Positions 1-64,000 of a stretch of 64,000 bases of DNA are shown one piece after another. Each line of letters opens with the position of its first letter. The first letter of the stretch is position 1. The position numbers and the translations under genes were made by a program. Source of the DNA: Geminocystis herdmanii PCC 6308 (GTDB lineage Bacteria > Cyanobacteriota > Cyanobacteriia > Cyanobacteriales > Cyanobacteriaceae); NCBI RefSeq assembly GCF_000332235.1, contig NZ_CM001775.1:1308382-1372381 (forward strand), in the 5' to 3' direction. The notes under the pieces are model-generated. The model was given only the letters and a program-made list of their open reading frames with translations. It was not told the DNA's origin and did not search any database.

Positions 1-1125
1 GCTATTATTAGAGCTGTCGTCAAATATGCTAATCTTAGGCAGTGGGAAATTTATGGTATTCCCAGAGGTACGGATGGATTTATTGATGTGGTTAAAGGCA
101 AATTGCAGATAGATGACCTTAAATTACAACCTCACGGTTACGATGTACCGGGGGTTTTACAAGGTTTAGATGTACTTCAATTCATGAGTGGTAGTGTATT
201 AGGTTCTCTAAGTCGAGGTAATCCTGAAGAAGAAGAAGTGACGAAGGATATTTTAGAGGGTTATAAGCGTTTTGGCTTAGATGCTTTAATTGCCATTGGT
301 GGAGATGGTAGTCTTGATATTATCTATGACTTAGCCAAAAAAGGCGGTTGGAATTTAGTAGTTATTCCGAAAACCATTGATAATGATGTGGCTTTTACAG
401 AACGATCGGTCGGTTTTGATACAGCGCGTAATACGGTTACTCAAGCCTTATATGATCTTACCTTTACGGCGGCTAGTCATGAGCGTATTATGGTAGTGCA
501 AGTTATGGGGAGGGATGCCGGACATTTAGCTTTACACGCTGGTATCGCAGGAGGTGCTGACTGTATTTTAATCCCTGAGTTGACTCCTAAATTAACCGAC
601 GCAACTATTGAGGGAATTTGCAAATATATTGTTAAATTAAGAAGGGATAGACGAAAATTTGCTTTAGTGGTGATAGCGGAAGGAGTACACGGGTTAGATA
701 ATCAAAAAGATGCTTATATTGCCGAAACTTTAGCTGATTTAATCAAGGAGTATAGTCATCGTCTTTGTGTTAATAATGATAATAATTATGAAGGCTTAGA
801 TACGATCGACACCCGTGCCACAGTTTTAGGACATTTACAACGTTGTGGCGTACCTAGTTCGTTCGATCGAATTTTAGCAACGGTATTTGGCATTAAAGCC
901 CTAGATTTAATTGAACAAGAATGTTATAACCGTCTGGTAGTATGGCAAAACGGCAGTGTCGAAAGTAAATCCTTAGAACAAATTATGCCCATGATTAAAT
1001 GGTGTCACCAAGAAAAAACTTGTCCTGCACCTGTCGATCCTGAAGGTTTCATGGTCAGAACGGCGCTTTCCTTAGGGATTTATTTAGGAGAATCCCATTA
1101 CCATCCTCACGCCATTAATGAGTAA
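1..1125 (+). CDS. pfkA: 6-phosphofructokinase, 5' end cut by window
   Basis: Phosphorylates fructose 6-phosphate to fructose 1,6-bisphosphate in glycolysis. The frame is open from base 1, and the residues before the GTG at 88 ([19 protein letters not shown]) belong to the family, so the real start lies upstream of the window. Family motifs visible: GGDGS near codon 100, [22 protein letters not shown] and an AEG motif near the end of the catalytic part. Gly in GGDGS is the residue associated with ATP-dependent enzymes, whereas Lys in PKTIDND is the one usual in PPi-type or mixed-group enzymes; this combination is known in cyanobacterial PFKs. ATP use is therefore the better guess. Downstream (1126-1240) come only short repeats. 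Confidence 0.93.
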
Positions 1126-1258
1126 TAAGGGGTTAGGTGTTAGGTTTTAGGTGTTAGGGAGACTCTTGAGACTAGAAGACTATAAGACTAGAAGATAATT
1201 AATTCTTAATTCTTAATTCTTAATTCTTAATTCTTAATTCTTAATTCTTAATTGTTTT
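1126..1258. repeat. Short tandem and dispersed repeats downstream of pfkA
   Basis: At about 1131-1160 there are alternating copies of ttaggtgttagg/ttaggttttagg, followed by gactagaagactataagactagaag. From about 1197 to 1253 a 7-bp unit (aattctt) is repeated about seven times in tandem and runs up to the stop of the minus-strand TRAP gene. The ttaggtgttagg motif recurs in reverse complement near 4865 and 38610. These look like the non-coding repeat clusters common in cyanobacterial intergenic DNA. No gene is seen. Confidence 0.75.
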
Positions 1259-2350
1259 TGTCAAAAAATTAGTAAAGCTAAATTCATTAATCTTATTCCA
1301 TTGTAGAATACCTGTTCTAAACTCTAACCACGATCGATAAATTTCGTTAAAAGCAGGGTTTTTCTGACTGTTATCCTCATAAATAGAAAATGAGACTTTT
1401 TTCGCTTCCGTCAAAATATCCTCAGGAAAAGCCATTAATTTTGTACCTCCTGCCAATAGAGTTTTCAAGGATTGTTGATTGAGAAAATCATAGTTTGCCA
1501 ACATCAAAATATTCGCTTCCTTAGCGGCGGCTTCCACCATGGTTTGATATTCTAAGGGTAATTTTTCCCATGCAGACTTATTTATTAATACTTCTAAACT
1601 AGGTCCTGCTTCCCACCATCCCGGATAATAATAGTATTGGGCAGCTTTATTTAAGCCTAGTTTTTCGTCATCATAAGGTCCTACCCATTCTGCGGCATCG
1701 ATCGCACCTCTGTCAAGAGCCAAAAATAATTCTCCGCCGGGTAACACTTGCACATTTACCCCCATTTTCGCCATAACTTCCCCCCCCAATCCGGGGATAC
1801 GCATTTTTAAACCCTTCAAGTCAGCAAGGGATTTTAACTCTTTTTTAAACCATCCTCCCATTTGCGCCCCAGTGTTTCCAGCAGGGAAGTTAATAATATT
1901 AAAATCACTATAAACTTTTCTCATAGCTTCTAATCCTCCTCCATAATACCACCAAGCATTCTGTTGCCCTGCGGTGAAACCAAAGGGTAAACCCGTGGCA
2001 AAGGCAAGAGCAGAATTTTTGCCGATATAATAGTAACTAGCAGTGTGTCCACATTCTACCGTACCATTTTGTACGGTGTCTAATACTTCTAAACCGGGTA
2101 CAATTTCTCCTGCGGCGTAGGGTGTAATCTGAAATTTATCACCACTCATTTGTTTAAGGCGATCGCAAAAACCTTGTACACTACCAAAAATAGTATCCAG
2201 AGACTTGGGCCAACTTGTCACCATGCGCCATTTTATTTCTGGTAAACTGTTAGCGGTGACAGTAGAATTATTTTTACTTTGACAAGAAACAAGGGTAGCA
2301 GAAGTTACGGTACTAATACCGACATTCGTTAAAAATTGTCTTCTTTCCAT
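1241..2350 (-). CDS. TRAP transporter substrate-binding protein, DctP family
   Basis: Periplasmic receptor of a TRAP transporter, 369 aa. The N terminus MERRQFLTNVG has a twin-arginine-like start and a hydrophobic stretch ending in a lipobox-like LVSC, so it is probably an exported lipoprotein. The body matches the DctP fold: conserved WPKS near residue 48, GGW-KKEL in the middle, and the ALDRGAIDAAEWVGPYDD block that lines the ligand site. This subgroup usually binds monocarboxylates, 2-oxo acids or related carboxylates; the ligand cannot be read from sequence. No membrane subunits (DctQ/DctM) lie nearby, so the partners are elsewhere. The C-terminal codons run into the 7-bp tandem repeat at 1197-1253. 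Confidence 0.85.
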   Translation of the reverse strand: MERRQFLTNVGISTVTSATLVSCQSKNNSTVTANSLPEIKWRMVTSWPKSLDTIFGSVQGFCDRLKQMSGDKFQITPYAAGEIVPGLEVLDTVQNGTVECGHTASYYYIGKNSALAFATGLPFGFTAGQQNAWWYYGGGLEAMRKVYSDFNIINFPAGNTGAQMGGWFKKELKSLADLKGLKMRIPGLGGEVMAKMGVNVQVLPGGELFLALDRGAIDAAEWVGPYDDEKLGLNKAAQYYYYPGWWEAGPSLEVLINKSAWEKLPLEYQTMVEAAAKEANILMLANYDFLNQQSLKTLLAGGTKLMAFPEDILTEAKKVSFSIYEDNSQKNPAFNEIYRSWLEFRTGILQWNKINEFSFTNFLTKTIKN

Positions 2351-2748
2351 TAATTTTTTAGTTGAAAAAGTTGTTGATATAGTAATTTGTTTTTCAAATT
2401 ATAGTAGTGAAAAGAAAAAACTTTGAATAACTTTTGCTTTTTTGCATCATAGGGGATAAATATTCACAAATTAATAGACATCCATAGTTTCACATAAAAT
2501 TATAGATGAAGATGAGACTAGAGGATTAGAGAAAGAGGAAACTAAGATATAATTAATTTAAACATTATCATAATTGATTTTAAACAATTATTTACTAAAT
2601 TTAATTCTTTTATATTTGCCAATTTTGTGATCTGAATTATTCTCAAAGCCTTATTTGTCAAGATTTTTTTTCAGAGAACTCAAGTGAGATAGAACTGAGG
2701 TAAAATAATAAAAGTATTGTTGATATAGAAAAATTAGATTAAATCACC
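2351..2748. other. Intergenic region, divergent TRAP gene and map
   Basis: A 398-bp AT-rich gap that must hold the promoters of the minus-strand TRAP receptor gene and plus-strand map. I see no open frame with family character, no tRNA and no strong hairpin. Confidence 0.5.
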
Positions 2749-3519
2749 ATGGGTAACGAAAATATAGTACTTTTATCCGCTAGGGAAATCGAAAAAATGC
2801 GTCAGGCAGGAAAAGTTGCCGCCGAATTATTAGAATATGTGGGTAAAATGGTCAAACCCGGTATTAGTACTTATGAATTAAATCAAGCTGCCGAAAAATG
2901 GACTAAGGCAAGAGGTGCAAAAAGTGCTCCTTTAGGTTACGGAAGTCCACCGTTTCCAGCGTCTATTTGTACTAGCGTCAATGAAGTTATTTGTCATGGC
3001 ATTCCCAGTAAAAACCAGATTTTAAAGGATGGAGATATTATTAATATTGATGTTACTCCCATTGTGGACGGTTATCATGGGGATACTTCAAAAACTTTTT
3101 TTGTGGGCACGCCTTCTCCAGAAGCACAAAAGTTGGTAGAAGTGACGGAAGAATGTTTGTATAGAGGCATTAATGCGGTACGAGCTGGAGGTAGAATAGG
3201 AGATATTGGGGCGGCTATTCAAGAATATGCAGAAAGTTTTGGTTATTCTGTCGTGCGTAATTTTGTAGGTCATGGTATTGGTCGCACGTTTCATACTCAA
3301 CCTCAAGTGCCTCATTTTGGCAAAAAGGGTACAGGCAAAAAACTGCGCCCGGGTATGGTGTTTACGATCGAACCTATGATAAATATAGGAACATGGGAAG
3401 CAGATGTTTTAGATGATGGATGGACAGCTTTAACGAAGGATAGACAATTATCGGCACAATTTGAACATACCATCGCCATTACTCAAGGGGGAGTGGAGAT
3501 TTTGACGAAAAATTCCTAG
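2749..3519 (+). CDS. map: Type I methionine aminopeptidase
   Basis: Removes the initiator methionine from nascent proteins in the cytoplasm. 256 aa, the normal length for a bacterial type I enzyme. The five metal ligands can be placed by comparison with the E. coli enzyme: Asp101 and Asp112 in IDVTPIVDGYHGD, His175 in VGHGIGR, Glu208 in IEPM and Glu239 in QFEHTI. The substrate-site His is in ICHGIP (His83). The ATG at 2749 follows an A-rich leader. Cyanobacteria usually carry several map paralogues; this form lacks an N-terminal zinc-finger extension. Confidence 0.96.
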   Translation: MGNENIVLLSAREIEKMRQAGKVAAELLEYVGKMVKPGISTYELNQAAEKWTKARGAKSAPLGYGSPPFPASICTSVNEVICHGIPSKNQILKDGDIINIDVTPIVDGYHGDTSKTFFVGTPSPEAQKLVEVTEECLYRGINAVRAGGRIGDIGAAIQEYAESFGYSVVRNFVGHGIGRTFHTQPQVPHFGKKGTGKKLRPGMVFTIEPMINIGTWEADVLDDGWTALTKDRQLSAQFEHTIAITQGGVEILTKNS

Positions 3520-3559
3520 ATATTAGGTGTTAGGCGCAACTTGTGAGATTAAAATTCTT

Positions 3560-3796
3560 TCATGAGTAGTTTTGAGTAAGTTTGTTCAATCGAACACGAA
3601 TGCAGAGTAAGATTAATAATGCTAAGATATGTATTGACCAATGGGCAACAGCAAATCCCCAGATAACCAGTATAATGGATGTGAAAATAGCTAACACGAG
3701 ATGAATTTCTTGATTCGTTCGTTTGTATATGCGAATACTAGCGATAGTCGTTAGAAATAAAAGAGTCATAAACAGAGTAATCATAGTCATTCTCAC
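3560..3796 (-). CDS. Small membrane protein of unknown function
   Basis: 78 aa, very hydrophobic, with three predicted membrane spans (about residues 3-20, 32-48 and 51-66) separated by a short polar loop RIYKRTNQE and ending in a basic-polar tail. Convergent with map, ending 40 bp from its stop. I do not recognise the family; the even distribution of hydrophobic spans and an ORF in non-repeat sequence argue for a real gene rather than a chance frame. Confidence 0.55.
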   Translation of the reverse strand: MRMTMITLFMTLLFLTTIASIRIYKRTNQEIHLVLAIFTSIILVIWGFAVAHWSIHILALLILLCIRVRLNKLTQNYS

Positions 3797-4003
3797 TTCC
3801 CTAAACTGTTATTGTGACTTTAATCTAGCATTTTTATTCCCCGTTTCAGGAGAAATGTTATGATCTGAACTCGATCGTTATAAAACTTTATTTATCTTAA
3901 TCTAAGGTGAATTTGAGGTAAAATTTTACGTCTCTATCTCAAATATGGTCAAAGTCTAATGATATGATTAGCTTACGATGCTTTTATTCAGGACAAATTT
4001 TTT

Positions 4004-4639
4004 ATGACAAATTCCCCTTATTTAATCTCACCATCTTTGACTCAAGAACAATTATCCATAGAAAAAACTGTCAAGTTGGGGGTAATGGCTTCGGGTAGTG
4101 GCAGTAATTTTGAAGCCATCGCCCTAGCTATAAATGAGGGAAAATTAAATGCTAAAATTGAGGTATTGATCTATAACAATCCTGATGCTAAGGTAAAAGA
4201 AAGAGCCGATCGATTGAACATACCTACAGTTTTACTCAATCATCGTGATTATAAAACCAGAAAAGCATTAGATCAAGCTATTGTGGAAGTATTCCAAGTG
4301 CATGGAGTGGAATGGGTGGTTATGGCAGGATGGATGCGCATTATTACCCAAGAATTGTTAAACGCTTATCCCCAAAAAGTGATTAACATTCATCCTAGTA
4401 TTTTGCCGAGTTTTAAGGGTATTAACGCCGTAGAACAAGCGTTATCTGCTAGAGTTAAGGTGACGGGATGTACTGTTCATTTAGTTGATTTAGAGGTGGA
4501 TAGTGGAGAGATTTTAATTCAAGCTGTGGTACCGATTTTAGCTGATGATACGGCGGATAGTTTGCACGATCGAATCCAAATTCAAGAACATCGTATCATT
4601 GTGGAAGGCATTTCCATCGCCCTGAGTCGTAATTCTTAA
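4004..4639 (+). CDS. purN: Phosphoribosylglycinamide formyltransferase
   Basis: Transfers a formyl group from 10-formyl-THF to GAR in purine synthesis. 211 aa. The N-terminal MASGSGSNFEAI is the phosphate-binding loop, NIHPSILPSFKG carries the catalytic Asn-His pair, and TVHLVDLEVDSGEIL carries the catalytic Asp. About 20 residues precede the canonical start of the domain, so translation could begin at either the ATG at 4004 or slightly later, but no later ATG lies before the KLGVMASG block. Monocistronic as far as visible. Confidence 0.96.
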   Translation: MTNSPYLISPSLTQEQLSIEKTVKLGVMASGSGSNFEAIALAINEGKLNAKIEVLIYNNPDAKVKERADRLNIPTVLLNHRDYKTRKALDQAIVEVFQVHGVEWVVMAGWMRIITQELLNAYPQKVINIHPSILPSFKGINAVEQALSARVKVTGCTVHLVDLEVDSGEILIQAVVPILADDTADSLHDRIQIQEHRIIVEGISIALSRNS

Positions 4640-5044
4640 AATTCTCTTATATTGACAATAAATCGATCGATTAAGTACTGATGCAAAATAGATTGTACAT
4701 TTTGGAATTAATAAAATTTTCTCAATACCATGTTGCCTCTTGCCTTTCTTAATGTAAATATACAATTAATTCTGCTCACACACTTTTGAGCTTATTTTAC
4801 AAAATACACTAGTCCTTTTATGTATTGTATGAAGTCTTAAAACCTTGATTTTTCATTCTTTAACCTAAAACCTAACACCTAAAACCTAACACCTTTCCTC
4901 ATCAGAAGACTTTTTCAGCAGACCCTAATTAATAATGGATAGTGTATACTGAATAATTGATGGTATCGGCATATTTTAAAGATTAAAATAATGGAATATG
5001 TCAGATAACTATAATAATTGTTTAATTTTTCTGAATAAATTTCA
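4640..5044. repeat. Intergenic region with two dispersed repeats
   Basis: 405 bp without a gene. At about 4671-4705 is an AAGTACTGATGCAAAATAGA element, also found at 42577 and, inverted, at about 58402-58430; it continues with a gttgcctcttgcct motif near 4730. At 4841-4895 a cttgatttttcatt motif leads into alternating cctaaaacctaacacctaaa units, and the same arrangement recurs at 38594-38662. The rest is AT-rich and would hold the promoter of the cation exporter gene. Confidence 0.7.
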
Positions 5045-6010
5045 ATGCACATTCATAATATTGAAACATGGGAACATTCCCATAACTTTTTGGACGATCG
5101 AAATCAGGCAGAGAAAAAAACCACGATCGTATTATTATTAACAGTTGTTACCATGGTAGTAGAAATTATCGCTGGTACAACTTTTGGTTCATTAGCGTTA
5201 CTGGCGGATGGTTGGCACATGGCGACTCATGTAGGGGCATTTGGCATCGCCGTATTTGCTTATCAATATGCAAAAAAATATGCTAACGATCCTAAATACA
5301 GCTATGGTACTGGAAAAGTAAGTGTATTAGGGGGTTTTACCAGTGCGATCGTACTAGGAGTAATTGCTTTAGGTATTGCCATTGAGTCATGCACTAGATT
5401 ATTTCACCTTCAAAATATCAAATTTGATGAAGCTATCTTAGTCGCCGTAATTGGATTAGTAGTTAATCTTGTTAGTGCATTTTTATTAGAAGATCATGAT
5501 CATCATGCTCATCATCATCACGATGATAGTCATGATCATGATCATCACGATCATAATCTTCGTGCCGCTTATATTCATGTATTAGCTGATGCCCTAACTT
5601 CACTTTTGGCGATTATTGCCTTATTTGCTGGAAAATATCTCGGCTGGGTGTGGATGGATGCCATGATGGGTTTAGTGGGGGCGTTGGTGATTGGAAAATG
5701 GGCTTATGGATTAGTTCAAGAAACCGCCTCAATTTTATTAGATGGTACGATCGACAAGGAGGTAAAATTGGCTATTGTTAATAGCATTGAAGGTGATAAA
5801 GATAATAGAATTACGGATTTACATATTTGGAAAGTAAGTGAAAATCATTTAGCCGCCACAATTTCTTTAGCAACCCATTATCCTCAAGAACCAATGTACT
5901 ATAAACAATTACTTAATTATATTCCATCTTTGTCTCATGTGATAGTTGAAGTAAATCCTTGTCAAGGAGAACCTTGTATCAACCTAATTGAAAATCATAG
6001 TAATACCTAA
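5045..6010 (+). CDS. dmeF: Cation diffusion facilitator, DmeF-like Co/Ni/Zn exporter
   Basis: Inner-membrane metal/proton antiporter of 321 aa. Six transmembrane spans: the first pair starts at TIVLLLTVVTMVVEIIAG and carries LLADGWHM (metal-site Asp and His in span 2), and span 5 carries the matching HVLADAL. Between spans 4 and 5 lies a loop of about 20 residues that is almost pure His and Asp (about 157-178), a cytoplasmic metal-binding segment. The N-terminal WEHSHNFL and the spacing fit the DmeF subgroup of the family, usually tied to cobalt or nickel efflux. The C-terminal cytoplasmic domain (from about 230) ends with VNPCQGEPC, an extra Cys pair that could bind metal. Converges with the response regulator, 5 bp away. 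Confidence 0.9.
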   Translation: MHIHNIETWEHSHNFLDDRNQAEKKTTIVLLLTVVTMVVEIIAGTTFGSLALLADGWHMATHVGAFGIAVFAYQYAKKYANDPKYSYGTGKVSVLGGFTSAIVLGVIALGIAIESCTRLFHLQNIKFDEAILVAVIGLVVNLVSAFLLEDHDHHAHHHHDDSHDHDHHDHNLRAAYIHVLADALTSLLAIIALFAGKYLGWVWMDAMMGLVGALVIGKWAYGLVQETASILLDGTIDKEVKLAIVNSIEGDKDNRITDLHIWKVSENHLAATISLATHYPQEPMYYKQLLNYIPSLSHVIVEVNPCQGEPCINLIENHSNT

Positions 6011-6015
6011 CTAAA

Positions 6016-6705
6016 TTATTGTTGGTTCATCGTGCCGAACCAATAGCCTTTACCATAGATGGTGTGAATTAAAATAGGCTCATTTTCTGTTTCAATTTTA
6101 CGTCTTAATAAACGCACGATCGCAGCGACAACATTACTACTTGGAGTTTCTTCTTCACTCCAAAGATAATCAAAAATTTGCTCTTGAGTGACTAATTGAT
6201 TGCTATGGAGGCTGAAAAATTCTAATAGTTTAACTTCTTTCTCTGATAGTTTAATCATTCTACCGTGACGATAGGCTAGTTGATTGGTGATTTCTACTTC
6301 TAAATCAGCGACTTTAATTCTATCTTGGGGTTGATTTTCAATGTTACTCGATCGACGTAACAAAGCCCTCACTCTCGCTAATAATTCTCTTAATTCAAAG
6401 GGTTTGACTAAATAATCATCGGCGCCCACATCTAATCCCATAACTCGATCGTCTAAAGTATCTTTTGCGGTTAAAAATAAAACAGGAGTGGTAATCTTTT
6501 TTTCCCTAAGACACTGACAAATTTCTAACCCAGTTTTTTGAGGTAACATCCAATCAAGGATAAACAAATGATAAACCGATGTTAAAGCTAATTCTAAACC
6601 TTCATTGCCATCATGGGCAACGATCGTGTCATAACCCTCCTGCATCAAAATTCGGGCTAAACTTAACGCCAATTCTTTTTCGTCTTCTACTAACAAAATC
6701 TTCAT
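6016..6705 (-). CDS. OmpR/PhoB-family response regulator
   Basis: DNA-binding response regulator. The receiver domain has the acidic pair in LLVEDEKE, the phosphoacceptor Asp in LFILDWMLP, Thr in FLTAKD and Lys in LVKPF. The C-terminal winged helix begins around IKVADLEVEI and ends at HTIYGKGYWF. The frame extends 11 codons upstream to 6738, but MKILLVEDE is the family start, so I place it at 6705. No sensor kinase lies beside it (neighbours are the exporter gene and hisG), so the signal is unknown; control of the convergent metal exporter is possible but only a guess. Confidence 0.92.
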   Translation of the reverse strand: MKILLVEDEKELALSLARILMQEGYDTIVAHDGNEGLELALTSVYHLFILDWMLPQKTGLEICQCLREKKITTPVLFLTAKDTLDDRVMGLDVGADDYLVKPFELRELLARVRALLRRSSNIENQPQDRIKVADLEVEITNQLAYRHGRMIKLSEKEVKLLEFFSLHSNQLVTQEQIFDYLWSEEETPSSNVVAAIVRLLRRKIETENEPILIHTIYGKGYWFGTMNQQ

Positions 6706-6806
6706 AGATATAATCTTTCTATCATTGACAATAAACAATAAACCATAAACAATGAATAATGAATTTTAATTCCTAATTTCTAATTCTTCATTCCTAATCC
6801 TTAACC

Positions 6807-7457
6807 ATGTTAACTATTGCATTACCTAAAGGCGCACTCTTAAAAGAAAGTATCGAGTTATGTCAACAAGTCGGCTTAGATTTTAGTTTATTTTTGTCAT
6901 CTAGTAACCGTCAACTACAAATAGAAGACCCCACAGGGGTAGCTAAAGCCTTATTGGTGAGAGCGCAGGATGTACCTGTTTATGTAGAATATGGTCAAGC
7001 TCATTTAGGTATTGTGGGATATGATGTTTTAAAGGAAAAAAAGGCGGATATTGCCAATGTGGCTAATTTGGGTTTTGGTTATTGCCGTATGTCGGTAGCT
7101 GTGCCAGAAAATAGCCCTTATCGTAGTTCGATCGAGCTACCAGCCCATGGCATTGTGGCTTCTAAGTTTGTGAATTGTGCTAAAGATTATTTTCGATCGT
7201 TAGACTTACCTGTGGAGATTGTACCACTTTATGGTTCTGTGGAGTTAGGACCAATTACGGGAATGTCGGAAGCTATTGTGGATTTAGTTTCTACGGGGAA
7301 AACTTTAAGGGAAAATGGCTTAATCGAAATTGATGTTTTATTCGAGAGTAGCGCCTATTTAGTGGCGAATCCCCTCACCTATCGTCTTAATACCTATAAC
7401 CTTAATCAATGGGTACAAAAATTATCTTCTCATATTAAATCAGAGAATTTAGCTTAA
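6807..7457 (+). CDS. hisG: ATP phosphoribosyltransferase, short form
   Basis: First step of histidine synthesis: condenses ATP and PRPP. 216 aa, the short HisG_S type without the C-terminal regulatory domain; such enzymes need HisZ, which is not in this window. Motifs: [10 protein letters not shown] at the start, [17 protein letters not shown], and the PRPP loop [29 protein letters not shown]. Followed directly by the IS605-like hairpin at 7460, which may serve as its terminator. Confidence 0.95.
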
Positions 7458-7459
7458 AC

Positions 7460-7523
7460 GGCGAGAAGCCCCACACTTTGTTTTCAACAAAAAAATAATT
7501 AAACAAGTGTGGGATGAATCGCC
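7460..7523. repeat. Nested hairpin, likely IS605-type element end or terminator
   Basis: GGCGA (7460-7464) pairs with TCGCC (7519-7523), and inside it CCCACACTT (7470-7478) pairs with AAGTGTGGG (7505-7513). On the minus strand it reads GATTCATCCCACACTT, loop, then GTGTGGGGCTTCTCGCC, the arrangement I associate with the 3' end of tnpB-bearing IS200/IS605 elements in cyanobacteria. It sits 20 bp past the stop of the tnpB-like remnant and three bases past the hisG stop, so it can also end hisG transcription. Confidence 0.6.
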
Positions 7524-7543
7524 AGTGATGTGTTATTATTTGT

Positions 7544-7696
7544 CTATTTGATAACTTTTTTTAAATCATTCAGTTTTTTTCCTTTTTCTAAATCTTTGTA
7601 TAAATCTCTTTCAATTTTGCCAAAAAAACCTCCTATTAAATCACAAAATTCTGTGACTTCTGTATTTAGTAAAGTTTGATAAGTTATTTTACTCAC
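7544..7696 (-). pseudogene. N-terminal remnant of TnpB-related IS605-family protein
   Basis: Read from a GTG at 7696 to a TAG at 7544 this gives 50 residues: SKITYQTLLNTEV, then LIGGFFGKIERDLYKDL and GKKLNDLKK. The pattern YQT-L, then (L/F)FG-(K/R)-ER-L-DL and GK-LK is the opening of TnpB-related proteins of the IS200/IS605 group, which are normally about 400 aa. Everything after the first 50 codons is missing and the end hairpin follows at once, so this looks like an internally deleted element. The match is by eye. Confidence 0.5.
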
Positions 7697-7769
7697 GATC
7701 GTTAATGATAGAAAGAAATAAAGATAAAATAATTATATCATATTAGTAAAAATGCGTAAGCCCAGTTAC

Positions 7770-8192
7770 TCATAATAGTGCCTCCCAATCCTCAATTTGT
7801 AAACCTTCCACCCGACTAAACTCTCTGACATTATGGGTAACTAAAACAAGGTTATTTGCCAAAGCAATAGACGCAATTAATAAATCATTTCCCCCAATGG
7901 GCTTACCCTGACTAGCCAAATTCCTTCTAATCCTACCATAGACTTCTGCACAACTATCATCAAAAGGCAAAGACATAAACTGACTCAAAAAAGCCCTTTG
8001 AAGATTCAATGCCTTCTGAGGATTATTACTGCCCATTGCGCCATAAAACAACTCTCCCTTAACAATAGCACAAACAGCTATTTGCTCTCTGTGTAAACCA
8101 TCAAGACAAGCCCTGACACTCTCAGCCTTTCCCTTCAAATATACAATGCAGACATTTGTATCTAGTAGATAAACTAGAGAAGAATTACTCAT
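7770..8192 (-). CDS. vapC: PIN-domain toxin, VapC family
   Basis: Probable Mg-dependent RNase toxin of a VapBC-like pair. Acidic residues of the PIN site: Asp in YLLDTNVCI, Glu in IVKGELFYGA, and Asp in GGNDLLIASIA, with the closing THNVREFSRV block. MSNSSLVYLLD at 8192 is the most natural start; the frame continues four codons further upstream to 8204. With the 8192 start it overlaps the antitoxin stop by 8 bp, the usual TA coupling. All catalytic positions are present, so unlike several other toxins in this window it looks intact. Confidence 0.88.
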   Translation of the reverse strand: MSNSSLVYLLDTNVCIVYLKGKAESVRACLDGLHREQIAVCAIVKGELFYGAMGSNNPQKALNLQRAFLSQFMSLPFDDSCAEVYGRIRRNLASQGKPIGGNDLLIASIALANNLVLVTHNVREFSRVEGLQIEDWEALL

Positions 8193-8502
8193 CAAACGCT
8201 CCAATCATATCATTATCTAAATCATCAACAATACCTAGACTATCATCAGCAAAATCAATATCCTGACAACTACCATAAAGATTCAGTAACCCCGAATTAT
8301 GGAGTAAGTAATTATCTCTCAAAAAAACATAAAAATCATCATTATCTCTTAAATGGAGCATTTCTCGTAACTCTGAAAGGTTAATCAAACCATCACGAAA
8401 AGCCATCAATACTAAATTACTAATAATCTTAGTCGATAAATCTCCCCATTGATTACCAATTTTTTCCTTCAGTTTATCTGGTATGTTTACCATTACTTCC
8501 AT
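8185..8502 (-). CDS. UPF0175-like antitoxin partner of VapC
   Basis: Small acidic protein (105 aa from the start chosen). The opening VMVNIPDKLKEKIG followed by a helical stretch LVLMAFRDGLINLSELREML resembles UPF0175/VapB-like antitoxins. The ATG at 8502 is chosen because GAGG (minus strand, 8514-8517) stands at ribosome-binding distance; the frame extends eight codons more to 8526. The acidic C terminus (DIDFADDS and onward) probably wraps the toxin. A decayed copy of this C-terminal part is found at 13626-13672. Confidence 0.75.
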   Translation of the reverse strand: MEVMVNIPDKLKEKIGNQWGDLSTKIISNLVLMAFRDGLINLSELREMLHLRDNDDFYVFLRDNYLLHNSGLLNLYGSCQDIDFADDSLGIVDDLDNDMIGAFDE

Positions 8503-8576
8503 TGTATTAATTACCTCACAGCACAATCATTATTTAGATGATATTTTTTTGACTATTCTACCATAATAATTTTTTT

Positions 8577-8751
8577 GACTTGACACACGATGCGAACTCT
8601 ATAGCTTTGCAAAACAGGAAGCAATCTTGTTACTTCTTTTCAGAAAATTTCGTAAGCTCAGAAAGTATTTTAGATATACAATTTTATTAAGAGCGCATAA
8701 ATTAAACAAATGTGACTGATAAGTAAGTATAACTCTAGGGGGAAATATTTT
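8577..8751 (+). promoter_or_regulatory. Leader repeat, copy A, upstream of kinase 1
   Basis: Non-coding DNA that matches 13681-13855 along about 175 bp. The best conserved block starts with CGTAAGCTCAGAAAGTATTT at 8651 and includes TATACAATTT, ATTAAGAG(C/T)GCATAA and CTGATAAGTAA. Two further copies of the block are at 12769-12880 and 17106-17210. Each ends 0-10 bp before an ATG, with a purine-rich GAGGGAAA- or GGGGGAAA-like Shine-Dalgarno. A TA-rich CATAA(T/A) could be a -10 box, but the promoter itself is not proven. Confidence 0.65.
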
Positions 8752-10407
8752 ATGATTATCGCCAGTAGATATGATGTTATCCAAAGTCTTGGTAGTGGCG
8801 GTTTTGGGGATACTTTTTTAGCTAAAGATACTCAAATGCCGTCAGGAAAACAAGTAGTTATCAAACGTCTTAAACCTGCTCATCAGAATAACATTTCGAT
8901 CGAGCTAATTCAAGGATTATTCGAGAAAGAAGCGAAGGTATTAGAAGAATTAGGGCAAAATTGCTCTCAAATACCCACTTTATACGCTTATTTCACTGAA
9001 AATGAAGAATTTTATCTTGTGCAGGAATATATCGAAGGGAAAAGTTTAGCGGAATTAGGGGCAATTAGTAGCGCCCAGTGTGAATCAATTTTGTCATCTT
9101 TACTCAATACCCTTAAATATATCCATAGCAAAAACATCATTCATCGAGACATCAAACCAGAAAATATTATTATTCGTGACTCTGATAAATTGCCCGTCTT
9201 AATCGATTTTGGCGCAGTGAAAGAAAGTATGGGGGCGGTAAGTTTAAGTAGTGGCTCAACGGTAAGCTCTGTAATCGTTGGTACGAGAGGATTTATCCCT
9301 CCAGAGCAAAGCACGGGAAGAACGGTTTTTAGTAGTGACTTGTACGCCTTGAGCTTAACCATGATTTACAGTTTAACAGGAAAGTATCCGATCGAGATTC
9401 CCAATAATAACATCACCGGAGAATTAGACTGGCAAAGCTATATCCCCAATTTGCCCTCAAATTTAAAGCTAGTATTAGAAAAAGCCTCGAAAATCGATTT
9501 AAGTCAAAGGTATCCTACTTCTCAAGCTATGTATGAAGCCTTACACATGAGCCAGATTAATACAGTGGCGGTTGTACCTCCTGTCAACAATATTGATTTA
9601 TCAAAACCCACTAACTCTCATTCATCCCCAACGGTATTAATTCCCAATCCTGCCAGTCAACCCGTTAATAATACACATTCCGTTAATTACCCTATTAACA
9701 CACCACAAACTAATATTAATCATAATCCTAGTAATAATTCTTCTAATAATAATTTGATAATTACCCTAGTGACGAGTTTATTCGTAGCATTGGCAGTGTC
9801 TGGGGCGTTTTTAATTAGTCAACACATGAAAGAAACTCAAGAAAAATTAGCCATTATTGAAAAAGAGAAAGAAGACATTGAAAAAGAGAAACAAGAAATG
9901 GAGGCAAAATTAGCTAAAGAAAATAATCAACAACAAAAAATAGAATCTTTCACAAATGAGGTAAAAAATAATTCTGTTGCACCAAATAATCCTATTAATC
10001 CTGTTTCAACTCATTCGATTAATCAACAAGAAGCATTCAATATTATTCAAAAGTGGTATGATGCTAAACCTCGTATTTTTGGTGGTGAATTTAATCAGTA
10101 TCTAGTACAAGAATTAACCACAGGAAAACTATATAATGATACTACTAAATATGATGGATCGATGAATTGGCTCATCAATAATAATTGTTATTATGATTAT
10201 CAGTATTCTAATATTGATAATGTAATTTCTTTTAATAATAGTGGTACTAGACCAAGTTTAACTGTAATAGTTTCAGAAAAATTAGCTTTACATGGTTCAA
10301 GTAGTGCAGGTTGCAATGGTAAGTATAAAAGTTATTCTAAACCAGTTACTTATTGGTTTGAAAAAGAGAATGGTAACTGGAAAATTTATAATTACGAAGT
10401 AAAATAA
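8752..10407 (+). CDS. Membrane Ser/Thr kinase with C-terminal ARC6/IMS-like domain
   Basis: 551 aa. Kinase domain at residues 1-270: glycine loop LGSGGFGDTF, Lys38 in VVIKRL, catalytic HRDIKPEN (Asp133) and Asp152 in IDFGAVK. An Asn/Pro-rich linker precedes a single membrane span (about 333-355, LVTSLFVALAVSGAFLIS), then a Lys/Glu coiled coil (KEKEDIEKEKQEMEAKL), then a C-terminal domain starting AFNIIQKWYDAKPRIFGGEF and ending YWFEKENGNWKIYNYEV that resembles the DUF4101/IMS domain of ARC6-type proteins. Topology: kinase in the cytoplasm, IMS-like domain outside. Starts 2 bp upstream of an exported beta-lactamase-like hydrolase gene, so the pair is probably an operon. Paralogous to the split gene at 13856. 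Confidence 0.9.
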   Translation: MIIASRYDVIQSLGSGGFGDTFLAKDTQMPSGKQVVIKRLKPAHQNNISIELIQGLFEKEAKVLEELGQNCSQIPTLYAYFTENEEFYLVQEYIEGKSLAELGAISSAQCESILSSLLNTLKYIHSKNIIHRDIKPENIIIRDSDKLPVLIDFGAVKESMGAVSLSSGSTVSSVIVGTRGFIPPEQSTGRTVFSSDLYALSLTMIYSLTGKYPIEIPNNNITGELDWQSYIPNLPSNLKLVLEKASKIDLSQRYPTSQAMYEALHMSQINTVAVVPPVNNIDLSKPTNSHSSPTVLIPNPASQPVNNTHSVNYPINTPQTNINHNPSNNSSNNNLIITLVTSLFVALAVSGAFLISQHMKETQEKLAIIEKEKEDIEKEKQEMEAKLAKENNQQQKIESFTNEVKNNSVAPNNPINPVSTHSINQQEAFNIIQKWYDAKPRIFGGEFNQYLVQELTTGKLYNDTTKYDGSMNWLINNNCYYDYQYSNIDNVISFNNSGTRPSLTVIVSEKLALHGSSSAGCNGKYKSYSKPVTYWFEKENGNWKIYNYEVK

Positions 10408-10409
10408 AA

Positions 10410-11624
10410 ATGAATAAAAATCAACTAAAAGAAAAACTTAAACAATTAGGAAAAAATAAATTATCTTTTTTATTTCCTGTAATTACTCCTTGTATTGCCT
10501 TTATTATTACCATAGGTTTGTTAATAACTTATAATCAAAATAAAGAGAAAAATCAAACTCAAGTAAAATCCGAAAAACAAATTAATCAAAAAGAACAAAA
10601 GAAAGTAACTCTAGAAGAATCTCCTAAAATTGAAAGTAAAGATAGTCAAATAACAATAGGATCAGAAAATAATCTCAACTCTGATTTAAAAGAGAATCAA
10701 TTACCACATTCTTTTAATGTGAATCCGCAACAAAAAGAGTTAGTTTCTGTTGAACAAAAAATTATTAATTTAGCGAAACAAAGAAACTTACCTTTAGAAA
10801 AATTATCATTTAGTTTAATTGATTTTAGTGAATATTCATGTCCTTTAATGAAGGAAAATAGAAGCCCTTGCTACTTTAAATATCAAGATAATATACCTCG
10901 CTATCCTGCTAGTCTTGTAAAATTATTTTGGTTAGTTATTGCTTATGCTCAAAATCCTAATCCTGATGAACAATTTAAAGCACATTTAACAAAAATGATA
11001 GTTGATTCTGATAATGAAGATTCAAGCATAGTTGTTGATACTATTTCTAAGACTAAATCATCAAAAGAAAAATTACCTGATACTCAATTTCAGCAGTGGA
11101 AAAATAACAGAGAAAATCTTAATAAATTTTTTAATATTCCTAATCTTAATATTAGTCAAAAAACTTTTCCAATTCCTTATTTACAAATGGATATGCCCGA
11201 AGGTACAGATTTACAATTACGTCATCCTAACGGTGAAGAAAAACCCCTTAGAAACTATTTAACATCACAAAATATAGCTATTTTAATGTATCAAATTTAT
11301 GCTCAACAATTCCCTCAATCACAGGCGATGTTATTTTTATTAAAAAGAGATTTAAACCCTAGTGCATGGCAAAATATTCCCTTTAATGCTATCAAGGGAT
11401 TTTTAGGGGAAGGAATACCCGATAAAAATGTTCAATTTTATTCTAAAATGGGATGGACTTTTAGTAATAGAAATGATGGGGCTATTATTATTAGTCCAGA
11501 CGGAAAAACTCGTTATATTTTAGTTATTTTAGGTGATGATCCAGCTTATTATAAAGATGTGGAATTTATGCCGATCGTGTCTAAAATGGTTTATGAAGAA
11601 ATGAGCAAATTATCTAATAAATAA
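10410..11624 (+). CDS. Exported class A beta-lactamase-like serine hydrolase
   Basis: 404 aa. N-terminal membrane anchor at about residues 17-40 (FLFPVITPCIAFIITIGLL), then a low-complexity polar spacer to about residue 115, then a domain with the SxxK motif in YPASLVKLFW, the SDN motif in IVDSDNEDSS and, where KTG is expected, KMGW. These three motifs in order are those of the class A beta-lactamase/PBP fold. The altered third motif and the lineage make a peptidoglycan- or peptide-directed serine hydrolase more likely than antibiotic resistance. Two bases separate it from the kinase gene. Confidence 0.8.
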   Translation: MNKNQLKEKLKQLGKNKLSFLFPVITPCIAFIITIGLLITYNQNKEKNQTQVKSEKQINQKEQKKVTLEESPKIESKDSQITIGSENNLNSDLKENQLPHSFNVNPQQKELVSVEQKIINLAKQRNLPLEKLSFSLIDFSEYSCPLMKENRSPCYFKYQDNIPRYPASLVKLFWLVIAYAQNPNPDEQFKAHLTKMIVDSDNEDSSIVVDTISKTKSSKEKLPDTQFQQWKNNRENLNKFFNIPNLNISQKTFPIPYLQMDMPEGTDLQLRHPNGEEKPLRNYLTSQNIAILMYQIYAQQFPQSQAMLFLLKRDLNPSAWQNIPFNAIKGFLGEGIPDKNVQFYSKMGWTFSNRNDGAIIISPDGKTRYILVILGDDPAYYKDVEFMPIVSKMVYEEMSKLSNK

Positions 11625-11734
11625 TAGATAAAGTTTATAAACCTAAGTCCATAAAAGAATATTTTTATGATTATAATTATTATAATTTAATCTACAATTA
11701 ACTTTAAATTTATTTAAAATTTTATTAATTATAA

Positions 11735-11995
11735 TTAAGATAATAAATTATCGTATTCATCATGAGTGCCAATCCAAATCCAGTAATAATCATCACCTTT
11801 TTTGATAGCTAAAGCCCGATAATTTATAGTGATACGAATAGACCATAAATTTTTATCTACTTTTTTAAAATGTAAAGAGGGATATTGTGAATTTTTTTTC
11901 CATAGTTGATAACACTTTTTTGCCTGTTGTTTTATATTTGGAGTGAGTTTGACATAATTGCTCCAAAAATCAGTTGTAGTAAATGACTTCATCAA
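11735..11995 (-). CDS. RelE/ParE-superfamily toxin
   Basis: 86 aa. FWSNYVKLTPNIKQQAKKCY, then SLHFKKVDKNLWSIRITINYRAL and WIWIGTHDEYDNLL follow the RelE/HigB-like toxin layout (basic strand pairs, the R-YRAL strand and the GTHDEYD end). Probable mRNA interferase or gyrase poison. Overlaps the upstream small ORF by 26 bp, as expected for a co-translated TA pair. The second Met (11992) is an equally good start. No inactivating change is visible. Confidence 0.85.
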   Translation of the reverse strand: MMKSFTTTDFWSNYVKLTPNIKQQAKKCYQLWKKNSQYPSLHFKKVDKNLWSIRITINYRALAIKKGDDYYWIWIGTHDEYDNLLS

Positions 11996-12191
11996 GATTT
12001 CTCACATTATTAGCTTTAATATCTGCTTCAGCTTTTGCAATTAATCGATCTAATTTACCTTCTTTGAAATCATTTTTTATTTGATTATCCCAATTATCAT
12101 CTAAATATTCATCTAGCCATTGTGCAAGTTGTAAAACTTGATCTTTATTTAATTGTTTAATTGCCGTTTCAATTTCTATTAAAGTTGTCAT
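11970..12191 (-). CDS. Antitoxin of RelE-like toxin
   Basis: 73 aa, acidic and helical: IEIETAIKQLNKDQVLQLAQWLDEYLDDNWDNQIKND, then a LDRLIAKAEADIKAN tail. This helical layout is common for the first gene of cyanobacterial RelE/ParE pairs. Function is inferred from its overlap with the toxin gene. Confidence 0.75.
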   Translation of the reverse strand: MTTLIEIETAIKQLNKDQVLQLAQWLDEYLDDNWDNQIKNDFKEGKLDRLIAKAEADIKANNVRNLDEVIYYN

Positions 12192-12290
12192 TTTTCAGTC
12201 TAAATTAAGTGTCTGTTTTTATTATACTTTATCATACACTTTTTTTATAGATTTTAGGTAAGAGGGTATCTATGCTAGATAACCGATTGA

Positions 12291-12461
12291 TCAATAACCT
12301 TTTAAAGTATGTTTTAATGGTTCAGGTTTGCCAATTCCCGAAAAAGTATGACGGATTATATCGTTAATTAATTTGACAATTTTTTGATAAAGTTTTTTAT
12401 TTTCAATTGCCCATTCATTAAACTGTTTAAAGGCTTTTGGAGCAAATACTATATTTCTCAT
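12291..12461 (-). pseudogene. yoeB: Truncated YoeB/Txe-family toxin
   Basis: Starting at the ATG at 12461, inside the end of the antitoxin gene, the minus strand gives 56 residues: MRNIVFAPKAFKQFNEW, KLINDIIRHTFSG and IGKPEPLKHTLKGY, then TGA. YoeB proteins read GKPEPLKH-LSG-WSRRI at this point and continue for about 30 residues with the catalytic His and Tyr. Here the Trp codon TGG is TGA and the following bases no longer encode the family, so the catalytic C terminus is gone. The frame was too short to stand out as an ORF. Confidence 0.75.
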
Positions 12462-12696
12462 GCCATTCATCAGGAGTAATCGTAATGAGATTATCTTGTT
12501 TTTCGACTCTTTCTATTGCTTCTAATAATTCTTTTTTGTTAGCTTCTGTAGAAAATAAATATTCTGTCGTATCAACTTCGGATGAAGGGGCAAGTACAAT
12601 AATTTCAACCTCTGTACCTTCATCAATTCCAGTGGAATAAAGCTCTATTTTTCCTTGTTTTCCCACAATTCCTTTTTGTTTAACCGCTCTCATCAA
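12427..12696 (-). CDS. Antitoxin of the broken YoeB/Txe locus, copy 1
   Basis: 89 aa: IVGKQGKIELYSTGIDEGTEVEIIVL resembles an AbrB-like N-terminal swapped hairpin, followed by a toxin-binding tail ELLEAIERVEKQDNLITITPDEWHEKY. The last residues, SICSKSL, read through the start of the toxin remnant. About 90% identical to the gene at 16780. The partner toxin is truncated, so this is now effectively an orphan antitoxin that may act only as a repressor or as protection against related toxins. Confidence 0.7.
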   Translation of the reverse strand: MMRAVKQKGIVGKQGKIELYSTGIDEGTEVEIIVLAPSSEVDTTEYLFSTEANKKELLEAIERVEKQDNLITITPDEWHEKYSICSKSL

Positions 12697-12898
12697 GGTT
12701 TTTCTCCAAAATTTTGAAGTAACTAGAGTTATTCTATCACAACCATAGATAAAGGCTTAGTCAAAATTTGTAAGCTCAGAAATTGTTTTAGTTATACAAT
12801 TTGATAATTTGATTAAGAGTGCATAATTTAAGTAAATAACCCTGATAAGTAAATATAGTCTTAAATTGAGGGAAAATATTATGATAAGTTCGATCGAG
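12447..12898. repeat. About 450-bp direct repeat, copy 1
   Basis: Runs from the end of the antitoxin gene through its promoter region and the leader (copy B) to the first codons after it. It matches 16788-17228 in the same orientation at about 90% identity by eye. An 8-bp duplication (ataatttg near 12801) marks this copy. The two copies enclose about 4.3 kb carrying a PIN TA pair, the split kinase and a deacetylase. Confidence 0.7.
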
Positions 12899-12904
12899 TT
12901 ATAA
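12769..12904 (+). pseudogene. Leader repeat, copy B, with seven-codon stub
   Basis: Same leader as at 8651, 13756 and 17106, complete to the GAGGGAAAA Shine-Dalgarno, followed by ATG at 12881 and only MISSIEL before TAA at 12902. The stub resembles the openings MVSSIE of the kinase at 13856 and of the Uma2 gene at 17211, so a gene body has been lost here. The stub touches the 3' end of the convergent PIN toxin gene at 12899. Confidence 0.65.
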
Positions 12905-13318
12905 CATGATAGACAAAAATTCTTCAGGTTTAATAATATTTATTTCTCGAAATGGATTTAAAATTAGTAAATCATTATCCCCTGTAATAATATATTCAGC
13001 ATTCCCACTAAACGCTAATTCTTCTAAATATTTGTTATCTTTAACATCTCGACATTCGTTAATAAATTCTTGTGGATTAATAATATAAGCTAATGTGATT
13101 AAATTATCGAGTAATTGTTGTCGAATATTAAGAGAAATATAACGATCGAACTTTTCTCTTTGTATAACATTATTTAGTTCTTCAATAATAGAATCAGATA
13201 ATAAAATTATGCCCTGATTTTTGGCTTTTTCTAAGGCAAAACGAGGATTACTTTTCTTGAATAAAAATGCACTAATTATCACATTACAATCCAAGACAAA
13301 TTTAGGTTTATTCATCAT
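12899..13318 (-). CDS. PIN-family toxin component (COG1569-like)
   Basis: 139 aa. Acidic site residues: Asp in FVLDCNVIISAFLF, Glu in SIIEELNNVI, Asp in ECRDVKDNKYLELA-type segment (here DNKYLEELAF) and Asp in YIITGDNDLLIL, closing with IIKPEEFL. This is the order found in the putative toxin component PIN family. Overlaps its antitoxin by 11 bp. Looks intact. Its 3' end abuts the leader copy B scar, meaning the pair was placed next to a recombination joint. Confidence 0.85.
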   Translation of the reverse strand: MMNKPKFVLDCNVIISAFLFKKSNPRFALEKAKNQGIILLSDSIIEELNNVIQREKFDRYISLNIRQQLLDNLITLAYIINPQEFINECRDVKDNKYLEELAFSGNAEYIITGDNDLLILNPFREINIIKPEEFLSIML

Positions 13319-13586
13319 TAGCTAAAATACTCACTAATATTTCTTCAGTTAATCCATTCGCTTCTGCTTCATCACTAGCTTTATCCATTAATGTTGACAG
13401 TTTTAACGATGCTTCCTGTCTTCTTTTTTCTTTAGATGAATCACTATAAATTTCTGTGATAGAATTGTGTAAATCTGATGGTAAATTTGTTTCAATTAAT
13501 ACTTTGGCAATTTGGTTTCGCTCATGTTCAGGTAATTGTTTAATGGTATAAATGAGTTGTTCTAAAGTTATTGGTATGGCAATCAT
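13308..13586 (-). CDS. Antitoxin partner of PIN toxin
   Basis: 92 aa: ITLEQLIYTIKQLPEHERNQIAKVLIE at the N terminus is a pattern of the helical antitoxins that accompany COG1569 PIN proteins in cyanobacteria; the rest is charged and helical. Function is inferred from overlap with the toxin gene. Confidence 0.7.
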   Translation of the reverse strand: MIAIPITLEQLIYTIKQLPEHERNQIAKVLIETNLPSDLHNSITEIYSDSSKEKRRQEASLKLSTLMDKASDEAEANGLTEEILVSILANDE

Positions 13587-13625
13587 CGATTGAATGTTAA
13601 GAGTGAATTTTATTTTATTTTAGCT

Positions 13626-13672
13626 CGATAACTATCATCTGTAAAATCAATATCTTGACAACTAACATAATA
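13626..13672 (-). pseudogene. Scrap of UPF0175 antitoxin gene
   Basis: The minus strand encodes YVSCQDIDFTDDS, matching YGSCQDIDFADDS of the intact antitoxin gene at 8185. The similar stretch then runs into the leader, in the same orientation as at 8.2-8.7 kb. It marks the second kinase cassette as a duplicate of the first, including part of the TA locus upstream. Confidence 0.6.
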
Positions 13673-13680
13673 ATTTTTTA

Positions 13681-13855
13681 ACTTGAAGCACAATGAGAAC
13701 TCTACCCACTCACGAGATAGGAAGTAATCTTGTCACTTCTGTTCATAAAAATTCGTAAGCTCAGAAAGTATTTTAGTTATACAATTTGATTAAGAGTGCA
13801 TAATTTGAGTAAATCACCCTGATAAGTAAATATAGTCTTAAATTGAGGGAAATAT
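13681..13855 (+). promoter_or_regulatory. Leader repeat, copy C, upstream of kinase 2
   Basis: Matches copy A over its full 175 bp, including the weaker upstream part (acttga-cac-atg-gaactct and ggaag-aatcttgt-acttct). The core begins CGTAAGCTCAGAAAG at 13756. A GAGGGAAA Shine-Dalgarno stands 5 bp before the ATG at 13856. Confidence 0.65.
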
Positions 13856-14746
13856 ATGGTAAGTTCGATCGAAACTAGATACAACATCATTAAAAGTTTA
13901 GGTAGCGGTGGCTTTGGGGATACATTTTTAGCTCAAGATTTACAGATGCCTTCGGGAAGACAGGTTGTCATAAAAAAACTCAAACCCCTTCATCAGAATA
14001 ATATTTCGATCGAGCTAATTCAAGGATTATTCGAGAGAGAAGCGAAGGTATTAGAAGAATTAGGACAGAATTGCTCTCAAATACCTACTCTATACGCTTA
14101 TTTCACTGAAAATGAAGAATTTTATCTTGTGCAGGAATATATCGAAGGGAAAAGTTTAGCGGAATTAGGGGCAATTAGTAGCTCCCAGTGTGAATCAATT
14201 TTGTCATCCTTACTTAATACCCTTAAATATATCCATAGCAAAAACATCATTCACCGAGACATCAAACCAGAAAATATTATTATTCGTGACTCCGATAAAT
14301 TGCCCGTCTTAATCGATTTTGGTGCAGTCAAAGAAAGTATGGGAGCTGTAAGTTTAAGTAGCGGTTCAACGGTAAGCTCTGTAATCGTTGGTACGAGAGG
14401 ATTTATCCCCCCTGAGCAAAGCACGGGAAGAACGGTTTTTAGTAGCGACTTGTACGCCTTGAGCTTAACCATGATTTACAGCTTAACAGGAAAGTATCCG
14501 ATCGAACTCCCGAATAATAACATCACGGGAGAATTAGACTGGCAAAGCTATATCCCTAATTTGCCCTCAAATTTAAGGCTAGTATTGGAAAAAGCCTCGA
14601 AAATCGATTTAAGTCAAAGGTATCCTACTTCTCAAGCTATGTATGAAGCCTTACACATGAGCCAAATTAATACTATGGCGGTTGTGCCTCCTGTCAATAA
14701 TATTGACTTATCAAAACCCACTATACTTGGCGAGGGTATAACTTGA
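13856..14746 (+). CDS. Ser/Thr kinase domain, 5' half of a split gene
   Basis: 296 aa containing a complete kinase domain: LGSGGFGDTF, VVIKKL, HRDIKPEN and IDFGAVK are all present, nearly identical to kinase 1. The frame ends in TGA at 14744-14746 within a 104-bp inserted element (14724-14827). Without the insert it would continue into the membrane span, coiled coil and C-terminal domain now encoded at 14830-15512. As it stands it would give a soluble kinase lacking its membrane anchor and outer domain. Opens MVSSIETRYNI, unlike kinase 1 (MIIASRYDVI). Confidence 0.85.
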   Translation: MVSSIETRYNIIKSLGSGGFGDTFLAQDLQMPSGRQVVIKKLKPLHQNNISIELIQGLFEREAKVLEELGQNCSQIPTLYAYFTENEEFYLVQEYIEGKSLAELGAISSSQCESILSSLLNTLKYIHSKNIIHRDIKPENIIIRDSDKLPVLIDFGAVKESMGAVSLSSGSTVSSVIVGTRGFIPPEQSTGRTVFSSDLYALSLTMIYSLTGKYPIELPNNNITGELDWQSYIPNLPSNLRLVLEKASKIDLSQRYPTSQAMYEALHMSQINTMAVVPPVNNIDLSKPTILGEGIT

Positions 14747-14827
14747 GTTTGGTGAAGGTAGGCAAAAGGCAAGTAGGCAAAAGGCAACTGTACATTTTGC
14801 AACATCAGATTATAACCTTGATGAGTA
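14724..14827. mobile_element. 104-bp MITE-like insertion with TA target duplication
   Basis: Compared with kinase 1 (cccactaactctcattcatc), this locus reads cccacTA, insert, TAactctaattcatc. The insert starts TACTTGGCGAGGGTATAA (with the flanking TA) and ends TTATAACCTTGATGAGTA: with the TA included, the two ends are imperfect inverted repeats matching at 15 of 20 positions. A TA duplication is typical of IS630/Tc1-mariner-type elements. The inside has a doubled aggcaaaaggcaagt motif and no gene. Insert plus duplication is 106 bp, which shifts the frame by one. Confidence 0.75.
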
Positions 14828-14829
14828 TA

Positions 14830-15512
14830 ACTCTAATTCATCCCCAACGGTATTAATTCCCAATCCTGCGAGTCAACCAACAATAAACCCTAGTGGCATT
14901 AACCAAAATCCTGTCAGTAATCCTCAAAACAATAATATTTTAGTAATTATAATTACGGCTTTATTAGTGGCGTTGGGAGTATCAGGAGGTTTTTTGATAG
15001 TACAACAAAGGGCTCAAACTCAAGCAAAATTTGAAGCTATGGAGAAAGAAAAAGAGGAAGCTGAAGCTAAATTAGCCGATGAACAAAAAAAACGAGAGGA
15101 AGAAGAAGTTAAACGGCAAGAATCAGAAAAAATGAGGTTAGAAGCTGAAAAAGAGAGGGCTAAAGCCGAAGAATTACGCCGTCAAGCCGAAATTAAAGCA
15201 CAATCTCAACCTAAAACCATTGTAGTTGATCCATCTAGTATTGTAGAAAATTATACTTCTTCTTCTCCATCTATAGCATGGCAACCTACCTGCGGTGATA
15301 GTTGGGATAGTTATAGTCAATGGTGGGCTGTCAAGGGATCAAAATCCGCTTTAAGTATAGTTAAAAATAATTATTGTGGGGATGCTTTAGTTGTTAAAGG
15401 AGAAACTCAAGTTGCTAGTTTTAAATCAGAAAGCGCAGCGTGGAGTTTTGCCAATAGTTTAAGTGCTGTTTCTGGTTATGATTTTTGGGTTAAAAAAAGT
15501 GATCGTCGCTAA
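14830..15512 (+). pseudogene. 3' half of split kinase 2: membrane span, coiled coil, C-terminal domain
   Basis: In the frame restored by removing the insert, the sequence continues NSSPTVLIPNPASQP as in kinase 1, then a membrane span (LVIIITALLVALGVSGGFLIV), a long Glu/Lys/Arg coiled coil, and a C-terminal domain with CGDSWDSYSQWWAVKG, NNYCGDALV and a WVKKS end, unrelated to the IMS-like domain of kinase 1. The first usable ATG is at 14967, giving a 181-aa membrane protein if it is translated alone. Whether it is expressed cannot be told. Confidence 0.75.
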
Positions 15513-15539
15513 TTTGAAATTAAATAAAACTATAAAATA

Positions 15540-16739
15540 ATGTCTGATAAACATTTTAAATCATTAAATTTTTTATTTATTTTTATTGCTAGTGTAACAA
15601 TTGGCGTTGTTTCTGCTTATATTTACACTAGCGATTTTTTTGAGAAAAAAGAACAAAAATTATCATCAAATACTGTTGAAAAAAACATCTCAGAAAATAA
15701 GATTAAACCCTCAGAAAAAGAGAACATCATAGAAAATAAAATTGATTCTAATATTGTTCAAAATCAGTTAGAAACTCAAGAAACAATTTACTCTGATTAC
15801 TTAAATCAAGGGGCATTTTATTTTAAATACGTTACTGATAATTTCTCTAAAATGAATGAAAATATAGATGAATTGACAGGTAAAAATATTTTAGAAAATA
15901 CAAAAATTAATCTTAATAATTCTCAAAAATTTTTAGAAGCAATTCCTCCTGAAAGTAGATATTATAACTATGCTCAAGAATATCAAAAATATATTATTCA
16001 ATATCAGGAATCAGCGAAAAAATGGGAAGATTATTTTAATAATAAAAATCGTTATCAAAATCAAAAGATATTACCGCCTAATTCTCCTGACTTAACAATT
16101 AAAAATAAAGCCGTTTTTGTTAATGCGATGAAACCAAAATCAATTGTCTTAACTTTTGATGATGGACCTACTTCAGAATATACGATTAAAATTTTAGATA
16201 TTTTGAAAAAATATAATGTCAAAGCTACTTTTTTTGTAGTGGGTAAAAGAGTTCAAGAAAATTGTCTAATTATCCAAAGAATGTATCAAGAAGGTCATGA
16301 AATTGGGAATCATTCTTATACTCATCCTTATCTTACTAAGATTTCGATCGAAGAACAACAAAAAGAGATCGCATATACTCAGCAAATTATTCAACAATGT
16401 ATCGGTTATCAACCCCGATGGTTTCGAGCGCCTTATGGAGATCAAAATCCTGATTTATTAAGTATAGTAAATAGATTTGGTTTAAAGAATGCACAATGGA
16501 CAATTGACACTAACGATTGGCGTAATAGTAGCAATAGAAAAACTATCACTAATTTAGCGATTAATAATAATAATCCTGCGGTTATTTTAATGCACGATGG
16601 AGCAAAAACTAATCCTAATTTTATTCATCCAGAAGAAAGTTTAACTCGTATGAATACCGTAAATTCGTTAGAAAATATTATCATTAATTATCAAAATAGA
16701 GGTTTTAATTTTTATACCCTTAGTAATGCAATAAAATAA
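15540..16739 (+). CDS. Membrane-anchored polysaccharide deacetylase (NodB domain)
   Basis: 399 aa. N-terminal anchor (LNFLFIFIASVTIGVVSAYIY), a polar helical spacer to about residue 190, then a NodB domain with all five motifs: TFDDGPT (near 203-209), the His pair in HSYTHP, RAPYG, DTNDW and the closing LMHDG. It would remove acetyl groups from peptidoglycan or another polysaccharide outside the membrane. It follows the split kinase by 27 bp, mirroring the kinase 1-serine hydrolase pair, which suggests that each kinase was transcribed with one envelope enzyme. Confidence 0.9.
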   Translation: MSDKHFKSLNFLFIFIASVTIGVVSAYIYTSDFFEKKEQKLSSNTVEKNISENKIKPSEKENIIENKIDSNIVQNQLETQETIYSDYLNQGAFYFKYVTDNFSKMNENIDELTGKNILENTKINLNNSQKFLEAIPPESRYYNYAQEYQKYIIQYQESAKKWEDYFNNKNRYQNQKILPPNSPDLTIKNKAVFVNAMKPKSIVLTFDDGPTSEYTIKILDILKKYNVKATFFVVGKRVQENCLIIQRMYQEGHEIGNHSYTHPYLTKISIEEQQKEIAYTQQIIQQCIGYQPRWFRAPYGDQNPDLLSIVNRFGLKNAQWTIDTNDWRNSSNRKTITNLAINNNNPAVILMHDGAKTNPNFIHPEESLTRMNTVNSLENIIINYQNRGFNFYTLSNAIK

Positions 16740-16779
16740 TCACTTAATAAGCACAAAATAAAATATGTAATTAATGAAC

Positions 16780-17034
16780 TCAACTACTATATTTCTCATG
16801 CCATTCATCAGGAGTAATCGGAATGACATTATCTTCCTTTTCGACTCTTTCTATTGCCTCTAATAATTCTTGTTTGTTAGCTTCTGTAGAAAATAAATAT
16901 TTTGTAGTATCAACTTCGGATGAAGGGGCAAGTATAATGATTTCAACCTCTGTACCTTCATCAATTCCAGTAGAAGAAAGCTCTATTTTTCCTTGTTTTC
17001 CCACAATTCCTTTTTGTTTAACGGCTCTAATCAA
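16780..17034 (-). CDS. Antitoxin of a lost YoeB/Txe locus, copy 2
   Basis: 84 aa, closely similar to the gene at 12427 (KGIVGKQGKIELSSTGIDEG, then TPDEWHEKYS). It ends with EKYSS where copy 1 reads EKYSICSKSL. The ATG that would start the toxin is still visible in the other frame, but the next codons (MRNIVVEFINYIFYF) leave the family after five residues, so the toxin has been deleted. An orphan antitoxin. Confidence 0.7.
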   Translation of the reverse strand: MIRAVKQKGIVGKQGKIELSSTGIDEGTEVEIIILAPSSEVDTTKYLFSTEANKQELLEAIERVEKEDNVIPITPDEWHEKYSS

Positions 17035-17228
17035 GGTTTTTCTCCATATTATTGAAGTAACTAGAGTTATTCTATCACAACAATAGATAACGATTTATTC
17101 AAAATTCGTAAGCTCAGAAAGTATTTTAGTTATACAATTTGATTAAGAGTGCATAATTTAAGCAAACCACCCTGATAAGTAAATAGAATCTTAAATTGAG
17201 GGAAAATATTATGGTAAGTTCGATCGAG
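16788..17228. repeat. About 450-bp direct repeat, copy 2
   Basis: Same orientation and content as 12447-12898: antitoxin gene, its promoter region (ctagagttattctatcacaa), leader and the first codons of the following gene. Lacks the 8-bp duplication of copy 1. Confidence 0.7.
17106..17210 (+). promoter_or_regulatory. Leader repeat, copy D, upstream of Uma2
   Basis: Core identical in order to copies A-C (CGTAAGCTCAGAAAGTATTT, TTATACAATTTGATTAAGAG, CCTGATAAGTAAATA, then TTGAGGGAAAATATT before the ATG). Here it drives a gene unrelated to the kinases. Confidence 0.65.
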
Positions 17229-17807
17229 CCTAAAACAGAACAAAAACATTACAGCGTTGACGAATATCTTGCCTTAGAAGAAATAGCCGAAGAAAAACAC
17301 GAATATCATGATGGAGAAATTATCACCATGACGGGGGGTACAACTAATCACAATACTTTAGCTTTAACTATTGCTTCATTTTTATTCACCCAACTTAGTG
17401 CAGAAGATTATCAAGTGTATATCAGTGATGTGCGGTTATTTATTGAACAATATAACCGTTATACTTATCCTGATGTGATGGTAGTAAAGGGAAAACCCAT
17501 ATATCAAGGTAAAGGTACAACTTCCGTCAAAAATCCTTTGTTAATTGTGGAAGTGTTATCTAAATCCACACAAAATTATGATCAAACTGATAAATTTGAC
17601 GCTTATCGATCGATCTCAGATTTACAAGAATATATCTTAATTGATCAGTATCAATATTATGTCAAACAATTTGCCAAAAATCAAGAGGGAAAATGGGTTT
17701 TAAGTGATTATTTAGGCAAAGAAACCGTATTAAAATTAGAATCTTTACCCTTAGAAATTAGCCTCGAAAATTTATATCAAAGAGTTATTTTTAATATTGC
17801 TGAATAA
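17211..17807 (+). CDS. Uma2-family (DUF820) putative endonuclease
   Basis: Restriction-endonuclease-fold protein of the family very abundant in cyanobacteria. YSVDEYLALEE and EYHDGEIITMTGGT at the start, YTYPDVMVV, then the nuclease core IVEVLSKSTQNYDQTDKFDAYR with Glu and Lys of a PD-(D/E)xK-like site, and LQEYILIDQ. ATG 17211 is chosen because GAGGGAAAA stands just before it; a TTG at 17196 opens the same frame but overlaps that site. 198 aa. Biological role of the family is unsettled. Confidence 0.88.
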   Translation: MVSSIEPKTEQKHYSVDEYLALEEIAEEKHEYHDGEIITMTGGTTNHNTLALTIASFLFTQLSAEDYQVYISDVRLFIEQYNRYTYPDVMVVKGKPIYQGKGTTSVKNPLLIVEVLSKSTQNYDQTDKFDAYRSISDLQEYILIDQYQYYVKQFAKNQEGKWVLSDYLGKETVLKLESLPLEISLENLYQRVIFNIAE

Positions 17808-17810
17808 AGT

Positions 17811-17850
17811 TCGATCACGAAGTGGTGCGAGTGCGATCGAACTCTTGAAA
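17811..17850. terminator. Inverted repeat between convergent genes
   Basis: AGTTCGATC and GATCGAACT form a 9-bp stem around an 18-base loop (cacgaagtggtgcgagtgc region), followed by an A-run then T-rich sequence. It lies between the ends of the Uma2 and transglutaminase genes and could terminate both. A related sequence, gatcacaaagtggcgctgct followed by cgatcgaac, occurs at 23811-23838. Confidence 0.5.
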
Positions 17851-17855
17851 AAAAT

Positions 17856-19334
17856 TTAATTCTGATTATTACTATATTCTAATAATGCCCAATAACGATT
17901 ATCATTAGGAAATTTAGCATATACAATAATCTCTCCATTACCAACATTAATATTACCCGTAAAAACGTTACCATAACGGGTTAAATCATGCCATTGATTA
18001 GTCGATTTATTTACTACTTTTACCTCTATTGCTGAGTCAACTCTGAGTTTAAAATAAGTATTTTGATTAGGAGTAAGTTTAGCTGTTAAAGGTGATTCTA
18101 TGTAGCCATTATTATCAATAAAATGTTGAAAAGTTTTGGGAAATTGACTACTTTTACCTTTAGCAGAAATATCATAGGTAACGATTAAAGGATATTTATT
18201 ACTATCATCTTTTGGTTTAGCAAATATATCTAATTGATAGTTTCCTTCTTCTGGAAAACTGGCATTAACAATGATATTTTCTCCTTGTTTTTGCACTAAG
18301 GTATAGTTTTCGGGTAATGGTTTTTCTGCTGATTTTAGTTGCGCGATCGCTACCACATTTTTAGGTGCTTTGAGGGTAATATTAACACGATTATCAGTAT
18401 CAATTTGTAAGTTTTTATGGCTAATTAATTTTATATCGTATTGAAATAAAGTAGGAGAAATATCGGCAAAAATATCAAATTGTTCACGAGAATAAGGTGT
18501 ATTTAATAATTGCCATTGAGAATTTTCGGGGAAATGACTATAAATAAATTCTTTAGGATTTGTTGCGAAATAATAGGGATTAAATTTAGCTTTAAAAACA
18601 TTATCATTAACTGTACCGCTTCCCCAAGTTGTATCAATTAAATACCAATCATCATCAATTTTAACCGCATTCCAAGCATGATTTACTTGATTATCTTCTC
18701 CCACTGCATAATCAATTCCTTTGGCATATCCAATCACAATTACTGATTTTAATCCCATATATTGAGCTAATTGTTGATATAAATTAGCATAACCTGAACA
18801 AATGGTCGATCGAGTATTTAAGACAGTTTCTACTTTAACATCAGGGTAAATATTTCGATCGAACAAATTTTGTAAAGCAACCACATCATAACTAATATTA
18901 TGGGTAATCCATGTATAAATAATTCGAGCTTTTTCTTCATCTGTAGTGGCATAGCTCGATAAAATATTAGCTAATTCCTTAACAGAATTTCCCGTATATT
19001 GAATACTTCTTGCTTTGCTATCAATAGCTGTAAATTTTTTGTTTTGTAAATTAACAGGATTATTAATAACAATAGGCTCATCAATTTTTGTAATAAATTC
19101 TTGAGTTAAAATTCTCAAAGAATTATTAGAAAAAGAATTTAATATATTTTGCCATGTTAATTGTTTTTTATCATTTAAACTAAAATATTTAGGTTGATTT
19201 TTAATGGTTAATACCACAGAAGAAAAAACAATTAATATCCATAAAATGGACAGAATATTATTGGTTTTCTTTTTAGGCTTGTATCTTTTTTTTGTTCGTT
19301 TTTGCCTTTCCCGATATTCTCTTTCTGTAGTCAT
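17856..19334 (-). CDS. Membrane-anchored transglutaminase-like protein
   Basis: 492 aa. A very basic N terminus (REYRERQKRTKKRYKPKKK) precedes one membrane span (about 27-44). The transglutaminase-like core has Cys179 in STICSGYANL, His219 in VNHAWNAV and Asp234 in YLIDTTWGSG, the complete triad. The C-terminal 200 residues look like beta-sandwich repeats, as in kyphoscoliosis-type or peptidase-like transglutaminase proteins. Likely acts on envelope peptides or proteins outside the membrane. Confidence 0.85.
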   Translation of the reverse strand: MTTEREYRERQKRTKKRYKPKKKTNNILSILWILIVFSSVVLTIKNQPKYFSLNDKKQLTWQNILNSFSNNSLRILTQEFITKIDEPIVINNPVNLQNKKFTAIDSKARSIQYTGNSVKELANILSSYATTDEEKARIIYTWITHNISYDVVALQNLFDRNIYPDVKVETVLNTRSTICSGYANLYQQLAQYMGLKSVIVIGYAKGIDYAVGEDNQVNHAWNAVKIDDDWYLIDTTWGSGTVNDNVFKAKFNPYYFATNPKEFIYSHFPENSQWQLLNTPYSREQFDIFADISPTLFQYDIKLISHKNLQIDTDNRVNITLKAPKNVVAIAQLKSAEKPLPENYTLVQKQGENIIVNASFPEEGNYQLDIFAKPKDDSNKYPLIVTYDISAKGKSSQFPKTFQHFIDNNGYIESPLTAKLTPNQNTYFKLRVDSAIEVKVVNKSTNQWHDLTRYGNVFTGNINVGNGEIIVYAKFPNDNRYWALLEYSNNQN

Positions 19335-19390
19335 AAATTTAATAATTAAATCCTATCTTTCATATCAGGTTTAATTTCATAATTATAGTA

Positions 19391-19440
19391 GAATTTCACG
19401 CTCCTGTCCCAAAGAAGCAAAGATTCAAGGACGCAAAGTT
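19391..19440 (+). repeat. Inverted repeat flanking thioesterase-YtxH pair, left arm
   Basis: aatttcacgctcctgtc followed by caaagaagcaaag and gacgcaaagtt. The reverse complement of 20339-20384 reads aatttcacgctcatgtc, caaagatacaaag, acgcaaagtt. The two arms enclose exactly the two genes between. Confidence 0.65.
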
Positions 19441-19545
19441 GTATAATTACTCTCAAAGTATGTCAATTCACAATAAATTATTCTTGACAGTTGATAATTA
19501 ATCATCAATAATTGATCATGGACATTACATTGGGAGGAGAGTACC

Positions 19546-20028
19546 TTGTCTCACGCATCTCAACCTCAATTATCTCCTACCATGGAGATTGAATTAGATA
19601 ATAGTTTTCGAGCTACGACAGAAAAATGGTTCGAGTATCCTGTGATTGCTCATCCTCACCATACCGATTATGCAGGAATTGTTTGGCATGGTACTTATTT
19701 AACATGGATGGAATCGGCTCGAATTGAATGCTTACGATCGATCGGCATCGATTATACTGATTTAGTTAGTCTAGGCTGTGATTTGCCTGTGATTGAGATT
19801 AATTTAAGGTATCATCAATCTATGAGAATGGGAGATCATGGTATTGTGAAAACTCGCATGAATGAAGTGCAAGGGGTAAGAATCCATTGGGATTATGAAA
19901 TTACAGGCTCTAATGCTTCTTTAATTTATGTTAGTGGTAGAGTGACTTTAGTGGGAATCGATCGAGAGAAAGGTAAAATCATGCGTAGCTTACCGCCATT
20001 ATTAAAAGATGCCCTTGTCAAATTATAG
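19546..20028 (+). CDS. Hotdog-fold acyl-CoA thioesterase, YbgC/FadM-like
   Basis: 160 aa. The HTDYAGIVWHGTYLTWME stretch contains the Asp and the helix typical of YbgC/4-hydroxybenzoyl-CoA thioesterases. It would hydrolyse an acyl-CoA or acyl-ACP; the substrate is not evident. The start is a TTG at 19546, supported by GGGAGGAGA 8 bases upstream; the next ATG (codon 13) has no such site. Translationally close to the next gene (14 bp). Confidence 0.85.
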   Translation: MSHASQPQLSPTMEIELDNSFRATTEKWFEYPVIAHPHHTDYAGIVWHGTYLTWMESARIECLRSIGIDYTDLVSLGCDLPVIEINLRYHQSMRMGDHGIVKTRMNEVQGVRIHWDYEITGSNASLIYVSGRVTLVGIDREKGKIMRSLPPLLKDALVKL

Positions 20029-20042
20029 AAATAGAGCAAAAT

Positions 20043-20333
20043 ATGAGTCAAGAAGAAAAAAATAACGCCTTTTTACTGGGTATTGTGGTTGGAAGTTCGA
20101 TCGCTACGATCGCCACCCTCTTATTTAGTCCTCGCAATGGACAAGAAAACCGTAAAATAGTCAGTAAAACCGCTCAGGCTTTACCCGAAATGGCTCAAGA
20201 TATTTCATCTAATTTACAACTTAATAGCGATCGACTTTCTCAATCAGCCCTGCAAAAATGGGATAATACCCTTAATCGTCTAAAAAATGCTATCACTGCT
20301 GGAGTAGAAGCGAGTCAAAACTATAAAGAATAA
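20043..20333 (+). CDS. YtxH-domain small membrane protein
   Basis: 96 aa. One span near the N terminus (FLLGIVVGSSIATIATLLFSP) followed by RNGQENRK, the pattern of YtxH/gas-vesicle GvpP-like proteins, then a helical amphipathic tail. Function unknown. Cotranscribed with the thioesterase by spacing. Confidence 0.75.
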   Translation: MSQEEKNNAFLLGIVVGSSIATIATLLFSPRNGQENRKIVSKTAQALPEMAQDISSNLQLNSDRLSQSALQKWDNTLNRLKNAITAGVEASQNYKE

Positions 20334-20338
20334 TAATA

Positions 20339-20384
20339 AAACTTTGCGTCTTTGTATCTTTGCGACATGAGCGTGAAATTTCAC
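20339..20384 (-). repeat. Inverted repeat flanking thioesterase-YtxH pair, right arm
   Basis: actttgcgtctttgtatctt followed by tgcgacatgagcgtgaaattt; complementary to the left arm at 19391-19440. Confidence 0.65.
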
Positions 20385-20406
20385 TAAATTTATTTGTAAA
20401 AAAAAT

Positions 20407-20784
20407 ATGACACAAACAGATTTATTTGATTATGCTAGTGCTAGACTATACCTTAAGAAGAAACAAGAGAATCTCAAAAGCAAACGTTTAGCATTGTGGC
20501 AACAAGCCCAACAGGACGCAGAATATATTATCATGATGATTATAAATAAATATACCCCAAAGAGAATTATTCAATGGGGCTCAGTGTTAGAATCTAAGCA
20601 CTTTTCGGAGGCTTCCGATATTGACATCGCCGTAGAAGGAATTAATTCGATCGAATTTATGAGATTATTAAAAGAGGCAGAAGATATGACCAATTTTTCT
20701 TTAGATTTGATACGTTGGGAAAATGTCGATGGTTCATTTCAAAAAATTTTGCTACGAAAAGGGAAAATAGTCTATGGAAAATGA
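20407..20784 (+). CDS. Minimal nucleotidyltransferase, MNT-type antitoxin candidate
   Basis: 125 aa. WGSVLESKHFSEASDIDIAVEG is the G-S...D-x-D signature of the polymerase-beta-like nucleotidyltransferases. In MNT/HEPN pairs this protein modifies (AMPylates) the HEPN RNase and so silences it. Overlaps the next gene by 11 bp. Confidence 0.8.
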   Translation: MTQTDLFDYASARLYLKKKQENLKSKRLALWQQAQQDAEYIIMMIINKYTPKRIIQWGSVLESKHFSEASDIDIAVEGINSIEFMRLLKEAEDMTNFSLDLIRWENVDGSFQKILLRKGKIVYGK

Positions 20785-21271
20785 TGATTTATTAGTATTA
20801 GTCAGCGAAATTAAAGATTCTCAAATGGTTTTACAAAACATTAATGAGTTATATCTTTCCTATCAAGAAACTTTTGCCGATGAATCGAAACGAGATTTAA
20901 GGGATGCGGTTTTGTTGGCAGAAATTCTCTGCAATACTTATACTTGTATTGAGACAATTTTATTTCGTATCTCCAGAAAATTTGAAAATCATTTAGATTC
21001 AGAGGAATGGCACAAAGAATTATTAAGAAAAATGCGTCTTGATATACCCGGTATTAGAAAAGCGGTTTTATCCCGTGAATCCTATTTATTATTAGACGAA
21101 TTAAGAAGATTTCGGCACTTTAAAAGATACTACTATGAATTTGAATATGACTGGTATCGATTGGATTATTTAAAAACCATGTACGAAAAATTAGTTTTTT
21201 TGATTAATCAGGAATTAGAATACTATAATATTTTCTTATTGCAGTGTGCCTCTGACGAACAATCATCATAA
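20774..21271 (+). CDS. HepT-like HEPN protein, toxin candidate
   Basis: 165 aa, all-helical. The LLLDELRRFRHFKRYYYEFEYDW segment is the block that carries the Arg...His RNase motif in this HEPN subgroup. Together with the overlapping nucleotidyltransferase gene it forms a MNT/HEPN TA module. No damage is seen. Confidence 0.75.
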   Translation: MENDDLLVLVSEIKDSQMVLQNINELYLSYQETFADESKRDLRDAVLLAEILCNTYTCIETILFRISRKFENHLDSEEWHKELLRKMRLDIPGIRKAVLSRESYLLLDELRRFRHFKRYYYEFEYDWYRLDYLKTMYEKLVFLINQELEYYNIFLLQCASDEQSS

Positions 21272-21281
21272 TTTCTGCATC

Positions 21282-21653
21282 ATGACTGAACCTTTTTTTT
21301 GGCTAGGGTTTTCCCTTTGTTTAGTATCCGTTAGTTTAACCGCTGTCTTAATCACCTTGATTCCCGTAGTGCAAGAATTGAGTCGGGCGGCTCGTAGTGC
21401 AGAAAAACTGTTTGATACTTTAAATCGAGAATTTCCCAACACTTTAGATGCTATCAGAAATACAAATTTAGAGTTAACAGAATTGAGTGGAGAAATGAAG
21501 GAAGGAGTTAAAAGTGCTTCTGGGGCAGTCAAACAGATCGATCGAACTTTAGTCACTGCAAAAAAACAAGTTGAAACTGTACAGATTAAAAGTCGTGGTT
21601 TTTGGGCAGGGGTGAAAGCAGGTATTAAAACATGGCAAACCGATAATAATTAG
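21282..21653 (+). CDS. DUF948-like membrane protein
   Basis: 123 aa from the ATG at 21282; the frame is open back to a GTG at 21246 but that part overlaps the HEPN gene. One N-terminal span (FFWLGFSLCLVSVSLTAVLITLIP), then a long helix with SAEKLFDTLNREFPNTLDAIR and ELSGEMKEGVKSASGAVKQID, typical of DUF948 proteins. Function unknown. Confidence 0.8.
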   Translation: MTEPFFWLGFSLCLVSVSLTAVLITLIPVVQELSRAARSAEKLFDTLNREFPNTLDAIRNTNLELTELSGEMKEGVKSASGAVKQIDRTLVTAKKQVETVQIKSRGFWAGVKAGIKTWQTDNN

Positions 21654-21735
21654 ACTGTAGGGCGATGCACTGCCCACAAAAATTTAGAAAATAAAAAAAT
21701 AAATTATTCACTAATATAAAAGGAAAGTTAAAACA

Positions 21736-21963
21736 ATGAGTATTAAAGAGTTAATTAAACAGGAATTAGATTATTTATCAGAAGAAGATTTACAAGAATT
21801 TTATCAAGTTATTAAAAGTCGTAGTCAAAGAGAAGTTAACAATAAAAATAACAATGATGAGTTGGGAGATTTATTAGAAAAATGTCAGGTTAGTACAGGA
21901 ATTACCGATCTTGCAGAACAACATGATCATTATCTTTATGGAACACCAAAACGAGGAAATTAA
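21736..21963 (+). CDS. Antitoxin of broken PIN toxin
   Basis: 75 aa. Helical N terminus (IKELIKQELDYLSEEDLQEFYQ) and a C terminus DHYLYGTPKR of the sort common in cyanobacterial VapB-like antitoxins. Ends 6 bp before the PIN gene, whose frame is interrupted. AGGAAAG precedes the start. Confidence 0.7.
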   Translation: MSIKELIKQELDYLSEEDLQEFYQVIKSRSQREVNNKNNNDELGDLLEKCQVSTGITDLAEQHDHYLYGTPKRGN

Positions 21964-21969
21964 TTTTTA

Positions 21970-22380
21970 ATGAATCAAGTTTTTATTGACACTTCCGCTT
22001 GGATTGCTTTACTAAATGTTGATGATAGTTGGCATAAAAAAGCAAGTCAATTACGTTTATAATTACTTCAACAAAATTATCTATTTGTTACCAGTAATTT
22101 CGTTTTATTAGAAGTAGCTGATGCTTTATCTTCTCCTCTTATTAGACAAAATACTGTTAATTTTATTAGTAATTTATCTAAGCTGAAATCTATCACAATA
22201 ATCAGTTTAAGTAATAATTTATTTACTGAAGGATTAGAATTATATCGATCGAGAATTGATAAAGATTGGGGTTTAACAGATTGTATCAGTTTTGTGATTA
22301 TGAAACAGGAGGGAATAACCGAAGCCTTTACGGCTGATAAACATTTTTCTCAAGCTGGTTTTATTCATTTATTAACATAG
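21970..22380 (+). pseudogene. vapC: PIN-domain toxin interrupted by a stop codon
   Basis: Reads MNQVFIDTSAWIALLN to codon 30, then TAA at 22060-22062 (codon 31), and continues in the same frame without further error to TAG at 22378: LEVADAL, YRSRIDKDWGLTDCISF, FTADKHFSQAGF. The PIN acidic residues (Asp in FIDTS, Glu in LLEVAD, Asp in LTDC, Asp in TADKHF) are all kept, so a single base change has silenced an otherwise intact gene. A late restart is unlikely to yield a PIN fold. Confidence 0.85.
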
Positions 22381-22471
22381 GTGAAAAAATAACAACTGAT
22401 TGATTCAGTAAACCTTAATTAATCATGGTAGAATTAGGATAATAAATTTGATTTTCCATATATTAAGATAA

Positions 22472-22894
22472 ATGTCTTTTTTACCAAAATATCGACCAGA
22501 AAAGTTATCATTAGGCTTCCTAGAAGAAGAAGTTTTAGAGATTATTTGGGATTTAGGATCAGCTAGTGCTAAGGATATTCATGAGAGAATTTTAGCAGAC
22601 CCAGAACGGGAATTAGCCTACGCTTCTGTCATGACAGTTTTACAAAGATTGACAAAAAAAGGTTGGTTAAAATATGTTAAGAAAAGTCGTTGTTTTTATT
22701 GGACTCCTCTCATTTCTAAAGCACAAGCTAAGGCGGTTAAATCCTACGAACAATTAAACAATTTTTTAGCTATTAGTAATCCTGATGTGGTGGCTTCTTT
22801 TGCTGATAGTCTTGATACCGCTAGTGTAGAACAAATACAGGCGATCGCCGATCGATTAACTCAAATTCGTCAACAAAGAGGAGAAGATCAATAA
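22472..22894 (+). CDS. BlaI/MecI/CopY-family repressor
   Basis: 140 aa winged-helix protein. LGFLEEEVLEIIWDLGSASAKDIHERI and LAYASVMTVLQRLTKKGWLKYVKK are the DNA-binding core of the family; the rest is a dimerisation region. Located 1 bp upstream of an M56 protease gene, the classic BlaI/BlaR1-type arrangement in which the protease inactivates the repressor. Confidence 0.9.
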   Translation: MSFLPKYRPEKLSLGFLEEEVLEIIWDLGSASAKDIHERILADPERELAYASVMTVLQRLTKKGWLKYVKKSRCFYWTPLISKAQAKAVKSYEQLNNFLAISNPDVVASFADSLDTASVEQIQAIADRLTQIRQQRGEDQ

Positions 22895-22895
22895 A

Positions 22896-23744
22896 ATGCA
22901 CTTTATCCTAATTTTTACAGCTTTATTTATTGCTTATACTGTTCGATCGATCAGTACCCTAAAACAAGTAAAATATCAAAAAAAATGGGGTTTATCACTA
23001 TTTTTATTTACCTTTCCTCCCCTCTTATTATTAATGACTTGTTTAGCGGTTTTTTTAATGGGTTATCATGGGGAAATGTGGGGCATAAAAGCCAGTAAAT
23101 TTAGTTATTATTTAGCAGAAGGTTTTGTTATTTTTGCTATTTTTACCTTAATAAAAACGATCTGGAATCTTCATCAATTATCCTTATTAATTCAAGAATA
23201 TCCCTTAGCAAATATCAACGGTGAAGATATTAAAATTATCGATACTTCCTTTCCTTACGCCGCTCAAGTAGGTTTTTGGGACTCTCAATTAGTCCTCAGT
23301 CAAGGGTTAATTCAACTATTATCTCCTGAGCATTTAAACGCAGTAATTGCCCACGAAACCGCCCATAAAATCAATAGAGATCCTTTCTTTTTCTTTTGGT
23401 TATCATACTTAGAAAGACTAACATTTTGGCTTCCTAATAATCAAAATTTGTGGAATAATTTACTACTTTTAAGAGAATTAAGAGCTGATAAAATTGCTTC
23501 TAAAACTGTAGATTTTTTATTGATAGCAGAAGCATTATTAACCGTTACAAATGCCTCGATCGAGCAAGAAAAACCCCTTAAGTTTAATTGGGAATGTCCT
23601 TTTACTAATTGCCGTTTAGAAGAAAGAATCGATAATTTACTCACAGAATCAGATGAATCTAGTAACTTTAATTGGGGGCAAGTAATCTGGTTATTTTTAG
23701 TCTTTATTCCTTGGATTTTTTTCCCATTTCATAACCCTTGTTAA
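22896..23744 (+). CDS. M56-family membrane metalloprotease, BlaR1-like
   Basis: 282 aa with about four membrane spans. Zinc motif HETAH at residues 153-157 and the third ligand in LLRELRADKIAS. It lacks the C-terminal penicillin-binding sensor domain of true BlaR1, as in other cyanobacterial members, so the signal is unknown. Probably cleaves the upstream BlaI-like repressor. Confidence 0.88.
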   Translation: MHFILIFTALFIAYTVRSISTLKQVKYQKKWGLSLFLFTFPPLLLLMTCLAVFLMGYHGEMWGIKASKFSYYLAEGFVIFAIFTLIKTIWNLHQLSLLIQEYPLANINGEDIKIIDTSFPYAAQVGFWDSQLVLSQGLIQLLSPEHLNAVIAHETAHKINRDPFFFFWLSYLERLTFWLPNNQNLWNNLLLLRELRADKIASKTVDFLLIAEALLTVTNASIEQEKPLKFNWECPFTNCRLEERIDNLLTESDESSNFNWGQVIWLFLVFIPWIFFPFHNPC

Positions 23745-23895
23745 TAATTGACTTTCATAAATAAATTTTATATCTAACTTAGATATAATTTTGTTACCAT
23801 AGAAACTTGATCACAAAGTGGCGCTGCTCGATCGAACCTGTCAAACATAAAATTCTTAATCACAATATACCTTTCTCAAATTTTATTGATTTATT

Positions 23896-24666
23896 ATGAA
23901 AAAAAATCTCACATTTTTCTTGTTAGTAATATTAAGTTTATCTTTTTCTCTTACTAAATTTAATCCTGTTTCCGCTCAATCAAATAATATTCCGAGAGAA
24001 CTTTTAGACATTGTTACTAAAATTGATTTAGGAGCAAATAATCAGGATTTAACCTTAATTGAAGCCAATATTTCCCCCCAATTTACTAATCAAGATGGAC
24101 TAGATTATAATAGTTATATTTCTTCTCTCAAAAAAACATGGGAAAAATATGATGATTTAAAATATACCACCTCGATCGAATCGTGGAAAAGAGAAGGAGA
24201 TCAATTAATCGCAACCACCATCACTAATATACAAGGCACTTATGATATTAGTGGTAAAAAATTAATCCTTAATTCCCAAATTAAATCCGAACAATATTTC
24301 ATCAATAATCAATTAATTAAACAGAAAATTTTAACCGAAAAAACAGAGGTAACTTCAGGAGAAAATCCCCCCAACGTAACGATTAATTTACCAGAAAAAG
24401 TACGACCCGGACAAGAATTTGACTTTGATGTAATATTACAAGAACCTATAGGTTCTGATTTAATTTTAGGTGCGGCTTTAGAAGATAAAATTAACCCCGA
24501 ATTGTACCTGAATCCCTCCACTTTTGAGCTAGATTCTTTATCCGCAGGGGGAATTTTTAAACGAGTAAAAATGCCAGTAACTTCTGAAGATCATTGGTAT
24601 TCCGTAATCTTGATTCGCTCAGATGGTTTAAAGATGATTACTCAAAGAGTTCACAACGACGGCTAA
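23896..24666 (+). CDS. Exported protein of unknown function
   Basis: 256 aa. Signal peptide MKKNLTFFLLVILSLSFSL ending near PVSAQ. The first half (to about 130) has the length and pattern of an NTF2-like fold (LTLIEANISPQFTNQDGLDY), the second half looks like a beta-rich domain (PEKVRPGQEFDFDVILQEP). I do not recognise a named family. Upstream (23811-23838) is a partial copy of the gatcac-aagtgg repeat. Confidence 0.7.
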   Translation: MKKNLTFFLLVILSLSFSLTKFNPVSAQSNNIPRELLDIVTKIDLGANNQDLTLIEANISPQFTNQDGLDYNSYISSLKKTWEKYDDLKYTTSIESWKREGDQLIATTITNIQGTYDISGKKLILNSQIKSEQYFINNQLIKQKILTEKTEVTSGENPPNVTINLPEKVRPGQEFDFDVILQEPIGSDLILGAALEDKINPELYLNPSTFELDSLSAGGIFKRVKMPVTSEDHWYSVILIRSDGLKMITQRVHNDG

Positions 24667-24754
24667 AAATTTAATGAGGAATAAGGAATAAGGAATGATT
24701 AATTGGTAATTTATAACGTGCAATAAAAAATCTATTTTATCATAAATACTTTAG

Positions 24755-25015
24755 CTATTTTACGCTCGATCGAGCTACATTAATTAACAATCTTAGAGCA
24801 TCATTAACAGACTTATTATCAGGAAAAATTTGAGCAATATCTGCGTCTAACAGAACTAAATTTTGTTCAGTTTTTTTACTAAATTTCTGGGCATTTTGCC
24901 AACATTCTGCATCAGTTTCAGGAGCTTCAGATAAATCAATATCTTCATCTTTGATATTTTTAATTCTTGTTAATTCTTCTTGACTAGGAATATAATTTGT
25001 TGTATTATTATTCAT
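24755..25015 (-). CDS. BrnA-like antitoxin
   Basis: 86 aa. KDEDIDLSEAPETDAECWQNAQ followed by LDADIAQIFPDNKSVNDALRLLINVA matches the BrnA layout: an acidic IDLSE-P segment followed by a ribbon-helix-helix-like C terminus. Starts inside the end of the BrnT-like remnant (8-bp overlap), the normal BrnT-BrnA order. Confidence 0.65.
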   Translation of the reverse strand: MNNNTTNYIPSQEELTRIKNIKDEDIDLSEAPETDAECWQNAQKFSKKTEQNLVLLDADIAQIFPDNKSVNDALRLLINVARSSVK

Positions 25016-25238
25016 AATAGTAGTCCTCCCAAATTTTTCTTTCTTGTTTAGTTGCTTTTCTGGCGGAAATTAATCTAATAGTATCATTTTCTAATATAGT
25101 ATAAGTGACAAATAAGACAATACCATAAACTTCGCCCAATACTTGCCATCTATCTTCACCATAAATATTAACTAATTTGATGTCTTTATAATATCAGAAA
25201 ATTTCTTCTTCTCGATCGAAATGAAATAAAATTTTCAT
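25008..25238 (-). pseudogene. brnT: BrnT-like toxin interrupted by a stop codon
   Basis: Minus-strand frame from ATG 25238 to TAA 25008, 76 codons plus stop. After MKILFHFDREEEIF there is an in-frame TGA at 25194-25196 (codon 15). The rest keeps BrnT character: VNIYGEDRWQVLGEVYGIVL, then IRLISARKATKQERKIWEDY. BrnT proteins are about 90 aa, so a stretch (the KHGV-F-EA part) has also been lost. The antitoxin gene remains open. Confidence 0.7.
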
Positions 25239-25247
25239 ATTTAATAG

Positions 25248-25385
25248 TTAATATCTAATGTGAATTGAGCGAAGATTACCTTTAGGATTAATGACAACTC
25301 TAACTTTAATTATTTGTTCTTTTATGTTTATATTTTCTTCAAAAATTTGTCTTTCCCCAGAGATATTAATTAAATTTTCAGGATT
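25248..25385 (-). pseudogene. Coding scrap of unknown family
   Basis: 45 residues without a start codon: NPENLINISGERQIFEENIN, then KVRVVINPKGNLRSIHIRY and stop, 9 bp upstream of the BrnT remnant. The VRVVIN-KGN-RS ending resembles the C-terminal strand pair of small cyanobacterial proteins but I cannot name it. It is preceded by a stop, so it cannot be a complete gene. Confidence 0.35.
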
Positions 25386-25679
25386 TTAAGCTATTTTATT
25401 ACCTAATTGAATTATAGCGTTTATCTAAATAGTGAGGAGTGAGGTACACCTATTTCTTAATATTAATCGGTTTGAGTTTTTCTCTGTACCTCATAAATAT
25501 GAGAATTGCTATATTTTAATTGCCACCCAAAAAATAATTATTGAGAATCTTAAAAAATACTTAACAATTCTTTATAATGGAAAGAATAACGATCGAAGGT
25601 TATAGACAAAGTAAAGCTAGTGTATATGAATGTTACTAAGTCTTGATAACCAATAGGTAGTAATATAACGAATCTAAGT
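25386..25679. other. Intergenic region upstream of glutamate synthase
   Basis: AT-rich. Must hold the glutamate synthase promoter. A GTA-N9-TAC sequence at 25622-25636 is one base too wide for an NtcA site. No other signal seen. Confidence 0.4.
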
Positions 25680-28600
25680 ATGCAAGGTCAAGATATAATG
25701 ATAAATTCTATTAATAGTGAGTTACAACCATTTCAAGGGCAACCTTGGTTAGTGGAAGAAAGAGACGCTTGTGGTGTCGGTTTTATCGCCTATCAAGATA
25801 ATCGTCAATCCCATAAATTGGTGAAACAAGCACTGAAAGCCTTACACTGTATGGAACACAGAGGCGGATGTGGGGCAGACAGAGAAACGGGTGACGGTTC
25901 GGGTATTATGACTGGTATCCCTGTAGAAATCTTTAAAACATGGTTTGCAGACAATAATATTGAGATGCCCCCAGCCCAAGAATGGGGGGTTGGTATGGTA
26001 TTTTTACCCCAAGATGAAAAGGAAGCCCAAGAAGGGCGCAAGTATGTAGAAGAAATGGTGGCGGTAGAGAGTCTTAAAACTCTTGGTTGGCGTACTGTAC
26101 CTGTAAATTCTGATGTATTAGGGCAACAAGCCAAAGAAAATCAACCCCGCATCGAACAAATTATTGTTACCTCTGGAGATACTCACTACAAAGGAGATGA
26201 ACTCGATCGAAGATTATATGTAGCACGTTCGAGAGTAGGCAAAAAATTAAGCGATGACTTCTATATTTGTTCTTTCTCCTGTCGTACGATCGTCTATAAA
26301 GGATTAGTACAAGGAGACGTATTAGAAAAATTCTACCTAGATTTACAAAACCCCGCCTATGAGAGCCGTTTTGCGGTGTATCATCGTCGTTTTAGTACTA
26401 ACACCGTACCAAAATGGCCTTTCGCTCAACCCATGCGGGTTTTAGGACATAATGGGGAAATTAACACCCTCATCGGCAATATTAACTGGATGACGGTAAG
26501 GGAAGCAAATTTAGAATTACCCGGTTGGAGTCAAGAAGAATTTGACGGAGTTACTCCCATCGTCAACATGAATAATAGTGACTCCTACAACCTAGACAGT
26601 TCTTTGGAACTATTAGTGCGTACAGGACGCAGTATTCCCGAAGCCCTGATGATTCTCGTACCTGAAGCCTATAAAAATCAACCAGAGTTAGAAAAATATC
26701 CCGAAATTATCGACTTTTATAACTACTATAGCGGATTAAAAGAACCTTGGGATGGTCCTGCTTTACTCGCTTTTAGTGAAGGTAAAACTGTGGGCGCTTG
26801 TCTCGATCGAAATGGTTTACGTCCAGCGCGGTATGCTATCACCAAAGATGGCTATGTGGTAGTAGGATCAGAAACTGGGGTGGTTGACTTAGACGAATCA
26901 GAAATCATCGAAAAAGGCAAATTAGGTCCCGGTCAGATGATTGTGGTGGACTTAGAACATAATAAAATCCTCAAAAACTGGGAAATTAAACAAGAAATCG
27001 CCTCCCAAAAACCCTACGGGCAATGGTTACAAGAATATCGCTTACATATTCCCCTCACCCCCAGCCCCTCTCCCACAGGAGAGGGGAGAAATGTAAAACA
27101 GGCTTCTAGCCTGTCAGACACTAACTTAGTGCAACAACAGACAGCCTTCGGTTATACCCTCGAAGATGTGGAGATGGTTATTACTGCCATGGCAAAAGAC
27201 GGTAAAGAGCCTACATTCTGTATGGGGGATGATATTCCTTTAGCTGTGTTATCGGATAAACCTCGTTTATTGTATGATTACTTTAAGCAACGTTTTGCCC
27301 AAGTTACCAACCCTCCTATTGATCCTTTACGGGAAAGTCTGGTAATGTCGTTACAGATGCACTTAGGTGAAAGAGGTAATTTACTGCACATTGAGCCGAA
27401 AAACGCTCATACCCTCTTAATCGATTCTCCCGTGTTGTCTGAAGCTGACTTAGATTTTATCAAAAAATCTGACTTTGCCACCATTGAATTGTCCACCCTC
27501 TTTTCGATCGAATCTGGACCTGATGGCTTAAAATTAGCCTTAGAAAGATTATGTAATGAAGCCACCCAAGCAGTCAAAGAAGGGCATCAAATCATTATTT
27601 TAAGCGATCGCACCCCCCCTAACTTCCCTTCACAAGGAGATCGATCCCCCCTAGCCCCCCTTACAAAAGGGGGGAACAATACAGAAGAAGTCCCCCTTAC
27701 CAAGGGGGGAAATGAGGGAAAAGTCCCCCTTACTAAGGGGGATTTAGGGGGATCAATCAACGCTGAAACTGCTTATATTCCTCCCTTATTGGCTATGGGT
27801 GCAGTGCATCAACACCTAATTAAAGAAGGATTGAGACTCAAAACCTCCTTAATTGCTGATACTGCTCAATGTTGGAGTACTCATCATTACGCTTGTCTCA
27901 TTGGTTTTGGTGCTTCCGCCGTTTGCCCCTACCTTACCTTACAAACCGTATCTGCTTGGTGGCATGACGAAAAAACTCAAAAATTGATGGAAAATGAGAA
28001 AATCGATCGAATTTCTGAGATACAAGCCTTAAATAACTATCGTAAATCCGTCGAAGCTGGATTACTCAAAATCTTGTCGAAAATGGGTATTTCTCTGTTG
28101 GCTTCCTATCACGGGGCGCAGATTTTTGAATGTATCGGCTTGGGTGTAGATGTCATGGAAATGGCATTCAAAGGCACAACTAGCCGTGTCGGTGGTTTAA
28201 ACCTTCAAGAAGTAGCTAACGAAATCATCAGTTTTCATCAAAAAGCCTTCCCTGAATTACAAGGCAAAAAATTAGAAAATTATGGCTATGTCAACTATAA
28301 AAAGGGTGGAGAATATCACATGAACTCCCCTGAAATGGCAAAAGCCTTACATAAAGCCGTATCCGCTTATGGTACTGAGGAAGGTTATGATCATTATGAA
28401 TGGTATCGCAACTATTTACAAGATCGTCCTCTTACCGCATTAAGGGATTTACTGGAATTTAAGAGCGATCGATCGGCTATCTCGATCGATGATGTGGAGT
28501 CCGTAGAGAGCATTGTTAAACGCTTTTGTACAGGGGGGATGTCTTTAGGAGCATTAAGCCAAGAAGCCCACGAAACCCTCGCTATTGCCATGAATCGTAT

Positions 28601-30461
28601 CGGCGGAAAATCCAACTCTGGGGAAGGAGGAGAAGACCCGAACCGTTATAATATCATTGATGAAGTAGATGAACACGGCAAACATCCTTTATTCCCTCAC
28701 CTCAAAGGATTAGAAAAAGGCGATCGAGCTACCTCTGCTATCAAACAGATTGCTTCTGGTCGTTTTGGTGTCACTCCTGAGTATTTAATGAGCGGTGAAC
28801 AACTGGAAATCAAGATGGCACAAGGGGCGAAACCCGGTGAAGGTGGACAGTTACCCGGTAAAAAAGTTAGTGAATATATCGCTATGCTACGCCGTTCAAA
28901 ACCCGGTGTTACCCTCATTTCTCCTCCTCCTCACCACGACATCTATTCTATTGAGGATTTAGCCCAATTAATCCACGACTTACACCAGATTAACCCTAGT
29001 GCTAAGGTATCCGTTAAATTAGTGTCGGAAGTGGGTATCGGTACGATCGCCGCAGGGGTAGCCAAAGCGAATGCTGATGTCATTCAAATTTCTGGTCATG
29101 ATGGTGGTACAGGTGCATCACCGTTAAGCTCCATTAAACACGCAGGTTGCCCTTGGGAATTGGGAGTTACGGAAGTACATCGCACTTTACTAGAAAATCA
29201 ACTGCGCGATCGAGTTTTACTCCGTGCTGACGGTGGTTTAAAAACGGGTTGGGATATTGTCATGGCGGCGTTAATGGGCGCTGAAGAATATGGCTTCGGT
29301 AGCATTGCCATGATTGCAGAAGGCTGTATTATGGCTCGTGTTTGCCACACCAATCAATGCCCTGTAGGGGTTGCCACTCAACAAGAGCGATTACGTCAAC
29401 GTTTCTCAGGTGTACCTGCGGATGTGGTTAATTTCTTCTACTTTGTAGCGGAGGAGGTTCGATCGATCCTTGCTAAACTAGGTTATCGTAGCTTAGATGA
29501 GATTATCGGGCGTGGTGACTTGTTAACCTACCGTGACGATGCAAAACTTGCCAAAACCAAAGCCCTTGTTTTAGACTGTTTAACCAACCTTCCTGACGTG
29601 ACAACTAACCGTGATTGGTTGAATCATGGAGAAGCTCACACTAACGGCAACGTTTTAGATAATGAAATCCTCGCTGATACTGCTATTACCGATGCTATCC
29701 ACCATCAGGATATTGTAACCAAAGAGATCAACATTATCAATACCGATCGATCGGTCGGGGCAAGAATTGCAGGAGTCATCGCTAAACAATACGGCGATTA
29801 TGGCTTTAATGGACAACTCAACCTCAACTTTAAAGGCATTGCAGGACAGAGTTTTGGGGCTTTCAACCTTCAAGGCATGAATCTTCATCTCGAAGGAGAA
29901 GCTAACGACTACGTTGGGAAAGGCATCAATGGAGGTTCGATCGTTATTGTACCTCCTACTGAGTCAACTTTTGAGGCTTCTGATAACGTCATTTTAGGCA
30001 ATACCTGCTTATACGGTGCTACTGGTGGTGAATTATACGCTAATGGACGAGCAGGAGAGCGTTTTGGGGTGCGTAACTCGAAAGCAACAGCAGTAATTGA
30101 GGGTGCAGGAGATCACTGTTGCGAATATATGACAGGAGGCTTAATTGTCGTATTAGGAAATGTTGGGCGTAACGTGGGTGCAGGTATGACAGGAGGCTTA
30201 GGCTACTTCTTAGATGAGGAGGGCAATTTTGAGGCAAAAGTTAACCCTGAAATCGTCAAAATTCAGCGTATTTGTACCCCCGAAGGTGAGGCACAATTAA
30301 AAGAATTAATCACCAATCATGTGGCAAAAACAGGTAGTAAAAAAGGTCAATTAATCTTAGATAATTGGGCTAATTATGTACCGAAATTCTGGCAAGTTGT
30401 TCCTCCTTCGGAAGCGGAAAACCCTGAAGTTAAAGCTCAAAAAGAGTTAACAACGGTGTAA
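25680..30461 (+). CDS. glsF: Ferredoxin-dependent glutamate synthase
   Basis: Makes two glutamates from glutamine and 2-oxoglutarate with reduced ferredoxin. 1593 aa in one chain: glutaminase domain with catalytic Cys31 ([10 protein letters not shown]; the first 30 residues are a cleaved propeptide), central domain, FMN-binding synthase domain ([27 protein letters not shown]), the 3Fe-4S cysteines at 1216, 1222 and 1227 ([12 protein letters not shown]) and the C-terminal GXGXG helix ([15 protein letters not shown]). Two low-complexity inserts, at about residues 458-480 and 654-692, are not part of the family and come from repeats. An ATG at 25698 is an alternative start. Confidence 0.96.
27051..27118. 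repeat. Dispersed repeat inside glutamate synthase, insert 1
   Basis: Nucleotides resemble a widespread cyanobacterial intergenic palindrome: ccccagcccctctcccacag followed by gagaggggag, then caggcttctagcctg. In frame it encodes [13 protein letters not shown] plus a short tail. It keeps the reading frame open between YRLHI and TNLVQQQ. Confidence 0.7.
27633..27757. repeat. Dispersed repeat inside glutamate synthase, insert 2
   Basis: Three hairpin units of the form cccccttac(a/c/t)aa(a/g)ggggg, spaced by about 25-30 bp, then gatttagggggat. Encodes [21 protein letters not shown] and [11 protein letters not shown]. Similar C-run/G-run hairpins are intergenic at 59129-59176. Confidence 0.75.
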
Positions 30462-30472
30462 TTTAATTTTGT

Positions 30473-30496
30473 GGTGGGCAATGCCCACCCTACGGA
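30473..30496. terminator. Hairpin after glutamate synthase
   Basis: GGTGGGCAATGCCCACC is a near-perfect palindrome just after the stop. Part of a common cyanobacterial repeat (tgggca-tgccca); may stop transcription or may be read through into the DUF4160 gene. Confidence 0.45.
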
Positions 30497-30499
30497 GAA

Positions 30500-30733
30500 A
30501 TGCCAACTGTTTTAAGATATAAAGGTTATCGTTTTTATTTTTATAGTCATGAACCAAATGAGCCTCCCCATATTCATGTAGACAAAGATAATTTATCGGC
30601 AAAATTTTGGTTATCTCCAATTTTTTTAGCTAGAAATATTGGTTTTTCTGGAAAAGAATTGAGAAAAATTCAGTCTATTGTAGAATCAAATCAAACAAAT
30701 TTTTTGGAGGCATGGAATGAGTATTTTAGCTGA
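30500..30733 (+). CDS. DUF4160 protein
   Basis: 77 aa. LRYKGYRFYFYSHEPNEPPHIHVDKDN is the hallmark of DUF4160, with the conserved E-PPHIHV. Overlaps the next gene by 17 bp. DUF4160 and DUF2442 genes are usually adjacent and are suspected to be TA-like, but their function is not established. Confidence 0.88.
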   Translation: MPTVLRYKGYRFYFYSHEPNEPPHIHVDKDNLSAKFWLSPIFLARNIGFSGKELRKIQSIVESNQTNFLEAWNEYFS

Positions 30734-30989
30734 TATAAGAGTCAAAAATGTAATCATTGAAGATGATAATTTAGCGGTAGAAATTATGGATGGGCGTACG
30801 ATAAAAGCTCCTTTAGCATGGTATCCTCGCTTATTTAATGCAAATCAAGAACAATTACAAAAATGGCAAATTTGTGGTGGTGGCTATGGTATTCATTGGG
30901 AAGAAATTGATGAAGATATAAGTGTAGAAGGATTATTACGAGGTGCAACTGCCCCTGATTATGAAGCAAATATTACTTTAAGGAGGTAA
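30717..30989 (+). CDS. DUF2442 protein
   Basis: 90 aa. LAVEIMDGRTIKAPLAWYPRL and GIHWEEIDEDISVEGLL are the two conserved blocks of DUF2442. Overlaps the DUF4160 gene, so the two are co-translated. A GGAGG lies within the DUF4160 end, 4-8 bp before the start. Confidence 0.88.
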   Translation: MSILADIRVKNVIIEDDNLAVEIMDGRTIKAPLAWYPRLFNANQEQLQKWQICGGGYGIHWEEIDEDISVEGLLRGATAPDYEANITLRR

Positions 30990-31057
30990 TTTAGTTTTAT
31001 TTTGTTTTCATATTTATATAAATATCCATTTAATAAAAATTCCATGAGGTAAAAATA

Positions 31058-31303
31058 ATGAATCAAATTAAAGAATATAATTTAGTGGTTTTAAATGAAG
31101 ATACTGAAGTAACTCATAAAGAAACTTTGAAGAAAATTTTATTACGTCGAGGGCAAGTAGGAACAGTTTTAATGGATTTTAATCAAGAGGCTTTTTTAAT
31201 TGATTTTGTCGATCGAAATGGTGTTACTTATGCCATGGAAACGGTAAGAAAAGAAAATTTAATTCCTTTAATTTATGAGTCGATCGAACTATTAGTATCC
31301 TAA
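31058..31303 (+). CDS. DUF4926-like protein
   Basis: 81 aa. YNLVVLNEDTEV, RGQVGTVLMDF, AFLIDFVDRNGVTYAMETV and ENLIPL fit DUF4926, a small SH3-like domain often found near DUF4160/DUF6883 genes in cyanobacteria. AUGAGG-type leader (atgaggtaaaaata) gives a good ribosome site. Function unknown. Confidence 0.72.
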   Translation: MNQIKEYNLVVLNEDTEVTHKETLKKILLRRGQVGTVLMDFNQEAFLIDFVDRNGVTYAMETVRKENLIPLIYESIELLVS

Positions 31304-31390
31304 TATTAAAGTATTTATTAATGTATAATTTGATGGTGGAATTCGCCAACTCTATTTGTTTTAACTTATACTAAAAAACTAATCAATAAT

Positions 31391-32569
31391 ATGTTGTATG
31401 ATATTCATATCAAAAATTTTCGTTGTTTTTCAGATACAAAAGTACAAGGTTTTCAAAGATTAAACTTAATTGGAGGAAAAAATAATTCTGGAAAAACTGC
31501 GTTATTAGAAGCAGTATATTGTTGCATATTACCTATTCCTCAAAGTTTTCTTTTTTTAAAACACTTAAGGAATGAATCTTATCTTGATTCTCCTAGCGAT
31601 AAATATTGGGATAATTTATTTTTTAATAGAAACAATAATCAATTAATTCAAATTACTTCTGGTTATTTAAAATTTATTGATCATCACGATTCTTTACCGA
31701 TAACGAATAGCGTAATAGTAAAAAATTTATCTACCTCAGAGTTTGATTTTAACAATACAAATATCAAATTTTTAAATGATAATTTCAAAGGAAAATTAAC
31801 AGGTAATTCAAGGTTAACTATTAAATCAGAGTCAGGAAATGATAACTGGCACACAGAAAAAGAATATACGATTATAAAACGTCATTCTTCCGATTTAGAA
31901 ATAATATCTAATCAACTAACATCTCAAGGTATTTTATATAAAGGCGGAACAAAATATCAACAAAAATATAGCCAATATATAGAGCAATTTTTGAAACAAA
32001 TACCTGTTTTTTCCCCGTCATCATTACCAAAAATTTCCAGTAGAGAATTAGCCCAATATTTTGATTTAGCAATACTTAATGAAAAATCAGAAGAAATACT
32101 AAAGATTTTGCAAAAACTTGATCCTTCTATTATAGAAATTAGAAGTTTAAATATAGGAGAAGCTGATATTTATTTAAGGAGGGAAGGGGAAACTTTTTTA
32201 CCAATTTCTCTATTTGGTGATTGTTTTAATCGAGTTTTAGATATTATTTTAAGATTAATTAATACTAAAAATAGTGTGTGTTTAATTGATGAAATAGAAA
32301 ATGGTATTCATTATCAAAATCAAAGAGAATTTTGGCGTAGTTTGTTTAAGTTAGCCGTGGAATTAGATATTCAAATTTTTGCCACAACTCACAGTTTAGA
32401 AATGATAAAAGCCTTTGCTGATATAGGTTTAGAATATCCAAATGAAGGGGCTTATTTTGAATTAGCAAGACATGAAAAAACGAATCAAATTGTGAGTATA
32501 AAAAGAGATTTAGATGTTTTGCAATATTCTTTAAAGCATGAAGGAGGAGTCGGGTTAAGAGGTGAGTAA
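31391..32569 (+). CDS. AAA15/21-type ATPase, putative defence component
   Basis: 392 aa. Starts with the SMC/OLD-like opening YDIHIKNFRCFSD, Walker A GGKNNSGKT at residues 28-36, a divergent middle, then Walker B CLIDEIENGIHY near residue 297 and the His switch FATTHSLEMIKAF. It overlaps the next gene by 8 bp. Such ATPases paired with a TOPRIM-like protein are found in anti-phage systems of the OLD, AbiL and PARIS (AriA-AriB) kinds. The assignment to defence is an inference from the pair and its location beside TA genes. Confidence 0.82.
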   Translation: MLYDIHIKNFRCFSDTKVQGFQRLNLIGGKNNSGKTALLEAVYCCILPIPQSFLFLKHLRNESYLDSPSDKYWDNLFFNRNNNQLIQITSGYLKFIDHHDSLPITNSVIVKNLSTSEFDFNNTNIKFLNDNFKGKLTGNSRLTIKSESGNDNWHTEKEYTIIKRHSSDLEIISNQLTSQGILYKGGTKYQQKYSQYIEQFLKQIPVFSPSSLPKISSRELAQYFDLAILNEKSEEILKILQKLDPSIIEIRSLNIGEADIYLRREGETFLPISLFGDCFNRVLDIILRLINTKNSVCLIDEIENGIHYQNQREFWRSLFKLAVELDIQIFATTHSLEMIKAFADIGLEYPNEGAYFELARHEKTNQIVSIKRDLDVLQYSLKHEGGVGLRGE

Positions 32570-33257
32570 TATTCTTATTGTTGAAAGCAAAAACGATCGA
32601 TTTTTTTTTGATGCTTTAATTAATTATCTCAATCTACCAATCGAAACGGAAATTATCGTTAATGAATACGAAACTTTAGATGGTTTATCAGAAAAAATAT
32701 TAATAGAAAAAATCAAAAGTTTACAAGCTCGTAATGTGAAAAAACCAATTGATAAGTTAGGTATTATTATCGATATTGATAATTACACGGTAGCGAAGAG
32801 AATAGAATTTATTAATAATTGTTTAAATCCAGTTTTTTTAGATATAAATACATTGAAAAATACCCATGAATTTATTGAAGCATCTACTCCTAGTAATAAG
32901 ATTAAAATAGCTTGTTATTTTACGAATATTGAAGGAAAAGGAGAATTAGAAACGGTATTAAAAGCGATCAAATCTCAAGATTCACCTCATGCAGATTGCC
33001 TTGAAGATTGGCAAAAATGCTTAGAAAATCAAGGTAGAAATATCAAACAAAAAGACTTTGATAAATTTTGGGTAAATATTTACATTCGTTATGATACTTG
33101 TTCTAATAAAGAAAGAAAACAAGCAGGTAAAAAATGCAGTATGAATAATTTTGAATACGTTATGACTAATAAAAAAGATATTTGGAATTTTGAAGATAAA
33201 AATTTACAGGAATTAAAAGATTTTTTATTGTTATTTAATGAAAAAATCAATGAGTAA
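32562..33257 (+). CDS. DUF3226 (TOPRIM-like) protein, putative defence effector
   Basis: 231 aa. ILIVESKNDRFFFDALINYL has the TOPRIM-like Glu8, and LGIIIDIDNY near residue 70 has the DxD metal motif; the segment CYFTNIEGKGELETVLKAI is typical of DUF3226. In related two-gene systems the TOPRIM protein is the nuclease and is held or triggered by the ATPase. The 8-bp overlap with the ATPase gene shows translational coupling. Confidence 0.8.
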   Translation: MSNILIVESKNDRFFFDALINYLNLPIETEIIVNEYETLDGLSEKILIEKIKSLQARNVKKPIDKLGIIIDIDNYTVAKRIEFINNCLNPVFLDINTLKNTHEFIEASTPSNKIKIACYFTNIEGKGELETVLKAIKSQDSPHADCLEDWQKCLENQGRNIKQKDFDKFWVNIYIRYDTCSNKERKQAGKKCSMNNFEYVMTNKKDIWNFEDKNLQELKDFLLLFNEKINE

Positions 33258-33260
33258 AAT

Positions 33261-33323
33261 AAAAGCTATTTTAATGGGTAAAGATGCCATGTCATAAAGG
33301 CATGGATTAACACGGCAAAAGAG
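33261..33323 (+). pseudogene. Fragment of a hicB gene
   Basis: GCTATTTTAATGGG-AAAGATGC followed by GCATGGATTAA-AC-GC matches the middle of the hicB-like frame at 33847-33906 but has a frame-breaking change in between (catgtcataaag). Probably the left part of an older copy of the same antitoxin gene. Confidence 0.6.
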
Positions 33324-33454
33324 AAATGATTTAAGAACATTTGATTTTGTTTAATTTCACCCCATAAACATTGTCGATATTCGATGCAAATGGTGACAAA
33401 ATAAGCCCCTTGTTGACTATAATCATAATGTTTTAAACGGTGTGACGACGATCG
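33323..33454 (-). pseudogene. N-terminal fragment of a REP-associated (Y1-type) transposase
   Basis: 44 residues on the minus strand in one frame: RSSSHRLKHYDYSQQGAY, then FVTICIEYRQCLWGEI. RAYT/Y1 transposases start RRS-RL-YDYSQ-GAYFVTIC...R-C-FG, so the match is close. No start codon is present upstream in frame and the catalytic Tyr and HUH parts are missing. It lies between the hicB fragment and hicA. Confidence 0.65.
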
Positions 33455-33497
33455 AAGAACATAATATAATATATAAATTATAAAGTTAAATGAGTTA

Positions 33498-33740
33498 ATG
33501 GGTAAAATAGATAAATTAATTGCTAAGATGAGGAATAATCCTCGTGATTGGAGAATTGAAGATATTGAATGTATGGCAATTTATTATGGATTTAAAAAGA
33601 GATTAGCAAGTGGTTCTCATGTCACTTTTTAACACCCTTTATTAACAGAGATTGTCACAATTCCCGCCCATAAACCGATTAAACCTATTTATATTAAAAA
33701 ATTACTTGAATCAATAGATAAGGTCAAAAATAAGTCATAA
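33498..33740 (+). pseudogene. hicA: HicA-like toxin interrupted by a stop codon
   Basis: Frame of 80 codons plus stop. MGKIDKLIAKMRNNPRDW then YYGFKKRLASGSHVTF, TAA at 33630-33632 (codon 45), then HPLLTEIVTIPAHKPIKPIY and IKKLLESI. HicA reads GSHVTF-HP at this point, usually with Ser, so TCA to TAA is the simplest change. The rest of the domain, including the GSH catalytic region, is intact. Confidence 0.82.
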
Positions 33741-33963
33741 TTTACCATATCCCTATATTTTAAAACCGTTATCTCCCGAAGATGGAGGCGGTTATTTAAT
33801 CGAATTTCCTTATTTACTCGGTTGTATGTTTGATGGTGAAACAGAAGAAGAAGCTATTTTAATGGGCAAAGATGCTGTAGAAGCATGGATTAATACAGCT
33901 AAACAGTGCGATCGAGCTATCCCTAAACCAAGTAATAAAAAAGAGACATTAAGTTTAAGTTAA
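33730..33963 (+). pseudogene. hicB: HicB-like antitoxin without a start codon
   Basis: The frame reads ISHNLPYPYILKPLSPEDGG, GYLIEFPYLLGCMFDGETEEE and continues to LSLS. HicB proteins start M---YP-I-KPLS-EDGGG, so the first codon should be ATG at 33730, which is ATA here. A stop lies four codons upstream and no GTG or TTG is available; the next ATG (33826) is beyond a third of the domain. Overlaps the end of hicA by 11 bp. It may still be made at low level from ATA. Confidence 0.7.
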
Positions 33964-33990
33964 TTTCATTTTATTTGATTAAGAAAAACC

Positions 33991-34224
33991 ATGACAAATA
34001 AGCAATTAATTTTTCAAGAAATTGAAGAAATACCAGAACAAAAATTAGCAAAAATATTAGATTTAATTCGTGTATTTAAAAGTACCATAAAATTGGCAGA
34101 AAACTCTTATAAACCTATTTGGGAAATTGCCGATGAGATTATAAATGATATTCCTGATCATGTTTTTGATCAACTACCCTCCGATGGTGCTGAAAATAAA
34201 GATTGGATAAAGAATACAGTTTAA
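33991..34224 (+). CDS. Orphan VapB-like antitoxin
   Basis: 77 aa. IEEIPEQKLAKILDLIRVFKS, then PIWEIADEIINDIPDHVFDQLPSDGAENKDW, a tail common among cyanobacterial antitoxins that precede PIN or RelE toxins. No toxin frame follows before miaE, so it is an orphan. Confidence 0.65.
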   Translation: MTNKQLIFQEIEEIPEQKLAKILDLIRVFKSTIKLAENSYKPIWEIADEIINDIPDHVFDQLPSDGAENKDWIKNTV

Positions 34225-34316
34225 TTGAACTTTTAACAACTTTCTGAAATTTATTATATTTTTTTTACAGAAATGATTTAGGATTGCTATATGTGTGTTT
34301 ATTCTGACGAAAAACT

Positions 34317-34910
34317 GTGCCTATCAATACAAAAATTAAACTACTTTGTGAGCCTACCCATGATTTGTGGTTACAACAAGCCTTAAATAACTTAGATGTG
34401 ATTTTATTAGATCATTCCCATTGTGAAAGAAAAGCGGCGGGAGTGGCAGTAAATCTTTTGTTTCGTTATCCTTCCCATCAACAATTAATCTATCAACTTA
34501 CCAGTATTGCTAAAGAAGAATTAGAACATTTTGAACAAGTTAACTATTGGTTAGAAAAAAAGAGCATTCCCCTTGCACCGTTAAAACCTTCTCCCTATGG
34601 TGCAACTTTAAAGGATGCCATTAGACGACATGAGCCTGATCGATTGTTAGACTCTCTTTTAGTATCGGCTTTAATTGAAGCTCGATCGCATGAAAGGCTA
34701 GGATTATTAGGGGAATATTGTCCCGAAGCAGAATTGGCTAAATTTTATCGGGGTTTAATGGCTTCGGAAGCTCGACATTATGGTATTTATTGGGTATTAG
34801 CTACTCAATATTTCGATCGAGCCACTGTAGAGGAAAGACTAGAGGAGTTAGCCGAACTAGAAAGCGACATACTCCGTAATCTTTATCCGGAACCAAGAAT
34901 ACACAGTTAA
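34317..34910 (+). CDS. miaE: tRNA-(ms2io6A) hydroxylase-like protein
   Basis: 197 aa ferritin-like di-iron protein. Ligands on a four-helix bundle: Glu in DHSHCERKAAG, ExxH in EELEHFEQ, Glu in ALIEARSHER and ExxH in ASEARHYG. Hydroxylates ms2i6A at position 37 of tRNAs. GTG start at 34317: an in-frame TGA 12 bases upstream excludes an earlier start. Converges with the M23 gene, 6 bp away. Confidence 0.9.
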   Translation: MPINTKIKLLCEPTHDLWLQQALNNLDVILLDHSHCERKAAGVAVNLLFRYPSHQQLIYQLTSIAKEELEHFEQVNYWLEKKSIPLAPLKPSPYGATLKDAIRRHEPDRLLDSLLVSALIEARSHERLGLLGEYCPEAELAKFYRGLMASEARHYGIYWVLATQYFDRATVEERLEELAELESDILRNLYPEPRIHS

Positions 34911-34916
34911 CGTAAG

Positions 34917-36152
34917 TTAGTTTCTGTTTTTGGGTAATAAAGCAATGGGATTAATGGGCTTTTGTCCTTGGGGATGGATTTCAAAGTGTAAATGAGGACC
35001 CGTACTAAAGCCTGTACTTCCCATATTGGCTATATGTTGCCCTTGTTTAACAAATTGTCCTCGGCGTACATGAATCTTACTATTGTGAGCATAAAGTGTT
35101 ACAGTGCCATCAAAATGACGTATTTTTACTAAGTTACCGAAACCGCCAGAGTTCCAACCAGCGCTAACAACTTCTCCTTCGGCAGCAGCAACGATGGGAG
35201 TACCTACAGGAGCGGCAATATCAATTCCTCGGTGCATTCTACCCCAACGTGGACCATAACCTGAAGTAAAGACTCCTTTGGCTGGCCAAATATAACCAGT
35301 AAAGGGTCGATCGCCTTCGGGAAGAAAAGGATCAGGGGAATTTATTTCAGGTAAATCTGGGGAAACCATCTGTCCTGCTGACGGCGTAACCATGGGGTTA
35401 TAGTATTCCACTTCAATAGGAATTACACTAACTAAATCCTCCGAAGGATTAAGATTATTTCTAGGAGATTCAGAAGGGTTAATAATCCTATTGTTCAAAG
35501 GTTGAGAATTGACCTTAAATTCTCTTGGATTATTACTAATTAAGGTAGGTTGTTCTACTTTTTCGATCGAGATTTGAGTTTCAGTCTGTTGTGTTGTAAC
35601 TTCACTGGAGGGTATAACAACAGGTATAGGAATAGATTGATTAACAGGAATAGAATTATTAACGGTGGTAGCTGGTTGGGTTTCTACCTGAATGGGTATA
35701 GATATGTATTGATTGTTAGCAGGTTGAGAAGGTAACTCTACGGCAATAGGTAAAGACGCAGATTGACTAGGAGGATTAGTGAAATTTTGGGCGACTAAAG
35801 TGGGAGAATCGACTTTTTTTGTTGTCAGACTTTTAACGTTCGCTAAAGGAGGATTGTCTTTTGCTTCCTCGAAAAGACTTGTTAACCTTTGATTTTTGGC
35901 GATGGAGTAATTATTTCGATCGACATTCTCTACCACAGAAATAGAAGCGTGAGAAGGTACAGTTTGGGCATTTTCGACTAAAGCAGAAACTTCTTCCGCC
36001 TTCGTGACTAATAAAGTCGGGCGAGAAAGTTCTAAGTTTTCCGTAGCATTAACAGGATTAGTAGCTTTGGCAACATTAGGGATTAAAACTAATCCTAAAC
36101 CAAGCACGATGGCTGTTTGAGGTAATTTGGGCAATACTAATTTTAGATTCAT
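34917..36152 (-). CDS. Exported M23-family peptidoglycan endopeptidase
   Basis: 411 aa from ATG 36152, chosen because MNLKLVLPKLPQ begins a good signal peptide (to NVAKA) and AAGGA lies 10 bp upstream; the frame extends to 36200. A long disordered Ser/Pro/Gln/Asn region precedes the LytM domain: MHRGIDIAAP (His and Asp zinc ligands), LYAHNSKI and HLHFEIHPQG (HxH). Cleaves peptide cross-links in the cell wall, or activates an amidase. Confidence 0.92.
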   Translation of the reverse strand: MNLKLVLPKLPQTAIVLGLGLVLIPNVAKATNPVNATENLELSRPTLLVTKAEEVSALVENAQTVPSHASISVVENVDRNNYSIAKNQRLTSLFEEAKDNPPLANVKSLTTKKVDSPTLVAQNFTNPPSQSASLPIAVELPSQPANNQYISIPIQVETQPATTVNNSIPVNQSIPIPVVIPSSEVTTQQTETQISIEKVEQPTLISNNPREFKVNSQPLNNRIINPSESPRNNLNPSEDLVSVIPIEVEYYNPMVTPSAGQMVSPDLPEINSPDPFLPEGDRPFTGYIWPAKGVFTSGYGPRWGRMHRGIDIAAPVGTPIVAAAEGEVVSAGWNSGGFGNLVKIRHFDGTVTLYAHNSKIHVRRGQFVKQGQHIANMGSTGFSTGPHLHFEIHPQGQKPINPIALLPKNRN

Positions 36153-36548
36153 GAATACAATTTCCTTTTTACTCGTCACACTCTTAAAATTGGACGGCAA
36201 ACTATCGAATGAAACGATAATCTACTACTGAACATTAATTGAATGATTGTTATTTTTTGACTAAATTTTAGATCAATATATCAATAAATGTCACTCTAAT
36301 TTTTGAATAATGATATAAATTTCTTATACATTAATTCTCTTATTCTTGTAAATAAGAGTTATAAACCATCAGAAAAAGATAAAAACAGAATCTAAAAAGA
36401 CTTTTTTCTCTCTAAAGGTGAAAAAAAGATTATATATTTATAAGTTTAAATAATGAATCTTAAATGAGAATCCTTAAAAATTTATAAAGCATGACAAAAA
36501 GTATTGCCCATGCTTAATGTTTACCAACAAACTTTTTTAAAGAAACAT
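36153..36548. other. Intergenic region
   Basis: Nearly 400 bp of very AT-rich DNA between two minus-strand genes (M23 peptidase start and PAP/fibrillin end). No open frame, palindrome or repeat stands out. It would hold the M23 gene promoter. Confidence 0.4.
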
Positions 36549-37199
36549 TTAACTATTCACCATAGATTTTTGTTTCGAGAGAATGAATAAGCTACCATCG
36601 CCTCCTCTCCCGATGCGTAAAGATTCATCAATATAGGTGATTTTTAAACTGGGAATTCTCCCTTGAGGATTTCTGGCATTAAATGTTTTAAAAGGGTCTA
36701 ATATTGGTGTTTTAATACCAAAAATTTTTTGAATGGAAATATATCTTTGATCAAAATTGACATTAATAATGTCATCAGGTAAAGTTTCATTTTCCTGAAT
36801 TTTCGGCTCAAAAGTAGCAGTTACTTTCACATAGCCATTGATTAATCCAGTGGAATCTTTGACAAAAGCGATATTAAAAAACGAGGCTTTTTGAGTGTTA
36901 ATTATTTGGTAAACTTGCTGTAACTGAAAGCCAAAAGGTAACTTATTTAACGATCGAATTTCCCTAGCCGTAGAATAATGTAATTGCCAAATACCATCTA
37001 ATAAGTTAACTCCATAGAGTAGAGGTTTCGGAAACGGATTACAACTTTCTAAGTTAAGAGTTATATCTTCAAGATAACCACTTTCGGTGGTAGAAACCAT
37101 TAAATCGGTGATGGGATATTGGGGATTGATGTTTCTGTTTTCTGCCAGAGTTTTGATTTCTGATAATAGTGTTTCTTTGAGAAGAAGACGATTTTTCAA
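36549..37199 (-). CDS. PAP/fibrillin family protein
   Basis: 216 aa. Pattern PFPKPLLYGVNLLDGIWQLHYSTAREIRSL at the start of the lipocalin-like PAP_fibrillin domain, and TYIDESLRIGRGGDGSLFIL at its end, the conserved C-terminal motif. In plants fibrillins bind lipids at thylakoids and plastoglobules; in cyanobacteria they are linked to thylakoid and photoprotection functions. Confidence 0.9.
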   Translation of the reverse strand: MKNRLLLKETLLSEIKTLAENRNINPQYPITDLMVSTTESGYLEDITLNLESCNPFPKPLLYGVNLLDGIWQLHYSTAREIRSLNKLPFGFQLQQVYQIINTQKASFFNIAFVKDSTGLINGYVKVTATFEPKIQENETLPDDIINVNFDQRYISIQKIFGIKTPILDPFKTFNARNPQGRIPSLKITYIDESLRIGRGGDGSLFILSKQKSMVNS

Positions 37200-37350
37200 A
37201 ATTTTATTTCACCTTATATATTTAGAGTTTATTTTTATCAGTATTCTTGTGATTTACGACAAATTAAAATATTGAAGTTGGTCTAATGATGTCGCTCACA
37301 GTAAAATTAAGGTTAGGAATAACAACGTTGAATACTAAGGCAATTTTAAC

Positions 37351-37695
37351 ATGACTAGCTCGATCGAGACTGATTTAACAAAAGATAAGTTAAAAGAAAA
37401 TCAATTAAAACATCTATTAAAAAGAATCAAAGCGATAAAACTGGAAATTCAGGAAAAATATGAAATAGAAGAATTAGGATTATTTGGTTCTTATGTACGA
37501 GGTGAAGAAACAGAAAATAGTGATATAGATATTTTGATTCAATTTACACCTAATGCTAAATTAGGTTTATTTAAGTATTGTGAATTACAAAATTTACTCA
37601 GTGATTATTTGGGGAAAAAAGTAGATTTGGTCATGAAAAGTGGTTTAAAACCTCATATCGGAAAACACATTTTAAATGAAGTTATTTATTTATAA
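37351..37695 (+). CDS. MntA-like nucleotidyltransferase antitoxin
   Basis: 114 aa. LGLFGSYVRGEETENSDIDILIQF is the GSx...SDIDIL signature; C terminus PHIGKHILNEVIYL is typical of the family that pairs with HepT. Opens MTSSIETD, resembling the SSIE openings elsewhere in the window. The stop is TAA where an ATGA overlap with hepT would be expected. Confidence 0.88.
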   Translation: MTSSIETDLTKDKLKENQLKHLLKRIKAIKLEIQEKYEIEELGLFGSYVRGEETENSDIDILIQFTPNAKLGLFKYCELQNLLSDYLGKKVDLVMKSGLKPHIGKHILNEVIYL

Positions 37696-38033
37696 AAAGA
37701 GAATTAAAAGATTATCTTGAAGATATTTTGAAAGCCTTAAATAATATCGAAAAATTTACGAATGGATTTAGCTTCAATGCTTTTGTTGAAGATGAAAAAA
37801 CTAATTTTGCCGTGATTCACGCCATCCAAATTATTGGAGAAGCTACTAATAAAATACCTAAAGAGATACAAAATAAATATTCTTATATTCCTTGGAGAAG
37901 TATAAAGGGAATGCGAAACTTAATTGCTCATAAGTATTTTGCAGTGAATCTTAAAATTATTTGGAATAGCATACAAAATGATTTACCCATTCTCAAACCA
38001 GTAATTGAGGATATTCTTAAAAATCTAAAATAA
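37692..38033 (+). pseudogene. hepT: HepT-like RNase toxin with altered start codon
   Basis: The protein should begin (M)KRELKDYLEDILKALNNI; the codon at that place (37692-37694) is ATA, with a stop four codons further upstream. The first possible start is TTG at 37728, giving 101 aa that lack the first 12. RNase motif MRNLIAH (R-x4-H) is intact, as are the helices before it. ATG at 37692 would overlap the MntA stop as ATGA, the usual coupling; a G-to-A change explains both the ATA and the TAA stop. A shortened or poorly made protein is possible. Confidence 0.75.
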
Positions 38034-38055
38034 ATCTCCAGAATATGTAATATCT

Positions 38056-38367
38056 TCAATCTACTTCAAAATGACCAACCACGATCGAACAAAAAGCAAA
38101 AGCAAAAACTAAAGGCATAGGACAATTAAGAAGATAAGTTAAGAGAATCGCTGTGATAGTAAATACGATCGCACTACCTAGCCAAATTTTTTCCTGTGGA
38201 GAAAAACCCTTATCAGCTTTGATTTGAATTAAAGTTTCCTTGGGAATGGGTAAAGGTATCACCCCGTGAGGTGGAAATGCCCAATAGTCACAACGTTCTA
38301 CAAACAAATCAGTCCAACCGTTGTCTTGACACCACTCTTTAATCCAGTCATCCGAAAAATGTTTCAT
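38056..38367 (-). CDS. Conserved membrane protein of unknown function
   Basis: 103 aa. N-terminal soluble part WIKEWCQDNGWTDLFVERCDYWAFPPHGVIPLPIP, well structured with Trp and Cys, then two spans (about 60-80 and 82-99). Resembles uncharacterised cyanobacterial proteins with WC-NGWTDLF...YWAFPP. Function unknown. Confidence 0.7.
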   Translation of the reverse strand: MKHFSDDWIKEWCQDNGWTDLFVERCDYWAFPPHGVIPLPIPKETLIQIKADKGFSPQEKIWLGSAIVFTITAILLTYLLNCPMPLVFAFAFCSIVVGHFEVD

Positions 38368-38708
38368 TACCCTTTATAAGATTTGATTGCTTACTTTTTT
38401 TAGATTATCAAATGTTTTTTAAAGGGTTTTATTTTCTTTATTAAATTTAATATTTAAGAAATTTTACTGAGTATAAATACTTATATTGAGGATTAGAGTT
38501 TGCTGAATAAGTCAGAAAGCTATTAAAATCAAAACTTTTAACTTTATTTCCTCTAAATATCATTATGCTTATTACCAAGTATAACAGCATCAAAGCCTTG
38601 ATTTTTCATTATTTAACCTAAAACCTAACACCTAAAACCTAACACCTAAAACCTAACATCTCCATAATTATTCATTCCTCAATGTTTGATCAACTGTCAA
38701 CCATCAAA
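38368..38708. repeat. Intergenic region with dispersed repeat
   Basis: 341 bp. From 38594 to 38662 it has ccttgatttttcatt, then three cctaaaacctaacac units. The same order of motifs is at 4841-4895. The rest is AT-rich without a gene. Confidence 0.65.
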
Positions 38709-39455
38709 TTAACGACGAGGTACTTTATCTAAACTAATATTTAACGCAGATACACGAGGGGTTGGTGAACCTTTAGCATTAATACTACGCGCCATACTGA
38801 GGTATAGAGAAGGATCTCCTGCTTTTGCTTGTTTTTCTTGGGGTACGAAACGACGTACTTGATTTTGCCAAATAATTTGAGGGAATCCGAGAATAGCACG
38901 ATGGTAAGCATCGTAACGAGGAGAAGAAATATTAAATGGTCTTTCTCCTAATTCACGGGAAGGTAAATTACGACGGCGTTGGTAAGGTACGATGTCATAA
39001 CCAAAGTTTTCTAAGTATTCATCAGAGTTTAATAACTCATCAACAAAGCCTTTGATTCCTTTGTTTACAACCACGATCGACCAAGCGATTTTTTCTTTTT
39101 CGCTGTAAGGTTCACGACCCAATACTTTTTGAATACAGTGCTGTACAAAGCGATAGTTACTATTTTTATCGTAAAAACTATTTTTAAAGGTTTCGGATAA
39201 TAATAAACCACGAATAAAATCACGCACGGTAATTTGTTTATTGCGTAATTGAGATTCTAAGGCTATTTCACGATCGGATTTGAAAGCATGAAAGAAGATT
39301 TGACGATAAGCCGCTTCGATCAATACATCCATATCAGATGCACTATAAAGACTTTCAGCGTTATAGATTCTGGGTTGTTCATCTCCACCGACTTCAAAAC
39401 CTGCTACACGAGTATTTTGAGAGTTAGGTGCGTAATTTAAAAGAGGAATAGCCAA
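38709..39455 (-). CDS. cpcG: Phycobilisome rod-core linker polypeptide
   Basis: Connects phycocyanin rods to the allophycocyanin core. 248 aa. [28 protein letters not shown] is the typical start, followed by the PBS linker domain ([63 protein letters not shown]) and the CpcG tail with [10 protein letters not shown]-like [15 protein letters not shown]. The C-terminal membrane-binding helix of the CpcG2/CpcL type is absent, so it is the rod-core type. Confidence 0.95.
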
Positions 39456-39846
39456 TGTTAAGACCTCCGTATCTTAAGATTATCTTAAATGTTTTTTTCT
39501 ACAATCATTAGCATAATCCACAACGGCATTTTACCTGAAAAAACGTAAAGAATTGTTACAGTTACCTGAGTGAACCATAAAATTTTAGATAAGGGTAGGA
39601 GAGAGGAGATAGGAGAGAGGAGATAGTACTAAGAATTGATTTAAACTTATGTAAAATTCATTTTTGGCAATTATTTACCTTTATTTAATTATTTTCTTTG
39701 ACTAAAATTTGAACTGTTATTAGTCAATAACCCTTATTTTAAAAGGTTTTTAATCTCGAACTCAGGGAATCTAAATTAAATTTTCAGAAGCCCAAATCAT
39801 TGTAGAGATGTAAAATTTAACCCTTCTACGGAAAATATGTCAGAAA
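39456..39846. other. cpcG upstream region
   Basis: 391 bp between lpxC (3' end) and cpcG (5' end), both minus strand. Has a doubled gagaggagatag motif at about 39600-39626 and AT-rich DNA. No gene. The cpcG promoter must lie here. Confidence 0.45.
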
Positions 39847-40653
39847 TCAACTTATTACCTTATGAATTTTTTTTGCTAATTCTGTATGGAGTTGATGACT
39901 GGCTTTATAGGCTAAATAGTGCGCCCGTGGTATTTTGCCCAATAAACTCAAGTCACCGATAAAATCTAAGAGTTTATGCCTAACAGCTTCGTTTTCAAAT
40001 CTGAGGGGAGGATTTAACCAACCGCTATGATCACACACTAGGGCATTTTCAAGGCTTCCTCCTTTGATTAATCCTGCTTCTTGGAGTTGTTTTATTTGAT
40101 CGGCAAAGCCAAAAGTACGGGCAGGGGCGATCGAGCTTACAAAATTTTCTCGTTGAGGATACCAACTATACCATTGATTTTGGAGAACGGCATAGGGATA
40201 ATCCACACCGCAACTAAACTTCATTTCAGGGGAAGGTATCACGGCACAAAAAGCATCCCCTTTTCTTACCCAAATTTCTTCTTCTATGGTTTCGGTTACT
40301 GCTTGAAAGGGATTTTCTGATTGATAGTCGAGATGATTTACCCACTCTTGGGCTGAACCATCTAACAAAGGAACTTCACAACCATCGATGGAAATTTCGG
40401 CATCTTCAATACCGCAACCGATTAAACTGGCTAATAAGTGTTCTACTGTCCTAATTTTTGCTTCCCCGTTGCTCAATTCTGTGGATAAAGTTGTAGTCGC
40501 AATAGATTCGATCGAGGCTGGAATAATGGGTTTATCTGGTAAATCCACCCTGACAAAATAACGTCCTTTCCCTTTTTGAGCAGGGGAAACTTTAACGGTA
40601 GTTTTAACGCCAGAATGAAGACCAATACCAGATAATTCAAAAGGTGTGAACAT
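39847..40653 (-). CDS. lpxC: UDP-3-O-acyl-N-acetylglucosamine deacetylase
   Basis: Zinc deacetylase, committed step of lipid A synthesis. 268 aa. SGIGLHSG at the start, zinc His72 in [20 protein letters not shown], and [15 protein letters not shown] with the other zinc His and Asp; closing [12 protein letters not shown]. The start ATG 40653 is close to the normal family start ([11 protein letters not shown] at residues 5-15). Confidence 0.95.
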
Positions 40654-40654
40654 A

Positions 40655-40759
40655 AGTAAGTAATTGAGAATTGAGAATTGAGAATTGAAAATTGAAAATT
40701 AAGAATATTTCTCTCATTCATTATCCATTATCCATTATCCATTCTTCATTCTCCATTCA
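40655..40759. repeat. Short tandem repeats upstream of lpxC
   Basis: tgagaat repeated with aattgaaaattgaaaat variants (40666-40703) and then attatcc repeated (40721-40742) with attcttc/attctcc variants up to 40757. Similar 7-bp tandems are at 1197-1253 and 46402-46424. Lies between the start of lpxC and the end of the HlyD gene. Confidence 0.65.
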
Positions 40760-42490
40760 TTATCTTACTTGTTTGAGACTTTCCACTTTCTTGGTGAATA
40801 GTTCTGTAAATAGACTTAGTACTGTACGATTTTCTTTTACTTTGATGTTAACACTGATGGACATCCCCGATTGTAAAACCACAGGCTCACCCCTGATGAC
40901 TAATTCTTGGGCATCTAATTCTACTTTGACAGGAAAACGATAAAAGTTATAAATTTGATCGGGTTCGAGGGCATCTGAGCCGACAAAAAATACTTTTCCT
41001 TTGATGTCTCCAAATTCACTATAGGGGAAGGAATCGATACGAACATCGGTAATTTGTCCTACTTGCACAAAACCTATATCTTGGTTAGTAACATAAACTT
41101 CTGCAATGAGGGGATTATCAGGACCGGGATCGGGTACAATTTTTAACAGTGCTTCCGATTGTCCACTTTTAGGCACGAAACCTTTTCCAGCTTTTAAGTC
41201 AAAAACTGTACCTGATACGGGAGCTTTTAATTCTTGATATTTAATGGTTTGGTTCGCGCTACTGATTTGACTGGTAAGTTCAGAAATACGCTTTTCGTTA
41301 TCCACAATCACTTTATTGATTTGACTGTCTAATTCGGCTATTCTTTGGCTATTGACTGCCATACGATCGCGCACATCTTTTTCTGTAACGGCGATGGTGT
41401 TTTCAAATTGTTGTTGCGCTTGATTAATGGTGACACGCAAACGAGATTCTTCTTCTTTGAGTTGCTCAATTTCTGCTAAACGGGTTTCTATTTGCTGTTT
41501 TTGATTTTCAAATTCAATGATACCGTTAGATTTTCGATCGACCAAATCTCGTCTTTTATCTTGTACCTGTTGTTTTTGTCTTTCAATTTGAATACTGGCT
41601 AAAGCACCTTCTTCTGATAAAGGTTGAATACTCTCTAAAATTTCTTGATCAATACGCAAACTTTCTTCGGCTTCTTTGATGGATTGTTTATTACGAAACT
41701 CGATTTCTTGAAGTACTCGTCGATCGTTCAATAATTGTTTTTGAGTATCCTGTAATTTAACTCGATTTTGAGTCAGTTGTTTTTCAATTTGATCAGCTTC
41801 TAGTTTAGCCGCACTCGATCGAGAATTTAACTCCGCAAAGGCGGCTTGTAATCGAGACGCTTCATCAGCTCTCAAGCTACCGATGTTATGATTTCCTTCG
41901 GCTAACTGTATTTGATATAGTTTGTTTTCTGCCACCAATTCCGCTCGATTTAAAGCTAATGCTTCTATTTCAGCAGGTAATTTTAATTCTGTGATCGATC
42001 GTTGTATTTGTTCTGGGGTGATATTAGCATTAATCAGAGTACGATAAAATTTATTTTCTTGTATTAAAGAATTTCTGATTTTTTGGAGAGATTCTAATTC
42101 CGCTTCTGTAGCTTCCGAATCAAAAACTAACAATGAATCACCTTTTTGAATTTTTTGTCCATCTTCCACATTAACTTCTCTGACAACACCATTTAATGGC
42201 GCTTGAACTTCTTTAACTGTAGCTTTCGGTTTTAGTTGTCCTTGAGCCGTTACAACTTGCTCTATTTTGGCAATGGCCGCCCAAACGATAGCAAATACCG
42301 TCACCCCCATAATACTCCAGATCATCGTTCTTGACCAAATAGGAGAAGGTTTAAGAATGACATCCTTTTCAAATTCAGAAATATCTAAGTTAATAGCTGT
42401 ATCAGAATTTTTCTGATTACCATTGAGAGAATTTTCAGGAGATTGTAATAATGGGTCTATATTTACTGTCTTGCCGTTGTTATTAACCAT
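40760..42490 (-). CDS. HlyD-family secretion adaptor
   Basis: 576 aa periplasmic adaptor of a type I secretion or peptide export system. One membrane span (about 55-72, MIWSIMGVTVFAIVWAAI), a lipoyl-like half KPKATVKEVQAPLNGVVREV, a very long alpha-hairpin coiled coil (about 120-420), the second lipoyl half LKAPVSGTVFDLKAGKG, and a beta-barrel/tail with FYRFPVKVEL and LQSGMSISVNIK. The ABC transporter partner is not in the window. Confidence 0.9.
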   Translation of the reverse strand: MVNNNGKTVNIDPLLQSPENSLNGNQKNSDTAINLDISEFEKDVILKPSPIWSRTMIWSIMGVTVFAIVWAAIAKIEQVVTAQGQLKPKATVKEVQAPLNGVVREVNVEDGQKIQKGDSLLVFDSEATEAELESLQKIRNSLIQENKFYRTLINANITPEQIQRSITELKLPAEIEALALNRAELVAENKLYQIQLAEGNHNIGSLRADEASRLQAAFAELNSRSSAAKLEADQIEKQLTQNRVKLQDTQKQLLNDRRVLQEIEFRNKQSIKEAEESLRIDQEILESIQPLSEEGALASIQIERQKQQVQDKRRDLVDRKSNGIIEFENQKQQIETRLAEIEQLKEEESRLRVTINQAQQQFENTIAVTEKDVRDRMAVNSQRIAELDSQINKVIVDNEKRISELTSQISSANQTIKYQELKAPVSGTVFDLKAGKGFVPKSGQSEALLKIVPDPGPDNPLIAEVYVTNQDIGFVQVGQITDVRIDSFPYSEFGDIKGKVFFVGSDALEPDQIYNFYRFPVKVELDAQELVIRGEPVVLQSGMSISVNIKVKENRTVLSLFTELFTKKVESLKQVR

Positions 42491-42576
42491 AATTAAATAT
42501 TATAAATAGGGGATTAGAAACTAGCTTATCAATTTTCTGAGGGAAAAGTTCCATATTGTGTACTAAAATTTACTTC

Positions 42577-42611
42577 TAAGTACTGATGCAAAATAGATTG
42601 TGGACTTTGGG
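42577..42611. repeat. Dispersed AAGTACTGATGCAAAAT element
   Basis: taagtactgatgcaaaatag followed by attgtg. Same as 4671-4705 and, in reverse orientation, about 58402-58430. Followed here by four gtattaggtatta-like units. Confidence 0.6.
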
Positions 42612-42613
42612 TA

Positions 42614-43858
42614 TTAGGTATTAGGTATTAGGTAAAAAAGTGAAAAATCGATAATTTTATGAGCTAAGGTTAATTTAGTGGTACGATCGAACATAATTTG
42701 TTCTCCTTGACGATCGAGCCATACTCCTTCATTAGTATCTGTAGCAAACCCTGCGTTATCTTTATCTATCGGATTAGCAACTATGGCATCTAAATTTTTC
42801 CGTTGCAATTTTTCCTTCCCAGGGGTGATAATATCTCCCGTTTGAGCGGCAAATCCGATTAATTTTTGACTTGACTGCTTCATTTCCCCTAATTTAGCCA
42901 CAATATCATTAACTTGCTCTAATTCAAGGCTAGAGGGTAAAGATTTTTTACTCAATTTCTGGGAAGCATAATGTCGGGGTTTCACATCCGCAACTGCTGC
43001 CGCCATATAAGTTATATCCGCTTGAGGAAAATTACTCACCATTGCCGATTCCATTTCTTGGGCGGTGGTAACAGGAATAATTTGCACAGGAGGCAACAGT
43101 TGTAACAATTCGGGGTTGATATTTCCTGCCACTAACGTAACATTTCCTCCTCGATAATAACAGGCGTTGGCTAAGGCTATGCCCATTTTCCCCGTGGCAG
43201 GATTGCCCATAAACCTAACAGGATCAATGTATTCCCTTGTGTTTCCAGCACTAATTAAAATATTTTTGCCCACTAAATCCCGTTTTCCTTTACTGACAAT
43301 AATAGACTCGATCGAGCTTAAAATTTCCTTTGCCTCTGCCATTCTGCCCTTACCGATTCGATCGCACGCCAATAAACCCGTGTTAGTATGTAAAAGATGA
43401 TAACGGCTATCTTGAGCCAATTTTTGCCAATTATCCTCCACAGACTTTTGTAACCACATTTCCGTATTCATGGCAGGGGCGACTATAATCGGACAAGTAG
43501 AAGCCAAAACCGTGTTAGTCAATAGATTATCAGCTAAACCATGGACTAATTTACCTAAAGTATTAGCGGTTAAAGGTGCAATAACCATTAAATCCGCCCA
43601 TTCTCCTAGGGTAATATGTAACGGACGCTCATAGACAGGTTGCCAAAAATCTCCATCGACAGAAGCAGGTTTTCGAGCTAAAGTAGAAAAAGTTAAAGGA
43701 GTGACAAATTTTTGAGCTGATTCCGTGAGAATAACCTCCAAATTTGCCCCCAGTTGAAACAAATGGGAGACGACTTCGCACACCTTATAAGCGGCGATAC
43801 CACCTCCCACACCAACTAAAATGTTTTTTCCTGTCAACGGATGACTATGATTCGTCAT
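42614..43858 (-). CDS. coaBC: Phosphopantothenoylcysteine decarboxylase/phosphopantothenate-cysteine ligase
   Basis: Bifunctional CoA synthesis enzyme. CoaC half: GGGIAAYKVCEVV, APAMNTEMW with the active-site motif and the Cys-bearing flap LLACDRIGKGRMAE. CoaB half: GNTREYIDPVRFMGNPATGKMGIALA, and AAAVADVKP (CTP site). 414 aa from ATG 43858; the frame runs three codons further. Overlaps the DUF2555 gene by 14 bp, so these two are co-translated. Confidence 0.94.
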   Translation of the reverse strand: MTNHSHPLTGKNILVGVGGGIAAYKVCEVVSHLFQLGANLEVILTESAQKFVTPLTFSTLARKPASVDGDFWQPVYERPLHITLGEWADLMVIAPLTANTLGKLVHGLADNLLTNTVLASTCPIIVAPAMNTEMWLQKSVEDNWQKLAQDSRYHLLHTNTGLLACDRIGKGRMAEAKEILSSIESIIVSKGKRDLVGKNILISAGNTREYIDPVRFMGNPATGKMGIALANACYYRGGNVTLVAGNINPELLQLLPPVQIIPVTTAQEMESAMVSNFPQADITYMAAAVADVKPRHYASQKLSKKSLPSSLELEQVNDIVAKLGEMKQSSQKLIGFAAQTGDIITPGKEKLQRKNLDAIVANPIDKDNAGFATDTNEGVWLDRQGEQIMFDRTTKLTLAHKIIDFSLFYLIPNT

Positions 43859-44057
43859 AACCCTCAATATCTAAAAGATAGAAATAAGGCTCGACTAAAT
43901 CTTCCCGATGGAATGCGATGGCGCGTAATAAATGCCAATCTTGTAAACCATCAAAAGGTGTATTATAGTCATCTAGCTCAAGTCTAGCGGCAATTTCAGC
44001 CACCTCCTCCGCCGTGATTTTAGAATAGTCTTCTTCTTTTAAAGTTACAGTTGTCAT
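43845..44057 (-). CDS. DUF2555 protein
   Basis: 70 aa, acidic. ITAEEVAEIAARLELDDYNTPFDGLQDWHLLRAIAFHRED is the DUF2555 signature, a family restricted mainly to cyanobacteria. Immediately upstream of and overlapping coaBC. Function unknown. Confidence 0.88.
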   Translation of the reverse strand: MTTVTLKEEDYSKITAEEVAEIAARLELDDYNTPFDGLQDWHLLRAIAFHREDLVEPYFYLLDIEGYDES

Positions 44058-44213
44058 AGCTTTACCCTCCCTTATTAGGAGATACTGATTTTACCCCACT
44101 TTGTATTTTAACCATCTTTGCACTCTTAACCACTAATCGTTAACAATAAGTAATTAATCAGAAAATGGATAGAATAGTATTTTCTCACCTCAGTTCGACA
44201 TAAAGAAAATGAT

Positions 44214-44370
44214 GAAAACTAGACAGGTGGACAAGTGGACAAGTGGACAAGTGGACAAGTGGACAAGTGGACAGGGAGAAAAATTCTCAATATTTGATGT
44301 ACTTTTGAGAGAATTTTATTCATTCACCAGAAATACAATCTTCCTGTCTGCCTGTCTTCCTGTCAACGAG
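44214..44370. repeat. Tandem gtggacaa repeat and complement-like partner
   Basis: ggacaagt is repeated about six times in tandem (44225-44272). About 70 bp later, ctgtctgcctgtcttcctgtc is roughly complementary to the gacagg/gacaag motif, so the two could form a long imperfect hairpin. An open frame runs across (from 44209) but these residues (VDKWTSGQ repeated) are not part of MoaE. Confidence 0.7.
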
Positions 44371-44433
44371 AGTCAGCCCTCACCTATTTTTATATCGAAC
44401 TCAGGTTTTCTCAATTCTCATTCCTCGATTCTT

Positions 44434-44892
44434 ATGACTTTATTTACTAATTTTAAGATTACTTTTGCACCCCTTTCCTTATCTCAAGTGTATCAACTAG
44501 CAGATAATGCTGGTAATGGTGCGATCGTGCTTATGAGTGGTACAGTAAGAAATAAAACCGAGGGGAAACCTGTTAAATATTTAGAATATCAGGCTTACGA
44601 ACCTATGGCGATAAAAATTTTTCAAGATATTAGCCATCAAATTAAAGAACAATGGCAAGATGTGAATAGTGTTATCATCCATCATCGTATCGGCAAATTA
44701 AATATAGGTGATATTAGTGTCTTAGTTGCCGTAGGATGTCCTCATCGTGGAGAAGCCTTTAGTGCTTGTGGTTATGGCATTGATACCTTAAAGCATAATG
44801 CTCCTATTTGGAAAAAAGAACATTTTGAAGACGGAGTTAGTAGTTGGGTTAGTATCGGAATGTGTGAACAATTAAAGATGAATAATTGTTGA
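44434..44892 (+). CDS. moaE: Molybdopterin synthase catalytic subunit
   Basis: Inserts sulfur into precursor Z together with MoaD. 152 aa. GAIVLMSGTVRNKTEGKPV, LEYQAYEPMAIK, IIHHRIGKLNIGD, VAVGCPHRGEAFSACGYGID and the catalytic Lys pair in WKKEHFEDG. The start ATG 44434 gives the usual length; the frame extends 75 codons upstream over a tandem repeat and that part is not conserved. Confidence 0.93.
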   Translation: MTLFTNFKITFAPLSLSQVYQLADNAGNGAIVLMSGTVRNKTEGKPVKYLEYQAYEPMAIKIFQDISHQIKEQWQDVNSVIIHHRIGKLNIGDISVLVAVGCPHRGEAFSACGYGIDTLKHNAPIWKKEHFEDGVSSWVSIGMCEQLKMNNC

Positions 44893-44923
44893 GAAAAAGC
44901 AAGATTATCTCATTTGAAACAAT

Positions 44924-45226
44924 TTATTTTTTCTGTTGTGCTTGAACTTTACTTTCTTCCCTAGCTTTATGTATATGATCATAAACCTTGACCAACATTT
45001 TTTGTTCAGACATCAAGGTAAAATTTTGACGTTCTTTGCCATTTTCTGATTTATTATTGATTTTTTGGGTGGGGTTTTCTTCTGGAGATGTCACTCCCAT
45101 TAAAGATTCTGTACCTAAATAAAAAGACAAATATCCGACACCAATACCAATAGATAGACTACTGATTAGTACTAGAATACTTGCGATCGCAGTAGGGGAA
45201 CGTAGCGAAGAAGTATTTGTTTTCAT
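44924..45226 (-). CDS. Small membrane-anchored protein of unknown function
   Basis: 100 aa from ATG 45226 (MKTNTSSLRSPTAIASI); the frame opens ten codons earlier. One N-terminal span (IASILVLISSLSIGIGVGYLSFYLG), then a charged helical tail (EQKMLVKVYDHIHKAREES). Not a family I recognise. Confidence 0.6.
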   Translation of the reverse strand: MKTNTSSLRSPTAIASILVLISSLSIGIGVGYLSFYLGTESLMGVTSPEENPTQKINNKSENGKERQNFTLMSEQKMLVKVYDHIHKAREESKVQAQQKK

Positions 45227-45287
45227 AAAAAGAAAAATTTGACAAAAAGATAACAATATATTTTATAATGGGAAAGGTTAAAAAATA

Positions 45288-45360
45288 CCAGGGTTGGCCG
45301 AGCGGTTGAGGCAGCGAACTCATAATTCGCCCAAGACAGGTTCAACTCCTGTACCCTGGA
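45288..45360 (+). tRNA. trnI: tRNA-Ile(CAU), lysidine type
   Basis: 73 nt, no encoded CCA. Acceptor CCAGGGT pairs with ACCCTGG plus discriminator A; anticodon stem GCGAA/TTCGC encloses loop CTCATAA (anticodon CAT); T arm ACAGG/CCTGT with loop TTCAACT. The D-arm/anticodon sequence (GGCCGAGCGGTTGAGGC, AACTCATAATTCG) resembles plastid trnI-CAU rather than initiator or elongator tRNA-Met. After TilS makes lysidine at C34 it would read AUA. Confidence 0.85.
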
Positions 45361-45368
45361 TAAATCAA

Positions 45369-45785
45369 TTACTGTCTATCATCCATAATTTCTCTTAAGG
45401 AAGTATCAAAAGGATTAGGTAAATCTTCGGTGCGTATAGTAGGGTCTCCTTCTTTTAACTGTCTAAAATAATCATACATGATAACGTTTAACAGTAAGGC
45501 ATCATTAGTGATATTATTCTCAGGAAAAGAGCCTTGAGGAAAGCTACGCATTCCTAAAATAGTATCAATTTGTCCTGCTAGACTCGCACCTTCAAAAAAA
45601 TTCCCACTATGGGTAGAAAAGGCTTCATTGACTAATCTACTCATATTCATTGGGCGGTATTCAACAGTTTCTACTTCGGGAGATTTGGAAGAGTCAACTG
45701 GTTTAGCAGAAGTGGGATTAGTAATCACACAGGTTAGAGTTGTTAACGTGGCAATGGCAACAAAACGAGAAATTTTTGATAACAT
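45369..45785 (-). CDS. Exported protein of unknown function
   Basis: 138 aa. Signal peptide MLSKISRFVAIATLTTLTCVI to about NPTSAKP. The mature part has RLVNEAFSTHSGNFFEGASL and GMRSFPQGSFPENNITNDALLLNVIMYDY, which looks conserved but I cannot name the family. Ends 8 bp from the tRNA gene. Confidence 0.7.
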   Translation of the reverse strand: MLSKISRFVAIATLTTLTCVITNPTSAKPVDSSKSPEVETVEYRPMNMSRLVNEAFSTHSGNFFEGASLAGQIDTILGMRSFPQGSFPENNITNDALLLNVIMYDYFRQLKEGDPTIRTEDLPNPFDTSLREIMDDRQ

Positions 45786-45844
45786 AATTGATATTTGGTA
45801 AGATCATGTTACTCTCATTGTAACTGATTTATCGAAAAACATTT

Positions 45845-46402
45845 ATGGAAAATAATAACACTATTTTAAAACAAGAATTATTAGATTTAATCGTTAAATA
45901 TGCTTATCAAGAAGGGGATTTCACTCTTTCTTCGGGACAAAAAAGTAATTTTTATCTTAATTGTAAACAGGTGACTTTAAGGGCAGAAGGTGCTTTATTA
46001 GTAGGTAAATTAATCTTTTCTCTCTTGAGTGATAATACTACTGCCGTAGCTGGTTTAACTTTGGGAGCTGATCCGATGGTTACAGCTGTAAGTTTAGTGT
46101 CTGCTTTAGAAAATAAGCCTATTCCAGCATTAATTGTGCGTAAAGAGGCAAAAGGACATGGTACACAGGCTTATATTGAAGGGGTTAGTTTGCCTTCTGG
46201 TGCTAATGTGGTTGTTTTAGAAGATGTGGTAACAACAGGAAAATCTGCTATGTTGGCTGTAGAAAGATTAAGGGATGCCAGTTATCAGGTTAACAAAATT
46301 ATATCTTTGATCGATCGACAAGCAGGAGGTAGTGAATTTTATCAATCTCAAGGGTTAGAATTTGAGAGTCTTTTTACTTTAGAAGAGATTAGAAATAATT
46401 AG
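45845..46402 (+). CDS. pyrE: Orotate phosphoribosyltransferase
   Basis: Makes OMP from orotate and PRPP. 185 aa. SSGQKSNFYLNCKQVTL at the start, RKEAKGHGTQAYIEG for the flexible loop, and the PRPP motif VVVLEDVVTTGKSAM. The divergent secreted-protein gene starts 59 bp upstream. Confidence 0.95.
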   Translation: MENNNTILKQELLDLIVKYAYQEGDFTLSSGQKSNFYLNCKQVTLRAEGALLVGKLIFSLLSDNTTAVAGLTLGADPMVTAVSLVSALENKPIPALIVRKEAKGHGTQAYIEGVSLPSGANVVVLEDVVTTGKSAMLAVERLRDASYQVNKIISLIDRQAGGSEFYQSQGLEFESLFTLEEIRNN

Positions 46403-46424
46403 GAATTAGGAATTAGGAATTCTG
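46402..46424. repeat. Triplicated aggaatt
   Basis: Three tandem copies of the 7-bp unit aggaatt right after the pyrE stop; a similar kind of tandem to those at 1197 and 40666. Confidence 0.6.
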
Positions 46425-46476
46425 ATATTCGACCTTTATAAATACAATTTGATTGCTATATTAGTTATTTTCCCCC

Positions 46477-48012
46477 ATGGATTGGACAACACCATTAAAG
46501 GCACAACAACAAGATTTTTGTTCCCGTCTTGATTTGGGAAATTTGTTACATTGTCAAGAAAGTTATCTTCATAGTGAAATGGTGGTTATTAATGAAGATT
46601 CGATCGAAAAAATTAAGGTTGAATCTATTTTAGAATCCGAAGAAATTGCCAATAAATATAATTTAACTTACCCTTTAAAAGAAATATTAGAAATAGTTTT
46701 TTATCGAAAATTAGGTATGGAGGCTTTTTTATTAAAATTTGGTCATTTAACTTGGTTAGATAATCATAAATATTATGAAGATTATGAAGCGAGTTTGGTT
46801 AATAGCCATTTTTTGGTGAAACAGGCAACAAATAATAAAATTTTAATTAAAACTTATTCAGGAAATTTTAAGAAGATAAGATATAGTGTATCTGCACAAG
46901 AAATCGAACATAATAATTTAATTATTTATACAATTTCTCCAGAGAAATTTAGAGTTAATTTAAAAGAATATGTTATTATTTTTTTAGGATTTATTCCTGT
47001 GGAATCATTACCAAGATTCAATGATAAACTAGATATTAATTTAGCAGACTTTTTATATATAGGTGGACTCAATTTTTATTTACAAAACATTTTACCTACT
47101 GATTATTATCTCTTAAAACTAGCTAAATCTTATCTCAAAAAAGGTAGTTATGCTGAGTCAATACTGTTATATAATAAATCAATTTTTAATAATCCTACTC
47201 AATCAAAAAATTATTTTTTACGAGGTATTTCTAAATATAAATTAGGCGATATTCAAGGTGCTTTAACAGATTTTTCTCAAACTATTACGTTAAACGATCA
47301 AGATTCTTTAGCTTATCATTGGGCTGGATATTTACATCAACAATTAGGTAATTATCCAGAGGCTTTAATGGAATATTCTCAAGAAATTAAAATTAATCCT
47401 TTAAATTATTTTGCTTATTTTAATCGAGGCATTATTCATACTAAATTAACTAAATTTATTAAGGCTTTGGAAGATTATACTATGGCGATTCAAATTAATC
47501 ATAGTTTGTTTCAAGGTTTTTATAATCGGGCTATTATATATTATCAATTAGGAGATAAGGACAGTTCGATCGAAGATTATCTTAAAGCGATAAAAATACA
47601 ACCAAATTTACCACAGGCTTATTATAATTTAGGCATTATATATCAACAATTAGGAGAATATAAACAAGCCTTTAACAGTTATCAATTGGCAATAAAAGCT
47701 AATGATAAATATTTAAAATCTTATTATAATTTAGCAATTTTACAAGCTGATTTAGGTTACTATAAAGAATCGATTAATACCTATCAAATTATTTCAGAAA
47801 TTGATCCTTATTTTATTCCAGCAATTCAAAATCATCACTCTTTATCTTCATTATTAGAAAAAGAGGGAAGTATTCTTGATGATAATGAAATTTTATCTTC
47901 CTTGACACAAAATCCTGAAGTTATTGGTATAAATAGTAAAGGAAAAAATAACAGTGATTTGGACAAATATTGTTTTAATGTACCTGATAGTAAACAAACT
48001 CATTCTTTTTAA
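46477..48012 (+). CDS. TPR-repeat protein
   Basis: 511 aa. The first 220 residues form an unrecognised domain. From about 230 to 450 there are about six TPR motifs (YFLRGISKYKLGDIQGALTD, YHWAGYLHQQLGNYPEALME, YFNRGIIHTKLTKFIKALED, FYNRAIIYYQLGDKDSSIED, YYNLGIIYQQLGEYKQAFNS, YYNLAILQADLGYYKESINT). A protein-protein interaction scaffold; no signal peptide seen. Partner unknown. Confidence 0.85.
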   Translation: MDWTTPLKAQQQDFCSRLDLGNLLHCQESYLHSEMVVINEDSIEKIKVESILESEEIANKYNLTYPLKEILEIVFYRKLGMEAFLLKFGHLTWLDNHKYYEDYEASLVNSHFLVKQATNNKILIKTYSGNFKKIRYSVSAQEIEHNNLIIYTISPEKFRVNLKEYVIIFLGFIPVESLPRFNDKLDINLADFLYIGGLNFYLQNILPTDYYLLKLAKSYLKKGSYAESILLYNKSIFNNPTQSKNYFLRGISKYKLGDIQGALTDFSQTITLNDQDSLAYHWAGYLHQQLGNYPEALMEYSQEIKINPLNYFAYFNRGIIHTKLTKFIKALEDYTMAIQINHSLFQGFYNRAIIYYQLGDKDSSIEDYLKAIKIQPNLPQAYYNLGIIYQQLGEYKQAFNSYQLAIKANDKYLKSYYNLAILQADLGYYKESINTYQIISEIDPYFIPAIQNHHSLSSLLEKEGSILDDNEILSSLTQNPEVIGINSKGKNNSDLDKYCFNVPDSKQTHSF

Positions 48013-48101
48013 CTATTTGATTTAATTTAAAATGATAATTGTCAAGAAATGTAGGCATTTTTTGTGATAAAAAAATCAATCAGGAGAAAAAAAGGAATTA
48101 A

Positions 48102-49256
48102 TTAAAGGGGTTTTTGTAGCAGAGTTTGTAAGGGGATTTCCTCATCATAAAAAATACCTGAAAGATTTTCGGGATTGGGTTTCCCCTCAACAGGGGGAAA
48201 TAATAACCAACGACTGCCTAGGGGTAATGATGACAAGGAATCGGCATTTTGAGATAACCAAATAACTGGAGATGAAGGGATTTGTTCGATCGAGTTGACT
48301 AAAAAATCAACACCTGCTAAGGTTTCTAACATGACTTTATTTCCCCTAATTAAACCTTTATCTGCCGTCCATAATTTTACATCTAATTGTTGACGACTGG
48401 CATAAAAATACATGGAAGCGGCGGCAATGACGGCGGTTTCAAAATATTCCGGTTGCCACTGACTGGAGTTGTCTAAACAAATGATGATTTCTTCTCCTCC
48501 TGTAATGGTTTCTAATTCTCTTACTTGTAAATCTCCGAATTTGGCACTACTACGCCAATGTATTAAACGGGTTGCATCACCATAACGATATTGTCTGATG
48601 GCTTTTGTCACTCCTTCTGTGGCGTTTTGATACAGTCTTTCACTTTGTCTCTGGTGGGTTTCTTGAATGCCGATATTATCAATGAGGGGGCAAGTTTGCA
48701 ATGGTAAGACTTGGGGATAAACAATGGCTTTACTTTGGATCGATCGTTGACGACTGCTGTAAAATAATCCAAAGGGGGCAGCCGTTTTTAAAATAATATT
48801 ATGCCAATGATAGACTCCTCTTTTTTTGGCGTGGGCATAGGATACTAATTTTAATTCACTTTTCGGTGGTAGGGTTTCGATGCGATTAATAATTTTCCCT
48901 GACAATTCCAAAGGTAACTCGTCAATAATTTCTATAAGAGTTTTCACTTTTTTCGTGGGATTACTAACAACTAACTCGATGGTTAACTCATTCCCCGCGC
49001 TGATGGCTTCAATATTCGTTCGTTTTAACTGAAGTCTTTTTAAAGTATTGATAGAGACAAATAAATTTAACGCCAGTAAAGAAAATAACACCCCACTCAA
49101 AACATATAACCAACCTGCCATCGTGTTAGTTGCTGCCCCAAAAAAACTTAAGGCAATACCGATTAAAACCCACCCAGCATAAGCTGGAGTTGCCCAACGA
49201 CTTTCTAACCAATCAAAAAAAGAGATAATGAAATTATTATGGGGAGAATTAGACAT
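48102..49256 (-). CDS. DUF58 protein
   Basis: 384 aa. Two membrane spans (about 20-60), then a beta-sandwich region and the DUF58 core: YRYGDATRLIHWRSSAKFGDLQVRE. The C-terminal part resembles a VWA-type fold (IICLDNSSQW). DUF58 proteins usually sit with a MoxR AAA ATPase and transglutaminase; neither is adjacent here, although a transglutaminase is at 17856. Start chosen at MSNSPHNNF (49256). Confidence 0.85.
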   Translation of the reverse strand: MSNSPHNNFIISFFDWLESRWATPAYAGWVLIGIALSFFGAATNTMAGWLYVLSGVLFSLLALNLFVSINTLKRLQLKRTNIEAISAGNELTIELVVSNPTKKVKTLIEIIDELPLELSGKIINRIETLPPKSELKLVSYAHAKKRGVYHWHNIILKTAAPFGLFYSSRQRSIQSKAIVYPQVLPLQTCPLIDNIGIQETHQRQSERLYQNATEGVTKAIRQYRYGDATRLIHWRSSAKFGDLQVRELETITGGEEIIICLDNSSQWQPEYFETAVIAAASMYFYASRQQLDVKLWTADKGLIRGNKVMLETLAGVDFLVNSIEQIPSSPVIWLSQNADSLSSLPLGSRWLLFPPVEGKPNPENLSGIFYDEEIPLQTLLQKPL

Positions 49257-49482
49257 TGATACAGGATGGCATAGTTTTACAATCAATTATACCTGCTAAA
49301 GAATGAGGAATGAGAAATATACATTTCCAATCTCAGGATTCAAATCGGATTGCTATATCTGTTTTATCACATTTTATGATGCCCTTATTTTTGAATTCTG
49401 TTATCTTTGTTCATAGAGAAAGAATAATATTTGTGATTATTTTTATTTTCTCTCTATTTTCCCTCAAAGTACAGTGACAATA

Positions 49483-51123
49483 TTAATTATCAAATTTTTC
49501 GATCGAATTTTTGACTTTATCGGCAGAAGCATTAGTAATAAAATTTAGTTTAAAATCTTGATTTTCACTGAGATATTGTGCATAGGAAGATTGCAAATAT
49601 TTACGAAAATCCTGATTATTTTTGAGATGAACTTCAAAAAAAGCTAAAGAAGTTCCTTTGACATAACTACTAATCAAATCTTGGCTAGGTAATGTTAAAT
49701 GAACTGTCGAATCAAGAGCTTGTTTTATTCCGCCATCAAGTTTGCTAAAATTAACATGGGCTTGTCCTTCTGCTAACATCCAGTATTTATCGGGTGTATT
49801 TAACCAAATAAAAGGCATTCCTTGTTCAAACACTGGGGGGGCGGCTGGATCATCACTTCCTGAAGCCAAGAGTACAGGTATATCAATTTTACTGATACCC
49901 GTTTGCCCAAAAATATACCGAACGACAGGATTACCTGCAAATACGGCAGTTACACGAGAATCTCTAAACTGATAATCTTGTCTAGGTAATTCTAAGACTC
50001 TACATTCTAATAGTATCGCTACATCTAAACCACCGTAAGGGCGTTCACAGGCTTTTTGTAAGTAATCAAAATCAATGGTAGCACCAGCGATGGCCAAGGC
50101 AGTATAACCACCGAAAGAATGTCCTGCCATTCCCACATTTTGAAGATCAAGTCTGCCTTTAAACTCAGTGGGGTTGCGTCTTTCCAATTCATCAATCACG
50201 AAACTAATATCTTTAGGGCGATTGATAAATTCATCTCGATCGAATATATTTTTATGGTAGCCTTCAAACATCTCTTTTAAGTAAATGATGTCACTGCCAA
50301 TGTGTTGAGGAGCGGCGACGACATAACCATAGGAAGCAAGATGGTTAAGGGGATCGGCAAAATCTTCAGGACGAGAGGATAAACCATGAGAAAATACAAT
50401 AACGGGAATTTTATCCCTTGATACCCCTTGAGGTACATAAACATCAACATAAAATTTACGGTTACGACTGGTATCTGTCAACTGCCAAACTTCTTTTTTG
50501 ACTTGATATTGTCCTGCTTTACGAATATCAGGTAATTTAGCATAATCAACAGAAGGATTATTAGAGGCTTCTTCAGCCGTCCAAGTGCGCATTTCTTTGA
50601 CTAAATTTTCCGTAGCGGAGATGATTTTGTCTCCTTCTTCCACTGCACCCTTAATTAATTCCCCTTGTATTTGAAGATTTGTGGGATATTTTTTGAGAAT
50701 ATTAAGTAAAGTTAAACCATCGGGATCAAAAGCTGATTGTACGATCGCACCTCGTAAGGCAATACCGCCGTTTTCGCCCCCTTCAAGGGTGATTCCTTTA
50801 CCTAAACGTAGAAGGATTTGTTCTCCCATTTCACTATTAAAAAAGCGAGAAACTAAAACAGGTTCAAGGGGAACTTTTTTGGTTAAAGATTCTCTAAATT
50901 TATCCCTTTTTTCAGGAGGAATTAAGTCTAAATATTGCCCTAAATCCTCGTTAACAGTGCCATCTTTAGCAAAGATTTCTAAGGATTCTACTTCTACAGA
51001 AAATTTAAGAGGACCATAACTTAAAAAAAGTTTTTCTGCCGCTTTAACAGGTAATGAAGTTAAAGAAGTTGTAACAATTCCTAATAAAAATAAAGCAAGT
51101 TTTGACGTTTTTTTGATCAACAT
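49483..51123 (-). CDS. Exported DUF1400 alpha/beta hydrolase
   Basis: 546 aa. Signal peptide MLIKKTSKLALFLLGIVTT to about VKAAE. DUF1400 domain (about 30-150: LSYGPLKFSVEVESLEIFAK) followed by an alpha/beta-hydrolase with VIVFSHGLSSRPEDF (oxyanion side), VGMAGHSFGGYTAL (nucleophile Ser in GHSFGG) and late Asp and His residues (GSDDPAAP, GQAHVNF). Related to the platelet-activating-factor acetylhydrolase/dienelactone group. Substrate unknown, presumably a lipid or ester in the periplasm. Confidence 0.85.
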   Translation of the reverse strand: MLIKKTSKLALFLLGIVTTSLTSLPVKAAEKLFLSYGPLKFSVEVESLEIFAKDGTVNEDLGQYLDLIPPEKRDKFRESLTKKVPLEPVLVSRFFNSEMGEQILLRLGKGITLEGGENGGIALRGAIVQSAFDPDGLTLLNILKKYPTNLQIQGELIKGAVEEGDKIISATENLVKEMRTWTAEEASNNPSVDYAKLPDIRKAGQYQVKKEVWQLTDTSRNRKFYVDVYVPQGVSRDKIPVIVFSHGLSSRPEDFADPLNHLASYGYVVAAPQHIGSDIIYLKEMFEGYHKNIFDRDEFINRPKDISFVIDELERRNPTEFKGRLDLQNVGMAGHSFGGYTALAIAGATIDFDYLQKACERPYGGLDVAILLECRVLELPRQDYQFRDSRVTAVFAGNPVVRYIFGQTGISKIDIPVLLASGSDDPAAPPVFEQGMPFIWLNTPDKYWMLAEGQAHVNFSKLDGGIKQALDSTVHLTLPSQDLISSYVKGTSLAFFEVHLKNNQDFRKYLQSSYAQYLSENQDFKLNFITNASADKVKNSIEKFDN

Positions 51124-51349
51124 TTTTTTTGATGATTATTTAATAAATTTGTTGTTAAATTGAAAATCAACTATTTATAGTTTAATTGAAAACTCTATTT
51201 TTTGTTACCCTAGGATTAATAAGATTTATGTTTTTTTTTTTACATTACTATTTTCATAGCTTGATCAATATAATTTATGAACATTATACTCTCTTTTTTT
51301 GACTTGTTTTGTTTATTATAATCAAACTTATTTAAGCAATAATAAAATT
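51124..51349. other. Intergenic AT-rich region
   Basis: 226 bp of A/T homopolymer-rich sequence (several runs of t, one of about nine). No gene. May hold the hydrolase promoter and an mscS terminator. Confidence 0.35.
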
Positions 51350-52669
51350 TTAACTTTTCTTAATCTTTTTAATATAAATATCTCTTTGAGGATAGGGAAT
51401 TTGTATATTATTATTAGCAAATTCTTTTAAAATATTACAGTTTATTTCGCTAATAACGCCCTTTCTGGTATTAACATCATCTAACCAAAATTTGAGTTCA
51501 AAATTTAAGCTAGAATCTCCAAACTTTAGGAAAAAAGCTATAGGAGAAGGACTTTTTAATACCCTTTTATTATTGTAAGCAATTTCGAGTAATAAATTAA
51601 TAATTTGTTCTGGTTGAGAATCATAGCCTACACCGATTAAAACAGAACAATAAACTAAGTTATTACTACCAGTATAAGTGGTTAAATCTTCTGTAAAAAA
51701 AGTTTGATTAGGAATGATTTTTTCTGAATTATCTACTAACATTTTTACCGTAGTTGCCCTAATTCCTAATTCTTTTACCTCACAGGTTTGTCCTTCAATA
51801 CTAATAATATCACCCGGTTTTAATACTTTTTCAAATAATAAGATAATACCGCTAACAAAATTACTAATAACTTCTTTTAAAGCAAAGCCGATACCCACAG
51901 ATAAACCACCACTAATAGCAGTTACAGCCCTACCGTCCACTCCCACATAACCTAAAATTAACACAATTCCTAAAGTGATTAAAAAATAACGTAATAATAA
52001 TATACTTGCTTGAATTTCTCCTTTATCTGAAGGAGTTTTAGGTTTAATAAATGTGATTAATAATTTTTCTAATAAGATAACAATTACTACCCAAAAATAT
52101 AATCCTATAAACAGAGCAAATATAGATTGAAAAGTGACAGGATTATTAAATAATTTGATTAAAACTATCTGAGAAAATTCTTCAAAATTTCCCGAAAGTT
52201 CTAATATTTTTCTCAACACAAATAAAATGAATAATGGATAAAATATTTTCCATTGATATTCTCGAATAATATTTAAGGGAAAAGTACTATATAAAAATGC
52301 TAAAAAACATCTTAAAATTAAATAAATTATTACTATTTGCACTGATAAATTTATTAATCCTTTTGTCCAATTTTGACTTTTTAAAAAAACTTCCATTAAA
52401 TTAAGTAAAATTAAAGTAATTAAAGGAAAATCGATCGTTTGTACAAATAAAGCAATATACTCATTGGGTTCGAGTTTTTCATCTCGCCAAATAAAAGTAG
52501 TAAATTGAGGAATTTTTTTGTGTAACCAATTCCAAATAACTTTAGATAATAACCAACCTATTATTAAAGAAATAAAGATAATTAATGACTGAATTAAAAT
52601 GTCAAATCTTGCTAAAAAAATGGATTGTTTAATAAGAATATCGGAAAAAGTTATAACTTTATTTTCCAT
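51350..52669 (-). CDS. Mechanosensitive ion channel, MscS family
   Basis: 439 aa. About five spans before the MscS pore: DGRAVTAISGGLSVGIGFALKEVISNFVSGI is TM3, rich in Gly and Ala, followed by EKVLKPGDIISIEGQ, EVKELGIRATTVKMLVD and IIPNQTFF. The last third is the cytoplasmic vestibule. Larger than E. coli MscS through extra N-terminal spans. Only 15 bp separate it from the solute-binding protein gene. Confidence 0.92.
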   Translation of the reverse strand: MENKVITFSDILIKQSIFLARFDILIQSLIIFISLIIGWLLSKVIWNWLHKKIPQFTTFIWRDEKLEPNEYIALFVQTIDFPLITLILLNLMEVFLKSQNWTKGLINLSVQIVIIYLILRCFLAFLYSTFPLNIIREYQWKIFYPLFILFVLRKILELSGNFEEFSQIVLIKLFNNPVTFQSIFALFIGLYFWVVIVILLEKLLITFIKPKTPSDKGEIQASILLLRYFLITLGIVLILGYVGVDGRAVTAISGGLSVGIGFALKEVISNFVSGIILLFEKVLKPGDIISIEGQTCEVKELGIRATTVKMLVDNSEKIIPNQTFFTEDLTTYTGSNNLVYCSVLIGVGYDSQPEQIINLLLEIAYNNKRVLKSPSPIAFFLKFGDSSLNFELKFWLDDVNTRKGVISEINCNILKEFANNNIQIPYPQRDIYIKKIKKS

Positions 52670-52684
52670 AAAAATAGAAATTTA

Positions 52685-53938
52685 TTAACTACTAAAACTA
52701 TCTATCGACAACATTAATTCTTCGGCAGCTTTTTCGGTAGAAATTTCTCCTACAAGAGCTTTTTGATAAAGAATTTCTCCTATTTCAAAAACTTTCAGAA
52801 TTTGTTGTAAGTTATTAAGGGGAATTGCTACTGCTGATTCAACTTGTTTTAATAACACGGATTCAATAGGCAGTAAAATAACGTTAGGATTTACATTACG
52901 ATTGGTGGGAATAAAACTCTGAGTTTTGATAATTCCTGCTAATTGTTGCTCTGGATTCGTGATAAATTTAGCAAAGGCTAAAGCTAAACGATTTTCATTA
53001 TCTGTATTACTATGATTTAATACTATAACTTTGGTATAAATCAAAGGAGTCGCTTTTCCTCCTTCTCCTTGAGGTAATAAAGCAATTCGGAAATTATCCC
53101 CTAAAGTCTCGGTAAAATCGAGAATTTCCGTTGATTCACAAACATAATAAGCCAATTTACCATTATTAAAAGCATTGTGAAGAATAGTACGATCGTGACT
53201 AAAAATGACATTAGGTTGTAAAGAAGCATTTTTGAGCCAATCAAGCCATTTTACCCATCCATCAAGATTAGGCGCAAGTAAATCTAATTCATTAAATAAT
53301 CTACCACCAAAACTACCCATGCCCCAAAAAGTATCTTCAAAAGAAGAAACTAAACCCACAGTATAACCTTTTATTGCCCTTTGAATTAATCCATCTAAAT
53401 CTGTTGGCGGAGTGCTTAAAATTGGATCATTGGTAGCATTTAATTTTGCTTTATTATAACAAAGAACCCTTGTATTTGAACCTAATGGAATACCATAAAT
53501 TTTTCCTTGATAACGTACTTGAGTTAATGTAAGAGGGGAATAAATAGAAGTGTCAATTAATTCGGAATCAATAGGATTAATTAATCTTTTTTTGAGTAAT
53601 TCTATCAGATTTTTTGCTTCAATAATTAAAGCACTTGAACCAAAACCAGTTTCTGATTTTTCAATAAAAAGAGAGGGATTTTTTTGCTGAGGAATTGATT
53701 GAAGGAGAATATTAACTTCTGGATTTAATTGTTTAAATTGTTCGACAGCAGTTATGAACATATTGGCAACTTTTCCCTCTGTAGAATGCCAAATTAATAG
53801 ATTTCCTTGTAGTTTTGTTGATATATTTACTTGATTACTCAAAGCAATTTTAATGAGTAAAATCAAGCTAATACTAATGATAAAGTAATACAAAAAACTA
53901 AATATCTTTTTATGTTTAAACAACTTTGACATTTGCAA
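52685..53938 (-). CDS. Family 1 extracellular solute-binding protein
   Basis: 417 aa. N-terminal span FSFLYYFIISISLILLIKIAL acts as uncleaved anchor or signal; no lipobox Cys. Body follows ABC sugar-type receptors: LLIWHSTEGKVANMF, YQGKIYGIPLGSNTRVLCYNK, GWVKWLDWLK and IALLPQGEGGKATPL. No permease or ATPase gene is adjacent; the genes either side encode an outer-membrane protein and MscS. Confidence 0.82.
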   Translation of the reverse strand: MQMSKLFKHKKIFSFLYYFIISISLILLIKIALSNQVNISTKLQGNLLIWHSTEGKVANMFITAVEQFKQLNPEVNILLQSIPQQKNPSLFIEKSETGFGSSALIIEAKNLIELLKKRLINPIDSELIDTSIYSPLTLTQVRYQGKIYGIPLGSNTRVLCYNKAKLNATNDPILSTPPTDLDGLIQRAIKGYTVGLVSSFEDTFWGMGSFGGRLFNELDLLAPNLDGWVKWLDWLKNASLQPNVIFSHDRTILHNAFNNGKLAYYVCESTEILDFTETLGDNFRIALLPQGEGGKATPLIYTKVIVLNHSNTDNENRLALAFAKFITNPEQQLAGIIKTQSFIPTNRNVNPNVILLPIESVLLKQVESAVAIPLNNLQQILKVFEIGEILYQKALVGEISTEKAAEELMLSIDSFSS

Positions 53939-53983
53939 AAAAAATATACCTATTTAACTAATTGAATCGGTTATTGATTATGA

Positions 53984-55684
53984 TTAAAAATGAAAAGTTG
54001 CTGACAAAAATGGTCCATTAAAACTTTCTTTGAAACCAAAAGCATTATTACCACTACCCCAAGAGTAATCTATTTCATAGAAACGATAGCCTAATTGTAA
54101 TGCAGTGTTATAACCGATCCATACATCTGTACCAAATAAGACATTCCAACTCATGTCAGTTTCTCCAGCTAATCCAAATCCTGACGCATCTCCCCTTAAC
54201 CATAGTCCAATTCGATCGTTTAATTGCATTCCCAATTTACCACCTATCATCGGTTCAAGCCAAGTTCTAGTCTGTCCGTAGTTATTTTGAAAACTACCAT
54301 TAAAATTAACTAAGGTACTGGTAGCGACAACATTAATAGTTTCTTCGATATTGATACTGATGTTATTTAATCTCATTCCTGCTATGGGTTGAAACCAGAA
54401 AATAGGATAGTTGCGCCCTGATGGTTTTTCTGGTAATCGAGAATTGGGAATATCGCCAAAGTGATAACTTACAGCAAAGTCATAAATTCCCTGTTGAAAA
54501 CTTAAATTTGTATTACTACTTATATCTAAATTTTGGGGCGATCGATTTTCGATAAAATCCTTAGTTTGTTCAATTTTAGCCAATTCTTGATCGATTAAAA
54601 TTCTAGCTTCTTCTAATTCTTTTTGTAATGCTTGTAATTTTTCTGTATCTTCAATCTTACGTTGTTCGATAACGGTTTCAATGCCTTGTTGTACAGTGTC
54701 ACGAGTTTCTGTCAATTTTTGTTTAATTTCAGGAAGAGAAGATAAAACTTCTTTAACGCCAGTATCTTCAATTCTCTTATTTAACTCTTCTAAGTCTTGA
54801 GTTTGGGGAAAATCTTTGATATTTAGTGCCAATAATTCCTTAAAATCTTCGGGAATTAATTTGAGATTCTCTAAATCTTGAAAATTCAAATCACCGATGC
54901 GAGAATCAACAAAATTACTTAAATTATTTCTAATTTCTTCTACTTTTATCTCGACAGTTTTTAATTTTTCTAAATCTTCATTAATAGTAAATTTTAAGTC
55001 TTCAATTTTTGTATCTATTTTTTGAGTAATTTCATCTTTTTTTAACTGTTCGTTTTCTTTCGCTATTTCAATTTTTTGTTCAAGATTATTAACTAATTCT
55101 GTCACCCTTGTATTTGTACCTTTACTCATTAAATAATTGAGAGAATTTAAAGCTGAGGGGGTTCTAGTAGCTTGTTTACTTAAATTAATAGTATCACCCA
55201 AATTAACGTAATAACCATCAAAAATAAGTCCAAATCTACCTTTCCATGCTTCTACCCTAGCACTGGCTGTAAAGTTCAAAGAATCTAATACTTGTCCTAA
55301 ATCCATATCATAATCAACAGTTCTACCTCTAGCGGTAGCTGTGCCGTAAGTAGTTATTGGTACGGTTACATAGGGTTGAAATTGAAAACGCCATTTATTC
55401 GGATCATTTGTGATATTAACTTCGGAATTTTGGGCTTGAATTTGAGGGAATAAACTATTAGTATTTTCATTAAATTTACCAACTTGAAAAATGTCAGGAG
55501 TTTGCTTTATTAGTTCAGATTCTTGAAAATAATTTCCGCTTAAATCTGGTGCACAATCACAGCCGTTAGAGATAAATAGATCGTCTTTTTCTTGAGCAGA
55601 TATAGGGTTTGCGATCGACTTTAGAGGAAAACAACTACTACCGATTGCTAATATAAAAATGAAAGATTTTTTAAAAAATAACAT
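53984..55684 (-). CDS. Outer-membrane beta-barrel with inserted coiled coil
   Basis: 566 aa. Signal peptide ending near SIANP. Residues about 90-165 read as barrel strands (WRFQFQPYVTVPITTYGTAT, RVEAWKGRFGLIFDGYYVNL), residues about 170-370 as a charged coiled coil (KIEIAKENEQLKKDEITQKI, LQALQKELEEARILIDQEL), and residues about 380-566 as further barrel strands ending SATFHF with the terminal Phe of an outer-membrane signal. So a helical domain of about 200 residues sits in one loop of the barrel. Family unknown. Probably first gene of an operon with the binding protein and MscS. Confidence 0.75.
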   Translation of the reverse strand: MLFFKKSFIFILAIGSSCFPLKSIANPISAQEKDDLFISNGCDCAPDLSGNYFQESELIKQTPDIFQVGKFNENTNSLFPQIQAQNSEVNITNDPNKWRFQFQPYVTVPITTYGTATARGRTVDYDMDLGQVLDSLNFTASARVEAWKGRFGLIFDGYYVNLGDTINLSKQATRTPSALNSLNYLMSKGTNTRVTELVNNLEQKIEIAKENEQLKKDEITQKIDTKIEDLKFTINEDLEKLKTVEIKVEEIRNNLSNFVDSRIGDLNFQDLENLKLIPEDFKELLALNIKDFPQTQDLEELNKRIEDTGVKEVLSSLPEIKQKLTETRDTVQQGIETVIEQRKIEDTEKLQALQKELEEARILIDQELAKIEQTKDFIENRSPQNLDISSNTNLSFQQGIYDFAVSYHFGDIPNSRLPEKPSGRNYPIFWFQPIAGMRLNNISINIEETINVVATSTLVNFNGSFQNNYGQTRTWLEPMIGGKLGMQLNDRIGLWLRGDASGFGLAGETDMSWNVLFGTDVWIGYNTALQLGYRFYEIDYSWGSGNNAFGFKESFNGPFLSATFHF

Positions 55685-55754
55685 AATTTTGTAAATATAA
55701 TATGATTTTAAATTTTAAACATCAAAAAACACATTAGAAAGCGACTATATTTGG

Positions 55755-55790
55755 AATAAAGAGGGCTGAAGCCCTTACTACGAACTAATT
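55755..55790. terminator. Hairpin between outer-membrane and upstream genes
   Basis: AGGGCTGAAGCCCT is a short perfect-stem palindrome (AGGGCT/AGCCCT, 2-base loop) followed by tactacgaac, a form common as an intergenic repeat in cyanobacteria. Placed between the end of the 55815 gene and the start of the outer-membrane gene. Confidence 0.5.
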
Positions 55791-55814
55791 AAAAATCTTT
55801 TTTGGAGATGTGTA

Positions 55815-56306
55815 TTATTGACAACCCACCACTGAGGCCGTGTAAGTTTTGCCGATCGACTCGATACCATTAACAAATAAATTCACTTGATAGGGTTCAT
55901 CCTTAGGGCGTGGCTCGGCTACTATTTTTAAAGGCTTATTTGCTTGAAATTGTACCCCTTGATTATTAAAAAATTCTCCTGCGGTTTGGTCACTATATTT
56001 GAGATACATTCTGACATCAAAAGGCCCACTATCATTAGAATTAACGGTAACGATAAACTTACGATACTTAACATCTCCGGGTACAGCCCAATCCGTATTC
56101 CAATTATTACGAGTGACATCAACTCCTAACATTCCCAACGGACCAGCCGGAATAGTTGGAGGAGAAACAGTTTTAGTGACACTATTACCACTTCCGCCCA
56201 CAAGAGGTATAGGAGTACAGGTTTCTGCTTGAAGGGGTAAATTAAGTCTCAAGATGGAGAAAAAGATACCTAAAATAGTAAAACGAGAAAAAAGAGAAAG
56301 TTTCAT
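55815..56306 (-). CDS. Exported protein of unknown function
   Basis: 163 aa. Signal peptide MKLSLFSRFTILGIFFSIL to LPLQAE; mature part has three Cys, the first near its start (ETCTPIP) and one as penultimate residue (VVGCQ), so one disulphide bond is likely. It looks beta-rich (KYRKFIVTVNSNDSGPFDVR). Lies in the arylsulfatase-region cluster of exported proteins. Confidence 0.7.
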   Translation of the reverse strand: MKLSLFSRFTILGIFFSILRLNLPLQAETCTPIPLVGGSGNSVTKTVSPPTIPAGPLGMLGVDVTRNNWNTDWAVPGDVKYRKFIVTVNSNDSGPFDVRMYLKYSDQTAGEFFNNQGVQFQANKPLKIVAEPRPKDEPYQVNLFVNGIESIGKTYTASVVGCQ

Positions 56307-56330
56307 TTTTTTTGTTGTATAATTGATTAA

Positions 56331-57677
56331 TTAAAGTATTTGTGTTACCACAGGAGGATTCCAAATGCCGTTAAGAGCCGATGCTTTTGGGGCATATAAA
56401 CGCATTGTTACTCCTAATACACCCTCCGCAGGAGAAGGCAACCAGTTAGAGACTTTGTCATCTTCAGGAGATTCGTGTTGAATATATATATCAAGTGAAC
56501 CATCGGAGTTATATGTTAAAGTATCTCGATCGCCGATGGCAAATCGATCGAGCTTATTCGCTACTTGAAAACCCTCCGCATCATACATGGTGATCGACCA
56601 AAAAGCCTCTACGGGGGGAAGCTCATCTTTATCAAAGTGTAATATATAGTTGTTTTTACCTTCCATGGGCTTACCATTCGCATCAAAGACATTCATAGGA
56701 TAAATGGCATCTTCGGGTTGATTTGCCCCTAATCCCACCATTGCCACGATCGCCCGTTTTAGGTAATAATTGCCATAAACTCCCATAGTATCAGTGTTCA
56801 TTTGCCAACCGTTTTCGATTCGTGCCAAAGTTGGTAACTTCTCCATCATAATTTTCAGTCCATCCATTACCGCTTTTTGTAAACCTGCTTGTACGGTAGA
56901 AGGTGCATTATTCAAGTCAAAACTCTTACCCTGCTCAATACCTATACGTTGCAGACGAGCAATAATTGACCAATCGGTAACTTGAGGGGGATTAATTTTG
57001 AGTAATTCTGCACCATAGCTGAAATATTGACTTGCGGACATACTATTGATCTGTTTTAGAGGATCTGTTTTCATATCAATGGTAGTATCAATAACAGTTT
57101 CCATAGCTTCAACGGTTCTGCCCCACTGAGAAAGAGGAACAATTTTAAAACCGTCTTGAATTTCATTTACCGCAGGATAATCTTCAACTCCGTTAGTTTG
57201 AATTCGTCCGATAATCCAAACATAAGGGGTAGGAGATTCGATTTTTTCGATTTCTTCTGATAATTCTCCTGTCCATCCTTGAGGTACGATCGCATATTGT
57301 TGAGCTTCTGTGCCTGTGGTACGTTTACCGGGTACAGCAAAAACATTTGACCACATATCCAACATGGGTAATAAATAGTAACGTCCGTTAGTATCAGGAG
57401 TTAAGACAATCATCGGCTCTTTAGTTATATCAACCCACGCAACGGTATAAAGAGTATCAAAATTAGGACGCACTACCGCTCGAAAATTAGCTGGAGGAAA
57501 TTGTCGCAGATGATGAAATGTATTTACAGGACCGAATCCGGGTTTTTCTCCTGATTTGTAATTAGTACATACCCTTCTTGTGAAGTCCATGGTAATCAAC
57601 GAATAAAAGTAATGATAAGCCTCAATACCAATTTCGTAGGCTTGTTGTTCTGTAATATTATCGAGTGATAGTTTCAT
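56331..57677 (-). CDS. DUF1254/DUF1214 protein
   Basis: 448 aa. Start ATG 57677 (MKLSLDNITEQQAYEIGIEAYHYFYSL) is preferred to the open codons before it because those overlap the previous gene. DUF1254 block: FRAVVRPNFDTLYTVAWVDIT and DTNGRYYLLPMLDMW; DUF1214 block: YILHFDKDELPPVEAFWSITMYD and LTYNSDGSLDIYIQHESP. No signal peptide. The biochemical role of the family is not established. Confidence 0.88.
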   Translation of the reverse strand: MKLSLDNITEQQAYEIGIEAYHYFYSLITMDFTRRVCTNYKSGEKPGFGPVNTFHHLRQFPPANFRAVVRPNFDTLYTVAWVDITKEPMIVLTPDTNGRYYLLPMLDMWSNVFAVPGKRTTGTEAQQYAIVPQGWTGELSEEIEKIESPTPYVWIIGRIQTNGVEDYPAVNEIQDGFKIVPLSQWGRTVEAMETVIDTTIDMKTDPLKQINSMSASQYFSYGAELLKINPPQVTDWSIIARLQRIGIEQGKSFDLNNAPSTVQAGLQKAVMDGLKIMMEKLPTLARIENGWQMNTDTMGVYGNYYLKRAIVAMVGLGANQPEDAIYPMNVFDANGKPMEGKNNYILHFDKDELPPVEAFWSITMYDAEGFQVANKLDRFAIGDRDTLTYNSDGSLDIYIQHESPEDDKVSNWLPSPAEGVLGVTMRLYAPKASALNGIWNPPVVTQIL

Positions 57678-57708
57678 AATTATATTAAGTGAAAAAGATT
57701 TCGTAAAA

Positions 57709-58239
57709 TTACTCGTTAACCATTGATTCGGGAACTTGTACCGAAAATTGACCACACTGTAAAGAAAGTTTTTGCGGATTGAGAGGATCTCTAACTAATT
57801 GAGGATCAGCAGGACGAGTCTGTCCGGGTTCTGTATTCTCACAGATAATAGTGGTAATTTTCGGATTTTGATTCGGGGTGAGAAAAGCCGCACCAACGTA
57901 GGCTTTCAACTTTACTGTCACGGGATTAGAATTATCAGGAATTACATAACTATAAGCGGCTTCTGAGGTGGTGCGAACTGCATAATCAAAAGTAGAAGGT
58001 AGGGTAATACCAAAATCTTTTTGAATGTTATCTATTACGGCTCGAAACTTACCATTTGTTTGATAATAAGTCCGTTGTCCTTCCGTCATCTTAGCTACCG
58101 CTTGTAATGCAGTATTTTGATCTTGATTAGGACTATTTTGAGCTTGGGTAGTTAAACCGAACCCTAATAATACACTACCGAAAATAAGAGCGATGGCTCG
58201 ATTTTTCCAAAGGTGTTTTGAGTTTGAAAATTTAGTCAT
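57709..58239 (-). CDS. Exported type IV pilin-like protein
   Basis: 176 aa. Signal peptide (IALIFGSVLLGFGLTTQAQ), then KMTEGQRTYYQTNGKFRAVIDNIQKDFG, the Q(R/A)-YY-NGKF pattern of the cyanobacterial pilin-like G/H domain. It lacks a prepilin leader, so it is probably a secreted, non-filament protein. Located 31 bp upstream of the DUF1254 gene. Confidence 0.78.
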   Translation of the reverse strand: MTKFSNSKHLWKNRAIALIFGSVLLGFGLTTQAQNSPNQDQNTALQAVAKMTEGQRTYYQTNGKFRAVIDNIQKDFGITLPSTFDYAVRTTSEAAYSYVIPDNSNPVTVKLKAYVGAAFLTPNQNPKITTIICENTEPGQTRPADPQLVRDPLNPQKLSLQCGQFSVQVPESMVNE

Positions 58240-58378
58240 GATTTAGTTTTCCTGTGTAAAAATTATTGTTCAGAATAAATGTTCTAAAGATTTCTTTTTG
58301 TGCTTTTCCTAGGCGATCGCTTTTAAGTGAGTAAGTAAAATTAATCGTACATTTTATTTTTCTAAAAGCGATGACAAC

Positions 58379-58432
58379 AATGGGTTTAAACCCATTGCCT
58401 CTATACAATTAATTTTGCATAAGTACTTAGTA
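58379..58432. repeat. Palindrome and inverted dispersed repeat
   Basis: AATGGGTTTAAACCCATT (58379-58396) is a perfect 18-bp palindrome and likely terminator for the gene at 58427. Next to it (58400-58430) is the AAGTACT-ATGCAAAAT element in reverse orientation (ttttgcataagtactta). Confidence 0.6.
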
Positions 58433-59059
58433 AAGAATTGGAGTGGGTGCAACATAAACTGGAGGCGCATAAATTGGATAAACGGGAGCTACAGGAGTAA
58501 CAACTACAGGAGGGTGATAATAATAATTACTCGCCGCGGCACCTGCCGCCACACCTGCCCCATACATCGCCCAACGTCCTAAAATATCAATAAATAAAGA
58601 TGATTCTTGGAAGTTAGCAGGTAATTCTCCTTGTAAAACCTTCACTTGATAGGAAAGATTATTATTTTCTAACTTAGGATTTGTTAATTCAATAACGATA
58701 CTATTAACACCTTTTTCACCAAAAATCGATAATGTAGCATTAGGCGGATTAGAGGCAAAATTATCTGATCCTTTATCCCAATGACTGATAAATTCAGTAT
58801 TTTGTACATGACCTGAAATACGTTCGGGTCGATCGCTAAAAAAGATAGTTGAACCGACTCCATTAAGATTTAATCTTTTTCCGTCATAACTACCTGTGAC
58901 AGAATTTTGCACGAAAAGCAGTTGTACGGGATCAGAAACTTCTTTGGTTTCAGGGGCTGGTTTTGCTTCCACAGATTTATCAGTAATCAGATTACCCACA
59001 GAAACAGTCAAGGTAAGCATACTAACGGTAAATAAAGCACAGAAAGATTTTTTGTTCAT
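58427..59059 (-). CDS. Exported protein, paralogue of 63399
   Basis: 210 aa. Signal peptide-like start MNKKSFCALFTVSMLTLTVS. Core: VQLLFVQNS, FFSDRPERISGHVQNTEF, KGSDNFASNPPNATLSIF, NSIVIELTNP and SSLFIDILGR. The same core, with FADRPVRLAGHVTTPEY and SDNFTNDPPNATLSVY, is in the protein at 63399, so the two are paralogues at both ends of the sulfatase cluster. C terminus is Pro/Val/Tyr-rich. Function unknown. Confidence 0.78.
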   Translation of the reverse strand: MNKKSFCALFTVSMLTLTVSVGNLITDKSVEAKPAPETKEVSDPVQLLFVQNSVTGSYDGKRLNLNGVGSTIFFSDRPERISGHVQNTEFISHWDKGSDNFASNPPNATLSIFGEKGVNSIVIELTNPKLENNNLSYQVKVLQGELPANFQESSLFIDILGRWAMYGAGVAAGAAASNYYYHPPVVVTPVAPVYPIYAPPVYVAPTPILY

Positions 59060-59128
59060 GATTTTTCAATTTTTAATTAAATATGTTGTAACTATGGTTA
59101 CTTGATCCTTTAAGTTTAAGCCCCCCAA

Positions 59129-59176
59129 CCCCCAAATCTGGGGGAGTTCAATCGTTCCTTCCCCCAAACTTGGGGG
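59129..59176. repeat. Two C-run/G-run hairpins
   Basis: CCCCCAAATCTGGGGG (59129-59144) and CCCCCAAACTTGGGGG (59161-59176), 16 bp apart. Located downstream of the arylsulfatase stop; likely terminators. They resemble the units found inside the glutamate synthase gene. Confidence 0.7.
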
Positions 59177-59202
59177 ATTAAGGAGGCAGTAAAAAAAGTA
59201 AG

Positions 59203-61761
59203 CTATTCAGAAACTTTATTGTTTCTCTGGGCTTGTTTTAGTTTCTCAATATCTTGAGGGCTTAATTCTGGTCGATCGATCGTTAAAGTTAACTTATCGA
59301 GCTTACCGTTAAACTGAAAGGGTACTTGATAATCAGCATCATCAACAGGTGTACCCGTATCAGCACCAATATCAAAATTTTCATCCCATTGCAAAATAAA
59401 AGGTAAAGTGCGTTCCATTTTTTGAGTGGCTACTACATTACCATCAACTTTAAGAACACCAGTACCACCTTGAGCGAGTCCGCTTAAATTATTAAAAGCA
59501 AGAGTACCCATGCCCAAACCATTATATTTAAAGTCAAATTCTACGGTATGTTTACCTGCAGATAGAGGTTGTTCTCCTTCCCAACGGATTCTTTTTAAAT
59601 CCACTAAATTCCAGAGAAACACTGGTTTTCCTTTGAGCAGATAAAAGCCATAACCGCCAAAACGTCCTCCTTCAGTGACAATAATACCGTCTCCTCCTCC
59701 TTGAGGAACTTCGACTTCGGCTTTGAAGTTATAGGAAGAATTTAAAAGACTAGGAGCAACACCGTTAGGTATGTCTGTTAACTGTCCTTTATAGGTAAAT
59801 ACATTACGTCCTGCGGTAAGACTAGGGCGAGGAGTAATTAAACGAGGTGTAATAGAACCATCAAGGGGTAAAACTTGATACTTTTGGGCTTCTTTCCAGA
59901 ATAAATCCTGTAATTCCTTCAATTTTTGAGGATTGCGATCGGCAATATCATTGGATTGTGTCCAATCTTTAGTTAAATCGTATAATTCCCAGGGTGATGA
60001 GGCAGGATCAAGGTTTCCGACACCCCCTGTCACCCAAGGGGAACGCACCACTTTAGTACTGGCGATCCATCCTTCATGATAAAGAGCCTGATCTCCGAAC
60101 ATCTCAAAATACTGGGTTTTGTGGGTAGATGGTGCATTCGCATTTTTAGAGTCAAAGGTATAAGCTAAACTTACCCCTTCCATGGGTTTTTGCTCAATAC
60201 CATCAACGATTTTCGGTGCAGGAATACCCGTCACTTCTAAAATGGTGGGTACAATATCGATAACGTGATGAAATTGATTACGGATAGCTCCTTTATCTTT
60301 AATAACTTTGGGATAAGAAATCGCCATGCCTTGACGCACACCGCCTAAGTGAGAGGCAACTTGTTTTGTCCACGAAAATGGAGCATCAAATGCCCATGTC
60401 CAAGGTATTGCCATGTGGTTATAGGTTTGATCCGTTCCCCACACATCATAAAATTTTTCTAATTGTACTTCTACGGGTACATCAACATCGTTAAATATTG
60501 CTACTTCGTTGGGAGTACCAATCATCGTACCTTCGGCACTACTTCCGTTATCACCACTAATATAAATAACGAGGGTGTTATCTAGTTTGCCGATGTCTTC
60601 TACTGCTTGAATAACTCGCCCAATTTCATGGTCAGTATAAGCTAAAAAGGCGGCGTAAACTTCCACTTGACGAATAAACAGTTTTTGCTCATCCGGGGTG
60701 AGATCTTCCCATTTTTTGAGTAAATCATCGGGCCAAGGGGTTAATTTTGCGTCAGCTGGAATTACCCCTAATTTCTTTTGATTGGCAAAAATTTCTTCTC
60801 TTAACGCATTCCAACCTTTATCAAACAGGTGCATATTATGGATTTTATCCACCCATTCTTTGGTGGGATGATGAGGGGCGTGGGTGGCTCCTGGCGCATA
60901 TTTGATGAAAAAGGGTTGATTGGGATCTAAACTATTGACACGATTAACATATTCGATCGCATCATCTGCCATGGCAGTGGTTAAATTCCAATCTTTTTTA
61001 CCTACATAAGGCTGAATGGGATTAGTATTGCGGAATAAATTAGGTTGCCATTGACTAGCATCACCACCGATAAAACCATAAAAGTAATCAAAACCCATAC
61101 CAGTAGGCCATTGATCAAAAGGGCCATTCTGACTAGATTGAAAGGCTGGAGTATTATGATCTTTTCCAAACCATGAGGTTACATAGCCGTTATCTTTAAG
61201 GATTTTACCTACAGTTGCTTTATCTTTGGTGATAATGCTGTCATAACCCGGATAACCCGTAGCCATTTCCGAAATTACCCCAAATCCCACAGAATGATGA
61301 TTACGTCCTGTAATTAAAGCGGCTCTCGTGGGAGAACAAAGGGAAGTAGAATGAAAGTTAGTGTATCTTAAGCCATTATTTGCCACTCGATCGAGCGCAG
61401 GAGTAGGAATTACACCGCCAAAAGTAGAAGGAGCACCAAAGCCTACATCATCGGTAATAATTAACAAGACGTTAGGGGCATCTTTAGGAGGTTGAATTCT
61501 GGGAGTCCAATAAGGTTTAGAATCTGAAACATTAGTTTTAATCACCCCTCCAAATGCTTCAGGAGGTGCAGGAAGTTGATCCCCTTTAATAGTCATTACA
61601 GCACTAGGAGAACCTGCTGTACCTCGAATTTGTTGGGCGATGGCAGGAGCAAAGAAGACTCCTGAACCTATTACCATGAGGAAAACGAGGATTCCTGCGG
61701 ATAGTACCTTAAAATTACTCGGTAATAAGCCATTGAGAAAATTTTTAAAACGTGTAAACAT
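59203..61761 (-). CDS. Large exported arylsulfatase
   Basis: 852 aa. N-terminal signal or anchor (VLSAGILVFLMVIGSGVFFAPAIA). Sulfatase domain about 95-600: metal Asp104-Asp105 in IITDDVGFG, Cys142 in LCSPTRAALITGRN (CxPxR, modified to formylglycine), WFGKDHNTP, YAPGATHAPHHPTKEW and YISGDNGSSAEG. A C-terminal beta-sandwich (about 680-850, YNFKAEVEVPQGGGDGIIV) looks concanavalin-like and may bind the substrate. Releases sulfate from organic sulfate esters. No maturase (FGE/anSME) is in the window. Confidence 0.92.
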   Translation of the reverse strand: MFTRFKNFLNGLLPSNFKVLSAGILVFLMVIGSGVFFAPAIAQQIRGTAGSPSAVMTIKGDQLPAPPEAFGGVIKTNVSDSKPYWTPRIQPPKDAPNVLLIITDDVGFGAPSTFGGVIPTPALDRVANNGLRYTNFHSTSLCSPTRAALITGRNHHSVGFGVISEMATGYPGYDSIITKDKATVGKILKDNGYVTSWFGKDHNTPAFQSSQNGPFDQWPTGMGFDYFYGFIGGDASQWQPNLFRNTNPIQPYVGKKDWNLTTAMADDAIEYVNRVNSLDPNQPFFIKYAPGATHAPHHPTKEWVDKIHNMHLFDKGWNALREEIFANQKKLGVIPADAKLTPWPDDLLKKWEDLTPDEQKLFIRQVEVYAAFLAYTDHEIGRVIQAVEDIGKLDNTLVIYISGDNGSSAEGTMIGTPNEVAIFNDVDVPVEVQLEKFYDVWGTDQTYNHMAIPWTWAFDAPFSWTKQVASHLGGVRQGMAISYPKVIKDKGAIRNQFHHVIDIVPTILEVTGIPAPKIVDGIEQKPMEGVSLAYTFDSKNANAPSTHKTQYFEMFGDQALYHEGWIASTKVVRSPWVTGGVGNLDPASSPWELYDLTKDWTQSNDIADRNPQKLKELQDLFWKEAQKYQVLPLDGSITPRLITPRPSLTAGRNVFTYKGQLTDIPNGVAPSLLNSSYNFKAEVEVPQGGGDGIIVTEGGRFGGYGFYLLKGKPVFLWNLVDLKRIRWEGEQPLSAGKHTVEFDFKYNGLGMGTLAFNNLSGLAQGGTGVLKVDGNVVATQKMERTLPFILQWDENFDIGADTGTPVDDADYQVPFQFNGKLDKLTLTIDRPELSPQDIEKLKQAQRNNKVSE

Positions 61762-61777
61762 GATTTTGATAAGTTGT

Positions 61778-62272
61778 TTAATTCCAAAATGGGTTAGTTC
61801 GATCGATCGTACAAGTCATACTTTGATTTTCTAAGGTATTAATCCAATTTTTCATGGATGATTTACCTTCATTACCTTTTATCCAAGTGACAGTAATCAG
61901 GTTAATGGTATTTTCATCGGATTCACAGGAAAACTGGACGGCATTGTCAGGAATATTTACTAATTGTTCTTGACATTGCCATTGATTAGTTTCCATCTCC
62001 ATGATTTCTTGCCAATTTGTAACCATTTTGACTTCCACTAAAATCCCTTGATTTCCTTGACTACAAGACCAAGTTTTCATTTGATCTGTATTATTTGGTA
62101 AATCATCCACATCTGCTGGAATTATGGTAGGAATCTGCGAGGGTGTTTGAGCTTTAAGGGGATTTAAGATTAAATTACCCCATACAACGCTTAATAACAT
62201 AGCAATTCCTAAATGACGGCTATCGATCGTGAAAAGGCGCTGCGCGATCGTAAATACTTTTAAATTCATCAT
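61778..62272 (-). CDS. Exported protein of unknown function
   Basis: 164 aa. Hydrophobic region (LGIAMLLSVVWGNLILNPLKAQ) serves as signal peptide, starting at about residue 20. Mature part has four Cys (WSCSQG, WQCQEQ, FSCESD, MTCTID), likely two disulphides. The start is uncertain: MMNLKVF begins a 164-aa protein, but a later Met would give a shorter signal. Sixteen bases upstream of the sulfatase gene. Confidence 0.68.
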   Translation of the reverse strand: MMNLKVFTIAQRLFTIDSRHLGIAMLLSVVWGNLILNPLKAQTPSQIPTIIPADVDDLPNNTDQMKTWSCSQGNQGILVEVKMVTNWQEIMEMETNQWQCQEQLVNIPDNAVQFSCESDENTINLITVTWIKGNEGKSSMKNWINTLENQSMTCTIDRTNPFWN

Positions 62273-62288
62273 CCAAATATTTTTCCAA

Positions 62289-62852
62289 CTAAAACAATCT
62301 ATAAAAGCTAAATCTTCCTACTCCCATAGGTAAACCAGTGGCATTATTTCCCGCAGGAAAAGCGGTTACGCTATAGAGATAAGTGTCATCATCGGGAGGA
62401 TTTCGGAAGGCTTCAAGACGAATGCTAAAAGTTGTTCCGGGGGGTACTGGAGGATCAAAAACCACCGTTACCGCCTGAGTTTGGGGATCTTGAGTCGTTT
62501 TAATGGTAAGAGGTTTACCTATATTTCCTTGAGTACCGATAAAAGCATAAGTACTTGATATATCTATGGGAATAACATTAACGTTTTGTTGTTGTTGAAT
62601 AGTTACTTTTCCTAAAGATTCGATCGAATTATTAGGTAGGTGAAAGGTGAAATAATAATGAGCATTGGGCCAGTTGATGGTAGAGTCAGGAGTTTGTGCT
62701 CCAACAAAAACGGGAGGTTGCCCAGTGAAAAAATTAGGATTATCAATCTGTTGGGCATAAGTAGATGGACTAAAAAAAATACCACTTGTACTTAATAAAA
62801 AAGGTGAAATCAGTTTAACTATTTTCATAGATTTGATCTTTTTAATCATCAA
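62289..62852 (-). CDS. DUF2808 exported protein
   Basis: 187 aa. Signal peptide to STYAQ, then the DUF2808 pattern: YYFTFHLPNNSIESLGKVTI, VTVVFDPPVPPGTTFSIRLEA, DDTYLYSVTAFPAG and GVGRFSFY. A family of cyanobacterial secreted proteins without assigned function. The ATG at 62852 has an extra MMIKKIKSM before the signal core. Confidence 0.85.
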   Translation of the reverse strand: MMIKKIKSMKIVKLISPFLLSTSGIFFSPSTYAQQIDNPNFFTGQPPVFVGAQTPDSTINWPNAHYYFTFHLPNNSIESLGKVTIQQQQNVNVIPIDISSTYAFIGTQGNIGKPLTIKTTQDPQTQAVTVVFDPPVPPGTTFSIRLEAFRNPPDDDTYLYSVTAFPAGNNATGLPMGVGRFSFYRLF

Positions 62853-62857
62853 TGACC

Positions 62858-63358
62858 TTATGTTAGTTCAGAATTTTTTTTAGCGAAAAATAATTTAGTC
62901 AAGTTTCCTTTACCTAAATAATTATCAATTTCTTGGAAAATATTATGAATTAAAAAAATCATTGAGACACATAAAGTTACTGCTAAAAAATGAGAGAAAT
63001 GACGGGTTTCTAAAAATAGTTCGATCGCCCCTCCAATGGCTTTAGTTTCCTTATAGGCATGGAAAAGATTTTCAATCAAAGAAATAACTAAAACGGCAAA
63101 ATTATAAAGAAAAGTTTTATACAAGACATTTATATAACGGGGGGAATGAGCATAACGATTTAAGATCGGAGTCATGTCCATAATTGCCACTGCTTTAGCC
63201 GCTACTAATGCACTAATAATTACTTTAGAAAAAACATAAGTATTAATCTCATATTGCTCTAATAAAAGTTTCATCATGACTAAAATAAAGCCAAATCCTA
63301 TCATAAAAAAAAGGGACAAAGAGCCAATTTTTTTGAATTCTTCTTTAAGTTTTTCCAT
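62858..63358 (-). CDS. Membrane protein of unknown function
   Basis: 166 aa from ATG 63358 (MEKLKEEFKKIG); the frame starts three codons earlier. Four spans (about 13-30, 44-60, 80-95 and 125-145) and a C-terminal charged tail KGNLTKLFFAKKNS. No recognised family. Six bp upstream of the DUF2808 gene, so probably cotranscribed. Confidence 0.68.
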   Translation of the reverse strand: MEKLKEEFKKIGSLSLFFMIGFGFILVMMKLLLEQYEINTYVFSKVIISALVAAKAVAIMDMTPILNRYAHSPRYINVLYKTFLYNFAVLVISLIENLFHAYKETKAIGGAIELFLETRHFSHFLAVTLCVSMIFLIHNIFQEIDNYLGKGNLTKLFFAKKNSELT

Positions 63359-63398
63359 TATTAGCAATAGTTCTTTTTATTTGTAAATTTATTTATTC

Positions 63399-63971
63399 TT
63401 ATCTTAAGGGGCCACCATAACCTCCGTAAACACCGACTCCACGAGTACCAACTCCTACCCCATGAAAACCGGGGCCAACTCCTCCTCCAGCACCAATCCA
63501 GTCAATAAATAAGGCACTTTGACCTCCTGTTTTGGGCATTGTACCTTCGATTACTTTATAGTTATAAACGATGTCTTTACCATCAATAACAGGGTTACTA
63601 ATTTCGATTACTACAAGACTATTTTGAGGTTGTCCTTTTTCATAAACGGAAAGAGTAGCATTGGGAGGATCATTTGTGAAATTGTCTGAACCTGCACTAG
63701 CAGTCCATTCTTTCATATATTCAGGGGTAGTAACATGACCTGCTAAACGGACAGGGCGATCGGCAAAATACAGAGTTTGGGGATTAACGTTAACTAGGCG
63801 AATAGTTTTGTTATCAGTTTTTATGTCATCGGCGGTGTGAACAAACATTAATTGTACTTTTTGTTCTTCCGTTTTTTGTTGTTGGGCTTTGACGGAGGAG
63901 AAAGTAGCCGTCACGGAAATAACAGATACTGCTAAAGCTGAAATAGCGAAAAATTGGCGTATTTTGATCAT
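63399..63971 (-). CDS. Exported protein, paralogue of 58427
   Basis: 190 aa. Signal peptide ending VKAQ. Core shared with the protein at 58427: VQLMFVHTA, LYFADRPVRLAGHV, GSDNFTNDPPNATLSVYEKG, LVVIEISNPV and SALFIDWIGAG. Ends in a Gly-rich tail (VGTRGVGVYGGYGGPLR). Probably the first gene of the cluster on this strand. Function unknown. Confidence 0.78.
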   Translation of the reverse strand: MIKIRQFFAISALAVSVISVTATFSSVKAQQQKTEEQKVQLMFVHTADDIKTDNKTIRLVNVNPQTLYFADRPVRLAGHVTTPEYMKEWTASAGSDNFTNDPPNATLSVYEKGQPQNSLVVIEISNPVIDGKDIVYNYKVIEGTMPKTGGQSALFIDWIGAGGGVGPGFHGVGVGTRGVGVYGGYGGPLR

Positions 63972-64000
63972 GGAATTACTCCTAAATTTGTTAATAAAGT

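Follow-up and report, generated by a model that had tools for sequence, protein, structure and literature searches.

In Geminocystis herdmanii PCC 6308, the gene for a Ser/Thr protein kinase, here called kinase 2, is interrupted by a 104-bp MITE that lies between the segments encoding the kinase domain and a hydrophobic stretch. The explanation that we favor, at a probability of about 0.93, is a recent cut-and-paste insertion of the MITE, served in trans by an IS630 transposase, with loss of the anchored kinase. Transposition would have placed the MITE into a TA inside kinase 2, duplicating this TA, with the transposase presumably provided by an ISAcma14-like IS630 (Tc1/mariner-type) element that has the same ends. 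Translation would then halt seven codons into the MITE, and the cell would lose the membrane-anchored kinase along with its outer tail, retaining at best a soluble 296-residue kinase domain. This reading builds on what is directly observed: a 104-bp element that has many copies and is flanked by a doubled TA, sites that are empty, a stop in the kinase frame, and ends in common with IS630 elements.

The window, i.e., the whole 64,000-nucleotide stretch that was analyzed, contains kinase 2 and an intact paralogue, kinase 1. Their features, in window positions, are as follows:

8752 to 10407, plus strand: kinase 1, the intact paralogue, with an ARC6-like_IMS tail (ORF; Pfam; alignment)
13856 to 14746, plus strand: 5' part of kinase 2 (ORF; PF00069, E 1e-35; translation)
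14722 to 14723, no strand: left TA, the target site (a single TA in four intact homologues)
14724 to 14827, plus strand: the 104-bp MITE (29 near-identical copies, 15 of them identical)
14724 to 14747, plus strand: left terminal inverted repeat (16/24 positions against the other end; matches IS ends)
14759 to 14787, plus strand: repeat core (sequence; length variants; core-only matches)
14804 to 14827, minus strand: right terminal inverted repeat (comparison of both ends)
14828 to 14829, no strand: right TA, the target site duplicate (sequence; alignment with homologues)
14829 to 15512, plus strand: 3' part of kinase 2, in a frame other than that of the 5' part (translation; match to relatives)

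An earlier note on this DNA had placed a 104-bp element with a TA duplication at 14724-14827, and these coordinates are right to the base, with TA on either side. The note had defined the insert against the paralogue at 8752; in that alignment, a clean 106-column gap faces a single TA of kinase 1 (9612-9613), the empty site. The inverted ends, described as imperfect, pair at 16 of 24 positions when compared end to end, and the left repeat with its preceding TA resembles the ends of ISAcma14-like IS630 elements. The frame arithmetic of the note is also borne out: the net insert of 106 bp causes a +1 shift, the frame that starts at 13856 stops at TGA 14744-14746, inside the MITE, and removal of the insert (the flanks were joined by script) restores one frame of 516 aa from 13856 to 15512. 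The 5' product comprises a complete Ser/Thr kinase domain (PF00069, 123.9 bits vs the family cut-off of 31.7) followed by seven MITE-coded residues, ILGEGIT; as the note had it, the domain is whole and is severed from the hydrophobic segment and the tail. The 3' part encodes a linker, the hydrophobic segment (approximately 14937-15002, placed by eye), a charged coil and a C-terminal tail.

The MITE has no transposase gene, the longest of its six frames spanning 36 codons. Its core contains two copies of the TAGGCAAAAGGCAAG unit, the second lacking the final base; the units are composed of AGGCAAA-like heptamers, and comparable short tracts are present in other cyanobacteria. When the element is taken with both TA dinucleotides (14722-14829), each strand has one open frame of 36 codons; correctly phased insertions can thus make fused reading frames.

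The MITE-like nature of the insert, proposed in the earlier note, is upheld by the doubled TA, by the empty sites and by many near-identical copies, which the note had suggested searching for and which rule out a chance feature. The genome has at least 41 matches at E<=0.001, and at least 29 of these are full-length at 96-100% identity (40 of 117 first-look candidates were scored). Over the 104 bp, 15 of the 29 copies are identical, one differs at one position, two at three and eleven at four; the kinase 2 copy belongs to the identical set, being the same as 14 others. Because of this identity, and because the rest of the gene has no other stop or shift, the insertion is probably recent. TA flanks 28 of the 29 copies on both sides, the exception (L025) having GA on the left. 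The flanks of the copies are unlike, except in L012, L015 and L016, which share an insertion point within a host element that is itself repeated. These three represent the same nested insertion, found at three places, inside a repeated ORF that is transposase-like by eye and has only a weak UPF0236 match; the MITE apparently spread together with this repeated host.

Older family members are shorter or further diverged. The 40 end pairs reduce to 15 distinct MITE-family sequences of 92-108 bp, TA included, and length differences of 14-15 bp among close members map to the repeat core. One older copy, 81% identical and with both ends recognizable, is found at 1308105-1308211 of the genome contig, at least 171 bases before the window start. 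Outside this genome, the element was matched in 16 of 60 relatives and, among the matches listed, mostly by the core only. Two relatives, G011 and G008, contain 106-bp relatives of the element that are identical to each other (L048 and L049), near flanks included; such identity in two species points to an old shared insertion. A scan of genome contigs with the end pattern gave three loci, including one in Geminocystis sp. GBBB08, and a scan of viral sequences with the exact MITE pattern gave no match. One further end-pattern match (L128), in a Desulfobacteria MAG with no transposase seen, is probably due to chance.

Empty sites, which the earlier note had proposed to seek in sister strains, come from three sources: the paralogue, other species and the site of another MITE copy in the same genome. 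In the alignment, kinase 1 and the homologues from G001 (same genus), G011 and G008 (both same family) each have a single TA, and the 106-column insert is unique to kinase 2. The homologues that lack the insert are open over 501 (G001), 498 (G011) and 498 aa (G008); a fifth homologue, from G002, ends at a contig edge, yet is open across the insertion region. Elsewhere in the genome, the MITE copy L010 occupies one IS630 copy and is absent from three others (L076, L077, L079).

Once flanks are joined, 13 of the 29 copies are located within ORFs of 100 aa or more. If the three nested copies that share a site in the repeated host are scored as one, the tally is 11 of 27, vs 65% (3143/4835) of the remaining TA sites across those stretches (binomial p 0.014). 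Among ten one-sided host pieces searched against Pfam, six exceeded a family cut-off, one had a sub-threshold match only and three had none; the families hit are PemK/MazF-like, FG-GAP, ABC transporter, primase zinc finger, AAA_5 and type I restriction R subunit.

The MITE ends are shared with autonomous IS630 elements of an ISAcma14-like group, so named after the annotation of one plasmid record (L160). A scan for the left MITE end picked out L129, an IS630-like element from a Pseudomonadota MAG, in which 33-nt ends with 76% complementarity, 1163 bp apart, enclose a broken DDE_3 transposase (E 2.9e-8). Cyanobacteria have relatives of this element: of 291 genomes from the order, 64 gave a match at E<=0.001, and for 14 of these the match reached E<1e-20. 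Paired TATACT ends are present at nine of the 16 close transposase loci (L129-L144); the seven loci without a pair include some that end at contig edges. None of the 15 distant transposase loci (L145-L159) has such paired ends. Among three plasmid hits, L162 has paired TATACT ends, L161 a weak pair and L160 none by this search. In sets of IS ends picked by hand, the MITE ends match 15 ISAcma14-like ends from eight loci at 16-24 of 26 positions, whereas ten ends from other IS630 types agree at 10-13 of 26. After shuffling, 16/26 is reached in 0.8% and 20/26 in 0.005% of cases.

Among the points that count against the favored reading, no intact partner transposase was found, and the MITE ends pair at only 16/24. 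Transposase searches of this genome revealed no intact ISAcma14-like gene; MITE-type end pairs 0.6-3 kb apart were seen neither among the places listed nor in 20 stretches inspected. Among the IS630 loci of relatives (L100-L126, those of G003 being sampled from 74 matches), none clearly has TATACT ends; a further IS630 type in G003 has ends other than TATACT. The complete local IS630 copies L076-L079 (one type) and L075 (a different one) were considered as partners and set aside: their TATAGCAA ends match the MITE ends at 10-13 of 26 positions. Cross-mobilization by the local TATAGCAA-type IS630 may nevertheless occur. The genome does have a remnant of an ISAcma14-like element (3413180-3412998 of the genome contig, minus strand), which consists of one end and roughly 35 codons of the transposase. 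The remnant end, TATACTTAGCAAGGGCATAATTTGA, matches one MITE subgroup at 23/26 positions, and its codons are 78-83% identical to the transposase of L131, one of the close loci. A second IS630 copy at 3411797-3412998 cuts the remnant, and the MITE copy L010 lies within that IS630; L010 thus probably arrived after this parental copy broke. The transposase may have come from another copy, from DNA outside the assembly or from another IS630. The whole nest (3410427-3413846) combines the remnant of the presumed parent, a TATAGCAA-type IS630 and a MITE, which extends the frame of the IS transposase to 372 aa, with the start inside the MITE.

The most likely effect of the insertion, judged from the sequence, is loss of the anchored kinase, with a soluble kinase domain kept at best. 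In the downstream frame of kinase 2, the first ATG, GTG or TTG is GTG 14967, within the hydrophobic segment; re-start is therefore unlikely to yield an anchored tail. This tail appears to belong to a real protein, since the coil and the hydrophobic segment match relatives and the whole region from 14967 onward finds a 42% match in G020 (residues 6-180, in an open frame of 525 aa), some portion of it being matched in 21 of 60 genomes. A Pfam search of the tail found no family over the cut-off. Its C-terminal section (15240-15512) also occurs in G020, G029 and G005, at least two in a row in G029. Kinase 2 has probably lost its function, yet the soluble kinase may still work, and kinase 1 may cover part of the loss. 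The kinase domains of the two genes are nearly identical (mostly 52-60 of 60 bases per block, lower at the start), and the kinase 1 tail differs from that of kinase 2; the matching kinase gene of relatives has an SH3_3 tail. A neighboring pair with near-identical kinase domains and unrelated tails (8752-10407 and 13856-15512) looks like a product of gene conversion or tail swapping.

Could the split be functional, an anchored sensor kinase having become a soluble kinase maintained by selection? The whole kinase domain with a stop close behind it would fit, and there is a precedent in Microcystis, where split sbp kept its binding part and cluster expression rose instead of falling (PMC11448079). 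This alternative is unlikely: the insert is young, as its identical copies attest, so that selection has hardly had time to leave a mark, the four homologues compared each keep one frame across the site, and a free domain adds little new next to the nearly identical domain of kinase 1. Far less probable is a mending of the frame by ribosomes that slip +1 at ACT TGA, which would produce a full-length kinase whose linker of some 35 residues is encoded largely by the MITE. The new frame is open from 14742 through the gene end, and with purine-rich GAGGG a few nucleotides 5' of ACT TGA the layout resembles the prfB shift site. Re-pairing from ACU to CUU is poor, however, the room for the shift is a single codon, from TAA 14739-14741 in the new frame to TGA 14744-14746 in the old, and all copies of the MITE have this sequence at their end, which was thus not shaped by kinase 2. 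If such a shift did take place, the MITE would bring along, in its end, a weak recoding site that makes its own insertions less damaging. Repair of the frame through loss of repeat units was rejected because the TGA precedes the repeats.

The idea that the insert is a fixed repeat (CRISPR-like, REP-like or regulatory), arisen through replication slippage or recombination and not mobile, is scarcely credible. The core does occur alone as a short repeat in many cyanobacteria, and the RNA fold of the element is somewhat more stable than those of shuffles (z -2.45 and -2.87); against this, the 29 copies share the same borders, TA is doubled and the termini are like those of transposons. A non-mobile repeat is refuted by the empty sites, where TA is single. 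The case adds to the record of Geminocystis-type cyanobacteria a MITE family that looks active, together with the transposon group to which its ends belong and a relative date given by the nested elements. For annotators, kinase 2 is better treated as a broken copy than as a natural soluble kinase.

Disruption of genes by MITEs is a known kind of event in cyanobacteria, already in print (PMC3542288, PMC11448079 and PMC10969869); in the literature searched, which lies mostly outside subscription journals, no description of the 104-bp family in Geminocystis was found. In Anabaena sp. 90, 15 of 147 MITEs break genes, and the MITEs had no matching IS in that genome (PMC3542288). In Microcystis PCC 7806, a 187-nt MITE that breaks sbp is tied to ISL3 and has 8-nt repeats (PMC11448079). 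Like these MITEs, the Geminocystis element is short and multicopy, has inverted ends and no gene of its own, doubles its target and breaks some genes; unlike them, it has ends of the IS630, TA-inserting type. The pairing of an orphan MITE with a decayed IS630 remnant may help to explain partnerless cyanobacterial MITEs such as those reported for Anabaena sp. 90 (PMC3542288).

Nezha, too, is described as a cyanobacterial MITE. BrickBuilt of Porphyromonas gingivalis, a MITE with a minisatellite of 23-nt units, lies always between genes (PMC4596501); the Geminocystis MITE likewise has a repeat inside it, but of 15-bp units made of heptamers, and 13 of its 29 copies are in ORFs. ISY100 of Synechocystis, an IS630/Tc1-mariner element, inserts nearly always at TA, and its mini-elements with 30 bp per end work like the full element (PMC2170065); the likeness lies in the transposon type, the TA target and the mobility of short mini-elements. 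The ISAcma14-like IS630 elements are about 1.1-1.2 kb long, with TATACT...CATAA.TTG ends and TA flanks: the MITE matches their ends and differs from them in having a repeat core and no transposase gene.
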